Of a DNA stretch of 40,921 nt, positions 1-40,921 are shown piece by piece. The translations under genes were made by a program, and so were the position numbers. This DNA comes from Gammaproteobacteria bacterium (GTDB lineage Bacteria; Pseudomonadota; Gammaproteobacteria; UBA9214): the NCBI GenBank assembly GCA_020344335.1, contig CP070821.1:582440-623360 (forward strand), given 5' to 3'. The notes beneath the pieces are model-generated. The model was not told the DNA's origin and did not search any database. It saw nothing but the letters and a program-made list of their open reading frames with translations. Position 1 is the first letter of the stretch; each line of letters begins with the position of its first letter.

Positions 1-1
1 T

Positions 2-240
2 AACAAGCAACTGGCGTTTGATTACTTACGTGATCGACTTAGTGCGGGGCAGCATTCCAGTCGCCGCCAGCTGGAAGCAGAACGACTGCATTCCAGCAAT
101 GCACGTATTGATCAAATGCTGTTAAGAGGTTTATGTTTCGCTATTGTTGATGAAGCAGATAGCGTATTAATCGATGAAGCACGTACACCACTGGTGATCT
201 CACGCCCCAGCAGTAACCCGGTTGAAGAGCAAACATATAA
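2..240 (+). other. Fragment of a SecA-like preprotein translocase ATPase, cut off on both sides
   Basis: These bases translate to [13 protein letters not shown], then [20 protein letters not shown] and ARTPLVIS. This is the part of SecA nucleotide-binding domain 1 that carries the FDYLRD helix and the [16 protein letters not shown] Walker B region. A variable insert of about 30 residues separates the two motifs, as in accessory SecA-like proteins rather than housekeeping SecA. The reading passes without a stop into CcmI around the shared string TYKQALQ. The segment is richer in A/T than what follows: bases 121-180 have 22 G/C of 60, against 38 of 60 in bases 481-540. It also uses TTA, AGA and CGT codons. 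Confidence 0.75.
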
Positions 241-943
241 ACAGGCACTGCAACGGGACAGTGAAAATGTGGAGCTCATGGTGAGTTATGCCGATGTGCT
301 CGCCATGATCCACAACGGTCACTTTACCAAGGAAGCTTCCGCACTGTTACAAAAGGCGCTGGAACTACAACCGGATAATATTGCGGCGCTCTGGCTTTCC
401 GGCCATCGGGCCTACCAGGAGGAGCGCTACGAAGAATCGCTTGAATACTGGCAACGTGCCGCCGGACTGTTGCCGGCTGACAGCCCTGACGGCATCGTCA
501 TCAACCAGCAGATTGCGAAGGCCCGGCAGCAGCTTGGGCTTGAAGGCAGCACAGCGACACAAGCAGCGGCACCAGCATCAGCCGATACCGCTGCGGCGCC
601 TGCGCTGCACGTCCAGGTGTCACTGGATGCAGAGCTTCAGGATCAAGCCGGACCGGATGATACCGTGTTTATTTTTGCGCGTGCCGTGGACGGACCGCGT
701 ATTCCACTTGCCATTGTGCGCAAACAGGTCAGGGACCTGCCGCTGACCGTGACACTCGATGACTCGCAGGCAATGTCTCCTGCCATGGTGCTTTCCGGTT
801 TCGATAACGTGGAAGTGGGGGCGCGAATTTCCCGGTCCGGCAATGCCATGCCGCAAAGCGGCGACCTGCGTGGTTCCGTTGCACCGGTAGCGACACACGA
901 TACCGGTACGATTTCCCTGGTGATTAGTGAAACCGTACCCTAG
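2..943 (+). CDS. ccmI: CcmI C-terminal part fused in frame behind a SecA-like fragment (5' partial)
   Basis: The frame is open from the window edge to a TAG at 941-943. From about base 240 on, the protein matches the C-terminal half of CcmI (CycH), the membrane-anchored subunit that presents apocytochrome c to the haem ligation complex. It has a tetratricopeptide pair ([20 protein letters not shown], then [15 protein letters not shown]), an Ala-rich linker and the CcmI C-terminal domain with [27 protein letters not shown] and NAMPQSGDL. The expected N-terminal two-helix membrane anchor is missing. In its place are about 80 residues of a SecA-like ATPase. The CcmI identity of the 3' part is firm. 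The fusion is probably an assembly or recombination artefact. If it is translated as drawn, the first internal ATG is at 116. Confidence 0.8.
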
Positions 944-944
944 G

Positions 945-964
945 CGACATGTTTCACCATGTCG
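945..964. terminator. Short stem-loop between convergent ccmI and CYTH genes
   Basis: CGACATG and CATGTCG form a perfect 7-bp stem around the 6-base loop TTTCAC, directly after the ccmI stop codon and overlapping the end of the convergent CYTH gene. Neither side has a T-run, so it is at best a weak or bidirectional terminator. Confidence 0.3.
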
Positions 965-1418
965 AGTAGGGATTAGAGACCAGGCTGACATTATAATAAC
1001 GGATATCACCGGTGACCTCTTCACCGACCCAGTCCGGCCGTTCGAAAACCTGCTCTTCGGACTCGAGTTCCACCTCGGCAATCACCAGCCCGGCATTTTC
1101 CCCCTCGAACTCGTCAACCTCCCATACCAGGCCACGATATTCAAGACGGTAGCGGGTCTTTTCAATAATGGGACGGATGCACAGGGTATCGAGTAGCTCA
1201 TTGGCGTGCGCCAACGGGATGGGGTATTCATATTCCGGCCGGGAAGCACCGCTGGTGCTGCCCTTGATCGTGAGATAACCCCCGTCATTGCTTGCCCGCA
1301 CCCGGACACTGATATCGTCTCGCTGCGCAAGATAGCCCTGTCGATAGCGTGTTCCTGCGCCCGCTGTACGCCAGCCACTACCGGTTACCAGAAATTTTCG
1401 CTCAATCTCGACTGGCAT
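954..1418 (-). CDS. CYTH domain protein, probable inorganic triphosphatase
   Basis: This 154-residue protein is a single CYTH domain, a triphosphate tunnel fold. The diagnostic ExExK motif is at the N-terminus (EIERKF, residues 4-9). It is followed by charged strands RVRAS, YLTIKGS and EKTRYRLEYRG and the acidic strands VWEVDEFEG and VIAEVELESEEQ that line the tunnel and bind metal. Small bacterial CYTH proteins of this length generally hydrolyse inorganic triphosphate. Adenylate cyclase or thiamine-triphosphatase activity is less likely. Its stop lies 10 bases from the end of ccmI, and its start lies 23 bases after the methyltransferase stop, so the two minus-strand genes probably form an operon. 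No strong ribosome binding site is visible. Its position beside polyphosphate genes fits a role in clearing short polyphosphates, but that is inference. Confidence 0.85.
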   Translation of the reverse strand: MPVEIERKFLVTGSGWRTAGAGTRYRQGYLAQRDDISVRVRASNDGGYLTIKGSTSGASRPEYEYPIPLAHANELLDTLCIRPIIEKTRYRLEYRGLVWEVDEFEGENAGLVIAEVELESEEQVFERPDWVGEEVTGDIRYYNVSLVSNPYSTW

Positions 1419-1441
1419 GGACTGATACTCAGACGTAGTGA

Positions 1442-2293
1442 TTATTTCTCTGCGACAATGAAACAGATCCAGCCGGCATCGGCCTCACCCACCGTGACTG
1501 GCTTGTACTCGCCATTGCCCTCCCCGGTCTCCTCGTCGATACCTTCCCAGTAAACGGTTACCTTCCTGTAACCGGCCTCGTAAAGTAGTTCCCGGATTTC
1601 CGGCAGGGTCCAGAGGCGCCAGTCATAGGTAAACGCCTTCTTGATTTTCGAACCGTCACGAAACTCGAAATGAATGTGACATAACATGTCCCCGTTAACC
1701 GGGTTGTAACTGGCCTGCTCCCATACGTACTTGAAACCCTTGCACTTGCGCTTTTCCCTGATTTCCTGGAAGGCTTCGTAACCGCCGAAGAGATCCAGAA
1801 ACAGGATGCCATCGTCAAGCAGTACATCACGCACGCGGCTGAAATAGCCGCCGAGGGTTTTGCGGGTCTTGAATAGCTGGTAGCTGAAATTCATCGCCAG
1901 TACAGCATCGACAGGAGGAGTCTGCACCTTGCAGACATCCTCCTGTATCAGTGTCAGTCGCATCTGCGCCTCGGGTCTGAGTTTCGAGATATTGTGTTCG
2001 CGCCCCCAGGACAGCACCTCCGGGTCGATATCCACACCGATCGCAGTATTGTCATCCCCGCGCCGCACCCATTCGCAGCACATATTTGCTGTACCGCAGA
2101 AATCCTCCCGGATATGAGTCGCTGGCCGTCCATGCAGTTGCTGAAACGTTTCACTGACAAACGCATACTCACCGGCGGTATCCTGGACCGACTTTTCATA
2201 CAGCTCATGCCGGTCTGCCTGCTGCGCCATGGTGGGCCGCGCGGATTTACCCTTGCTGCCGGTTTTCATCGCGGTTTTCCTGTTTTTGCCCAT
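1442..2293 (-). CDS. Class I SAM-dependent methyltransferase, substrate unknown
   Basis: The 283-residue protein has a Rossmann-type methyltransferase core. A glycine-containing motif I variant (DFCGTAN, residues 64-70) is followed by an acidic strand end (GVDID, 86-90) that would bind the ribose of S-adenosylmethionine. Next come VDAVLAMNFSYQLF and a motif IV-like strand DDGILFLDLFGGYEAF. The first 25 residues are rich in Lys, Arg and Ser and probably disordered. Met9 or Met22 are therefore possible alternative starts, and only a weak CAGG precedes the chosen ATG. The C-terminal half has strands typical of small-molecule or protein methyltransferases, but I do not recognise the substrate. 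It is followed closely by the CYTH gene and is divergent from ppk1 across about 150 bases. Confidence 0.8.
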   Translation of the reverse strand: MGKNRKTAMKTGSKGKSARPTMAQQADRHELYEKSVQDTAGEYAFVSETFQQLHGRPATHIREDFCGTANMCCEWVRRGDDNTAIGVDIDPEVLSWGREHNISKLRPEAQMRLTLIQEDVCKVQTPPVDAVLAMNFSYQLFKTRKTLGGYFSRVRDVLLDDGILFLDLFGGYEAFQEIREKRKCKGFKYVWEQASYNPVNGDMLCHIHFEFRDGSKIKKAFTYDWRLWTLPEIRELLYEAGYRKVTVYWEGIDEETGEGNGEYKPVTVGEADAGWICFIVAEK

Positions 2294-2445
2294 CCTGTAA
2301 TTATGTCACACTGGGAAGATGCCTCAACACTGGAGACTCGCGGGATTAAAGGCGTTTAGATCAACAGACGATGTACTGATATACTATTAAATGTGACCCG
2401 TGGAACGGGCGGATTTATACGAAGACTGCTGAAAGCAAACCGCAC

Positions 2446-4677
2446 ATGGATACCCTGATCAAACCGCTTGCCGAGCCTGTGGCGCAGAATGAGCCTGGCG
2501 TCACAGCACTGAAACCGGAGAGCCATCTCCCGGCCATCGATCTTGACGACCCGGAGCTGTACCTGAATCGGGAACTGACCTGGCTGGAGTTCAACCGCCG
2601 TGTCCTGCACCTGGCGACAGACGAGAACACCCCGCTGCTGGAGCGCGTCAAGTTTCTTGCCATTGTCAGCAGCAACTTCGATGAATTCTTCATGAAACGC
2701 ATTGGCGGCCTCAAGCAGCAAATCGCCGCCGGCATTCGCACATCCACTGTCGATGGCCGAACGCCCTTTGATCAACTCCGGGAAAGCCAGGCCATCGCCC
2801 GCGAAACCCATCTGGAGCAGGACCGGATCTACCTGCAACTGCTGAAGCAGCTCGATGCGAACGGGATTCGCCTGATGGCGTATGCGGATCTCGGACCGGA
2901 CGAGAAAGAGGTCATGCGGGAAACCTTCATCGCCAATATCTTCCCGCTACTGACGCCGCTGGCGATGGACCCCGGACACCCGTTCCCGTTCATATCGAAT
3001 CTTGCCCTCAACCTGCTGGTTTCCCTGCGCTATCCCGGCGGTGGCGGAAGTCACTTTGCACGCGTCAAGGTACCGATGGTGAAGGATATCGTGCAACGCT
3101 TCCTGCGTGTCGGCGACAGCAATTTCTATGTCCGGCTCGAAGATGTTGTCACCAACAACCTTGACCTGCTGTTTCCGGGCATGGAGATCATTTCCTGTGA
3201 ACTGTTTCGGGTCACGCGCAATGCCATCGTGGAAATCGAGGAAGAGGAAGCGGACGACCTGCTTTCGATGATCGAAACCGAACTGCGCGACCGGCATTTT
3301 GCCCCGATTGTGCGCCTGCAGATCGAAACCGGCATGAATCCTACCCACCGCGGCATGCTGGCAGCCGAACTCGGTTTGGACGAAGAAACCGATGTATTCG
3401 AAGTGGAAAGCATGATGGCGATGCGCGATCTTTTCGAAATCGCCGGTTTGGACATACCCGAGTTACATGATCCACCGCACAAGCCGGTCGATCATACCCG
3501 CCTGGCACACGACTCCCGGAATATCTTTCATATAATCCGCGAGCGCCGTGCCCTGTTGCTGCAGCACCCCTACGAGTCCTTCAGTACCAGCGTGGAACGC
3601 TTCCTGCGAACAGCCAGCGAGGACCCCAAGGTGCTTGCCATCAAGATGACCCTGTACCGCACATCGGAAGAAAGCGCCATCGTGGACTCACTGGTGAACG
3701 CGGCACGTAACGGCAAGCAGGTTGCCGTCCTGGTCGAACTGAAGGCACGTTTTGACGAAGCCGCCAATATTCGCTGGGCGCGGCGCATGGAACAGGCCGG
3801 AATTCATGTCACCTATGGCGTGGTCGGGTTGAAGACACACAGCAAGGTTATACTCGTAATACGCAAGGACTATAATGGCTTGCGCCGCTATGCACATATC
3901 GGAACCGGCAATTACCATTCCGGCACGGCCCGCCTGTACTGTGATCTCGGTATGCTGACCAATGATGATGACATCGCCCAGGATCTGTCAGAGCTGTTCA
4001 ACTACCTGACCGGTTACTCTCCCCCGCCGCGCTACCGCAAGATTCTGACGTCACCGTTTACCCTGAAGCAGGCACTGCTGGACAAGATTGAACGGGAAAT
4101 AAAACAGCATTCAGCGGCAACACCGGGCCTTATCCAGTTCAAGATGAATGCCCTGGAAGACACCGATATCACCCGTGCGCTGTACCGTGCCTGCCAGGCC
4201 GGCATCAAGGTCGACCTCATTGTACGCGATACCTGCCGCCTGCGGCCCGGGCTCCCCGGTCTCAGTGAGTCCACCCGGGTGATCAGCGTCATCGGACGTT
4301 TCCTGGAACATGCACGCATCTATTATTTCCGCAACCAGGGGGAGGAGGAGTATTTTATCGGCTCCGCCGACCTGATGAAACGCAACCTGGAAAGCCGCGT
4401 AGAGGTTGTCACACCCGTCGAAGACTCACGCCTGAGGCAGGAGTTGCGACTGATCCTCGATGTCCAGCTATCCAGTAAACGCAATGTCTGGGAAATGCAG
4501 TCCGATGGCAGCTATACGGAACTCCGGGATGAAAACGGCAAGCGGCCGCTGGATTCACAGGAAACCTTTATCGAGCTCGCCCAGAAACGCAAGTCGGCCG
4601 CCACCAGGCACCAGCAGGCCAGACTGCGCAAGAAACTGCTGCATCACTTTCACAAGCGCCTGCAAAAGAGCACCTGA
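2446..4677 (+). CDS. ppk1: Polyphosphate kinase 1
   Basis: PPK1 reversibly moves the terminal phosphate of ATP onto inorganic polyphosphate at the inner face of the membrane. The 743-residue length is somewhat above the E. coli enzyme. The domains run in order: the N-terminal helical domain (LNRELTWLEFNRRVL, then SSNFDEFFMKRIGG), the head domain, and two phospholipase-D-like catalytic domains. The autophosphorylated histidine pair is intact: His465 in KTHSKV and His484 in YAHIGTGNY. Their 19-residue spacing equals that of His435 and His454 in E. coli PPK1. The C-terminal domain has DLIVRDTCRLRPG and SADLMKRNLESRVE. The gene is alone on the plus strand here, with no ppx exopolyphosphatase following it. 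A TATACT at 2380-2385 could be a -10 box, but I see no good -35. The ribosome binding site is weak. Confidence 0.97.
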   Translation: MDTLIKPLAEPVAQNEPGVTALKPESHLPAIDLDDPELYLNRELTWLEFNRRVLHLATDENTPLLERVKFLAIVSSNFDEFFMKRIGGLKQQIAAGIRTSTVDGRTPFDQLRESQAIARETHLEQDRIYLQLLKQLDANGIRLMAYADLGPDEKEVMRETFIANIFPLLTPLAMDPGHPFPFISNLALNLLVSLRYPGGGGSHFARVKVPMVKDIVQRFLRVGDSNFYVRLEDVVTNNLDLLFPGMEIISCELFRVTRNAIVEIEEEEADDLLSMIETELRDRHFAPIVRLQIETGMNPTHRGMLAAELGLDEETDVFEVESMMAMRDLFEIAGLDIPELHDPPHKPVDHTRLAHDSRNIFHIIRERRALLLQHPYESFSTSVERFLRTASEDPKVLAIKMTLYRTSEESAIVDSLVNAARNGKQVAVLVELKARFDEAANIRWARRMEQAGIHVTYGVVGLKTHSKVILVIRKDYNGLRRYAHIGTGNYHSGTARLYCDLGMLTNDDDIAQDLSELFNYLTGYSPPPRYRKILTSPFTLKQALLDKIEREIKQHSAATPGLIQFKMNALEDTDITRALYRACQAGIKVDLIVRDTCRLRPGLPGLSESTRVISVIGRFLEHARIYYFRNQGEEEYFIGSADLMKRNLESRVEVVTPVEDSRLRQELRLILDVQLSSKRNVWEMQSDGSYTELRDENGKRPLDSQETFIELAQKRKSAATRHQQARLRKKLLHHFHKRLQKST

Positions 4678-5149
4678 CAAGTACCAAGCAGCCAGGCCTG
4701 AAACCGACCTTTTGTCGCAGGCGATCGAACCGCTCGGGATGTCTGGCAATCCTCAGCTCCGGGGAGCGCGGCAAATTCGCATGGTGCAGGGTCTGACCAC
4801 TAACGCCAGCTGCTTGCCGGGTGGAAAATATTACTGAAACAGGCCGATTCCGGCAGAAACAGTGGGTATCGTCTGCATTCAGGCCATTGCAGGACTACCC
4901 CGTTGGCCTCCAGGAGCTTGCCTTGCAACCTGCCACCCCTGAACATTCCAGGCAGAAAATGATGGTCGAGATTCAGGTCTCACCGGAAACGCTTCAGGCT
5001 ATGGGCAAACTGGCCGGGATGGGGTCAGACAAGGAAAAAAATTGTTGTCCGGATTGTTGCTTTCGACTTGCCGTGAGCCGGAAGCCATTCCGGAAATTGT
5101 TTTCGAATCCCAAATGAAAACCGAAGGGCAAGATTGAAAATGCAGACCG
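4678..5149. other. Gene-free spacer between ppk1 and pit
   Basis: The 472 bases between the convergent ppk1 and pit genes contain one plus-strand open frame of 98 codons (4821-5117) with a Cys-rich stretch NCCPDCC. It has no recognisable domain, no ribosome binding site and no partner gene, so I do not call it a gene. I see no clear terminator hairpin with a T-run, RNA gene or repeat. Confidence 0.5.
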
Positions 5150-6415
5150 TTACAGAAAAATTCCTTTCAGGGTAAAGAAAATCAGGGCGGCAAGTGCACC
5201 ACCAACTGGCAGGGTGACAAGCCAGGACAGGATAATCTTGCCAATAACCCGAAGATCAATGGCGCCGATACCCCGCGCAAGGCCGACACCGATCACCGCA
5301 CCCACTGCAATATGCGTTGTCGACACCGGCAGGCCGGTGCGTGAGGCAAGCACGACCGTGGCGGCGGCAGCCAGCTCGGCACAGTAACCGCGGCTGGGTG
5401 TCAGCTGGGTGATGTGTTTACCAATCGTCTTCATGACCCGGTAACCCATGGTCGCCAGGCCGATTACGATCCCGGCACCGCCCAGGGCCAGGATCCACAG
5501 CGGTAATTCGGATTTCTGGGCAACCTCTCCACCAGACTGCACGATACTGTAAACCGCCGCGAGTGGCCCGATGCCATTGGCGACATCATTTGAGCCATGC
5601 GCGAATGCCATGGAACAGGCGGTAAACAGCATCATGGGGACAAACACCTTTTCCACACTGGCAAAATGAAAATCGCGGTCCGCCTCGGGATCGATTGTCA
5701 CGCGCCTGACCAGAAACCATCCCATAACAGCGGTGAACAGGCCAAAAAGCACCGCAAATACAAAGCTCATACCGATCGACAGCTCGACATCCAGGTGCTT
5801 CAATCCCTTGAACAGGGTGACGAGAGAGATGATGAACCCAACCAGGAAAATATAGGCAGGTGCCCATCGCTTGGCGTTTCGAAACGGATTTTCTGTGTTC
5901 AGGATCAGCCGGTGAATACTCATCATGAGCAGGAAGGAAAGGGTCCCGCCGAGTACCGGTGACACCACCCAGCTGGCCGCAATCATTGTCACCTTGCCCC
6001 ATTCGACGGCATCGACACCGATTCCGACCAGGGCAAACCCGATCACGGCACCGATGATTGAATGGGTCGTCGAGACCGGCCAGCCCCGGGCCGTGGCAAT
6101 CATCAACCAGATACCCGCTGCCAGCAGGGCAGACAGCATGCCCAGGACCAGGATATCCGGGTTACTCACAACCGATGATGGATCAATGATGCCCTTGCGA
6201 ATGGTCTTTGTGACATTACCACCCGCGATAAATGCACCGGAAAATTCAAAAATTGCGGCAATTATGAGCGCCTGCTTGACAGTGATGGCGCCGGAACCGA
6301 CGGATGTCCCCATGGCATTGGCCACGTCATTGGCGCCAATACCCCAGGTCATGTAAAAGCCGAAGATTACTGCCAGCGCAATAAAGACATGTCCGTAGGA
6401 AGAGATGATTTCCAA
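5150..6415 (-). CDS. pit: PiT-family inorganic phosphate transporter
   Basis: This is a low-affinity phosphate permease of the inner membrane, driven by cation symport. The 421 residues form about ten to twelve hydrophobic segments. The two inverted family signatures are present: GANDVANAMGTSVGSGA at residues 27-43 and AHGSNDVANGIGP near residue 270. Each repeat also has a VSTTH motif (PVSTTHSIIGA and PVSTTHIAVGA). The best start is a TTG at 6413-6415, because AGGAG lies seven bases before it and no ATG follows within the first segment. It lies 39 bases behind the DUF47 gene, so the two are almost certainly co-transcribed, as in many bacteria where the PhoU-like partner tunes the transporter. 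Metal-phosphate is the usual substrate of Pit. Confidence 0.93.
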   Translation of the reverse strand: MEIISSYGHVFIALAVIFGFYMTWGIGANDVANAMGTSVGSGAITVKQALIIAAIFEFSGAFIAGGNVTKTIRKGIIDPSSVVSNPDILVLGMLSALLAAGIWLMIATARGWPVSTTHSIIGAVIGFALVGIGVDAVEWGKVTMIAASWVVSPVLGGTLSFLLMMSIHRLILNTENPFRNAKRWAPAYIFLVGFIISLVTLFKGLKHLDVELSIGMSFVFAVLFGLFTAVMGWFLVRRVTIDPEADRDFHFASVEKVFVPMMLFTACSMAFAHGSNDVANGIGPLAAVYSIVQSGGEVAQKSELPLWILALGGAGIVIGLATMGYRVMKTIGKHITQLTPSRGYCAELAAAATVVLASRTGLPVSTTHIAVGAVIGVGLARGIGAIDLRVIGKIILSWLVTLPVGGALAALIFFTLKGIFL

Positions 6416-6454
6416 TTAAGATCTCCTGGTAAGCAAGGTCGTCTGTACAGGCAG

Positions 6455-7135
6455 CTAGCGGGCAATAAGGAGTCGCAGCCGGTCTCCTACTTTCTCGGCG
6501 TAATCTGCAAGATCGCCAACCCACTCGATGAGCTGGTACCACATCATCACTGATACCGGTTTGATCTCGTCCTCATGCTCGAATAATTGGCGCGAAAGCT
6601 GCAAGCCAAGCTCATCTGTCTCGTCTTCAATCAGGTTGAGCTTCTTGACCATGTCCTCGACGCGAGTCGCTTCACGCCCGCGAAACCCCATCTCCAGCAA
6701 CTCGTCAAGTTCCTCGATTATTCTTGCCGACTCGTCACATACATCGACACAGCGCCGTGCCAGCGCCAGCATTGGCTCCTGCATGAATTCGGGAAATCCC
6801 ATCGGCCGTTCTACCAGCAACCCGGCTATATCCTGGGCAGTATCGGCAATTGAATCCTGCATCTGCAGTACTTCCAGAAGATCGCGCCGGTCGACCGGCA
6901 TGAACAGACTTTTAGGCAAGTGACCGCGCAAATCATTTTTTATTTTGTCGGCTTCGGCCTCGAACTCGAAAATCCTGTCCTTGATGGATTTCACCCGTTC
7001 GTCATCGCCTGCAGCGAGCGCTTCGAACAGGGAGGGGACTTCGTGTACGCATTCCTGAACGGTACGCATATGACGCTGCAAGGCGGTAAAAGGCGACTTG
7101 CTGAACAGGTTTGCAAACGGGTTGGTCGTAGGCAT
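6455..7135 (-). CDS. DUF47 family PhoU-like protein, partner of Pit
   Basis: The 226-residue all-helical protein belongs to the DUF47 (TIGR00153) family, which has the PhoU fold. N-terminal MPTTNPFANLFSKSPF is followed by FEFEAEADKIKNDLRGHLPK and DRRDLLEVLQMQDSIADTAQ, whose acidic residues bind metal clusters in PhoU proteins. The C-terminal helices contain EDETDELGLQLSRQLFE and WVGDLADYAEKVGDRLR. DUF47 proteins accompany Pit transporters and are thought to gate or regulate them. The 39-base gap to pit supports that. No membrane segment or signal peptide is present, so it is cytoplasmic. The region upstream, 7136-7283, shows no clear Pho box. Confidence 0.9.
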   Translation of the reverse strand: MPTTNPFANLFSKSPFTALQRHMRTVQECVHEVPSLFEALAAGDDERVKSIKDRIFEFEAEADKIKNDLRGHLPKSLFMPVDRRDLLEVLQMQDSIADTAQDIAGLLVERPMGFPEFMQEPMLALARRCVDVCDESARIIEELDELLEMGFRGREATRVEDMVKKLNLIEDETDELGLQLSRQLFEHEDEIKPVSVMMWYQLIEWVGDLADYAEKVGDRLRLLIAR

Positions 7136-7283
7136 GGTGAGTACCCTCGTGGAGCCGGCATCGACTGGATTGCGGGCGCATTATACAAAAAGCATACACA
7201 TACACCAGTTTTATCCGGTGGCTGCAGCAGGTCTGGCCGGTTACCGGCATTACATAAAGTATATCTTCATAAGTGTCTGTTAT

Positions 7284-8852
7284 TTAATGTTTTTTTGAGC
7301 CGTTGATTGCGGATTCGAGCTGCTCGCACAGGGTACGAACGACCTTGATCCGGGCATAACACTTGTCATTGCCTTCCACAATTGTCCAGGGCGCATTGTG
7401 GGTGCTGTTATGCTCGATGATATCGTTGACCGCCACCGCGTACGCATTCCATTTTTCACGGTTCCGCCAGTCTTCACCGGTCAGCTTCCAGCGCTTGTAC
7501 GGTGTCTTTTCACGTGCCTTGAAACGCTCGAGTTGCTCATCCCTGGTAATGTGTATCCAGTATTTCACCAACACAATGCCATGCTCCGTCAACTGCTCTT
7601 CGAACTCATTGATTTCGGCATAAGCCCGCCGCCATTCATCCTCGGCCGCAAATCCCTCTATACGCTCCACCAGCACACGACCGTACCAGCTGCGGTCGAA
7701 AATAGTGATACGACCGGCCCGGGAGAGATGCCGCCAGAAGCGCCAAAGGTAATGCTGCGCCCGTTCCTCGTCAGTCGGCGCAGCGATCGGGATCACCTCG
7801 TAGTAGCGTGCGTCCAACGCGGCGGTAATACGGCGAATTGCGCCCCCCTTGCCGGCGGCATCCGGACCCTCGAACAAAAGGATGGTCGACAACTTCTGCT
7901 TCAGTGCCTCGCGATGCAGATGGTTCAGCCGTGCCTGGCATTCCTTCAGCTGTGCCCGGTAGTCCCTTTTGGGCAGTTGCAACGTCATATCCAGCCCGGA
8001 CAGGACCGTAAGCGGGGTTGATTGACCGCCCTTATCGCTTGCATGGCCGTTTACCGATGCACTTTCCGCTGCATGCTCCGCCTGCCGGGTGGCATGCTGT
8101 TGTAACGCCATCTCCTCCCTCAGCTTTCGCCTTGCCGCGAACTCATCGAAATGTTTGCGGATGGCGTCACGGATGGTTGTTCCGATGGTCAGGCTCCGAT
8201 AGGCAGGATCAGCAGCTTCCACAATATTCCATGGTGCCCGGCCGGTGCTGGTGCGCTGGATCATTCTTTCTGCCGCCGCCTCAACCTCCTCGTACCTGTT
8301 CCAGTGGTCCCAGTCCTGCTGGGTGACGCGCCAGCTCGTCAGCGGATCCTTTTCCAGTTTCTTGAAGTGTTTCTTTTGTACAGCCTTGCTTAAATGCAGC
8401 CAGAATTTGATGATCAACGTGCCATCATCGGCCAGCGCTTCCTCGAATGCATGGCAACGGGCCAGCCGCTCATCGAAAACTGCCGCGCTGTCCTTTCCAT
8501 GGATCCTGCCATGGAGAGGACTGGCATACCAGGCATACAGGAACAGGCCGATGCGGCCTTTCGGCGGCAGGTCACGCCAGAAACGCCAGTACTCGGGCCG
8601 TCCCCGCTCTTCATCGGAAGGCTTGTCATAGGCACGAGTTGCCAACAAGCGCGGGTCCATCCACCCATTGAGCAGGTTGACGGTCTCACCTTTGCCTGCT
8701 CCGTCGACACCGGCACACAGCAAGATAACCGGAAACTCCCTGTCCTCGAAAAGTTTTGCCTGGACCTCCAGCAGCTCCTGCCTTAGTAACGGTTCGCGTT
8801 GCCGGTATTCGCTCTTCGGAATTGTCCGGCCAAGCTCTGCCGTACTGAACAT
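7284..8852 (-). CDS. pap: Polyphosphate:AMP phosphotransferase (double-domain PPK2)
   Basis: PAP uses polyphosphate to phosphorylate AMP to ADP. The 522-residue protein has two fused PPK2 domains. The first carries the Walker A variant GVDGAGKGE near residues 48-56. The second carries EGPDAAGKGGAIRR near residue 330, followed by the lid FDRSWYGRVLVERIEGF. The second domain has the complete catalytic set. The first has a shortened lid (YAWYASPLHGRIHG), as expected in class II PPK2. An Ala/Ser/Gly-rich linker separates the domains. I place the start at the ATG 8850-8852, behind AGGGGAGAGAGG. The open frame runs 48 bases further upstream to another ATG, but the residues there do not look like the family. 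The gene is divergent from the 2-phosphoglycerate kinase-like gene and complements ppk1 by spending the polymer. Confidence 0.93.
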   Translation of the reverse strand: MFSTAELGRTIPKSEYRQREPLLRQELLEVQAKLFEDREFPVILLCAGVDGAGKGETVNLLNGWMDPRLLATRAYDKPSDEERGRPEYWRFWRDLPPKGRIGLFLYAWYASPLHGRIHGKDSAAVFDERLARCHAFEEALADDGTLIIKFWLHLSKAVQKKHFKKLEKDPLTSWRVTQQDWDHWNRYEEVEAAAERMIQRTSTGRAPWNIVEAADPAYRSLTIGTTIRDAIRKHFDEFAARRKLREEMALQQHATRQAEHAAESASVNGHASDKGGQSTPLTVLSGLDMTLQLPKRDYRAQLKECQARLNHLHREALKQKLSTILLFEGPDAAGKGGAIRRITAALDARYYEVIPIAAPTDEERAQHYLWRFWRHLSRAGRITIFDRSWYGRVLVERIEGFAAEDEWRRAYAEINEFEEQLTEHGIVLVKYWIHITRDEQLERFKAREKTPYKRWKLTGEDWRNREKWNAYAVAVNDIIEHNSTHNAPWTIVEGNDKCYARIKVVRTLCEQLESAINGSKKH

Positions 8853-8908
8853 CCTCTCTCCCCTTGTGACTATGCATTCGACGCTTCCGCAGCATTGCAT
8901 CTCTGAAG

Positions 8909-8927
8909 CAATAATACGTTATTATTG
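8909..8927. promoter_or_regulatory. AT-rich inverted repeat between divergent pap and 2-phosphoglycerate kinase-like gene
   Basis: The sequence caataatacgttattattg is a perfect 8-bp inverted repeat around CGT. It lies in the 130-base region that separates the chosen starts of two divergent genes and stands out as A/T-rich. Its position suits an operator that controls both directions. A role as promoter core for either gene is an alternative. The binding protein is unknown. Confidence 0.4.
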
Positions 8928-8982
8928 AATAATAGCATCAACAGCAACTTCCCATAGATACAGTTAGCAGGCAATCCGATTC

Positions 8983-10179
8983 ATGGCAAAGATTCTGGTA
9001 ATAGACCGGGACGACCACACCAGTATTCCGTTTCTGCGCGGAATCCTGATCCGGTCGTTGCAGGATTCAGGTATATCCTTTGAAGATGCCTATAAAATAG
9101 CAACGGCTGTCCGCACCCGTCTCGATGCGGCCGGAACGACCGAGCTGACGACGCTTGAATTACGCAAACTGGTAATTGACGAGCTTGCGGCTTCAAAAGA
9201 GCCGGAGATAGTCAACCGTTACCGGCAAAAGAAGTCACCCTTTGTCATCCAGGTAGAACAGCGGGACGGGCAACTGATACCGTTCTCGCGACTGGACTAC
9301 CAGCATCAGCTGGAAAATATCGGCCTTTATGGTGATGAAGCTGCTGTCATCGTGGGTATTGTCTACAAGCACCTGCTGGATCGCCACATCGAACTGATTA
9401 CTTCCAGACGACTCGGGGAACTGACCTATCGGTATCTGAGACAATCCCCCGAACTGGGGCCGGCCGTCGCTAACCGCTGGCTTGTCTGGCGCGATTTTCT
9501 CAACACCGGCAGACCATTAATCTTCCTGATCGGCGGGACCGCCGGCAGTGGAAAGAGCACCATTGCGTCCATGCTGGCAAGTCGCCTGGAAATCGTCCGC
9601 ACACAGTCCACAGATATGCTGCGCGAGGTCATGCGCACCATGATCCCCGAACAACTGCTACCGGTTCTGCACAAGTCCTCATTCACGGCCTGGACCGTCC
9701 TCCCCGAGCAGTCCAATTACCAGGACAAGACATCGGAGTCATCCCTGATCGAGGGGTACCTCACCCAGGCCAACTTGCTGTCGGTTGCCATTGAAGCGGT
9801 GATCCAGCGCGCATTGCGCGAGCGGGTGTCATTGATCCTCGAAGGTGTCCATATTTACCCGCAACTGGTCAGCAAGCTGAGAACCGACAGCGAGGCCATT
9901 GTCATCCCGATCATGGTCAGCGTCCTGAAGCGCAAGCGCCTGCAACGGCAAATCCGTGGACGTGGTACCGCGGTTGCACAGCGTCGCGCGGAACGGTATC
10001 TCGAGCATTTCGAGGACATCTGGCGCCTGCAGTCCTACCTGTTGTCACAGGCGGACAACACCAATATCACCATCGTCGTCAATGAAGACCGTGACAAGGT
10101 GTTCCGGGATATCATGCGCATTACCATTGATGTTCTGGCCAGGGATTTTACCGGTACAGCCAAGTCGGTATTCGTCTGA
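8983..10179 (+). CDS. 2-phosphoglycerate kinase-like protein with N-terminal ATP-cone-like domain
   Basis: The 398-residue protein resembles the archaeal 2-phosphoglycerate kinase, which makes 2,3-bisphosphoglycerate from 2-phosphoglycerate and ATP. The N-terminal 90 residues look like the ATP-cone region of that family (PFLRGILIRSLQDSG, then AYKIATAVRTRL). A second helical part follows (LITSRRLGELTYRYL). The P-loop kinase domain starts at residue 180 with GGTAGSGKST (184-193) and STDMLREVMR (209-218). It continues with ILEGVHIYPQL and an Arg-rich lid KRKRLQRQIRGRG. The stop overlaps the start of the next gene by one base (TGATG), so the two are translationally coupled. Plant LPA1 and other relatives of this family are linked to inositol phosphate metabolism, so the true substrate is not certain. 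The neighbouring phosphoglycerate mutase favours 2-phosphoglycerate. Confidence 0.8.
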   Translation: MAKILVIDRDDHTSIPFLRGILIRSLQDSGISFEDAYKIATAVRTRLDAAGTTELTTLELRKLVIDELAASKEPEIVNRYRQKKSPFVIQVEQRDGQLIPFSRLDYQHQLENIGLYGDEAAVIVGIVYKHLLDRHIELITSRRLGELTYRYLRQSPELGPAVANRWLVWRDFLNTGRPLIFLIGGTAGSGKSTIASMLASRLEIVRTQSTDMLREVMRTMIPEQLLPVLHKSSFTAWTVLPEQSNYQDKTSESSLIEGYLTQANLLSVAIEAVIQRALRERVSLILEGVHIYPQLVSKLRTDSEAIVIPIMVSVLKRKRLQRQIRGRGTAVAQRRAERYLEHFEDIWRLQSYLLSQADNTNITIVVNEDRDKVFRDIMRITIDVLARDFTGTAKSVFV

Positions 10180-11447
10180 TGAAACACAAGGGCATGATGA
10201 TCATTCTCGACGGACTGGGTGACCGGCCCGTTGCCGCTTTGGGTGGTGCCACCCCGCTGGAAGCGGCGCATACGCCCCATATGGATGCCATGGTTGCTGC
10301 CGGGCGTTGCGGGCTGGTGGATACACTGTATCCTGGAATGCCGGTCGACACCCACACCGGTGCCGGGGTCCTGCTTGGCCTGAAACCCGGTGATGCGTTC
10401 CACCTGCCCCGGGGGCCGGTAGAGGCAGCAGGCACCGGCCTACCGATCATGCCCGGAGAAATTGCACTGCGTTGCAATTTTGCCACCCTCGAGGCCGATG
10501 GGAACAGCCTTCGTATCCTTGACCGGCGCGCCGGCCGTATCAGCGAAGGCACCCATGAACTGGCGGATGCACTGCAGGACATACCGCTGGGAGAGGGATT
10601 CACTGCCAGCATCCGGCCGGCGACCGGCCACCGCGCCGTGATGCGCCTGTCCGGTCCGGGACCGCTGCCGGAAATCAGTGATACCGATCCTGGTTCCAGT
10701 GCCGAGCCCTGTCCGGTCAGCATCAGTCACTCCCTGGATGCGCTCAATCCCCTCGGAGAAGAAGCCGCGAACGCCCTCAACCGCCTGGTCCGTGAAGCCC
10801 ACGCACGCCTTGACAATCATCCGGTCAACCAGAAACGCCGGCAGCAGGGAAAACCGCCGGCGAATGGCATCCTCACGCGCGGCGCCGGCACCATCGGCAG
10901 TATTCACAATATACTTCACCATCTCGGGCTGCATGCCGCTGTCGTTGCCGGGGAACGAACGCTTGTGGGTCTGGCCAACCTGTTCAATTTCACGGCCATC
11001 AGCCAGCCCGGATTCACGTCCATGCCGGACACCGATCTCGCCGGGAAAATCGCAGCAGCACTGGCGGCCCTCGAAGAACACGATATCGTGTTCCTGCACA
11101 TCAAGGCCCCGGACATTCATGCCCATGACAGGAATCCTGTAGCCAAGAAGGAAGGCCTGGAGTTGATCGACAATGCACTGTTGCCGCTGTTACGAGAAGA
11201 AATCGTGATCGGCATCACTGCCGATCACACGACCGACAGCAATACCGGCCGCCACTGCGGTGACCCGGTGCCCTCGCTCATCTGTTCCGCTGCCGGGCGC
11301 AAGGACAAATGCAATGAATTCGGGGAAACCCCGTGTCTCGCCGGCGCCCTCGGGAGAATACGGGGGCATGCCTTTCTGCTCTCGGTTCTGGATGAAATGC
11401 AGTGTCTGCAGAATTACCAGACCGCAGACAGCCCCTATTACATCTAG
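10179..11447 (+). CDS. apgM: Archaeal-type 2,3-bisphosphoglycerate-independent phosphoglycerate mutase-like protein
   Basis: This 422-residue protein belongs to the alkaline phosphatase superfamily. It matches archaeal-type iPGM, which interconverts 3- and 2-phosphoglycerate. It starts with the metal site IILDGLGDRP (Asp11) and TPLEAAHTPHMD. The C-terminal metal ligands are in HIKAPDIHAHD (residues 307-317) and ADHTTDSNTGRHCGDPVP (Asp349, His350). RGPVEAAG is also typical. The usual nucleophile region, GSDxxHL in archaeal enzymes as I recall them, reads VDTHTGAG here (residues 56-63), so the nucleophile may be Thr. Translation is coupled to the upstream 2-phosphoglycerate kinase-like gene. 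Its end faces purA with only 11 bases between the two stop codons. The activity could be mutase, or a phosphatase on a related phosphoglycerate. Confidence 0.85.
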   Translation: MKHKGMMIILDGLGDRPVAALGGATPLEAAHTPHMDAMVAAGRCGLVDTLYPGMPVDTHTGAGVLLGLKPGDAFHLPRGPVEAAGTGLPIMPGEIALRCNFATLEADGNSLRILDRRAGRISEGTHELADALQDIPLGEGFTASIRPATGHRAVMRLSGPGPLPEISDTDPGSSAEPCPVSISHSLDALNPLGEEAANALNRLVREAHARLDNHPVNQKRRQQGKPPANGILTRGAGTIGSIHNILHHLGLHAAVVAGERTLVGLANLFNFTAISQPGFTSMPDTDLAGKIAAALAALEEHDIVFLHIKAPDIHAHDRNPVAKKEGLELIDNALLPLLREEIVIGITADHTTDSNTGRHCGDPVPSLICSAAGRKDKCNEFGETPCLAGALGRIRGHAFLLSVLDEMQCLQNYQTADSPYYI

Positions 11448-11458
11448 CGGCCGGCTTC

Positions 11459-13986
<2,528 letters not shown>

Positions 13987-14008
13987 CTTTGCTTGTGTAA
14001 CGCCGGTT

Positions 14009-14203
14009 TCATCGAACCACGTAAAGCATTATTACACCGCAGATCATACTCGCCAGTCCGACAATACGCAGTGTCCTGTCATCTATTTGGGAAACCGTCT
14101 CCAGCATGTTCCGCAACGACCGCGGACTGACAAACGGGACGATGCCCTCGATTACCAGTACCAGCGCCAGGGCCGCGAGCAGGTCGCTCCAGTTCAGATC
14201 CAT
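14009..14203 (-). CDS. DUF2065 (YjeT-like) small inner-membrane protein
   Basis: This 64-residue protein has two hydrophobic segments: DLLAALALVLVIEGIVPF and TLRIVGLASMICGVIMLYVV. They are joined by a short polar loop containing SPRSLRNMLE, a typical DUF2065 sequence. Its position between hflC and hisZ is the standard neighbourhood of this family (yjeT in E. coli). Function is unknown. A role near the HflKC complex has only positional support. No good ribosome binding site is visible before the ATG. Confidence 0.9.
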   Translation of the reverse strand: MDLNWSDLLAALALVLVIEGIVPFVSPRSLRNMLETVSQIDDRTLRIVGLASMICGVIMLYVVR

Positions 14204-14269
14204 TATCAGGAGAGACCGGGCACCGGCCCGGAAAAATGTCTTGTCAGATGATGAGCGCGCCGTGTTGCG

Positions 14270-15139
14270 CTAATTGCTCGCATCGGTGTTGAAATATCTG
14301 AAGAACTCGGAATCCGGCTGCAGCACCATCACATCCTGCTTGCTGTTGAGCGCATCACGATAGGCACTCATGCTGCGATAGAAGGCATAGAATTCCTCGT
14401 CCCTGCCATAGGCATCCGCGTAGATCTCGGTAGCACGCGCATCCCCTTCACCGCGAATGGTGTCCGCATCGCGCTGCGCCTCGGCCAGGATCACTGTCCG
14501 TTCACGTTCGGCAACGGCACGGATACCCTTTGCGTTCTCCTCACCCTGCGCCCGGTGTTCCGCGGCGACCCGCGCGCGTTCCGCGCGCATGCGCTGGTAC
14601 ACGGCATCGCGCACATCATCAGGCAATTCGATCTGCTTGATGCGCACATCGATGATACCGATACCGAACTGCTTGACCTGCTCGTTTGCACCGCGCGTCA
14701 GACTATCCATCATCTCTGCACGCTCGCCGGATACCACCTGCCGGATAGTACGGTTTTCAAACTCGAGCTGCAGTCCGTTCTTGATGATCTGCAGCAGGCG
14801 CAATGCAGCCTGGCGCTCGTCACCGGCAAAGGCCGTGTAATATGTCGCCGGGTCCTTGATGCGCCACTTGACGAAGAAATCCACCGACACGTTCTTCTTC
14901 TCGCCGGTCAGGAACCGCTCCGGGCGCGTATCCAGTGTCAGGATGCGCTTATCGAACTTGCTGACATTGTTGATGAACAGCGGCTTCATGAAGTGCAGGC
15001 CGGGCTCGTATTCCGACTCGATAATCTTGCCGAGCTGGAACTTGATCGCCACCTGCCTCTCATCGACGATAAAAAAGGATGTCACCAGGACCAGCAGGCC
15101 GATAACACCCAGCACCATGAACAATCTACTTTTGGCCAT
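14270..15139 (-). CDS. hflC: HflC, SPFH-domain modulator of the FtsH protease
   Basis: HflC pairs with HflK to form a large membrane cage around the FtsH protease and restrain it. The 289-residue protein begins with a membrane anchor (LFMVLGVIGLLVLVTSFFIV). Next is the band 7/SPFH domain, with VDERQVAIKFQLGKI, GLHFMKPLF and LDTRPERFLTGEKK. A long Ala/Glu/Arg-rich coiled coil follows (MRAERARVAAEHRAQGEENA). The C-terminal part YGRDEEFYAFYRSMSAYRD is typical of HflC. Its ATG overlaps the hflK stop by one base (TAATG), so the pair is translationally coupled. Confidence 0.97.
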   Translation of the reverse strand: MAKSRLFMVLGVIGLLVLVTSFFIVDERQVAIKFQLGKIIESEYEPGLHFMKPLFINNVSKFDKRILTLDTRPERFLTGEKKNVSVDFFVKWRIKDPATYYTAFAGDERQAALRLLQIIKNGLQLEFENRTIRQVVSGERAEMMDSLTRGANEQVKQFGIGIIDVRIKQIELPDDVRDAVYQRMRAERARVAAEHRAQGEENAKGIRAVAERERTVILAEAQRDADTIRGEGDARATEIYADAYGRDEEFYAFYRSMSAYRDALNSKQDVMVLQPDSEFFRYFNTDASN

Positions 15140-16272
15140 TAGCGGTTCCCTCCTTCCCGGCTTGTACCGCGGCGGCGCGGCGCCGGTTGCGCCTCCTCGG
15201 CAGGTCCGGTACGAATCTGTGGTCCGCCTGCAGGCGGTAGACTGTAACCGGAAGTTCTCTCCATCAGCTTGTCCAGCGGAATGTACATCAGGCTATTGCC
15301 GTCCTCGATCTGCATGACCACCTTGCTGGTATTCGCCAGCACCGTTTCCATGGTCTCCAGATACAGGCGCTTGCGGGTCACTTCCGGTGCCTTTTCATAT
15401 TCCTCGAGTGTCTGCAGGAAACGGCTGGTCTCACCTTCGGCGCGGGCAACCACCTGTTCACGATATGCGCCGGCCTGTTCGCGCAGGCGCTTGGCATCAC
15501 CGCGCGCCTTTGGCAGGATGTCAAACGCATACGCCTCGGCCTGGTTCTTTAAACGGACTTCATCTTCCTGCGCCTTGATGGCATCCTCGAAGGCCCCCTG
15601 CACCTCTTCCGGTGGCTGCGGGTCCTGCAGGTTGACACTGGTCAGGAGCAGGCCGGTCTGGTAGCGGTCCAGGATGGTCTGGATCAGGGTTTCGGTCTCT
15701 GCCACGATGGCACCGCGCCCGCCGGTCAGGAAATCGTCCATGGGAATCGAACCGATGACCTCGCGGAGCGCGCTCTCGGTGGCCTCCTGCAGGGTATAAT
15801 CCGGATCCCGTGTCTGGAACAGGTAGTCCCTGGCGTCCTTGATGCGGTACTGCACGGCGAGCTCGACCTGAATGATGTTCTCATCCTTCGTCAGCATCTT
15901 GGCTCGGTGACTGACGGTGCGCAACTGGTCTACATTGACCTTTTCCACCGTGTCGATAAACCGCGGATACCAGTGCGGACCCGGGCCGGTGATCTTGTTG
16001 AACGCACCCAGGCGCAGTACCACACCGCGTTCCGCCGGGTCGACAATGTAGATACCCGATAATATCCAGACGACCAGCAGAATGATGCCGATCAGTGAAA
16101 AACTGAACGGGGTACCGGTTCCGGTGCCGGAACCGCCGCGCCCCCCGCCCATGAATCGGTTCATCCTGTCACGCAGCTTGCGCGCCAGTTCATCCAGGTC
16201 GGGCGGCCCTTCACTGCCGCCGCGTCCACCCCAGGGATCCCGTTTGTCTCCCCCCGGTTCATTCCAAGCCAT
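15139..16272 (-). CDS. hflK: HflK, SPFH-domain modulator of the FtsH protease
   Basis: HflK is the partner of HflC in the FtsH-regulating complex of the inner membrane. The 377 residues start MAWNEPGGDKRDPWGG, the usual Gly- and Asp-rich cytoplasmic tail. A transmembrane helix follows (FSLIGIILLVVWILSGIYIV near residues 55-74), and then the band 7 domain with DPAERGVVLRLGAF and GPGPHWYPRFID. A long coiled coil runs through VVARAEGETSRFLQTLEEYE. The C-terminus is Pro-, Arg- and Gly-rich. GGGAG-like GGGAG is not seen, but GGGAG's equivalent GGGAG is replaced by GGGAG-free GGGAGT; the visible Shine-Dalgarno is GGGAG in ACGGGAGTG six bases before the ATG. It lies 70 bases downstream of hflX. Confidence 0.96.
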   Translation of the reverse strand: MAWNEPGGDKRDPWGGRGGSEGPPDLDELARKLRDRMNRFMGGGRGGSGTGTGTPFSFSLIGIILLVVWILSGIYIVDPAERGVVLRLGAFNKITGPGPHWYPRFIDTVEKVNVDQLRTVSHRAKMLTKDENIIQVELAVQYRIKDARDYLFQTRDPDYTLQEATESALREVIGSIPMDDFLTGGRGAIVAETETLIQTILDRYQTGLLLTSVNLQDPQPPEEVQGAFEDAIKAQEDEVRLKNQAEAYAFDILPKARGDAKRLREQAGAYREQVVARAEGETSRFLQTLEEYEKAPEVTRKRLYLETMETVLANTSKVVMQIEDGNSLMYIPLDKLMERTSGYSLPPAGGPQIRTGPAEEAQPAPRRRGTSREGGNR

Positions 16273-16342
16273 ACATCACTCCCGTTTCAGATTCAGTCCT
16301 CGCGCGGCAGGAGTCGCCGCTTCAGGACACAAGCGGTTAATT

Positions 16343-17662
16343 TTAAGAAGCTTTGGCAGCGGTAGCAACAGAATCAACCGCTACAAAGGGATGAAATTGA
16401 CAGGCACCGCCGGATTCACGGACCAGTTTGTCGATATTGCGCTGTGCCATTCTGACTTCCAGCCACCAGTTGCCCTGCGCATCGACTTGCTCCGAAATGA
16501 CCTGGCCTATGGCATACAGGGACGAGCGCGTTCGCCCGGCTTCCGGTCCCATATGCAACCAGCCGTGCACCTGCCGGCCATGGAAAAATTCACCCATGGC
16601 ATCTGCCAGCAGCTCCAGTCCGGCTCCGGTAACCGCAGATAACCAGACTTTTTCAACACCGTTGCCGGTGTTTTTTTCAATCCTCGGTTCCAGCCCGTTA
16701 AGATCGATCTTGTTGTAGACAATCAGTTGCGGAACATCCGCGGCGCCGATTTCCCGCAGCACCGCGTCTACCTGGGTCATGCGTGCCTGGCGATCTGCGT
16801 CCTGCACATCGACCACGTGCAGCAACAGCTCAGCCTGGCAAGTCTCTTCCAGTGTTGACCGGAAGGCTGCAACCAGATCATGCGGAAGGTGCCTGATAAA
16901 CCCGACGGTATCGGCCAGTACCAGGGGTCCGACACCCGGCAGGTCGATGCGCCGCAGCTTCGGATCCAGCGTTGCGAACAACTGGTCAGCTGCATAGGCG
17001 TGAGCCCCGGTGAGGGCGTTGAACAGCGTGGACTTGCCGGCATTGGTGTAACCGACCAGCGAAACTGTCGGGATGTCTGCGCGGTTTCTGGCACGCCGGC
17101 CCTGGTTGCGCTGGCGATCCACTTTCTCGAGCCGCTTGTTGATCATCTTGATGCGGGCGTTAATCATGCGGCGGTCTGATTCCAGCTGGGTTTCGCCCGG
17201 GCCGCGCAGACCGATACCGCCCTTCTGACGCTCCAGGTGGGTCCAGCCACGCACCAGACGGGTCGACAGGTGGCGCAGCTGGGCCAGCTCGACCTGCAGC
17301 TTGCCTTCGAAAGAGCGCGCACGCTGGGCGAAGATATCCAGGATCAGCCCGGTCCTTGCTATGACGCGACAGGAAAACAGGCGCTCCAGGTTGCGTTCCT
17401 GGCTGGGGCTCAGGGCATGGTTGAATATAACGATATCCGCGTCGTGGCGGCGTACCGCTGCGTGAATTTCATCCGCCTTGCCCTGACCGACAAACAGCCT
17501 CGGTTCGGGAGTGGAACGGGTGGCGGTAACGGTGGCAACCGGCAGTGCACCCGCGGAACGTACCAGATCCGTAAATTCCTGGAGGTCCTCCGCGTCCTTG
17601 CCGGCGGGAAAGTTCACATGGACCAGTATGGCCCGCTCACCACTATCAGGGCGCTCGAACAA
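16343..17662 (-). CDS. hflX: HflX, ribosome-associated GTPase
   Basis: HflX is a GTPase that splits stalled ribosomes, notably under heat stress. The 439-residue protein has the N-terminal HflX domain (TRSTPEPRLFVGQGKADEIH and ALSPSQERNLE). A coiled linker follows with the family motif GGIGLRGPGETQLE. The G domain carries GYTNAGKST near residue 205, DTVGFI and YNKIDL, and a short C-terminal domain ends the protein. The start is a TTG at 17660-17662 with GGAGG six bases upstream. This gives the usual first residues MFERPDSGERA, comparable to E. coli MFDRYDAGEQA. It lies 29 bases downstream of hfq, the classical hfq-hflX-hflK-hflC operon order. Confidence 0.97.
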   Translation of the reverse strand: MFERPDSGERAILVHVNFPAGKDAEDLQEFTDLVRSAGALPVATVTATRSTPEPRLFVGQGKADEIHAAVRRHDADIVIFNHALSPSQERNLERLFSCRVIARTGLILDIFAQRARSFEGKLQVELAQLRHLSTRLVRGWTHLERQKGGIGLRGPGETQLESDRRMINARIKMINKRLEKVDRQRNQGRRARNRADIPTVSLVGYTNAGKSTLFNALTGAHAYAADQLFATLDPKLRRIDLPGVGPLVLADTVGFIRHLPHDLVAAFRSTLEETCQAELLLHVVDVQDADRQARMTQVDAVLREIGAADVPQLIVYNKIDLNGLEPRIEKNTGNGVEKVWLSAVTGAGLELLADAMGEFFHGRQVHGWLHMGPEAGRTRSSLYAIGQVISEQVDAQGNWWLEVRMAQRNIDKLVRESGGACQFHPFVAVDSVATAAKAS

Positions 17663-17691
17663 TCAGCCCCTCCGTTACGGTGCTTGCGTGA

Positions 17692-17955
17692 TCAGACATT
17701 ACCGGGTTCTGGACTGTTATTTTCATTGCTGCCTTCTGAACCGGAAAAACGCACATTGCGCGCCGGGACAACCGTCGAAATGGCATGCTTGTAAACCATC
17801 TGGCTGACTGCGTTTTTGAGGAGCACGACAAACTGGTCAAATGACTCGATCTGGCCCTGCAGTTTGATACCGTTGACCAGGTAAATTGACACCGGGACTC
17901 GTTCCTTGCGAAGCGCATTCAGAAATGGATCTTGCAAAGATTGCCCTCTATTCAT
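17692..17955 (-). CDS. hfq: RNA chaperone Hfq
   Basis: Hfq is the hexameric Sm-like protein that pairs small RNAs with mRNAs. The chosen ATG (17953-17955) has AAGGAG seven bases upstream and gives 87 residues starting [20 protein letters not shown]. The reading frame extends 11 codons further upstream without family similarity. Sm1 ([20 protein letters not shown]) and Sm2 ([12 protein letters not shown]) are complete. The proximal-face residues of the KH motif, YKHAIS, are intact. The C-terminal tail of about 20 residues is short and Ser/Asn/Glu-rich. It is separated from miaA by 127 bases that probably hold its promoter, though I cannot assign clear -35 and -10 boxes. Confidence 0.98.
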
Positions 17956-18082
17956 GTCTGTTCTCCTTTTTCTTGTACCGTAAACCAAAACTATTCTCCC
18001 ACAGACGAGTGTCTACCAACATCCTTACTGTAACATTGGCACTCAATACTACTAAAATTTTAACACAATCACAGGGTTATTT

Positions 18083-19024
18083 TTATTGCTTCAGACAACA
18101 CTCCAGATAGTCGCCAATGCGTTCGACCACTGAGTCCTCCTCGGCCGCAAACCAGCGGACATTCTCCTCGCGGCGCAGCCAGGTCAGCTGGCGCTTGGCA
18201 TACTGCCGGGTGGCCACTATAGCCTGATTCACCATTTCGTCATAGCTCAGCCCGCCGGCGAGAAAGGCCCGGACTTGTCGATAACCCACCGCCCGCAGGG
18301 CGGGCACGTCTCCGTCAAGATCACCACGCTCGACCAGCTCCCGCACTTCGTCCACGAGTCCGGCTTCCAGCATCTCCCGAAAGCGTCGCTCGATTCTCTG
18401 CTGCATGCGGACACGGTCTCCGGGTGCAAGGATCACCTTGACCAGTCGGTACGGCAACGGCAGCTCGCGGCCCTGTGCGTGAAAATTGCTCAGGGGCTGT
18501 CCGGTCATCTCATAGACTTCCAGTGCCCGCTGGATCCGCTGGGGATCGTTGGCGTGAATGCGTGCCGCGGCCCGGGGGTCGACCTGCTGCAGGCGCCGGT
18601 ACAGCGACTCCAGTCCTTCCTCCTGCATTTCCTGCTCCAGCGCAGCGCGTATCTCCGGATCGGCCGGCGGCATCGCCGACAGCCCCTGCTCCAGGGCCCG
18701 GAAATACAACATCGTGCCCCCCACGAGCAACGGGATATTACCATTCGCAACAATCCCGGCCATCTCCCGCAGCGCGTCTTCGCGGAATTCGGCAGCCGAA
18801 TAGGTATCGGCCGGGTCGCGTATGTCGATCAGGCGGTGTGGAGCGGCCTGCAACAGGCCGGCGTCCGGCTTGGCCGTGCCGATATCCATTCCCCGGTACA
18901 CCAGCGCCGAATCGACACTGATGATCTCGAAGGGAAACCGCTTCAGCAGCGCAGCGGCGACCCCGGTTTTCCCGGACGCCGTGGGACCCATGAGAAAGAC
19001 TGCAGGAGGTAATGGGTGGTTCAT
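18083..19024 (-). CDS. miaA: tRNA dimethylallyltransferase
   Basis: MiaA adds a dimethylallyl group to N6 of A37 in tRNAs that read UNN codons. The 313-residue protein has the P-loop MGPTASGKT at residues 12-20. It also has the family motifs ISVDSALVYRGMDIGTAKP, HRLIDIRDPADTYSAAEF, LLVGGTMLYFRAL and the substrate-contacting NDPQRIQRALEVYEMTG. The C-terminal part contains AVGYRQVRAFLAGG and ATRQYAKRQLTWLRRE, all as in E. coli. It precedes hfq and follows mutL, the standard order. It is separated from mutL by an unusual 374-base repeat-containing spacer. Confidence 0.97.
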   Translation of the reverse strand: MNHPLPPAVFLMGPTASGKTGVAAALLKRFPFEIISVDSALVYRGMDIGTAKPDAGLLQAAPHRLIDIRDPADTYSAAEFREDALREMAGIVANGNIPLLVGGTMLYFRALEQGLSAMPPADPEIRAALEQEMQEEGLESLYRRLQQVDPRAAARIHANDPQRIQRALEVYEMTGQPLSNFHAQGRELPLPYRLVKVILAPGDRVRMQQRIERRFREMLEAGLVDEVRELVERGDLDGDVPALRAVGYRQVRAFLAGGLSYDEMVNQAIVATRQYAKRQLTWLRREENVRWFAAEEDSVVERIGDYLECCLKQ

Positions 19025-19040
19025 CCAAACTCTTTTTTTT

Positions 19041-19387
19041 CACCGCAGAGACACAGAGAAAAACAAATCAGGTTAAAAAGACTTGTTATTTTTATAGTCA
19101 TTCCCGCGCGATGTACAGGACGTACAAGTGCCGCGGGAGGCATGGAGCAGGTGAGACCGGGAACCGGTCGAGAAGCTGGCCTGGGCCATGCCGGGAGCGG
19201 CAAAGCGGGAATCCAGATACCCCGGCCTGCATCGGCCGTAAACATATGGTGTTGCCCATAGATCACCGGATGATACTGAAACAAGGTGTTTATAGATTCC
19301 CGCTTCCGCGGGAATGAGTTTTTTTTAGTATTAAATTCTCTGCGCCCTCTGCGCCCTCTGTGCCCGCTGTGCTCTCCGTGGCTCTTT
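19041..19387. repeat. Composite intergenic repeat element between mutL and miaA
   Basis: The spacer between mutL and miaA is framed by imperfect inverted ends. The left end is caccgcagagacacagagaa (19041-19060). The right end (19337-19387) is a run of ctctgcgccctctg-like units finishing in gctctccgtggctcttt. Inside are several copies of a palindromic core: tcattcccgcgcg (19098-19110) facing ccgcgggagg (19131-19140), gcgggaatccag (19205-19216), and a perfect hairpin attcccgcttccgcgggaat (19296-19315). The hairpin is followed by eight T. The CACCGCAGAGACACAGAG and CTCTGTGxxCTCTGTGGC type of ends and the ATTCCCGC/GCGGGAAT cores are familiar as dispersed non-coding repeats in many proteobacteria. 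No credible gene lies in the spacer. Confidence 0.6.
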
Positions 19388-19398
19388 CATCATGATTT

Positions 19399-21177
19399 TC
19401 AGCGCCCCCGCAGGAACAGCTTGTCCAGCTCGTCCAGGCTGACCTCGACCCATGTCGGACGTCCGTGGTTGCATTGCCCGCTGCGTTCGGTAATCTCCAT
19501 CTCGCGCAGCAAGGCATTCATCTCCTCGATTGTCATGTGCCGGTTGGCACGCACCGAGCCATGGCAGGCCATGGTGGAAAGTACTTCGTTTACGGAAATT
19601 TCCACGCGCCGGCTGTCACCCTGCTCGAGCATATCCGCGAGTACATCGCGTACCAGGCCTTCGATATCGGTGTCATACAGCAGCACCGGCACCTGGCGCA
19701 CCAGCAACTGCTCCGGGCCGGTTCGGTCGATCTCGAAGCCAAGGACGGCAAACCAGTCCTGCCGGGATTCACAGACGTCAGCCTCGCGTTCGCTGACGGC
19801 AATGCTTAGCGGGACCAGCAACGGTTGCGTGCGCACCCCGTCACTGGCATGCGAGGCTTTCAGGCCTTCGTAGGTAATGCGTTCGTGGGCAGCATGCATG
19901 TCGACAATTACCAGCCCGTTGTGGTTCTGGGCCAGTATGTAGACGCCCTGCAGCTGGGCAAGGGCATGGCCGAGGGGATGATCGGCATCCTGCCGGTGTG
20001 CGGGCGTAGCCGGCTTGCCGTTTGCAGCAGCTCCCGGGTGCAGGGCGGCATAGCCAGCAACCTGTTCCCGTATGCCCAGCGGCATGGGTGACTGTTGTAC
20101 AGCCGCCCCCTCCCCGGAACGAATATCCAGCGCATGCAGCGGCCGGTTCGGTCGGGGCGGTGGCAGGTCCTCCGCCGGACGGATCGCTGCCAGCGTGTCA
20201 TGCAGTGTCCGAAACAGGAAGTCATGCACCAGCCGGCTGTCCCGGAAACGCACCTCGTGCTTGGTCGGGTGGGCATTCACATCCACGCCGGCCGGGTCCA
20301 TCTCGAGGAACAGCACATAGGCCGGATGCCGTCCGTGATACAGCACATCGGCATAGGCCTGGCGCACGGCATGGGTGACCAGCTTGTCGCGCACCATGCG
20401 GCCGTTGACATAGAAATACTGCAAGTCCGGCTGGCTGCGCGAGAAGGTCGGCGCAGCCACCCAGCCAGCGAGTTTCAGGCCTGCCGCCGAATGCTCGATG
20501 TGGACGGCCTGATCCAGAAAGGCCTCACCGCAGATCCGGGCAAGCCGGTGCTCCTGCTCGGCACGTGTTTTCGCCGGCGCCAGCTGCAGAACCGATTTGC
20601 GATTGTGCTGCAGCGTGACTCCCACCGGGAATCGGCTCAATGCAATCCGCCGTACCACCTGTTCTATATGGCGGAACTCCGTTGTTTCGGTGCGCAGGAA
20701 CTTGCGCCGGGCCGGGGTGTTGTAAAACAGGTCCCGGACATCGACCGAAGTACCCACCGGGTGGGCCGCAGGAGCCGCCTCTGCTGGCGACCCGGAGCCA
20801 TCACTCTGGAAAGACCAGCCGGACGTATCGTCCGGCTGGCGTGAGCTGAGTTTCAATCGCGACACCGAGGCGATGCTGGGTAGCGCCTCACCGCGAAATC
20901 CCAGGCTGTGGATCTGCTCCAGGTCATCGAGGGAGGCAATCTTGCTGGTGGCATGGCGGGACAGCGCCAGCGGGATATCCTGCCTCTGAATGCCGGCACC
21001 GTTATCGCGCACCCGGATACGGTGACTGCCACCGGATTCGATATCCACCTCGATGTCTGTGGCACCGGCATCAAGGCTGTTTTCCAGCAGCTCCTTGACC
21101 ACCGAGGCCGGCCGTTCGATCACCTCGCCGGCGGCAATCTGGTTGATCAGCTGTGACGGGAGTACCTGGATGGGCAT
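19399..21177 (-). CDS. mutL: DNA mismatch repair protein MutL, endonuclease type
   Basis: MutL links MutS mismatch recognition to strand removal. The chosen ATG (21175-21177) gives 592 residues starting [20 protein letters not shown]. The frame continues 27 codons further upstream without family similarity. The GHKL ATPase motifs are complete: [20 protein letters not shown] and [24 protein letters not shown] and the ABC-type [11 protein letters not shown] follow. After a Pro/Ala-rich linker, the C-terminal dimerisation domain has [12 protein letters not shown]. This fits the metal-binding endonuclease motif DxHAxxExxxxE that E. coli MutL lacks. ACHGSVRA and CNHGRP complete the metal site. The start has only a weak ribosome binding site. 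A 209-base spacer separates it from the lipoprotein gene. Confidence 0.96.
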
Positions 21178-21386
21178 GACCCGGGAATGATAACGCCCGG
21201 ACGACCATCCGGATAGCACCCATCCCGAAATTCCGGTACAGGAGTCAAGACATGCCACTGGGCGTGTGATGAGGCATTGTTCGGGCAGTAATCAAGTGCT
21301 GCCACAGATTGCAACACAGTATCAAGTGACGAGATCCGCCCGGACAGGTCCCGGCCAGGCCGCTTCTTCATCCGGCTTGATGCCCG

Positions 21387-21860
21387 TTATTGGGCGAATT
21401 CGAAGGTAAATATGTTGCCGAGTGCCTCACGGATGGCAGACACGGTAACCGGCCTGCCAATCAGCGGATCATCGGCATACTCACACCGCATCGGCAGGAT
21501 ATCCTTCTGCGTAGCCGACTGCAGGTGAAAAACCTTGTAGAACTGCATGGTATGGGGTTGATGAAGCCATTCCTGGCCCGACTCCACACGCCGGATGAGA
21601 AAGGCATCCGGTTTAACAGTCCGCGGACCGAGGTCCCTTACCTCGAAGCGACAGGCCACATCAAATTCACCGGCCGCCGTCGCCGCCGCACCATGCTGCA
21701 GCATGAGATGCGCGCGCCCTGAAGGGATCTCCAGCGGCTGATTGAGGATCAGCCGGGAACCGGAAGGTATCCTGAACCAGATGGAATCGGGGTCGGTTGT
21801 CCCGGCTGTCTGGCAACCGGTGACCAGCATCACGATGATCAGTGCCATACGGGATTTCAT
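21387..21860 (-). CDS. Unrecognised small lipoprotein
   Basis: The 157-residue protein has a short signal peptide and a lipobox, LVTGC with Cys16. It should be lipid-anchored at the cell envelope. The mature part contains VWF-free, beta-rich sequence with SGSRLILNQPLEIPSGRAHL, VACRFEVRDLGPRTVKPDAF, IRRVESGQEW and a C-terminal Cys in MRCEYADDP. The two mature cysteines could form a disulfide. I recognise no domain. It starts 17 bases after the amiB stop, and its AGGAGG overlaps that junction, so it is probably co-transcribed and translated with amiB. This suggests an envelope function, possibly in cell-wall hydrolysis, but that is positional inference only. Confidence 0.75.
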   Translation of the reverse strand: MKSRMALIIVMLVTGCQTAGTTDPDSIWFRIPSGSRLILNQPLEIPSGRAHLMLQHGAAATAAGEFDVACRFEVRDLGPRTVKPDAFLIRRVESGQEWLHQPHTMQFYKVFHLQSATQKDILPMRCEYADDPLIGRPVTVSAIREALGNIFTFEFAQ

Positions 21861-21877
21861 GGCAGCATGCCCTCCTG

Positions 21878-23194
21878 TCAGATGCCGGCAGGCGGTATCC
21901 GCAGGGTCTGGCCGATGCGCAGCCGGTTAGACTTCAGCCCGTTATAACCCTTGAGGCTGTTCAGGCTAACCTGGTAGTGCTGGGCAATATGGCCAAGCGT
22001 ATCACCACGCTTGATGGTGTACTCGCGTGCCACGACATGGGTACCCGGGGGCTGGTGCGTAGCGAAATAACGCAGGATACCGCTGAACATGGCGCGCGCC
22101 AAGGCTTGCTGGTGGCGCTTGTCACGCAGTTTGCGTTCTTCCGTGGGGTTGGTAATAAACGCGGTCTCAACCAGTACCGAGGGGATATCCGGCGATTTCA
22201 GTACCACGAAACCGGCCTTCTGCACCGATTTCTTGTGCGTCTTGCCAAGTCTGCGCAACTCCTGAAACATATTCCCGGCAACATCCACACTGGCTTCGAT
22301 GGCGGCCGTTTGTGACAAATCCAGTAACACTTCCGCCAGCAGCTGGTCCTTGTCATCCAGGCTGACACCGCCGGCGAGGTCCGCTGCATTCTCCTTTTCG
22401 GCCAGCCAGCGCGCCATCTCGGACGATGCACCGCGCCGGGACAGGACATATACCGAAGACCCCTGCACCCGCCGGTCGCGGAAACCGTCAGCATGGATCG
22501 AGATGAACAGGTCGGCATTTTGCTGGCGCGCCTTGTTGATGCGCTGGCGCAGCCCGATGTAATAGTCGCCCTGCCGAGTCAACACCGGGCGCATACCGGG
22601 TTCCCGCTCGATCAGTGCGGCAAGTTTGCGCGCGATCGACAACACGACATCCTTTTCGCGCGTCCCGCCGCGGCCGGTGGCCCCGGGATCTTCACCGCCA
22701 TGACCGGCATCGATGGCGATAACCAGGTCACGTAACTGCTTGGTCTTCCTACCGGCTGGCCGACCTTGTGCTGACGACTGAGCTACCGGCTGTTGTTTCA
22801 CCGCCGGGTCATGCAGATCGACAACCAGCCGGTGTCCGTGCTGACCGCCCGGTTTGAGGGTAAAACTGTGTGGCCGGACCGCCTGTGTCAGGTCAAGCAC
22901 AAGGCGCAGCTGTCCCTTGCCGCGTTTGCCGGTCCGTACCCCCTTGACGATGCCGACGCGCTTGTCGGGGATCGCTAGGCCTGCCGCTGCGATGGCGTTC
23001 GGGATATCGATCACCAGACGCTCGGGGTTGTGGAGGGAAAACATTTTGTGGCTGAGCGGGTCACTGATATCAAATACAACGCGCGTGTGATCCGGCGCTG
23101 CCCACAGGCGCAATCCCTGGACTTCCGCCGGGGCGGCCAGTGCCAGCCCCTGACACAGACACCAGAGGCACAACCCTGTGAACAACTGTTTCAC
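21878..23194 (-). CDS. amiB: N-acetylmuramoyl-L-alanine amidase with AMIN and LysM domains
   Basis: This periplasmic amidase cleaves septal peptidoglycan during daughter cell separation. The 438 residues begin with a signal peptide ending near ALAAPAEV (residue 20). An AMIN targeting domain follows (LWAAPDHTRVVFDISDP to about residue 130), then a Gln-rich linker. The zinc amidase domain (about 158-375) has AIDAGHGGEDPGATG, the metal Glu in GGTREKDVVLS, FISIHADGF and the catalytic VLVETAFITN. A C-terminal LysM repeat (YTIKRGDTLGHIAQHYQVSL) binds glycan. The start is GTG with GGGGAG nine bases upstream. A possible promoter lies in the 142-base spacer behind tsaE (TTGCAT at 23258-23263 and TAGACT at 23234-23239, read on the minus strand), but it is weak. 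Confidence 0.96.
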   Translation of the reverse strand: MKQLFTGLCLWCLCQGLALAAPAEVQGLRLWAAPDHTRVVFDISDPLSHKMFSLHNPERLVIDIPNAIAAAGLAIPDKRVGIVKGVRTGKRGKGQLRLVLDLTQAVRPHSFTLKPGGQHGHRLVVDLHDPAVKQQPVAQSSAQGRPAGRKTKQLRDLVIAIDAGHGGEDPGATGRGGTREKDVVLSIARKLAALIEREPGMRPVLTRQGDYYIGLRQRINKARQQNADLFISIHADGFRDRRVQGSSVYVLSRRGASSEMARWLAEKENAADLAGGVSLDDKDQLLAEVLLDLSQTAAIEASVDVAGNMFQELRRLGKTHKKSVQKAGFVVLKSPDIPSVLVETAFITNPTEERKLRDKRHQQALARAMFSGILRYFATHQPPGTHVVAREYTIKRGDTLGHIAQHYQVSLNSLKGYNGLKSNRLRIGQTLRIPPAGI

Positions 23195-23336
23195 CGCGAA
23201 CCACTCCCCCGTAGCTACGATCAGCTCGCTCGTAGTCTAAGCCCAGTTCAGGGAAAAATGCAAGAAACGCGATAAAACTCCGTGGGATAGCTAAGAAACC
23301 TGAGTATAAACAAAAAACTCCCGATATAAGTCCCTG

Positions 23337-23810
23337 TTAGCTGCTAACTATCTGTTTGGTATCTCTGAGCCCGGCCGCCATGAACTTGCCCCGCGGCGTG
23401 AGTGCCTGCACGCGCAGCAAACGACCGGCACCGTGGTATTCAATGGAAATCACCAGATCGGCCGGCGGCAAGCGGCCGGCACCGTGGTGCGGCCATTCCA
23501 CCAACAATAGCTCGTCACCGCGATGCAAGTCGCGGATGCCAAGCCATTCCAGCTCTTCCGGGTCCGTCAGTCGGTACAGGTCGAGGTGATATACCGTCAG
23601 GTCTGCCAGCGTGTAGGGCTCCACCAGCGTATAGGTCGGGCTCTTGACCTTGCCGACATAGCCCAGCCCGTGTAACAGGCTGCGAACCAGCGTGGTCTTG
23701 CCGGTACCGAGATCCCCTTCCAGGTAAATGACCCCCGGCCTTGCGGCCGTGCGCGCCAGTTGCCGACCTGTGGCGTGCATGGCTTGCTCATCGGGCACGA
23801 TGAGTTTCAT
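23337..23810 (-). CDS. tsaE: tRNA threonylcarbamoyladenosine biosynthesis ATPase TsaE
   Basis: TsaE is the ATPase that works with TsaB and TsaD to make t6A37 in tRNAs reading ANN codons. The 157 residues contain the P-loop LEGDLGTGKTTLVRSLLHGL at about residues 30-49. The family motifs SPTYTLVEPY, VYHLDLYRLTDPEELEWLGI and LLLVEWP follow. The C-terminus is slightly longer than that of the E. coli protein. The start codon overlaps the nnr stop by four bases (ATGA), so the pair is translationally coupled, as in many gammaproteobacteria. Confidence 0.96.
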   Translation of the reverse strand: MKLIVPDEQAMHATGRQLARTAARPGVIYLEGDLGTGKTTLVRSLLHGLGYVGKVKSPTYTLVEPYTLADLTVYHLDLYRLTDPEELEWLGIRDLHRGDELLLVEWPHHGAGRLPPADLVISIEYHGAGRLLRVQALTPRGKFMAAGLRDTKQIVSS

Positions 23811-25297
23811 GCGTTGCCGTCTGCCTGATGCAGAATCCCGGGCAGTGCGGCAATCACATCGGTTGCCATCATGCCGCGTTCTCCGGCCTGTGCTGCCGCA
23901 TCGCCTGCCAGACCGTGCACACAGACGCCGGCAGTGGCGGCTTGCAACAACACCAGTCCCTGCGCGACCAGTGCCGCGATCACGCCGGTCAGGACGTCGC
24001 CCATCCCGGCCGTCGCCATTCCCGGATTACCGCTGGCACAGACGGCCACTGGCGCATCCGCCCTGCCGACGAGGGTGCCGGCACCCTTCAACACCGCAAC
24101 CCCACCGTAGTTATTCACAATTGCATCCAGGGCGGCGAAGCGGTCTGCCTGCACCTGCCGGGCCGGCATATCCAGCAACCGCCCGGCTTCGCCCGGGTGC
24201 GGTGTCAGTATCCAGTTATCGCGCTGCAACGGTTCACTTGCCAGCAGATTCAGCGCATCCGCATCGATGAGCAGCGGCAACCGGCACTGCAGCACGGCAG
24301 CAAACAAGGCCCGTGCCCAGGGGGACTGGCCCAGCCCCGGACCGATGGCAACGACCGTGGCACGCTCCAGCAAGTCGGCCAGTTCCCTCCCCGATGCAAC
24401 GCCGTGACTCATGAGTTCCGGGCTTGCCGCCGCGATGGCGGCCGCATGCTCCGGCCGGGTCGCGAGGCTCACCAGACCGGCACCGGTCCTGAGTGCGGCC
24501 AGTCCGGCGAGCTGCACGGCACCATTCATGCCATGGTCGCCGCCGACCAGCAGTACATGGCCGTGATGCCCCTTGTGCGCTGTACGCGGTCGCGGCTTGT
24601 CGAGCGGACCCAGCGGCGGCAACGTGGCCAGTGAGGCGTCGGCGGATACCTGGCGATAGACCGTATCGGGTACCTCCAGATCATGGAGCGTGACATGACC
24701 GGCATACTCCGGTCCTTCCCCCGTGTACAGACCGCGTTTGCGCCCGATAAAGGTGGCGGTACGGTCTGCCCTGACGGTAGCCCCGAGGACGCTGCCGGTA
24801 TCGGCCTGCAGGCCGGAGGGGATATCGAGCGCCAGTACCGCTGCCGGCGCCGCGTTGATGGCGTTCACCGCCTCCAGCCATACGCCTTCGAGCGGGCGTT
24901 CCAGCCCGGTTCCCAGCAGGGCATCGACGATGATATCTGCCTCCTTCAGCAGCTGCGCGGTAAAGGCGACGCTCTCCCCGCCCGCCGCCTGCCAGGCATC
25001 CCGAGCCGTCAAGGCATCACCCCGGATGCGTCCGACATCCCCCAACTGCAACACCTGCACCCGGTATCCTGCCTCCAGCGCCAGCCGCGCCAGCACATAA
25101 CCGTCCCCACCGTTGTTACCGGTCCCGCAAACGACCGCAATGGTGCGCACGGAAGGCCAGTTCGTTACCAGCTCCTGCCAGGCAGCTGTGCCGGCACGTG
25201 TCATCAGGGTATAACCAGGAATTCCGGCTTCCTCGATGGCGACACGGTCCAGTTCGCGCACCTGGGATGCGGTATACAATGATGTTGAGCTGTTCAC
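23807..25297 (-). CDS. nnr: Bifunctional NAD(P)H-hydrate epimerase and ADP-dependent dehydratase
   Basis: Nnr repairs damaged NAD(P)H hydrates. The N-terminal epimerase domain (about residues 10-215) has ALMTRAG-like YTLMTRAGTAAW, VVCGTGNNGGDGYVLARLA and LDIPSGLQADTG. The C-terminal ribokinase-like dehydratase domain (about 230-490) has HKGHHGHVLLVGGDHGMNGA, LAALRTGAGLVSLATRPEHA, LTPHPGEAGRLL, AVLKGAGTLV and GNPGMATAGMGDVLTGVIAA. The 496-residue length fits the fused enzyme. The start is a GTG with no strong ribosome binding site. The stop overlaps tsaE by four bases, and the gene is divergent from queG. Confidence 0.95.
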   Translation of the reverse strand: MNSSTSLYTASQVRELDRVAIEEAGIPGYTLMTRAGTAAWQELVTNWPSVRTIAVVCGTGNNGGDGYVLARLALEAGYRVQVLQLGDVGRIRGDALTARDAWQAAGGESVAFTAQLLKEADIIVDALLGTGLERPLEGVWLEAVNAINAAPAAVLALDIPSGLQADTGSVLGATVRADRTATFIGRKRGLYTGEGPEYAGHVTLHDLEVPDTVYRQVSADASLATLPPLGPLDKPRPRTAHKGHHGHVLLVGGDHGMNGAVQLAGLAALRTGAGLVSLATRPEHAAAIAAASPELMSHGVASGRELADLLERATVVAIGPGLGQSPWARALFAAVLQCRLPLLIDADALNLLASEPLQRDNWILTPHPGEAGRLLDMPARQVQADRFAALDAIVNNYGGVAVLKGAGTLVGRADAPVAVCASGNPGMATAGMGDVLTGVIAALVAQGLVLLQAATAGVCVHGLAGDAAAQAGERGMMATDVIAALPGILHQADGNA

Positions 25298-25388
25298 GGG
25301 ATAATCAATACTTCAGATACCATGCAAGGAACCGGCGTGCATGCCAACATACCGTGAAATACACCGCCAAATCCACTCCACACCTGCC

Positions 25389-26465
25389 ATGAGCAAACCC
25401 TTCAGCATCCCGGCTCCCGCACTGGATTACCCGGCACTGGCCCGGCAGATCAAGTCCTGGGGCGCGGAACTGGGATTTCAGCAAGTCGGCATCACCGATA
25501 CCGAACTCGGTACCGATGAAGCCCATCTGGTGAACTGGCTCGCCGCCGGCTGGCACGGGGAAATGAATTACATGCAGCGCCAGGGCACACGGCGCAGCCG
25601 GCCGCAGGAATTGCTCCCGGGTACGATGCGGATTATCTCGGCGCGCATGAATTACTGGCCGGCGGATGCGGCGGCGGCCGACACAGTACTGGACGACCCG
25701 GCACTGGCCTATGTGTCACGTTACGCACTGGGGCGGGACTATCACAAGCTGATCCGCAAGCGATTGCAGCGACTTGCAGAAAAAATAGAAACCGTCAGCG
25801 GGCCGTTCGGTTATCGGGCATTTACCGACAGCGCCCCGGTACTGGAAAAGGCACTCGCGCAAAAGGCCGGTCTCGGCTGGCTCGGCAAGCACACCAACCT
25901 GATCAATGAACAGGCGGGCTCGTGGTTTTTTCTCGGGGAACTGTATACCAATCTGCCCCTGCCAGCCGATCCCCCCGGGGAAGAACATTGCGGCACCTGT
26001 CAGGCCTGCATCGAGGCGTGCCCGACCGGGGCCATCGTGGCGCCGTACCAGCTCGATGCGCGTCTGTGCATTTCCTACCTGACGATCGAGCTGCGCGGCT
26101 CGATCCCGGAACATCTGCGGCCGCTCATCGGCAACCGTATCTATGGTTGTGACGACTGCCAGCTGGTGTGTCCCTGGAACCGCTTTGCCGAAGCCACCCG
26201 CGAGGCCGACTTCCATACGCGCAACCGGCTGGATGCAAGCAGCCTGATCCAGCTGTTTTCGTGGGACCGGCAGGAATTCGAGTCGCGTATGCAGGGCAGC
26301 GCGATTTACCGCATCGGCTATGAATGCTGGCTGCGGAATATCGCAGTCGCGCTGGGTAATGCGCCGACCACCACCGAAATCGTTGCCGCCCTGGAAGGCC
26401 GCAGGAACGATCCTACCGGGCTGGTGCGGGAGCACGTGGCCTGGGCGTTACGGCAACACGGCTAG
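25389..26465 (+). CDS. queG: Epoxyqueuosine reductase
   Basis: QueG reduces epoxyqueuosine to queuosine in tRNA, using cobalamin and two [4Fe-4S] clusters. The N-terminal part (ARQIKSWGAELGFQQVGITD, WLAAGWHGEMNYM and YALGRDYHKLIRKRLQRLA) forms the cobalamin domain. Two ferredoxin-like cysteine clusters follow: CGTCQACIEACPTGA and CDDCQLVCPWNRF. The C-terminus contains a short HEAT-like repeat. I place the start at ATG 25389, which gives 358 residues and an N-terminus MSKPF like E. coli MSEPL. An ATG at 25341 in the same frame has AAGGA ten bases upstream and would add 16 residues, so it cannot be excluded. It is divergent from nnr and convergent with the binding-protein gene. Confidence 0.94.
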   Translation: MSKPFSIPAPALDYPALARQIKSWGAELGFQQVGITDTELGTDEAHLVNWLAAGWHGEMNYMQRQGTRRSRPQELLPGTMRIISARMNYWPADAAAADTVLDDPALAYVSRYALGRDYHKLIRKRLQRLAEKIETVSGPFGYRAFTDSAPVLEKALAQKAGLGWLGKHTNLINEQAGSWFFLGELYTNLPLPADPPGEEHCGTCQACIEACPTGAIVAPYQLDARLCISYLTIELRGSIPEHLRPLIGNRIYGCDDCQLVCPWNRFAEATREADFHTRNRLDASSLIQLFSWDRQEFESRMQGSAIYRIGYECWLRNIAVALGNAPTTTEIVAALEGRRNDPTGLVREHVAWALRQHG

Positions 26466-26508
26466 CTCGGCAGGATGGATGACAAAGGGCTCACCGGGGT
26501 TGGGAAAA

Positions 26509-26540
26509 GGAGGGCGGGACAGAGTACTGTCCCGCCCTCC
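26509..26540 (-). terminator. Intrinsic terminator of the periplasmic binding protein gene
   Basis: A perfect 14-bp GC-rich stem, ggagggcgggacag against ctgtcccgccctcc, surrounds the loop agta. On the minus strand the stem is followed by TTTT, so it ends transcription of the binding-protein gene, whose stop lies 30 bases upstream. The stem could also stop queG messages from the other side, but there is no T-run in that direction. Confidence 0.8.
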
Positions 26541-26569
26541 CGGGTCCTCGCCAGATTTCCGGCTGCCCG

Positions 26570-27868
26570 CTATGGAAGCGGGATGTCGGTATTAAGCTCT
26601 TCCTCGGTCGCCGGGATGAATCCCGCTTGTTCGAGGATAAACTGGGCCTCAACGGACTTGAGGAAGTTGAGGAAGTCCTTCGCCGCACCGGGGTACTTGG
26701 CGCTTTCCACCTTCGTGGCCAGGTAGTTCACGTCGTCACTGCGGTTCAGTGCCTTGCCATCCGGGCCGGCCGCATCATCAATACGGATCGCGACGATGTC
26801 CGGCTCGTCCTTGCGGAACTGCTGGAACTCGACCTCGGTGCCCCACACCGGGCCGACCGTTAATCGTGATGGTAAGCCATCAAAGATGTTGGCCGGGGTC
26901 TCCAGGTGGTGGACGGCCGTGATGAAGGTCGTGGCATCTTCTTCCGAGGTGTAATCCCCCTCGTCGCAGCGTTTCAGCTGGTAGACGATCTTGCGCAGAC
27001 TCTCATCAGGTTCCCCTTTGCTGGCAAACCAGGCACCCATATCGGTGCAGGTATCCGGTACGTTCGGACGGACATCGTTAACAAGGACACCACAGACCGG
27101 CTGTGCCGGGGTGGTCTCGCAGTCGAACACGGCATAACTGGCATTGGTGTACATGCGCCAGATGTGCCGCTCGATGCCCTGGGTCTGGATGTCCGGCTCG
27201 GAAAGCCAGACCATGTCGGAGGCCAGCACCCGGTACAGGCCCTCTGCCGTGAGTTCACCATCACCGGTCTGTCCGGGCTGGCCGGGAAACAGGCTTTGGG
27301 CATTGGCAATCGCCAGGATGGCATCCACCTGGTCGGTGTGGGCCATCAGGGCCAGCTGGTTGTGGGTGTAGGTGAACGCCGTTTTTGCAAGACCTGCGTT
27401 AGCCAGTTGAGTCATGTGCCCGCGGGCCACCGTCGTGTACACATCCGGCAGCTTGGTCATCTGGAAACCGACGCCCGGTTCAGCCGTGGTATTCATTTCC
27501 CAGTCATCCGGGTTATCCGAGCCGTTCTTGTCGAGTTCCTGGACATCGGGAAAGTCCGCCGCCCGCCACTCGGCCCCGCCATTGAGTATCCAGTTCAGTT
27601 CCTGTCCCGGTGGAATGGTTACGTAGTGGATGTTGTCATACTTCGGATACTGCTTCTTGAACTCCGCGATCAGGTTGTCCATGACCACAAACTGGTTGCC
27701 GGCCATGAACAGGGTCAGTTCCGCCTTGTGGGGATTGCCATGGAACTGGGTGATGATCTCGGTCTCCGGCTTGTACTGCACCCACAGGGCCTGTGCCGTC
27801 GCACTCCCCAGCATGGTCAGGGCAATCAGACTGGTTGCTGCGGTTTTTAGTAGGTTTCGATTCAACAT
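26570..27868 (-). CDS. Orphan periplasmic substrate-binding protein, ligand unknown
   Basis: The 432-residue protein has a clear signal peptide (NRNLLKTAATSLIALTMLGS, cleavage near AQA). The mature body has type II periplasmic binding protein features: ELTLFMAGNQFVVMDNLIAE, FKKQYPKYDNIHYVTIPPGQ, a ModA-like core, and the C-terminal pattern AKYPGAAKDFLNFLKSVEAQ before FILEQAGFIP. Four mature cysteines (250, 259, 274 and 301) could form two disulfides. Two ATG codons stand side by side. The second is chosen because AGGAGG lies five bases before it. No ABC permease or ATPase gene is nearby, and the gene stands alone with its own terminator. The ligand could be an oxyanion or metal complex, but nothing in the sequence decides this. 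Confidence 0.8.
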   Translation of the reverse strand: MLNRNLLKTAATSLIALTMLGSATAQALWVQYKPETEIITQFHGNPHKAELTLFMAGNQFVVMDNLIAEFKKQYPKYDNIHYVTIPPGQELNWILNGGAEWRAADFPDVQELDKNGSDNPDDWEMNTTAEPGVGFQMTKLPDVYTTVARGHMTQLANAGLAKTAFTYTHNQLALMAHTDQVDAILAIANAQSLFPGQPGQTGDGELTAEGLYRVLASDMVWLSEPDIQTQGIERHIWRMYTNASYAVFDCETTPAQPVCGVLVNDVRPNVPDTCTDMGAWFASKGEPDESLRKIVYQLKRCDEGDYTSEEDATTFITAVHHLETPANIFDGLPSRLTVGPVWGTEVEFQQFRKDEPDIVAIRIDDAAGPDGKALNRSDDVNYLATKVESAKYPGAAKDFLNFLKSVEAQFILEQAGFIPATEEELNTDIPLP

Positions 27869-27871
27869 CAT

Positions 27872-28301
27872 ATCCTCCTGTTTATTTTTATCTCACGTTA
27901 TTGTAGTGAATTATTCAGTATACCCGGATTCAAAGGCAATTGAAGCCCGGTTCGCTGTCCGCCATCGGCATGCAAGGCAGCAATTCCCATGCATGCAATG
28001 GGTAATAAATGCCTGTATCTTGCAACTGACCCGGAAATCGGGCCATCTCCTTCATGTAGTGCACCAGCTGCAGGGACCGGGAATACCCGCAAGGGTGGTG
28101 AATCAATTTTCTGTGTTTGGTTATATCAGTCTGATGAATGAATCGAGGACTCTAGTGTACGTACCTTTCCTGCAGCCGCAGAAGCTCTTTGATGAATCTA
28201 AACTGTGGTTCAGCTGTGGCGTAACCCGGCAAACACCGGTATGGCCATGAATCCACCGTTTATCGTTACCGGTTTTCCTTTTAGTGGACCCTGTATATTT
28301 T
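27872..28301. other. Gene-free spacer between rsmI and the binding-protein gene
   Basis: These 430 bases contain only short open frames without recognisable content. On the minus strand a TATACT (complement of 27917-27922), with a poor -35 about 16 bases upstream, lies some 50 bases before the binding-protein start and may be its promoter. I looked for riboswitch-like motifs and RNA genes and found no convincing match. Confidence 0.45.
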
Positions 28302-29156
28302 TTATGCATCGTCTCTCTTTAACGTAATCCCTTTCTCATACAAGCGGTTTTTCGGTACGCCGGTGATCTTTGCCGCAAGACCGGCGGCCTGCTTGAGTGG
28401 CAGTTCCCGCAGCAACACCTTCAGTACCTGCAGGTCTCGTGCATCAGGTTCCACCCTGTCCGGCTCCGGTGCGCCATGCAGCAGGATAACGAACTCCCCT
28501 TTCCTCTGGTTGTTGTCTGCCTGCAGCCATGCGACCAGTTCGTTGAGCGTACCGCCCTGGATGGTCTCGAAGGTCTTGGTCAGTTCCCGGGCAATCACCG
28601 CCTCCCGGTCACCACCGAAAACCGCGACCATATCCTGGAGGCAGCCGGTGATCCGGTGCGTCGACTCGTAGAACAGTACAGTACGGGATTCCTGGCGCAA
28701 TGCCTCCAGGCGCTGGCGCCGTGCCGACTGCCGGGGCGGCAAAAATCCCTCGCATACGAACCGGTCTGACGGAAGTCCGGAGGCCGACAGCGCCGCGATT
28801 CCGGCCGACGGACCCGGTACCGGCACTACACGGATGCCGGCAGCGCGGACCGTGCGCACCAGGAAATACCCGGGATCGCTGATCAGCGGCGTGCCGGCAT
28901 CGGCAATCAGGGCAAGATCCTCACCTGATTCCAGCAGCTTGAGGAGCATGGCCGATTGCTCTGCTTCGTTATGCTCATGCAATGCCGTCATCGGGGTGCG
29001 GATTCCGTAGTGCGACAGCAGTTTTTTACTGTGCCGGGTGTCCTCTGCCGCAATGCGGCTGACATCTTTCAACGTATCGATTGCCCGTGCAGAAATATCC
29101 CGCAGGTTACCGATGGGCGTGGCCACCACGTAGAGTACGCCCGTTTTGTTCGTCAT
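28302..29156 (-). CDS. rsmI: 16S rRNA 2'-O-methyltransferase RsmI
   Basis: RsmI methylates the ribose of C1402 in 16S rRNA. The chosen ATG (29154-29156) has GGAG six bases upstream and gives 284 residues starting MTNKTGVLYVVATPIGNLRD. The open frame extends 17 codons further but without similarity. The tetrapyrrole-methylase-like fold shows VATPIGNL, AAEDTRHSKKLLSHYGI, LIADAGTPLISDPGY and VPVPGPSAGIAALSASGLP. FYESTHRI and ARELTKTFETIQGG follow, and the small C-terminal domain is TGVPKNRLYEKGI. It is divergent from lpoA, as in E. coli (yraL/yraM). Confidence 0.97.
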   Translation of the reverse strand: MTNKTGVLYVVATPIGNLRDISARAIDTLKDVSRIAAEDTRHSKKLLSHYGIRTPMTALHEHNEAEQSAMLLKLLESGEDLALIADAGTPLISDPGYFLVRTVRAAGIRVVPVPGPSAGIAALSASGLPSDRFVCEGFLPPRQSARRQRLEALRQESRTVLFYESTHRITGCLQDMVAVFGGDREAVIARELTKTFETIQGGTLNELVAWLQADNNQRKGEFVILLHGAPEPDRVEPDARDLQVLKVLLRELPLKQAAGLAAKITGVPKNRLYEKGITLKRDDA

Positions 29157-29298
29157 CTCGATCTCCGCACTTGAATAGCCGTTACATCCTAGCAAAAACT
29201 TCCGCATTCAAGCGGTGCCCGGCAGCAGTGGACGGGGCACCATGTTTTAAGTAGAGTCTGCCGAACGACTTGACACGGCTATTTCCGAACTTCAATCC

Positions 29299-31200
29299 AT
29301 GTATTTACAGTGCACTGTCTCCAGACTGATCCTGGCAGTCTGTATCACCCTCCTCCTGTTGAACGGCTGCACCACCATGCAGCCGGCCGCCCCGGAGCCG
29401 GACACCCGTATCCAGGAGCAGGCCCGGCTACTGCAGGATGTCGGAGATTACCAGGGCGCCGCTGCCATCTACCTGGATGCCGCCGGACCGGCAGAATCAC
29501 CCCTTAAAGAGGAATACCTACTGGCTGCGGTGGACAGCCTGCTGGACGGTGACGAAATCGAGCGGGCATCACTGGTCATGGACGGCCTGTCAGCGAGCGA
29601 CTTGCCCGAACCCCTGCAACAGCATTACACCGTCAACATGGCGCGCCTGGCACTCGCCGGACAACAACCCGACGCGGTACTGGAGCTGCTGCAGGACCCG
29701 CCTAACGAGGGACCGTTTGCCGGCAAGTATCGCGCATTGCGCGGAACTGCCCGCCTGATGAAAAAAGAATATGCCGCCGCAGCGCAGGAGTTCATTGAAC
29801 GCAACACCTACCTCACGGATCCGGACCAGCAACTGGATAACCAGTTTTCCACCTGGGAAGCAGTCTCTGGGCTGTCCGATCCGGAATTGCAGCAACTGCG
29901 CACCGCACCGCCACCGGATGCCTTCAGCGGCTGGCTGGAACTGGTGGAACTGACCCGCCTTTACCTGCAGCAGCCTGATGCGCTCGGCGATGTCATCCCG
30001 CACTGGCAGATGCGTTATCCGGGGCACCCTGCCAGCGAACAGTTCATGATGGAACTGCTGGGCGGCATGCGCGCCCTCGGACAGCCGCCCGAACAGGTTG
30101 CCCTGCTGTTGCCGCTAAGCGGCAAGTTAGCCGGGGCAGCAACGGCAATTCGTGACGGACTGCTGGCCGCCTATTATGACACCCCGGAAGACAGCAGCCG
30201 GTCTGTAATCCGTATCTATGATACCGGTGCCGACCCGCTCGCCGCGGGCGATGTATATCAACAGGCGGTTGCCGACGGTGCACGATTTGTCATCGGACCC
30301 TTGCGCAAGCAGTCGGTAACTACCCTGATGCAACTGGAACAATTGCCGGTACCGTTACTGGCCCTCAACCAGGTGGAGACGACGGAACCGGTCAATACGG
30401 CTATTTACCAGTTCGGCCTGGCGCCCGAAGACGAGGCCAGGGAGGTGGCGCAGCGTGCTATGCGTGACGGGCACCTGCAGGCGATTGCCCTGGTACCGGA
30501 AGGCGACTGGGGTGAGCGGGTATATGCGGCATTCGCTGAGGAATGGTTCAAACTGGGTGGTTTCCTGCTGGAGCACAGCACCTACAATCCGGCGGAAACC
30601 GACCATGGCAAGATCATCAGCGCGGCACTGAACCTGGATGACAGCAATGCACGCAAAACACGCCTGACCCGGCTACTCGGCCAACAACTGGAATTCGAAC
30701 CACGCAGGCGTCAGGACGTGGATTTCATCTTCCTGCTGGCAACACCCAAACAGGCCCGCCTGATTCGCCCGCAATTGAGTTTTTATCGCGCGTCCCGTGT
30801 ACCGGTCTACAGTACCTCGCATGTATATTCCGGCTATCCGGACAAGGCGCGCGATACGGACATCAACGGGATGCTGTTTTGCGATCTGCCCTGGATCCTC
30901 GAATCCGGTGGCAGCTGGCAGCACCTGCAAAAAACCGTAAATGAACGCTGGCCGGACAATGCCCGGCAGTACAATCGTTTTTATGCACTCGGCATCGATT
31001 CCTGGCGGATAACCCCTTACCTCAACCAACTTGAAGGCGGCATATTCGGCGCCTATCAGGGAGTCACCGGCAAGCTGTCACTGGACCCCCAGCAACAGGT
31101 GCACCGCACCCTGCGCTGGGCACAATTCAAAAGCGGGCTCCCCTACCTGCTCGACGCCGTACCCGAACCCGGCACGGGGACTGCAACCGCCACTGACTGA
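29299..31200 (+). CDS. lpoA: LpoA, outer-membrane activator of penicillin-binding protein 1A
   Basis: LpoA is an outer-membrane lipoprotein that reaches through the wall to activate PBP1A transpeptidation. The 633-residue length and two-part architecture fit. A signal peptide with lipobox LLNGC (Cys24) is followed by a tetratricopeptide-like helical domain to about residue 250. A periplasmic-binding-protein-like C-terminal domain begins VALLLPLSGKLAGAATAIRD. Further motifs are GPLRKQSVTTLMQL, LALNQVE, ALVPEGDWGERVYAAF and FIFLLATPKQARLIRPQL. No Shine-Dalgarno precedes the ATG. A TTGACA at 29270-29275 lies too close to the start for an ordinary promoter. The stop is four bases before yraN. Confidence 0.95.
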   Translation: MYLQCTVSRLILAVCITLLLLNGCTTMQPAAPEPDTRIQEQARLLQDVGDYQGAAAIYLDAAGPAESPLKEEYLLAAVDSLLDGDEIERASLVMDGLSASDLPEPLQQHYTVNMARLALAGQQPDAVLELLQDPPNEGPFAGKYRALRGTARLMKKEYAAAAQEFIERNTYLTDPDQQLDNQFSTWEAVSGLSDPELQQLRTAPPPDAFSGWLELVELTRLYLQQPDALGDVIPHWQMRYPGHPASEQFMMELLGGMRALGQPPEQVALLLPLSGKLAGAATAIRDGLLAAYYDTPEDSSRSVIRIYDTGADPLAAGDVYQQAVADGARFVIGPLRKQSVTTLMQLEQLPVPLLALNQVETTEPVNTAIYQFGLAPEDEAREVAQRAMRDGHLQAIALVPEGDWGERVYAAFAEEWFKLGGFLLEHSTYNPAETDHGKIISAALNLDDSNARKTRLTRLLGQQLEFEPRRRQDVDFIFLLATPKQARLIRPQLSFYRASRVPVYSTSHVYSGYPDKARDTDINGMLFCDLPWILESGGSWQHLQKTVNERWPDNARQYNRFYALGIDSWRITPYLNQLEGGIFGAYQGVTGKLSLDPQQQVHRTLRWAQFKSGLPYLLDAVPEPGTGTATATD

Positions 31201-31204
31201 AGAG

Positions 31205-31570
31205 ATGCCGCATCCAGACAAGGGCAAGGATGCCGAAACACTGGCCGGCAGCTACCTGGAGAGACACGGTCTGTCCCTGCTGCAGCGTAACTATCAGAGC
31301 CGGCATGGCGAAATCGACCTGGTGATGACGGACGGGGATTGTATCGTGTTCGTCGAGGTCCGTTACCGACGGCAGTCCACCTTCGGCAGCGGTGTCGAAA
31401 CAGTCGACCACCGCAAACAGGCCCGGATCACCGCCTGTGCGCGCTACTATCTGCAGCAGCACCCGACGGTTTCTGCACGCCCGTGCCGGTTCGACGTCAT
31501 CGGAATCAGCGGCAGCCTGAAAAACCCGCGATTTGACTGGATAGCGGATGCCTTTCCAGCGTCCGCATAA
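31205..31570 (+). CDS. yraN: YraN family endonuclease-like protein (UPF0102)
   Basis: This 121-residue protein is a UPF0102 member with a predicted restriction-endonuclease-like fold. The conserved pattern is complete: GKDAETLAGSYLERHGLSLL, NYQSRHGEIDLVM (Glu and Asp of the catalytic core), FVEVRYRRQSTFGS and KQARITACARYYL. The ending RFDVIGI follows. The function is unknown, although the fold suggests nucleic acid cleavage. The ATG follows the lpoA stop closely, and upstream in-frame codons belong to the lpoA overlap, so I take this ATG as the start. Translation is probably coupled to lpoA. Confidence 0.93.
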   Translation: MPHPDKGKDAETLAGSYLERHGLSLLQRNYQSRHGEIDLVMTDGDCIVFVEVRYRRQSTFGSGVETVDHRKQARITACARYYLQQHPTVSARPCRFDVIGISGSLKNPRFDWIADAFPASA

Positions 31571-32188
<618 letters not shown>

Positions 32189-32192
32189 ACCC

Positions 32193-32780
32193 ATGAAGTT
32201 AGCCAAAGCGATTATTGTCGCACTCATTCTTTCCAATTCTGTCTATGGCTGCGTCCCGTTGGTCGTCGGTGGCGCTGCTGCAACCGGCGGGGCTGTTGCC
32301 TACAGCCGGCGCTCTGCAGGAACATTTATCGATGATGAAAGCATTGAACTGAAAACACGGCTTGCAATCCTGGAAGAACAGGACCTGAACAGCCAGATTC
32401 ACATTAATATCATCAGTTACAATGGCATTGTGCTCATGGTTGGCCAGGCGCCGACCGAGGAGCTGCGCACACGGGCGGAAAACATCGTCAGCAGGACACC
32501 AAAGGTGCGCATGGTACATAATGAAATGAGCATCGCCGCACCCAGTGCGTTCATGACACGCAGCAGCGACACGGTGATCACCGGCAAGGTAAAAACCAGC
32601 ATACTCGGCGTTACGGGCGATAATGACAATGACGGCCTGAGAACAAAAGTCGTCACGGAAAACGGTGTTGTCTACCTGATGGGGCTGCTGTCACACGCCG
32701 AGGCCGATGCAGTCACCAATGCCGCCCGCAAGGTCGGCGGTGTTCAGAAAGTCGTCAAGCTGTTCGAATATACGGATTAA
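32193..32780 (+). CDS. dolP: DolP, outer-membrane lipoprotein with two BON domains
   Basis: DolP (YraP) is an outer-membrane lipoprotein that supports envelope integrity and BAM function at division sites. The 195 residues start with a signal peptide and lipobox SVYGC (Cys20). A Gly/Ala-rich stretch (VVGGAAATGGAVAYSRRSAG) follows. BON domain 1 is around residues 45-115 (IELKTRLAILEEQDLNSQIH, NGIVLMVGQAP). BON domain 2 is around 125-193 (ITGKVKTSILG, NGVVYLMGLLSHAEADAV). It starts four bases after the diaA stop, with AGGAGAG upstream. It ends the operon and faces der. Confidence 0.95.
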   Translation: MKLAKAIIVALILSNSVYGCVPLVVGGAAATGGAVAYSRRSAGTFIDDESIELKTRLAILEEQDLNSQIHINIISYNGIVLMVGQAPTEELRTRAENIVSRTPKVRMVHNEMSIAAPSAFMTRSSDTVITGKVKTSILGVTGDNDNDGLRTKVVTENGVVYLMGLLSHAEADAVTNAARKVGGVQKVVKLFEYTD

Positions 32781-32899
32781 CAGTAACGGACACTGCCGGT
32801 GCCTGCAGGGCGCCAGGCGATCCGCAGGACAGTAAATCTCCAGCAGATTGCCGGGTGTGTAACACACGGCATACACTGCAGGAATACACCGGGCGCCGT

Positions 32900-34297
32900 C
32901 TAGCGCCTTCCCTTGACATGACGCATAAGGCGTCGCTTGCGACTCGCCTGGCGTGCAGTCAGCCTGTTCCTGATACCCCTGTATGGGTTGCTCCCGGTGC
33001 GGAACTCGATCCGGACTGGTGTTCCGGACAGTCTCAATCCGGCGCGAAACGCGTTGATAAGGTAGCGCCGGTAAGTATCCGGCACGCTTTCTGTACGGTT
33101 TCCGTGGATTACAATCAGCGGCGGGTTGCGCCCGCCCTGGTGGGCATAGCGCAGCTTGATGCGACGGCCGCGCACCATGGGGGGCTGGTGTGCCTGCACT
33201 GCCCGTTCAAGAATGTCCGTCAATTCCGGTGTTGGCAGGTCACGCATGGCAGACGCGTGCGCCTTGTTTACCTCGACGAACAGGTCACCGACAGCGGTGC
33301 CATGCAGGGCAGAGATGAACAGGGTGCTGGCAAACCCCAGGAACGGCAGCTTGAGCTCCAGCTGCTTTTTTACCGCGGCACGATCATGTGCATCAAGGCC
33401 GTCCCATTTATTCACCGCAATGATCAGCGCCCGGCCTTTCTCGGCGATATGCCCGGCGATGGTCGCATCCTGCTCGCTGATGCCTGACTGTGCATCCAGC
33501 ACCAGGATTACAACATTTGCGGCATCAATGGCCTGCAGTGTCTTGATGACGCTGAACTTCTCGATTGCCTCCCGCACACGCGCCTTGCGGCGTACGCCTG
33601 CCGTGTCGATCAGCGTGTAATCCACACCATCATGCCGGAAAGGAATAAAGATACTGTCACGCGTCGTACCGGGTTCATCGAATGCCAGTACGCGGTCTTC
33701 ACCAAGCATGCGGTTTATCAGCGTCGACTTGCCCACATTGGGTCGTCCGGCAACAGCCACGCGAATCGCGCTGTCGACGCCTGCTTCAGCCTCCGGTTCC
33801 CCGACCGGCGGCAAGCCGGCAAGGGTCTTTTTCAGCAGTTGTTCCACACCGCGTCCGTGACTTGCCGAGATCGCCACGGGATCACCCAGGCCGAGGGCAT
33901 AAAATTCTGCCAGCGCCGAATCGGCATCAATCCCGTCGGTCTTGTTGACAACCACCGTTTGCGGCTTGCCGGTCCGGCGCAGTGCCTCCGCGATGGTCTC
34001 GTCATGACCCGTCAGGCCTTCCCTGCCATCCACGAGAAAAAACACATGGTCGGCCTCATCGATGGCCTGCCACGCCTGCTGCGCCATCAGCCCGTCAATT
34101 GCGTCGCTTTCACCGGACAGGCCACCGGTGTCGACGACGATAAACGGTCGCTCGTGGTACAAACCATCGCCGTAATTCCGGTCACGTGTCAGTCCCGGTA
34201 CATCCGCCACCAGTGCATCCCGGGTACGGGTTAACCGGTTGAACAGGGTTGATTTGCCGACATTCGGACGACCAACCAGTACGATTACGGGAATCAT
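32900..34297 (-). CDS. der: Der (EngA), double-domain ribosome assembly GTPase
   Basis: Der is an essential GTPase for 50S subunit maturation. The chosen ATG (34295-34297) gives 465 residues starting [20 protein letters not shown]. The frame extends 20 codons further upstream without similarity. Two complete G domains are seen, with GRPNVGKST twice, DTGGL and DTAGVRRK as switch II motifs, and NKTDG and NKWDG as the guanine-recognition motifs. The C-terminal KH-like domain has [20 protein letters not shown]. The protein ends in a basic tail [13 protein letters not shown]. It follows bamB, the usual order. Confidence 0.97.
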
Positions 34298-34429
34298 GAG
34301 AGGCCTGGTGATCTGGACATGGAAAGCATGCAGGCCGGACCACTTGCACCAGGGCATGTGCCGGCTGCAAATCCGGTCCGCCCGACTGCATACCTATACG
34401 ACGAAATACCCCTTGCGCGGTCCGGGTGA

Positions 34430-35584
34430 TTATTTCTCAAGCGCATAGGCGGCAATCGTGCCGCCGTTACCATATACATATAACACATTATTCGCATAAA
34501 CCGGGCGTGCACTGATCCCGTCACTGTCAACCCTGGTACGTGCGACGATATGGCCGTCATAACGCGACAGCAGGTGCAGGTAACCCTCGAAGTCACCCAC
34601 CGCTACATAGTTGCTGTACGGCTCGGGTGCCGTTAGCGCACGGTTGAACAGCTTGTCCTGCTTCCATACAGAATCGCCACTGTCGCGCGTCAGTGCCCAG
34701 ACATTGCTTTCCTGGTCAGTCACGTAGACCTGCGCAAAATCGACGCCCAGACCGGCAAACGACGACATGTCGCGGGTCCAGCCCAGGTTGCCGTTCTGGA
34801 TATCAATCACCACCACGCGTCCCTGGTAGGAAACCACATAGACCGCCGTTCCGACGATCACGGGGTCGGCATCCACATCCACCATGCGGTCCAGCTCGGA
34901 GCGTCCCTTCGGAATGGCCACACTGGTTTCCCATGCTACAAATCCTTTTTCGGTACTGATTGCCGCCAGTTTGCCGCTGGCAAACCCGGCCAGTACGATC
35001 CCGTGCTCGACCGCCGGCGTACTCGTGCCGCGCAGTGTCAGGGCTGGCACACTGCGGTCATATATCCACAGCTGGCTGCCGTCCACGGCGCTCAGGCCGG
35101 CCACATTGCCGTCAGCCGTCTGGACAACTACGACGCCGCGATCGATTTGCGGCACCGACAGGACTTCACTGGTTACCTTGGCTTCCCAGATCACGCTGCC
35201 GTCGAGCAGGCTGAGAGCCAGTACTTCTGCATCACTGGTACCGACCAGCACCAGTTCCTCACCGGCACCCGGTCCGGCAGACAACAGTTTGTCTGTTTTT
35301 GTCTGCCAGAGCTGTTTCCCCGATTCAGCGCTCAGTGCCGTTACCCTGCCCTTGCGATCGGCAAGCAATACGTAGGGGCCCTCCACCGCGGGTACCAGCT
35401 TGACGAATTGCTCGTCATAACCAACTCCGGCGCGGGTGCTCCATAATTTTTTTAACACAACCTCGCTGCTGATGTCCTCGAGCTCTGCCGGTGGCTCTGC
35501 ATTATCGTCATCGTCACCCATGCCGGGTATCAAGGAACACCCGGCAAGTAGAAAAGCTGTGAGCAGGAGTACAAGCCGATTCAT
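34430..35584 (-). CDS. bamB: BamB, outer-membrane protein assembly lipoprotein
   Basis: BamB is the beta-propeller lipoprotein of the BAM complex. The 384 residues begin with a signal peptide and lipobox LLAGC (Cys16), followed by an acidic stretch. PQQ-like propeller blades repeat through the body: GKQLWQTKTD, LSLLDGSVIWEAKV, LSAVDGSQLWIYDR, KGFVAWETSVAIPKG, IDIQNGNLGWTRDM, and the last blade YANNVLYVYGNGGTIAAYAL. Its ATG overlaps the yfgM stop by four bases (ATGA), so the two are translationally coupled. Confidence 0.96.
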   Translation of the reverse strand: MNRLVLLLTAFLLAGCSLIPGMGDDDDNAEPPAELEDISSEVVLKKLWSTRAGVGYDEQFVKLVPAVEGPYVLLADRKGRVTALSAESGKQLWQTKTDKLLSAGPGAGEELVLVGTSDAEVLALSLLDGSVIWEAKVTSEVLSVPQIDRGVVVVQTADGNVAGLSAVDGSQLWIYDRSVPALTLRGTSTPAVEHGIVLAGFASGKLAAISTEKGFVAWETSVAIPKGRSELDRMVDVDADPVIVGTAVYVVSYQGRVVVIDIQNGNLGWTRDMSSFAGLGVDFAQVYVTDQESNVWALTRDSGDSVWKQDKLFNRALTAPEPYSNYVAVGDFEGYLHLLSRYDGHIVARTRVDSDGISARPVYANNVLYVYGNGGTIAAYALEK

Positions 35585-36231
35585 TGGGGCCCGTCCCCGG
35601 GCAAGCCGATATCGTCATGCTTTAGCTGCACCAGTTGGCGACCGGGTGCCGTCTGGCTCATTAGTTCAAGCGCCTGTGCATACTGCTCCCGGGCACCCCC
35701 GATATTGCCGCGCGCCAGCTGGATGTCTCCTCGTAGATCCGCATACAGTGGTGCGAAGGCAGCATCCGGGGAGGCATCGGCAAGCAGTGCCTCGGCACCG
35801 TCAAGATCTGCTTCGGCAACCATGACCTGTGCCAGGCGCAGTCGCACCGTTTGCCGGATGACATCGGAACCGGCATTGTCCAGTGCCCATTGCAGCTGGG
35901 TGCGGGCCGAGGCCAGGTCACCGTTCGCAAGCCGGAGCTTTGCCAGCGCCAGGGCCGCCAGCGGGGCATACGGGGTATCCGGGTAATTCGCGATCAGGTT
36001 ACCGGCCTGCTCGGTAACAAGTGTTTCCTTTTCACTTACCAGCGCCGTCATCATGCCCAAATGGATATTCGAGGCAATCTGCGACTGTTGCTCCTGGTAG
36101 GAAAGCCAGTATTTACCGGCAAACACCACGGCAAGGCCCAGTGCGATACCGGTAATGATGGAACTGGCGTTTTCCTTCCACCATTTCTTCAGGGCCTCTA
36201 CCTGTTGCTCTTCTGTCTCGTGTATATCCAT
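35581..36231 (-). CDS. yfgM: YfgM family ancillary translocon and chaperone protein
   Basis: YfgM is a single-pass inner-membrane protein with periplasmic tetratricopeptide repeats that works with PpiD at the SecYEG translocon. The chosen ATG (36229-36231) has AGGAG six bases upstream and gives 216 residues. The short cytoplasmic head (MDIHETEEQQVEALKKWWKE) is followed by a membrane helix (SSIITGIALGLAVVFAGKYW). TPR-like helices follow (YAPLAALALAKLRLANGDLA, VRLRLAQVMVAEADLDGAEA and RGDIQLARGNIGGAREQYAQ). The C-terminus overlaps bamB by four bases. hisS lies just downstream of its upstream flank in the usual hisS-yfgM-bamB-der order. Confidence 0.93.
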   Translation of the reverse strand: MDIHETEEQQVEALKKWWKENASSIITGIALGLAVVFAGKYWLSYQEQQSQIASNIHLGMMTALVSEKETLVTEQAGNLIANYPDTPYAPLAALALAKLRLANGDLASARTQLQWALDNAGSDVIRQTVRLRLAQVMVAEADLDGAEALLADASPDAAFAPLYADLRGDIQLARGNIGGAREQYAQALELMSQTAPGRQLVQLKHDDIGLPGDGPQ

Positions 36232-36259
36232 CAAACACTCCTGTACGACTGGCAGTCTG

Positions 36260-37558
36260 TTATTCCTCTGCCATCCTGTTCAATTGCAAATCCAGCACCT
36301 GGCTCAGGCGCCCGGCAATGTCCTGGCGGGAAAGCACTTCCTGTTCACCGGCACCACGCAGCGGCTTGAATGTCACCTGTCCCCGCATGGCTTCGTCATC
36401 ACCGACCACCAGGGCAATAACCGCACCGCTCCTGTCCGCACGCCGGAACTGGCTCTTGAAACTACCGCCGCCACAATTGGTCTGTATGCGCAGACCGGGC
36501 ACAGCCTCGCGGAGTTCCTCCGCGAATACCATGCCGCTCCGGGTTCCCTGCTCACCACCGAGGACAAGATATACATGCGGTCTATTCCCCGGCAGCTCAG
36601 ACCCGCCGGCCTCGAGCAGGGCAATCAGCCGTTCCATGCCCAGGGCAAAACCGGTGGCCGGTGTGGGCCTTCCGCCCAGGTATTCCACCAGCCCGTCATA
36701 ACGTCCGCCGGCGCAGATTGTACCCTGCGCACCCAGCTGGTCAGTTACCCATTCAAAGACCGTTCTGCTGTAGTAGTCGAGCCCCCGCACCAGTCGCGGA
36801 TTGACCTCATGGGAAATGCCGGCATCGTCCAGCAAGGCACACAGCGTCTCGAAGTGTACACGGGAATCGCTATCCAGATAATCCGGTAGCTGTGGCGCCG
36901 TGCTGATGATGGCTTTCATTTCGGGGTTCTTGCTGTCGAGTATGCGCAGAGGATTGCTGTCAAGACGGCGCCTGCTGTCCTCATCAAGCTCTCCTGCACG
37001 ACTGCTCAGGTACTCAACCAGTGCTGACCGGTAGGTAGTCCTGGCTTCAGGACTGCCGAGGGAATTGACCTGCAGCGTTACATCCTTCAGGCCAAGTGAA
37101 CGCCACATGCGCGTCGTCATGAAGATCATTTCCGCATCGATATCAGGGCCTTCCATGCCGAGGGCTTCGACCCCGATCTGGTAGAACTGCCGGTAGCGGC
37201 CTTTCTGCGGACGTTCATGACGGAACATAGGTCCCTTGTACCAGAGCCGCTGCACCTGGTTGTGCAGCATACCGTGTTCCATGCAGGCACGCACACAGCC
37301 CGCGGTTCCCTCCGGACGGAGTGTCAGGCTGTCGCCATTACGGTCCTCAAAGGTGTACATTTCCTTTTCAACGATATCCGTTACCTCACCGATGGAACGC
37401 CTGAACAATTCGGTTTTTTCCATGACAGGCAACCTGATTTCGCTGTAGCCATAGGCATGAACTACATCACGCAATACTGCTTCCAGGTATTGCCAGGACG
37501 CCGATTGCGTCGGCAGGATGTCATTCATCCCGCGTACGGCCTGTATGGTTTTGGCCAT
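36260..37558 (-). CDS. hisS: Histidyl-tRNA synthetase
   Basis: HisRS charges tRNA-His. The chosen ATG (37556-37558) gives 432 residues starting [20 protein letters not shown]. The frame extends 65 codons further upstream without similarity. The class II motifs are present: [34 protein letters not shown] and [15 protein letters not shown] (motif 2). The HisRS-specific [30 protein letters not shown] and GFALGMERL (motif 3) follow. The C-terminal anticodon-binding domain includes [20 protein letters not shown]. It precedes yfgM by 28 bases. ispG does not lie between it and rodZ. Confidence 0.97.
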
Positions 37559-37623
37559 AGTGATCTGTATCCAGTTTTCCCGAGTTGTGAGTCTGGGTGC
37601 CGGCCCGCACCGGACAGGTTCAG

Positions 37624-38139
37624 CTAGCTGGCAGGTTCCGACCGTTGTCCGCCTTCGTATTCCGGGGGCAATTCGAGCCGTCCGGGCACCTGATCTGTCG
37701 CTTCTCCGCCATACGAGGTAACCAGCCTCTCCACAAACGGCCATGCCAGCCACAGCAGGATAACAGCCAGCATTACCAGTATAACGTTACGGACCAGTCG
37801 CCCGGATGGCAGCCGCCATCCTGGTGCCTTGCTGTCTGTGCTGTACACCGTCAGGGGAGGAAGCTCGGCATGCTGCGCAGTGAATTCCCTGGTCAGCTCG
37901 TCTTCCGGCAAGCCGACAAGACGCGCATAGCTGCGTACATAACCCTGGACAAATATCGGCGCCGGCAATTTCGTCATATCGCCATGCTCGATGGCGTCAA
38001 TGATATCCACGTCCAGATGCAGTTCTTCAGCAACCTCACCGGGTTTCAGTCTTTGCGCTACACGGGCATCACGGAGTCTTGCGCCGATCACACTATTGTT
38101 CGTATCTGGCGGGCCGCTGCTACCGGTGCTGGCGCTCAT
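37624..38139 (-). CDS. rodZ: Short RodZ-like protein without the periplasmic beta domain
   Basis: RodZ anchors the MreB cytoskeleton to the membrane. This 171-residue version has the N-terminal helix-turn-helix domain ([40 protein letters not shown] and [16 protein letters not shown]). A basic juxtamembrane stretch and one membrane helix ([17 protein letters not shown], about 119-135) follow. After the membrane there are only about 35 polar residues, so the DUF4115 periplasmic domain of the typical 300-residue protein is missing. Only 65 bases separate the stop from hisS, so no frameshifted remainder can be present. The 5' end overlaps pilW by 20 bases. Position and N-terminal sequence support RodZ. 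Confidence 0.85.
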
Positions 38140-38896
38140 TCTCCCACTCCTGCAGAAGCCTTGCCTGGGGGGTGTCAGGAAAATTGTTCTTTAGCAACAT
38201 GGCGTAGCGTGCGGAGGCATCCCAGTCCCGTAACGCATCCTCCACACGTACTCCCAGCCACAGGCTCTCGGCACTGTATGGTGCCACCTGCTCGAAGCGC
38301 TGCAGGTAAGCACGGGAACTCATGTAATTTCCCTGCGTATAGGTCGTACGGACCATGTTCAGCAAGGCGGGCACATAGGCAGGATCCGTGTCCAGTGCCG
38401 CCCTGAAATACTGCTCCGCCTTTTCAGTGTCAGGGATCTTGTTCGCACACACACCGGCATTCGTCAGCGCAGCGGTACGCCCGGCATACAGCGGGTTGCT
38501 GGCAGCCTTGTTGAACTCCTCTTCCGCCTTGTCGTAATCACCGGCCTGGCACAGATGCAAGCCGTAGTTGTTGTGTGTCCTGGAGTCCTTCGGGTCCAGT
38601 GACAATGCCTTCTTGAAGTGTTTCCTGGCAAGTTCATCCTCACCAATTCGGCTATAGAGCACGGCAATGGCATCGTGGCCACGCAAGGAGCGAGGATCCT
38701 GCTCGATGGCCTTCTTGAGCTTGATCATCGCAGTTTCCAGGTTGTTTTCCCGCATATAGGCAACACCCAGCTGCACGTTAGCCCTGGAGGCACCCTTCAT
38801 GTTCATATCATCCTCCGGCTGCTCCGGTGTACCGGCGCATGCCGACAAAACGAATATCATGAGGCTAACAAGAAGCTTGTACGGGATACCGTTCAT
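38120..38896 (-). CDS. pilW: PilW/PilF family type IV pilus biogenesis lipoprotein
   Basis: PilF/PilW is the pilotin that brings the secretin PilQ to the outer membrane for type IV pili. The 258 residues have a signal peptide with lipobox LSAC (Cys20), then an acidic linker. Six or so tetratricopeptide repeats follow, such as LGVAYMRENNLETAMIKLKK, LYSRIGEDELARKHFKKALS, YGLHLCQAGDYDKAEEEFNK and EKAEQYFRAALDTDPAYVPA. It starts two bases after the rlmN stop and overlaps rodZ by 20 bases, so it is in one operon with both. This placement is standard in gammaproteobacteria with type IV pili. Confidence 0.93.
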   Translation of the reverse strand: MNGIPYKLLVSLMIFVLSACAGTPEQPEDDMNMKGASRANVQLGVAYMRENNLETAMIKLKKAIEQDPRSLRGHDAIAVLYSRIGEDELARKHFKKALSLDPKDSRTHNNYGLHLCQAGDYDKAEEEFNKAASNPLYAGRTAALTNAGVCANKIPDTEKAEQYFRAALDTDPAYVPALLNMVRTTYTQGNYMSSRAYLQRFEQVAPYSAESLWLGVRVEDALRDWDASARYAMLLKNNFPDTPQARLLQEWENERQHR

Positions 38897-38898
38897 AG

Positions 38899-39996
38899 TC
38901 AGATTTCCTGTGTGGCAGACAGTCTGCGGTAACGGCGCCGGGTGCGGTCGTGGAATTGTCCCGCCAGCTGCCCGCAGGCCGCATCGATATCATCTCCACG
39001 CGTCTTGCGCGTGATGGTCACAATACCTGCCTGGTTGAGAATTTCAAAAAACCGCTGAATGCGCTCCGGTGTACTTCGACGGTATCGTGTCTGTGCGAAC
39101 GGGTTGAAAGGGATCAGGTTGATCTTCGCAGGAATACCTTTCAGCAGGCGAATCAGCTGGCGGGCATGACCATCGGAGTCATTGACTCCGGACAGCAGTA
39201 CATATTCAAAGGTAACCCGGCGGCGACTGTCACCCACATATTCATGACAGGCAGCGAGTAATTCCCGGATTGGATACTTGCGATTCAGCGGCACCAGTTC
39301 ATTGCGCAACAGGTCATCCGGCGCATGCAGGGAAACGGCCAGACTGACATCGCAATCTTCACGCAATTTTCTGATTGCCGGCACAATACCGGCCGTACTG
39401 AGCGTAATACGGCGCTTCGACAGTCCGTATCCGAAATCATCCTGCATCAGGAGCATGGCACGAACCACATTGTCATAGTTAAGCAATGGTTCACCCATAC
39501 CCATCATCACAACATTGGACAAGCGACGGCTGCCGTCGAGCCTCTCACCAAGTGCCCGGGATGCCACCCAGAGCTGTGCGATGATCTCGGCTGTTGTGAG
39601 GTTGCGATTGAAGCCCTGTTGCGCCGTGGAGCAGAAACTGCAATTGAGCATGCAGCCGACCTGGGAAGAAATACACAGGGTGCCGCGTTCAGCCTCCGGA
39701 ATAAATACGGTTTCAATGCAATTGCCATCTTCCAGTCGCAGCAGCCACTTGCGCGATCCGTCATCGGACAGCTGGTCAGCCACAATCTCCGGGTATCGAA
39801 CTTCGGCACACTCTTCAAGATCTGCGCGCAGTGCCTTGCTGAGGTTCGTCATGTCCCGGAAGTCGGTAACAGCCTGTCCATAGACCCACTTCATAAGCTG
39901 TGATGCGCGAAACGATTTCTCACCACGCGACACAAAAAAAGCTTCCAGTCCCTTGCGATCGAGTCCGAGCAGGTTGGTTTTCTCTGGGTAGCTCAT
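38899..39996 (-). CDS. rlmN: Dual-specificity rRNA/tRNA adenine-C2 methyltransferase RlmN
   Basis: RlmN is a radical SAM enzyme that methylates C2 of A2503 in 23S rRNA and A37 in some tRNAs. The 365 residues hold the radical SAM cysteines in CMLNCSFC (Cys115, 119 and 122). The paired catalytic cysteines are Cys108 in TLCISSQVG and Cys341 in [27 protein letters not shown] and [14 protein letters not shown] are typical. The C-terminal tail after Cys341 is Arg-rich ([12 protein letters not shown]). The gene lies 37 bases downstream of ndk and two bases upstream of pilW. Confidence 0.97.
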
Positions 39997-40033
39997 GGCA
40001 GGCCAAACCGCTTATGACAGCAAACGACTGCCC

Positions 40034-40465
40034 TCAGCGGGTACGCGGGCAGACACCTTCCTCGCCGAAGAAAAACTCAATTTCCTGCCGGGCCGTTTCG
40101 GGAGCATCCGAGCCGTGCACGGCATTCTCATCCACGGTTTGGGCGAAATCCGCACGAATGGTACCTGGATCCGCATCCTGGGGATTGGTCGCCCCCATGA
40201 GTTCGCGGTTTTTCAGGACGGCATTCTCGCCTTCGAGTACCTGCACCATAACCGGGCCGGAAGTCATGAACTCCACCAGATCACTGTAAAATGGCCGCTC
40301 CTTGTGAACGGCATAGAAACCTTCTGCCTGTTCACGCGTGAGATGCAGCATCTTTGCGGCAACGATACGCAGTCCACCCTTTTCAAAACGGCTGTAGATT
40401 TCACCAATGATATTTTTTGCCACTGCATCCGGCTTGATAATTGAAAAGGTCCGTTCGATTGCCAT
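40034..40465 (-). CDS. ndk: Nucleoside diphosphate kinase
   Basis: Ndk equilibrates nucleoside triphosphates by a phosphohistidine intermediate. The 143-residue length is standard. [20 protein letters not shown], the [10 protein letters not shown] helix, the Kpn-loop region [20 protein letters not shown] and the active-site NAVHGSD with His117 are all complete. It starts the ndk-rlmN-pilW-rodZ run. Upstream, an AT-rich TTTATATA block (40529-40536) may be part of its promoter, and a stem-loop at 40501-40518 lies between that block and the start codon. Confidence 0.98.
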
Positions 40466-40500
40466 GCAAGACTCCGTCTGTATCTGTAAATGAGAAAGAA

Positions 40501-40518
40501 TCCCGTCGTAAAACGGGA
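40501..40518 (-). promoter_or_regulatory. Stem-loop upstream of ndk, possible sucD terminator or ndk leader hairpin
   Basis: TCCCGT and ACGGGA form a 6-bp stem around a 6-base loop. On the minus strand it is followed by the T-rich TTCTTTCTCATTT. It could therefore end transcripts from sucD, or form a leader hairpin if transcription of ndk begins near the AT-rich block just upstream. The stem is short, so confidence is low. Confidence 0.35.
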
Positions 40519-40658
40519 GCTTAGTGAATTTATATACGCGCGTAGTTTACCGCCGATCTCAGCCGGCAGGCAATGTCGCCGTACCAGCCAGGACCGCGGT
40601 CAACTCGCAGCTCAGGTGACGTCTTCGGCCCGGAACCGGCCTGCTTCAGGGACCGATC

Positions 40659-40921
40659 TCAGCCAAACGCCCGATGTGCAGTTTCTCCGATCAGGGCCGG
40701 GTTGCGCACCACGTGGATACCCAGTTCTTCCATGATATCCATCTTGGCATTCGCCGTATCCGCCTGGCCGGAAATGATGGCGCCCGCATGGCCCATGCGC
40801 CGTCCCGGTGGTGCCGATACGCCCGCCACAAACCCGACAACCGCCTTGCTCATGTTGTCCCTGGCCCACTGCGCCGCATCCACCTCCTGTGGACCGCCGA
40901 TCTCGCCGATCATGATGACGG
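40659..40921 (-). CDS. sucD: Succinyl-CoA ligase alpha subunit, C-terminal part (cut by the window edge)
   Basis: The last 87 codons of a gene run in from the right edge. They read [40 protein letters not shown] and a C-terminal helix region. These fit the ATP-citrate-lyase/succinyl-CoA ligase family, with the catalytic histidine in MGHAGAI. SucD, the alpha subunit that makes succinyl-CoA from succinate in the citric acid cycle, is the most likely member. The end ([19 protein letters not shown]) differs from the E. coli sequence, so a malate-CoA ligase paralogue cannot be excluded from this fragment. sucD upstream of ndk is common in this group of bacteria. Confidence 0.85.

Follow-up and report, generated by a model that had tools for sequence, protein, structure and literature searches.

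A bacterial 2-phosphoglycerate kinase-family gene paired with an archaeal-type phosphoglycerate mutase relative among phosphate and polyphosphate genes

Results

Gene organization of the locus

We analyzed a 40,921-nucleotide stretch of a gammaproteobacterial genome, hereafter the window, in which a gene for a kinase of the 2-phosphoglycerate kinase (2PGK) family is followed by a gene for a relative of the archaeal-type cofactor-independent phosphoglycerate mutase, ApgM (Table 1). The two reading frames and their overlap lie where an earlier note on this DNA had placed them, and Pfam and NCBIfam matches agree with its description of the kinase as divergent from pap and lying within a polyphosphate and phosphate-transport island, which comprises ppk1, pit-DUF47 and pap. 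The note had also described the pair as translationally coupled. The one-base overlap exists in the window, but it is not constant across pairs: junctions in the conserved pairs compared range from -8 to +63 bases, plus one 461-base gap, and adjacency is what persists. Because the overlap is present in only some pairs, we rejected translational coupling as the key feature. No E. coli-type Pho box was found above shuffled sequences upstream of the kinases, nor was one found upstream of the pstS controls. Alignment of the pap-kinase intergenic region revealed short conserved stretches and no recognizable operator.

Table 1. Features of the phosphate island and of the kinase-apgM pair (positions in the window)
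Feature	Position	Strand	Description and evidence
ppk1, polyphosphate kinase 1	2446..4677	+	TIGR03705, 769 bits
Pit-type phosphate transporter	5150..6415	-	PF01384
DUF47/PhoU-like protein	6455..7135	-	PF01865
pap, polyphosphate:AMP phosphotransferase	7284..8900	-	two PPK2 domains; TIGR03708, 684 bits; divergent from kinase
2PGK-family kinase	8983..10179	+	398 aa; two ATP-cone-like modules, then adenylate-kinase-type P-loop domain; ORF, Pfam, NCBIfam, AlphaFold, Foldseek
ATP-cone module 1	8998..9222	+	aa 6-80 (aa 5-82 in model); Pfam PF03477, 43.5 bits; strand/helix pattern in model
ATP-cone-like module 2, motif VEQRDGQLIPFSR	9244..9492	+	about aa 88-170 (aa 90-175 in model); PRK04220 alignment; repeated strand/helix pattern
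P-loop GGTAGSGKST	9532..9561	+	aa 184-193; G184, G185, G190, K191, S192 invariant in 34 kinases
Motif QSTDMLREVMR	9604..9636	+	aa 208-218; Q208, S209, T210, D211, R214 invariant in 34 kinases
TGATG, kinase stop/apgM start	10177..10181	+	one base in common; sequence
ApgM-family metalloenzyme	10179..11447	+	422 aa; ORF, TIGR00306, phmmer, structure model
Thr58-His59-x-Gly61 nucleophile motif	10350..10361	+	9/9 kinase-linked ApgMs, 0/7 other sequences in alignment
DRRAGR	10521..10538	+	aa 115-120; probable phosphoglycerate-binding motif, common to archaeal PGM
Asp349-His350 metal ligands	11223..11228	+	with Asp11, Asp312, His316, His359; invariant or nearly so in 15 ApgM relatives

Domains and motifs of the kinase

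Among NCBIfam models, those for 2PGK match the kinase best (PRK04220, 267.3 bits; PRK12337, 254.6 bits), consistent with the family named in the earlier note, although both scores fall below the equivalog cut-offs (343 and 603, respectively). A model for mevalonate-3-phosphate 5-kinase also matches, at 80 bits, far under the 2PGK models. The protein has the 2PGK-type architecture, an N-terminal ATP-cone joined to a P-loop kinase domain. The ATP-cone-like N-terminus proposed earlier is indeed present, but the structure model contains two modules instead of one: in the AlphaFold model (mean pLDDT 81), the P-loop domain is preceded by two consecutive modules that repeat one order of strands and helices. 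Positions 12-291 of PRK04220 align with residues 96-384, whereas the PRK12337 alignment spans nearly the whole protein. Since the archaeal-type 2PGK model covers only module 2 and the kinase domain, module 1 represents an extra cone-like module. Foldseek found adenylate and nucleoside-monophosphate kinases as matches for the kinase domain and, for part of the chain, the dATP-bound, ATP-cone-bearing ribonucleotide reductase of P. aeruginosa (5im3), which has its ATP-cones in tandem. A sequence search with the kinase matched no solved 2PGK structure. The P-loop, which the earlier note had read correctly, and the QSTDxxR, SSF and EGVH positions show little or no variation among 34 aligned kinases; the kinase is thus expected to be catalytically active.

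A specialized ApgM subfamily linked to the kinase

The second protein scores 342.2 bits against TIGR00306 (apgM), over the cut-off of 320, which supports its earlier assignment to the archaeal-type mutase family. Against the narrower equivalog PRK04024 it reaches 341.2 bits, and two other kinase-linked ApgMs reach 360 and 365 bits, all below the cut-off of 489. The Pyrococcus PGM 2zkt is matched both by phmmer (3.5e-76) and by the structure model (pLDDT 91.5; TM 0.83/0.91), with phosphopentomutases, iPGMs and alkaline phosphatases as more remote fold matches. The two-metal site of the alkaline-phosphatase superfamily is present (D11, D312, H316, D349, H350, H359), and the protein keeps DRRAGR and HRAV, which are common to archaeal PGMs and missing in homoserine-kinase-like paralogues. 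An ApgM from the same genus (L026:6633-7895) has Gly at the equivalent of Asp312 (HIKAPGIHAHD), reflecting either a draft-assembly error or active-site decay.

Where archaeal PGM has Ser-Asp-x-x-His, the window ApgM has Thr-His-x-Gly, and hence no Ser nucleophile. In a tree with few outgroups, the nine kinase-linked ApgMs form one clade (support 96/97). This single clade, together with the Thr-His-x-Gly motif, indicates at the sequence level that the kinase-linked ApgM is a specialized subfamily. Phosphopentomutase, a related mutase, uses a Thr nucleophile, and an ApgM with Thr-Asp encoded on a Macrococcus plasmid scores over the PRK04024 cut-off; mutase activity is therefore not excluded by a Thr nucleophile alone. 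A further ApgM with a Thr-Asp nucleophile, with no kinase nearby, occurs in G074 (L112:4156-8409), where the upstream genes on the same strand encode a CDP-alcohol phosphatidyltransferase, an inositol-monophosphatase-family protein and an iron-alcohol-dehydrogenase-type protein.

Conservation of the pair and linkage to phosphate genes

A lack of conservation of the two genes as neighbors had been set beforehand as the refuting outcome, but the pair proved to be adjacent in nine genomes (G000, G001, G002 and G003 within the window's order; G693, G722, G626, G751 and G745 in five other families). These nine represent six families of the class, all but one of which lie outside the order. Most of the genomes compared are draft assemblies. 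The window's order comprises 23 genomes of one family, 16 of which carry the kinase. Kinases of one group, with 63-82% identity to that of the window, are divergent from pap in every case in which the contig extends that far, and apgM follows the kinase in three genomes of the window's genus and in G003, a member of another genus. At least seven genomes of the window's family have the kinase next to pap with no ApgM beyond weak matches, so the kinase does not depend on the mutase. Class-wide, the 2PGK family was detected in 20 of 369 genomes, and this search brought the adjacency in the five other families to light. A profile search of a 398-genome phylum sample detected the kinase in its own genome alone, and a strict protein look-up across genome contigs returned one relative; viral contigs yielded none, and plasmids only distant Deinococcota ones.

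Outside the order, gene arrangements are diverse. The pair closes a pst cluster in L145 (pstS-phoU-pstC-pstA-pstB-pstB-kinase-apgM), follows ppx-pap on one strand in L146 (ppx-pap-kinase-apgM), and precedes ppk1-CNNM-phoB-phoR in L148 and a PPK2 gene in L153; in L147, where kinase and apgM overlap by 4 bases, no phosphate gene is within reach. Kinases without an adjoining ApgM occur with pit-DUF47 and ppx (L143), pap and pit (L154), pst-phoU (L149) or phoU-pst-ppk1 (L150), and in an unrelated MAG (L001) a 40%-identical kinase overlaps the end of a pstB-pstB-pstA-pstC-phoU-pstS cluster. These varied arrangements, tandem as well as divergent and involving pst, pap, ppk1, pit and ppx, argue for repeated association rather than one frozen neighborhood.

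The linkage with phosphate and polyphosphate genes that the earlier note had proposed to check is strong. A phosphate context, defined as ppk1, pap/PPK2, pit, DUF47, ppx, a Na/Pi symporter, PhoU or PstS/C/A within 9 kb, surrounds the kinase at 9 of 10 same-clade loci outside the order (L155, on a 4-kb contig, was excluded) compared with none of 20 evenly spaced 19.5-kb control windows; the Fisher p-value of 7e-7 is indicative, since the controls come from two genomes, some reference proteins were drawn from the clusters themselves, and the loci share ancestry.

Kinase paralogues and recurrent neighbors

A second kinase group, 34-40% identical, occupies a ppk1-CNNM-CNNM-CYTH neighborhood or lies beside pst (L034, L037-L039, L041, L042, L151). 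In L039:3013-10164, as in L034, L038, L041 and L042, the kinase is found with ppk1 and two consecutive CNNM/CorC genes, and a CYTH-domain gene (triphosphatase-type family) directly follows it in L039, with a one-base overlap, and in several others. Members of a third group adjoin a CHASE-domain histidine kinase, whose gene lies directly 3' and often overlaps (L043:3139-6367, L144:878-3989, L152:8537-11850 and L044); a response-regulator-like gene comes next in L144 and L152, and no phosphate gene is nearby at these third-group loci. With these two paralogue groups, the kinase family has diversified, mostly around phosphate, and it may do more than one job, given that one group sits beside a CHASE histidine kinase.

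Additionally, open reading frames of about 820-1000 aa with a fused C-terminal 2PGK-like domain occur in five genomes of the class (L156-L160), three of which belong to a single family; elsewhere in the one such protein scanned, there are weak AAA matches only. A SixA-type histidine phosphatase is a repeated neighbor of the kinase or ApgM (L030:3977-4954, L112:9181-9696, L153:542-1108, L149:2124-2729), and the L030 copy is a fusion with a NUDIX domain that stands in place of apgM. A methyltransferase-like gene with a weak Pfam score (L039:7591-8445, L076:1708-2553, L035:2891-3712) lies ahead of the second kinase paralogue, and in G003 it also comes after apgM.

Glycolytic mutases, inositol-phosphate synthase and cDPG synthetase

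An ordinary iPGM (TIGR01307) scores over the cut-off in 23/23 genomes of the order, reaching 722 bits in the window's own genome, G000. ApgM is therefore not the required glycolytic mutase, and its candidacy as an essential or sole one was rejected. No dPGM in G000 passes the cut-off, so 2,3-bisphosphoglycerate is not needed there as a dPGM cofactor. Inositol-3-phosphate synthase (PF01658) was found in 0 of the 23 genomes and in six control genomes; we accordingly rejected a de novo inositol-phosphate supply in the order, where such metabolism appears unlikely from gene content. The annotated neighbors of the pair include no cDPG synthetase.

Discussion

We describe a kinase and a mutase relative that recur as neighbors among phosphate and polyphosphate genes. 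The analysis shows their families, folds and motifs, their adjacency and genomic context, and the occurrence of a separate glycolytic iPGM. Our favored reading, held tentatively and at somewhat less than an even chance, is that they form a conserved module handling phosphoglycerates within phosphate and polyphosphate metabolism, in which the kinase makes 2,3-bisphosphoglycerate under ATP control. In the mechanism that we infer, from the substrates of both enzymes to ATP control, flux direction and physiological role, the kinase would most likely convert 2-phosphoglycerate and ATP to 2,3-bisphosphoglycerate, and adenine-nucleotide levels would switch it through the cone-like modules. ApgM would most likely act on the same phosphoglycerate pool through a phosphorylated threonine: it could form 2-phosphoglycerate from 3-phosphoglycerate, or it could dephosphorylate 2,3-bisphosphoglycerate. 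Judged by family membership, 2,3-bisphosphoglycerate is a plausible product for a kinase that scores under its equivalog cut-offs and is accompanied by an ApgM with an altered nucleophile motif. The kinase reaction would form the core of the module and ApgM an accessory, because at least seven relatives have no detectable ApgM and iPGM can supply 2-phosphoglycerate. Alongside polyphosphate, the product may act as a small, soluble store of phosphate or as a signal of phosphate status; the phosphate setting suggests such a store or metabolite, for which cyclic 2,3-diphosphoglycerate (cDPG) (PMC10690619) and plant LPA1 (PMC4844318) are precedents.

Other explanations deserve consideration. The kinase could act on some other small phosphorylated metabolite, with ApgM as the matching phosphatase or mutase and the role still phosphate-linked, which we regard as rather unlikely. 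Several substrates are known or proposed in the kinase family, including mevalonate 3-phosphate in Thermoplasma, and the mevalonate-3-phosphate 5-kinase model does match; LPA1 is possibly an inositol-phosphate kinase (PMC7020182; PMC4844318), and the altered ApgM nucleophile would also fit an unfamiliar substrate. However, the 2PGK models score far higher, the order has no inositol-phosphate synthase by a search that was positive in six control genomes, and ApgM still has DRRAGR and HRAV, as phosphoglycerate mutases do. It is more improbable that the pair tunes the 3-PG/2-PG step, with ApgM as a second mutase under particular phosphate conditions and the kinase draining or regulating 2-phosphoglycerate. 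The TIGR00306 score, the archaeal PGM fold and the Thr nucleophile of phosphopentomutase, itself among the fold matches, are in keeping with this explanation, but every genome of the order has an ordinary iPGM, every kinase-linked ApgM departs from the archaeal mutases in its nucleophile, and those tested score 341-365 bits where PRK04024 demands 489. The simpler form, that the pair merely runs or, as raised in the earlier note, regulates this glycolytic step, is weakened by that iPGM and by the relatives that have no detectable ApgM.

The kinase might also function chiefly in regulation, sensing ATP and controlling genes or enzymes of phosphate or polyphosphate metabolism, with ApgM a loosely attached passenger. 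The ATP-cone-like modules, the frequent lack of ApgM, and the paralogues beside a histidine kinase or beside ppk1 with CNNM and CYTH genes would be understandable on these terms, yet none of 34 kinases varies in the catalytic P-loop or in the substrate-side motifs, and ApgM adjacency with its private motif recurs in six families, making this explanation very improbable.

Returning to the phosphoglycerate module, a bolder formulation is that it represents a widespread, unrecognized bacterial pathway in which ATP-cone-controlled 2,3-bisphosphoglycerate is formed, recycled by a Thr-nucleophile ApgM, and used as a phosphate store or signal alongside polyphosphate and Pst/Pit uptake; in this full form we consider it doubtful. 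Accounts of phosphate storage in bacteria usually deal with polyphosphate only; to this, a conserved module linked to pst, pit, ppk1, pap and ppx would bring a reserve or signal based on phosphoglycerate. Through the ATP-cone-like modules, adenylate charge may be tied directly to phosphate status. Furthermore, the bacterial module would offer a tractable model for the 2PGK family, of which plant LPA1, a protein of disputed substrate, is a member. Both families are already known, and bacterial copies of both were noted in Deinococcus-Thermus (PMC1274311); our literature search found no report of the conserved pairing, the Thr-His-x-Gly subfamily, or the phosphate/polyphosphate linkage.

Compared with archaeal cofactor-independent PGM (2zkt, 3idd, 3kd8; TIGR00306), the window ApgM has the fold, metal ligands, DRRAGR and HRAV in common, but differs at the nucleophile motif and resides in a host that already has iPGM. 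A 2010 survey found archaeal-type iPGM in 0/184 gammaproteobacterial genomes (PMC2964296), the group to which the hfq-hflXKC-purA gene order of the window points. Archaeal 2PGK, which converts 2-phosphoglycerate to 2,3-diphosphoglycerate (PMC10690619, PMC12136491), belongs to the same family as the window kinase and likewise has an N-terminal cone-type domain (Methanothermus fervidus; PRK04220, COG2074). In contrast, the window kinase has two cone-like modules, falls under the equivalog cut-off, and is a bacterial protein whose gene context is phosphate and polyphosphate metabolism instead of a cDPG pathway. The methanogen cDPG pathway, whose product has been proposed as a phosphate and energy store (PMC10690619), has the 2PGK step in common with the proposed module, but no cyclase lies beside the window pair. 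In Deinococcus and Thermus, the same two families (COG2074 and COG3635) are among the archaeal-type genes common to both genera, and the passage of that source available to us gives no adjacency or phosphate context (PMC1274311); the PRK12337 model spans nearly the full length of the window kinase, which reaches 255 of the 603 bits set for it. In plants, LPA1 affects seed phytate, and its overexpression raises seed total phosphorus (PMC4844318). It has been argued to be an inositol-phosphate kinase (PMC7020182; PMC4844318), whereas the window's order has no inositol-phosphate synthase; nevertheless, LPA1 resembles the window kinase in being a 2PGK homologue tied to phosphorus storage.
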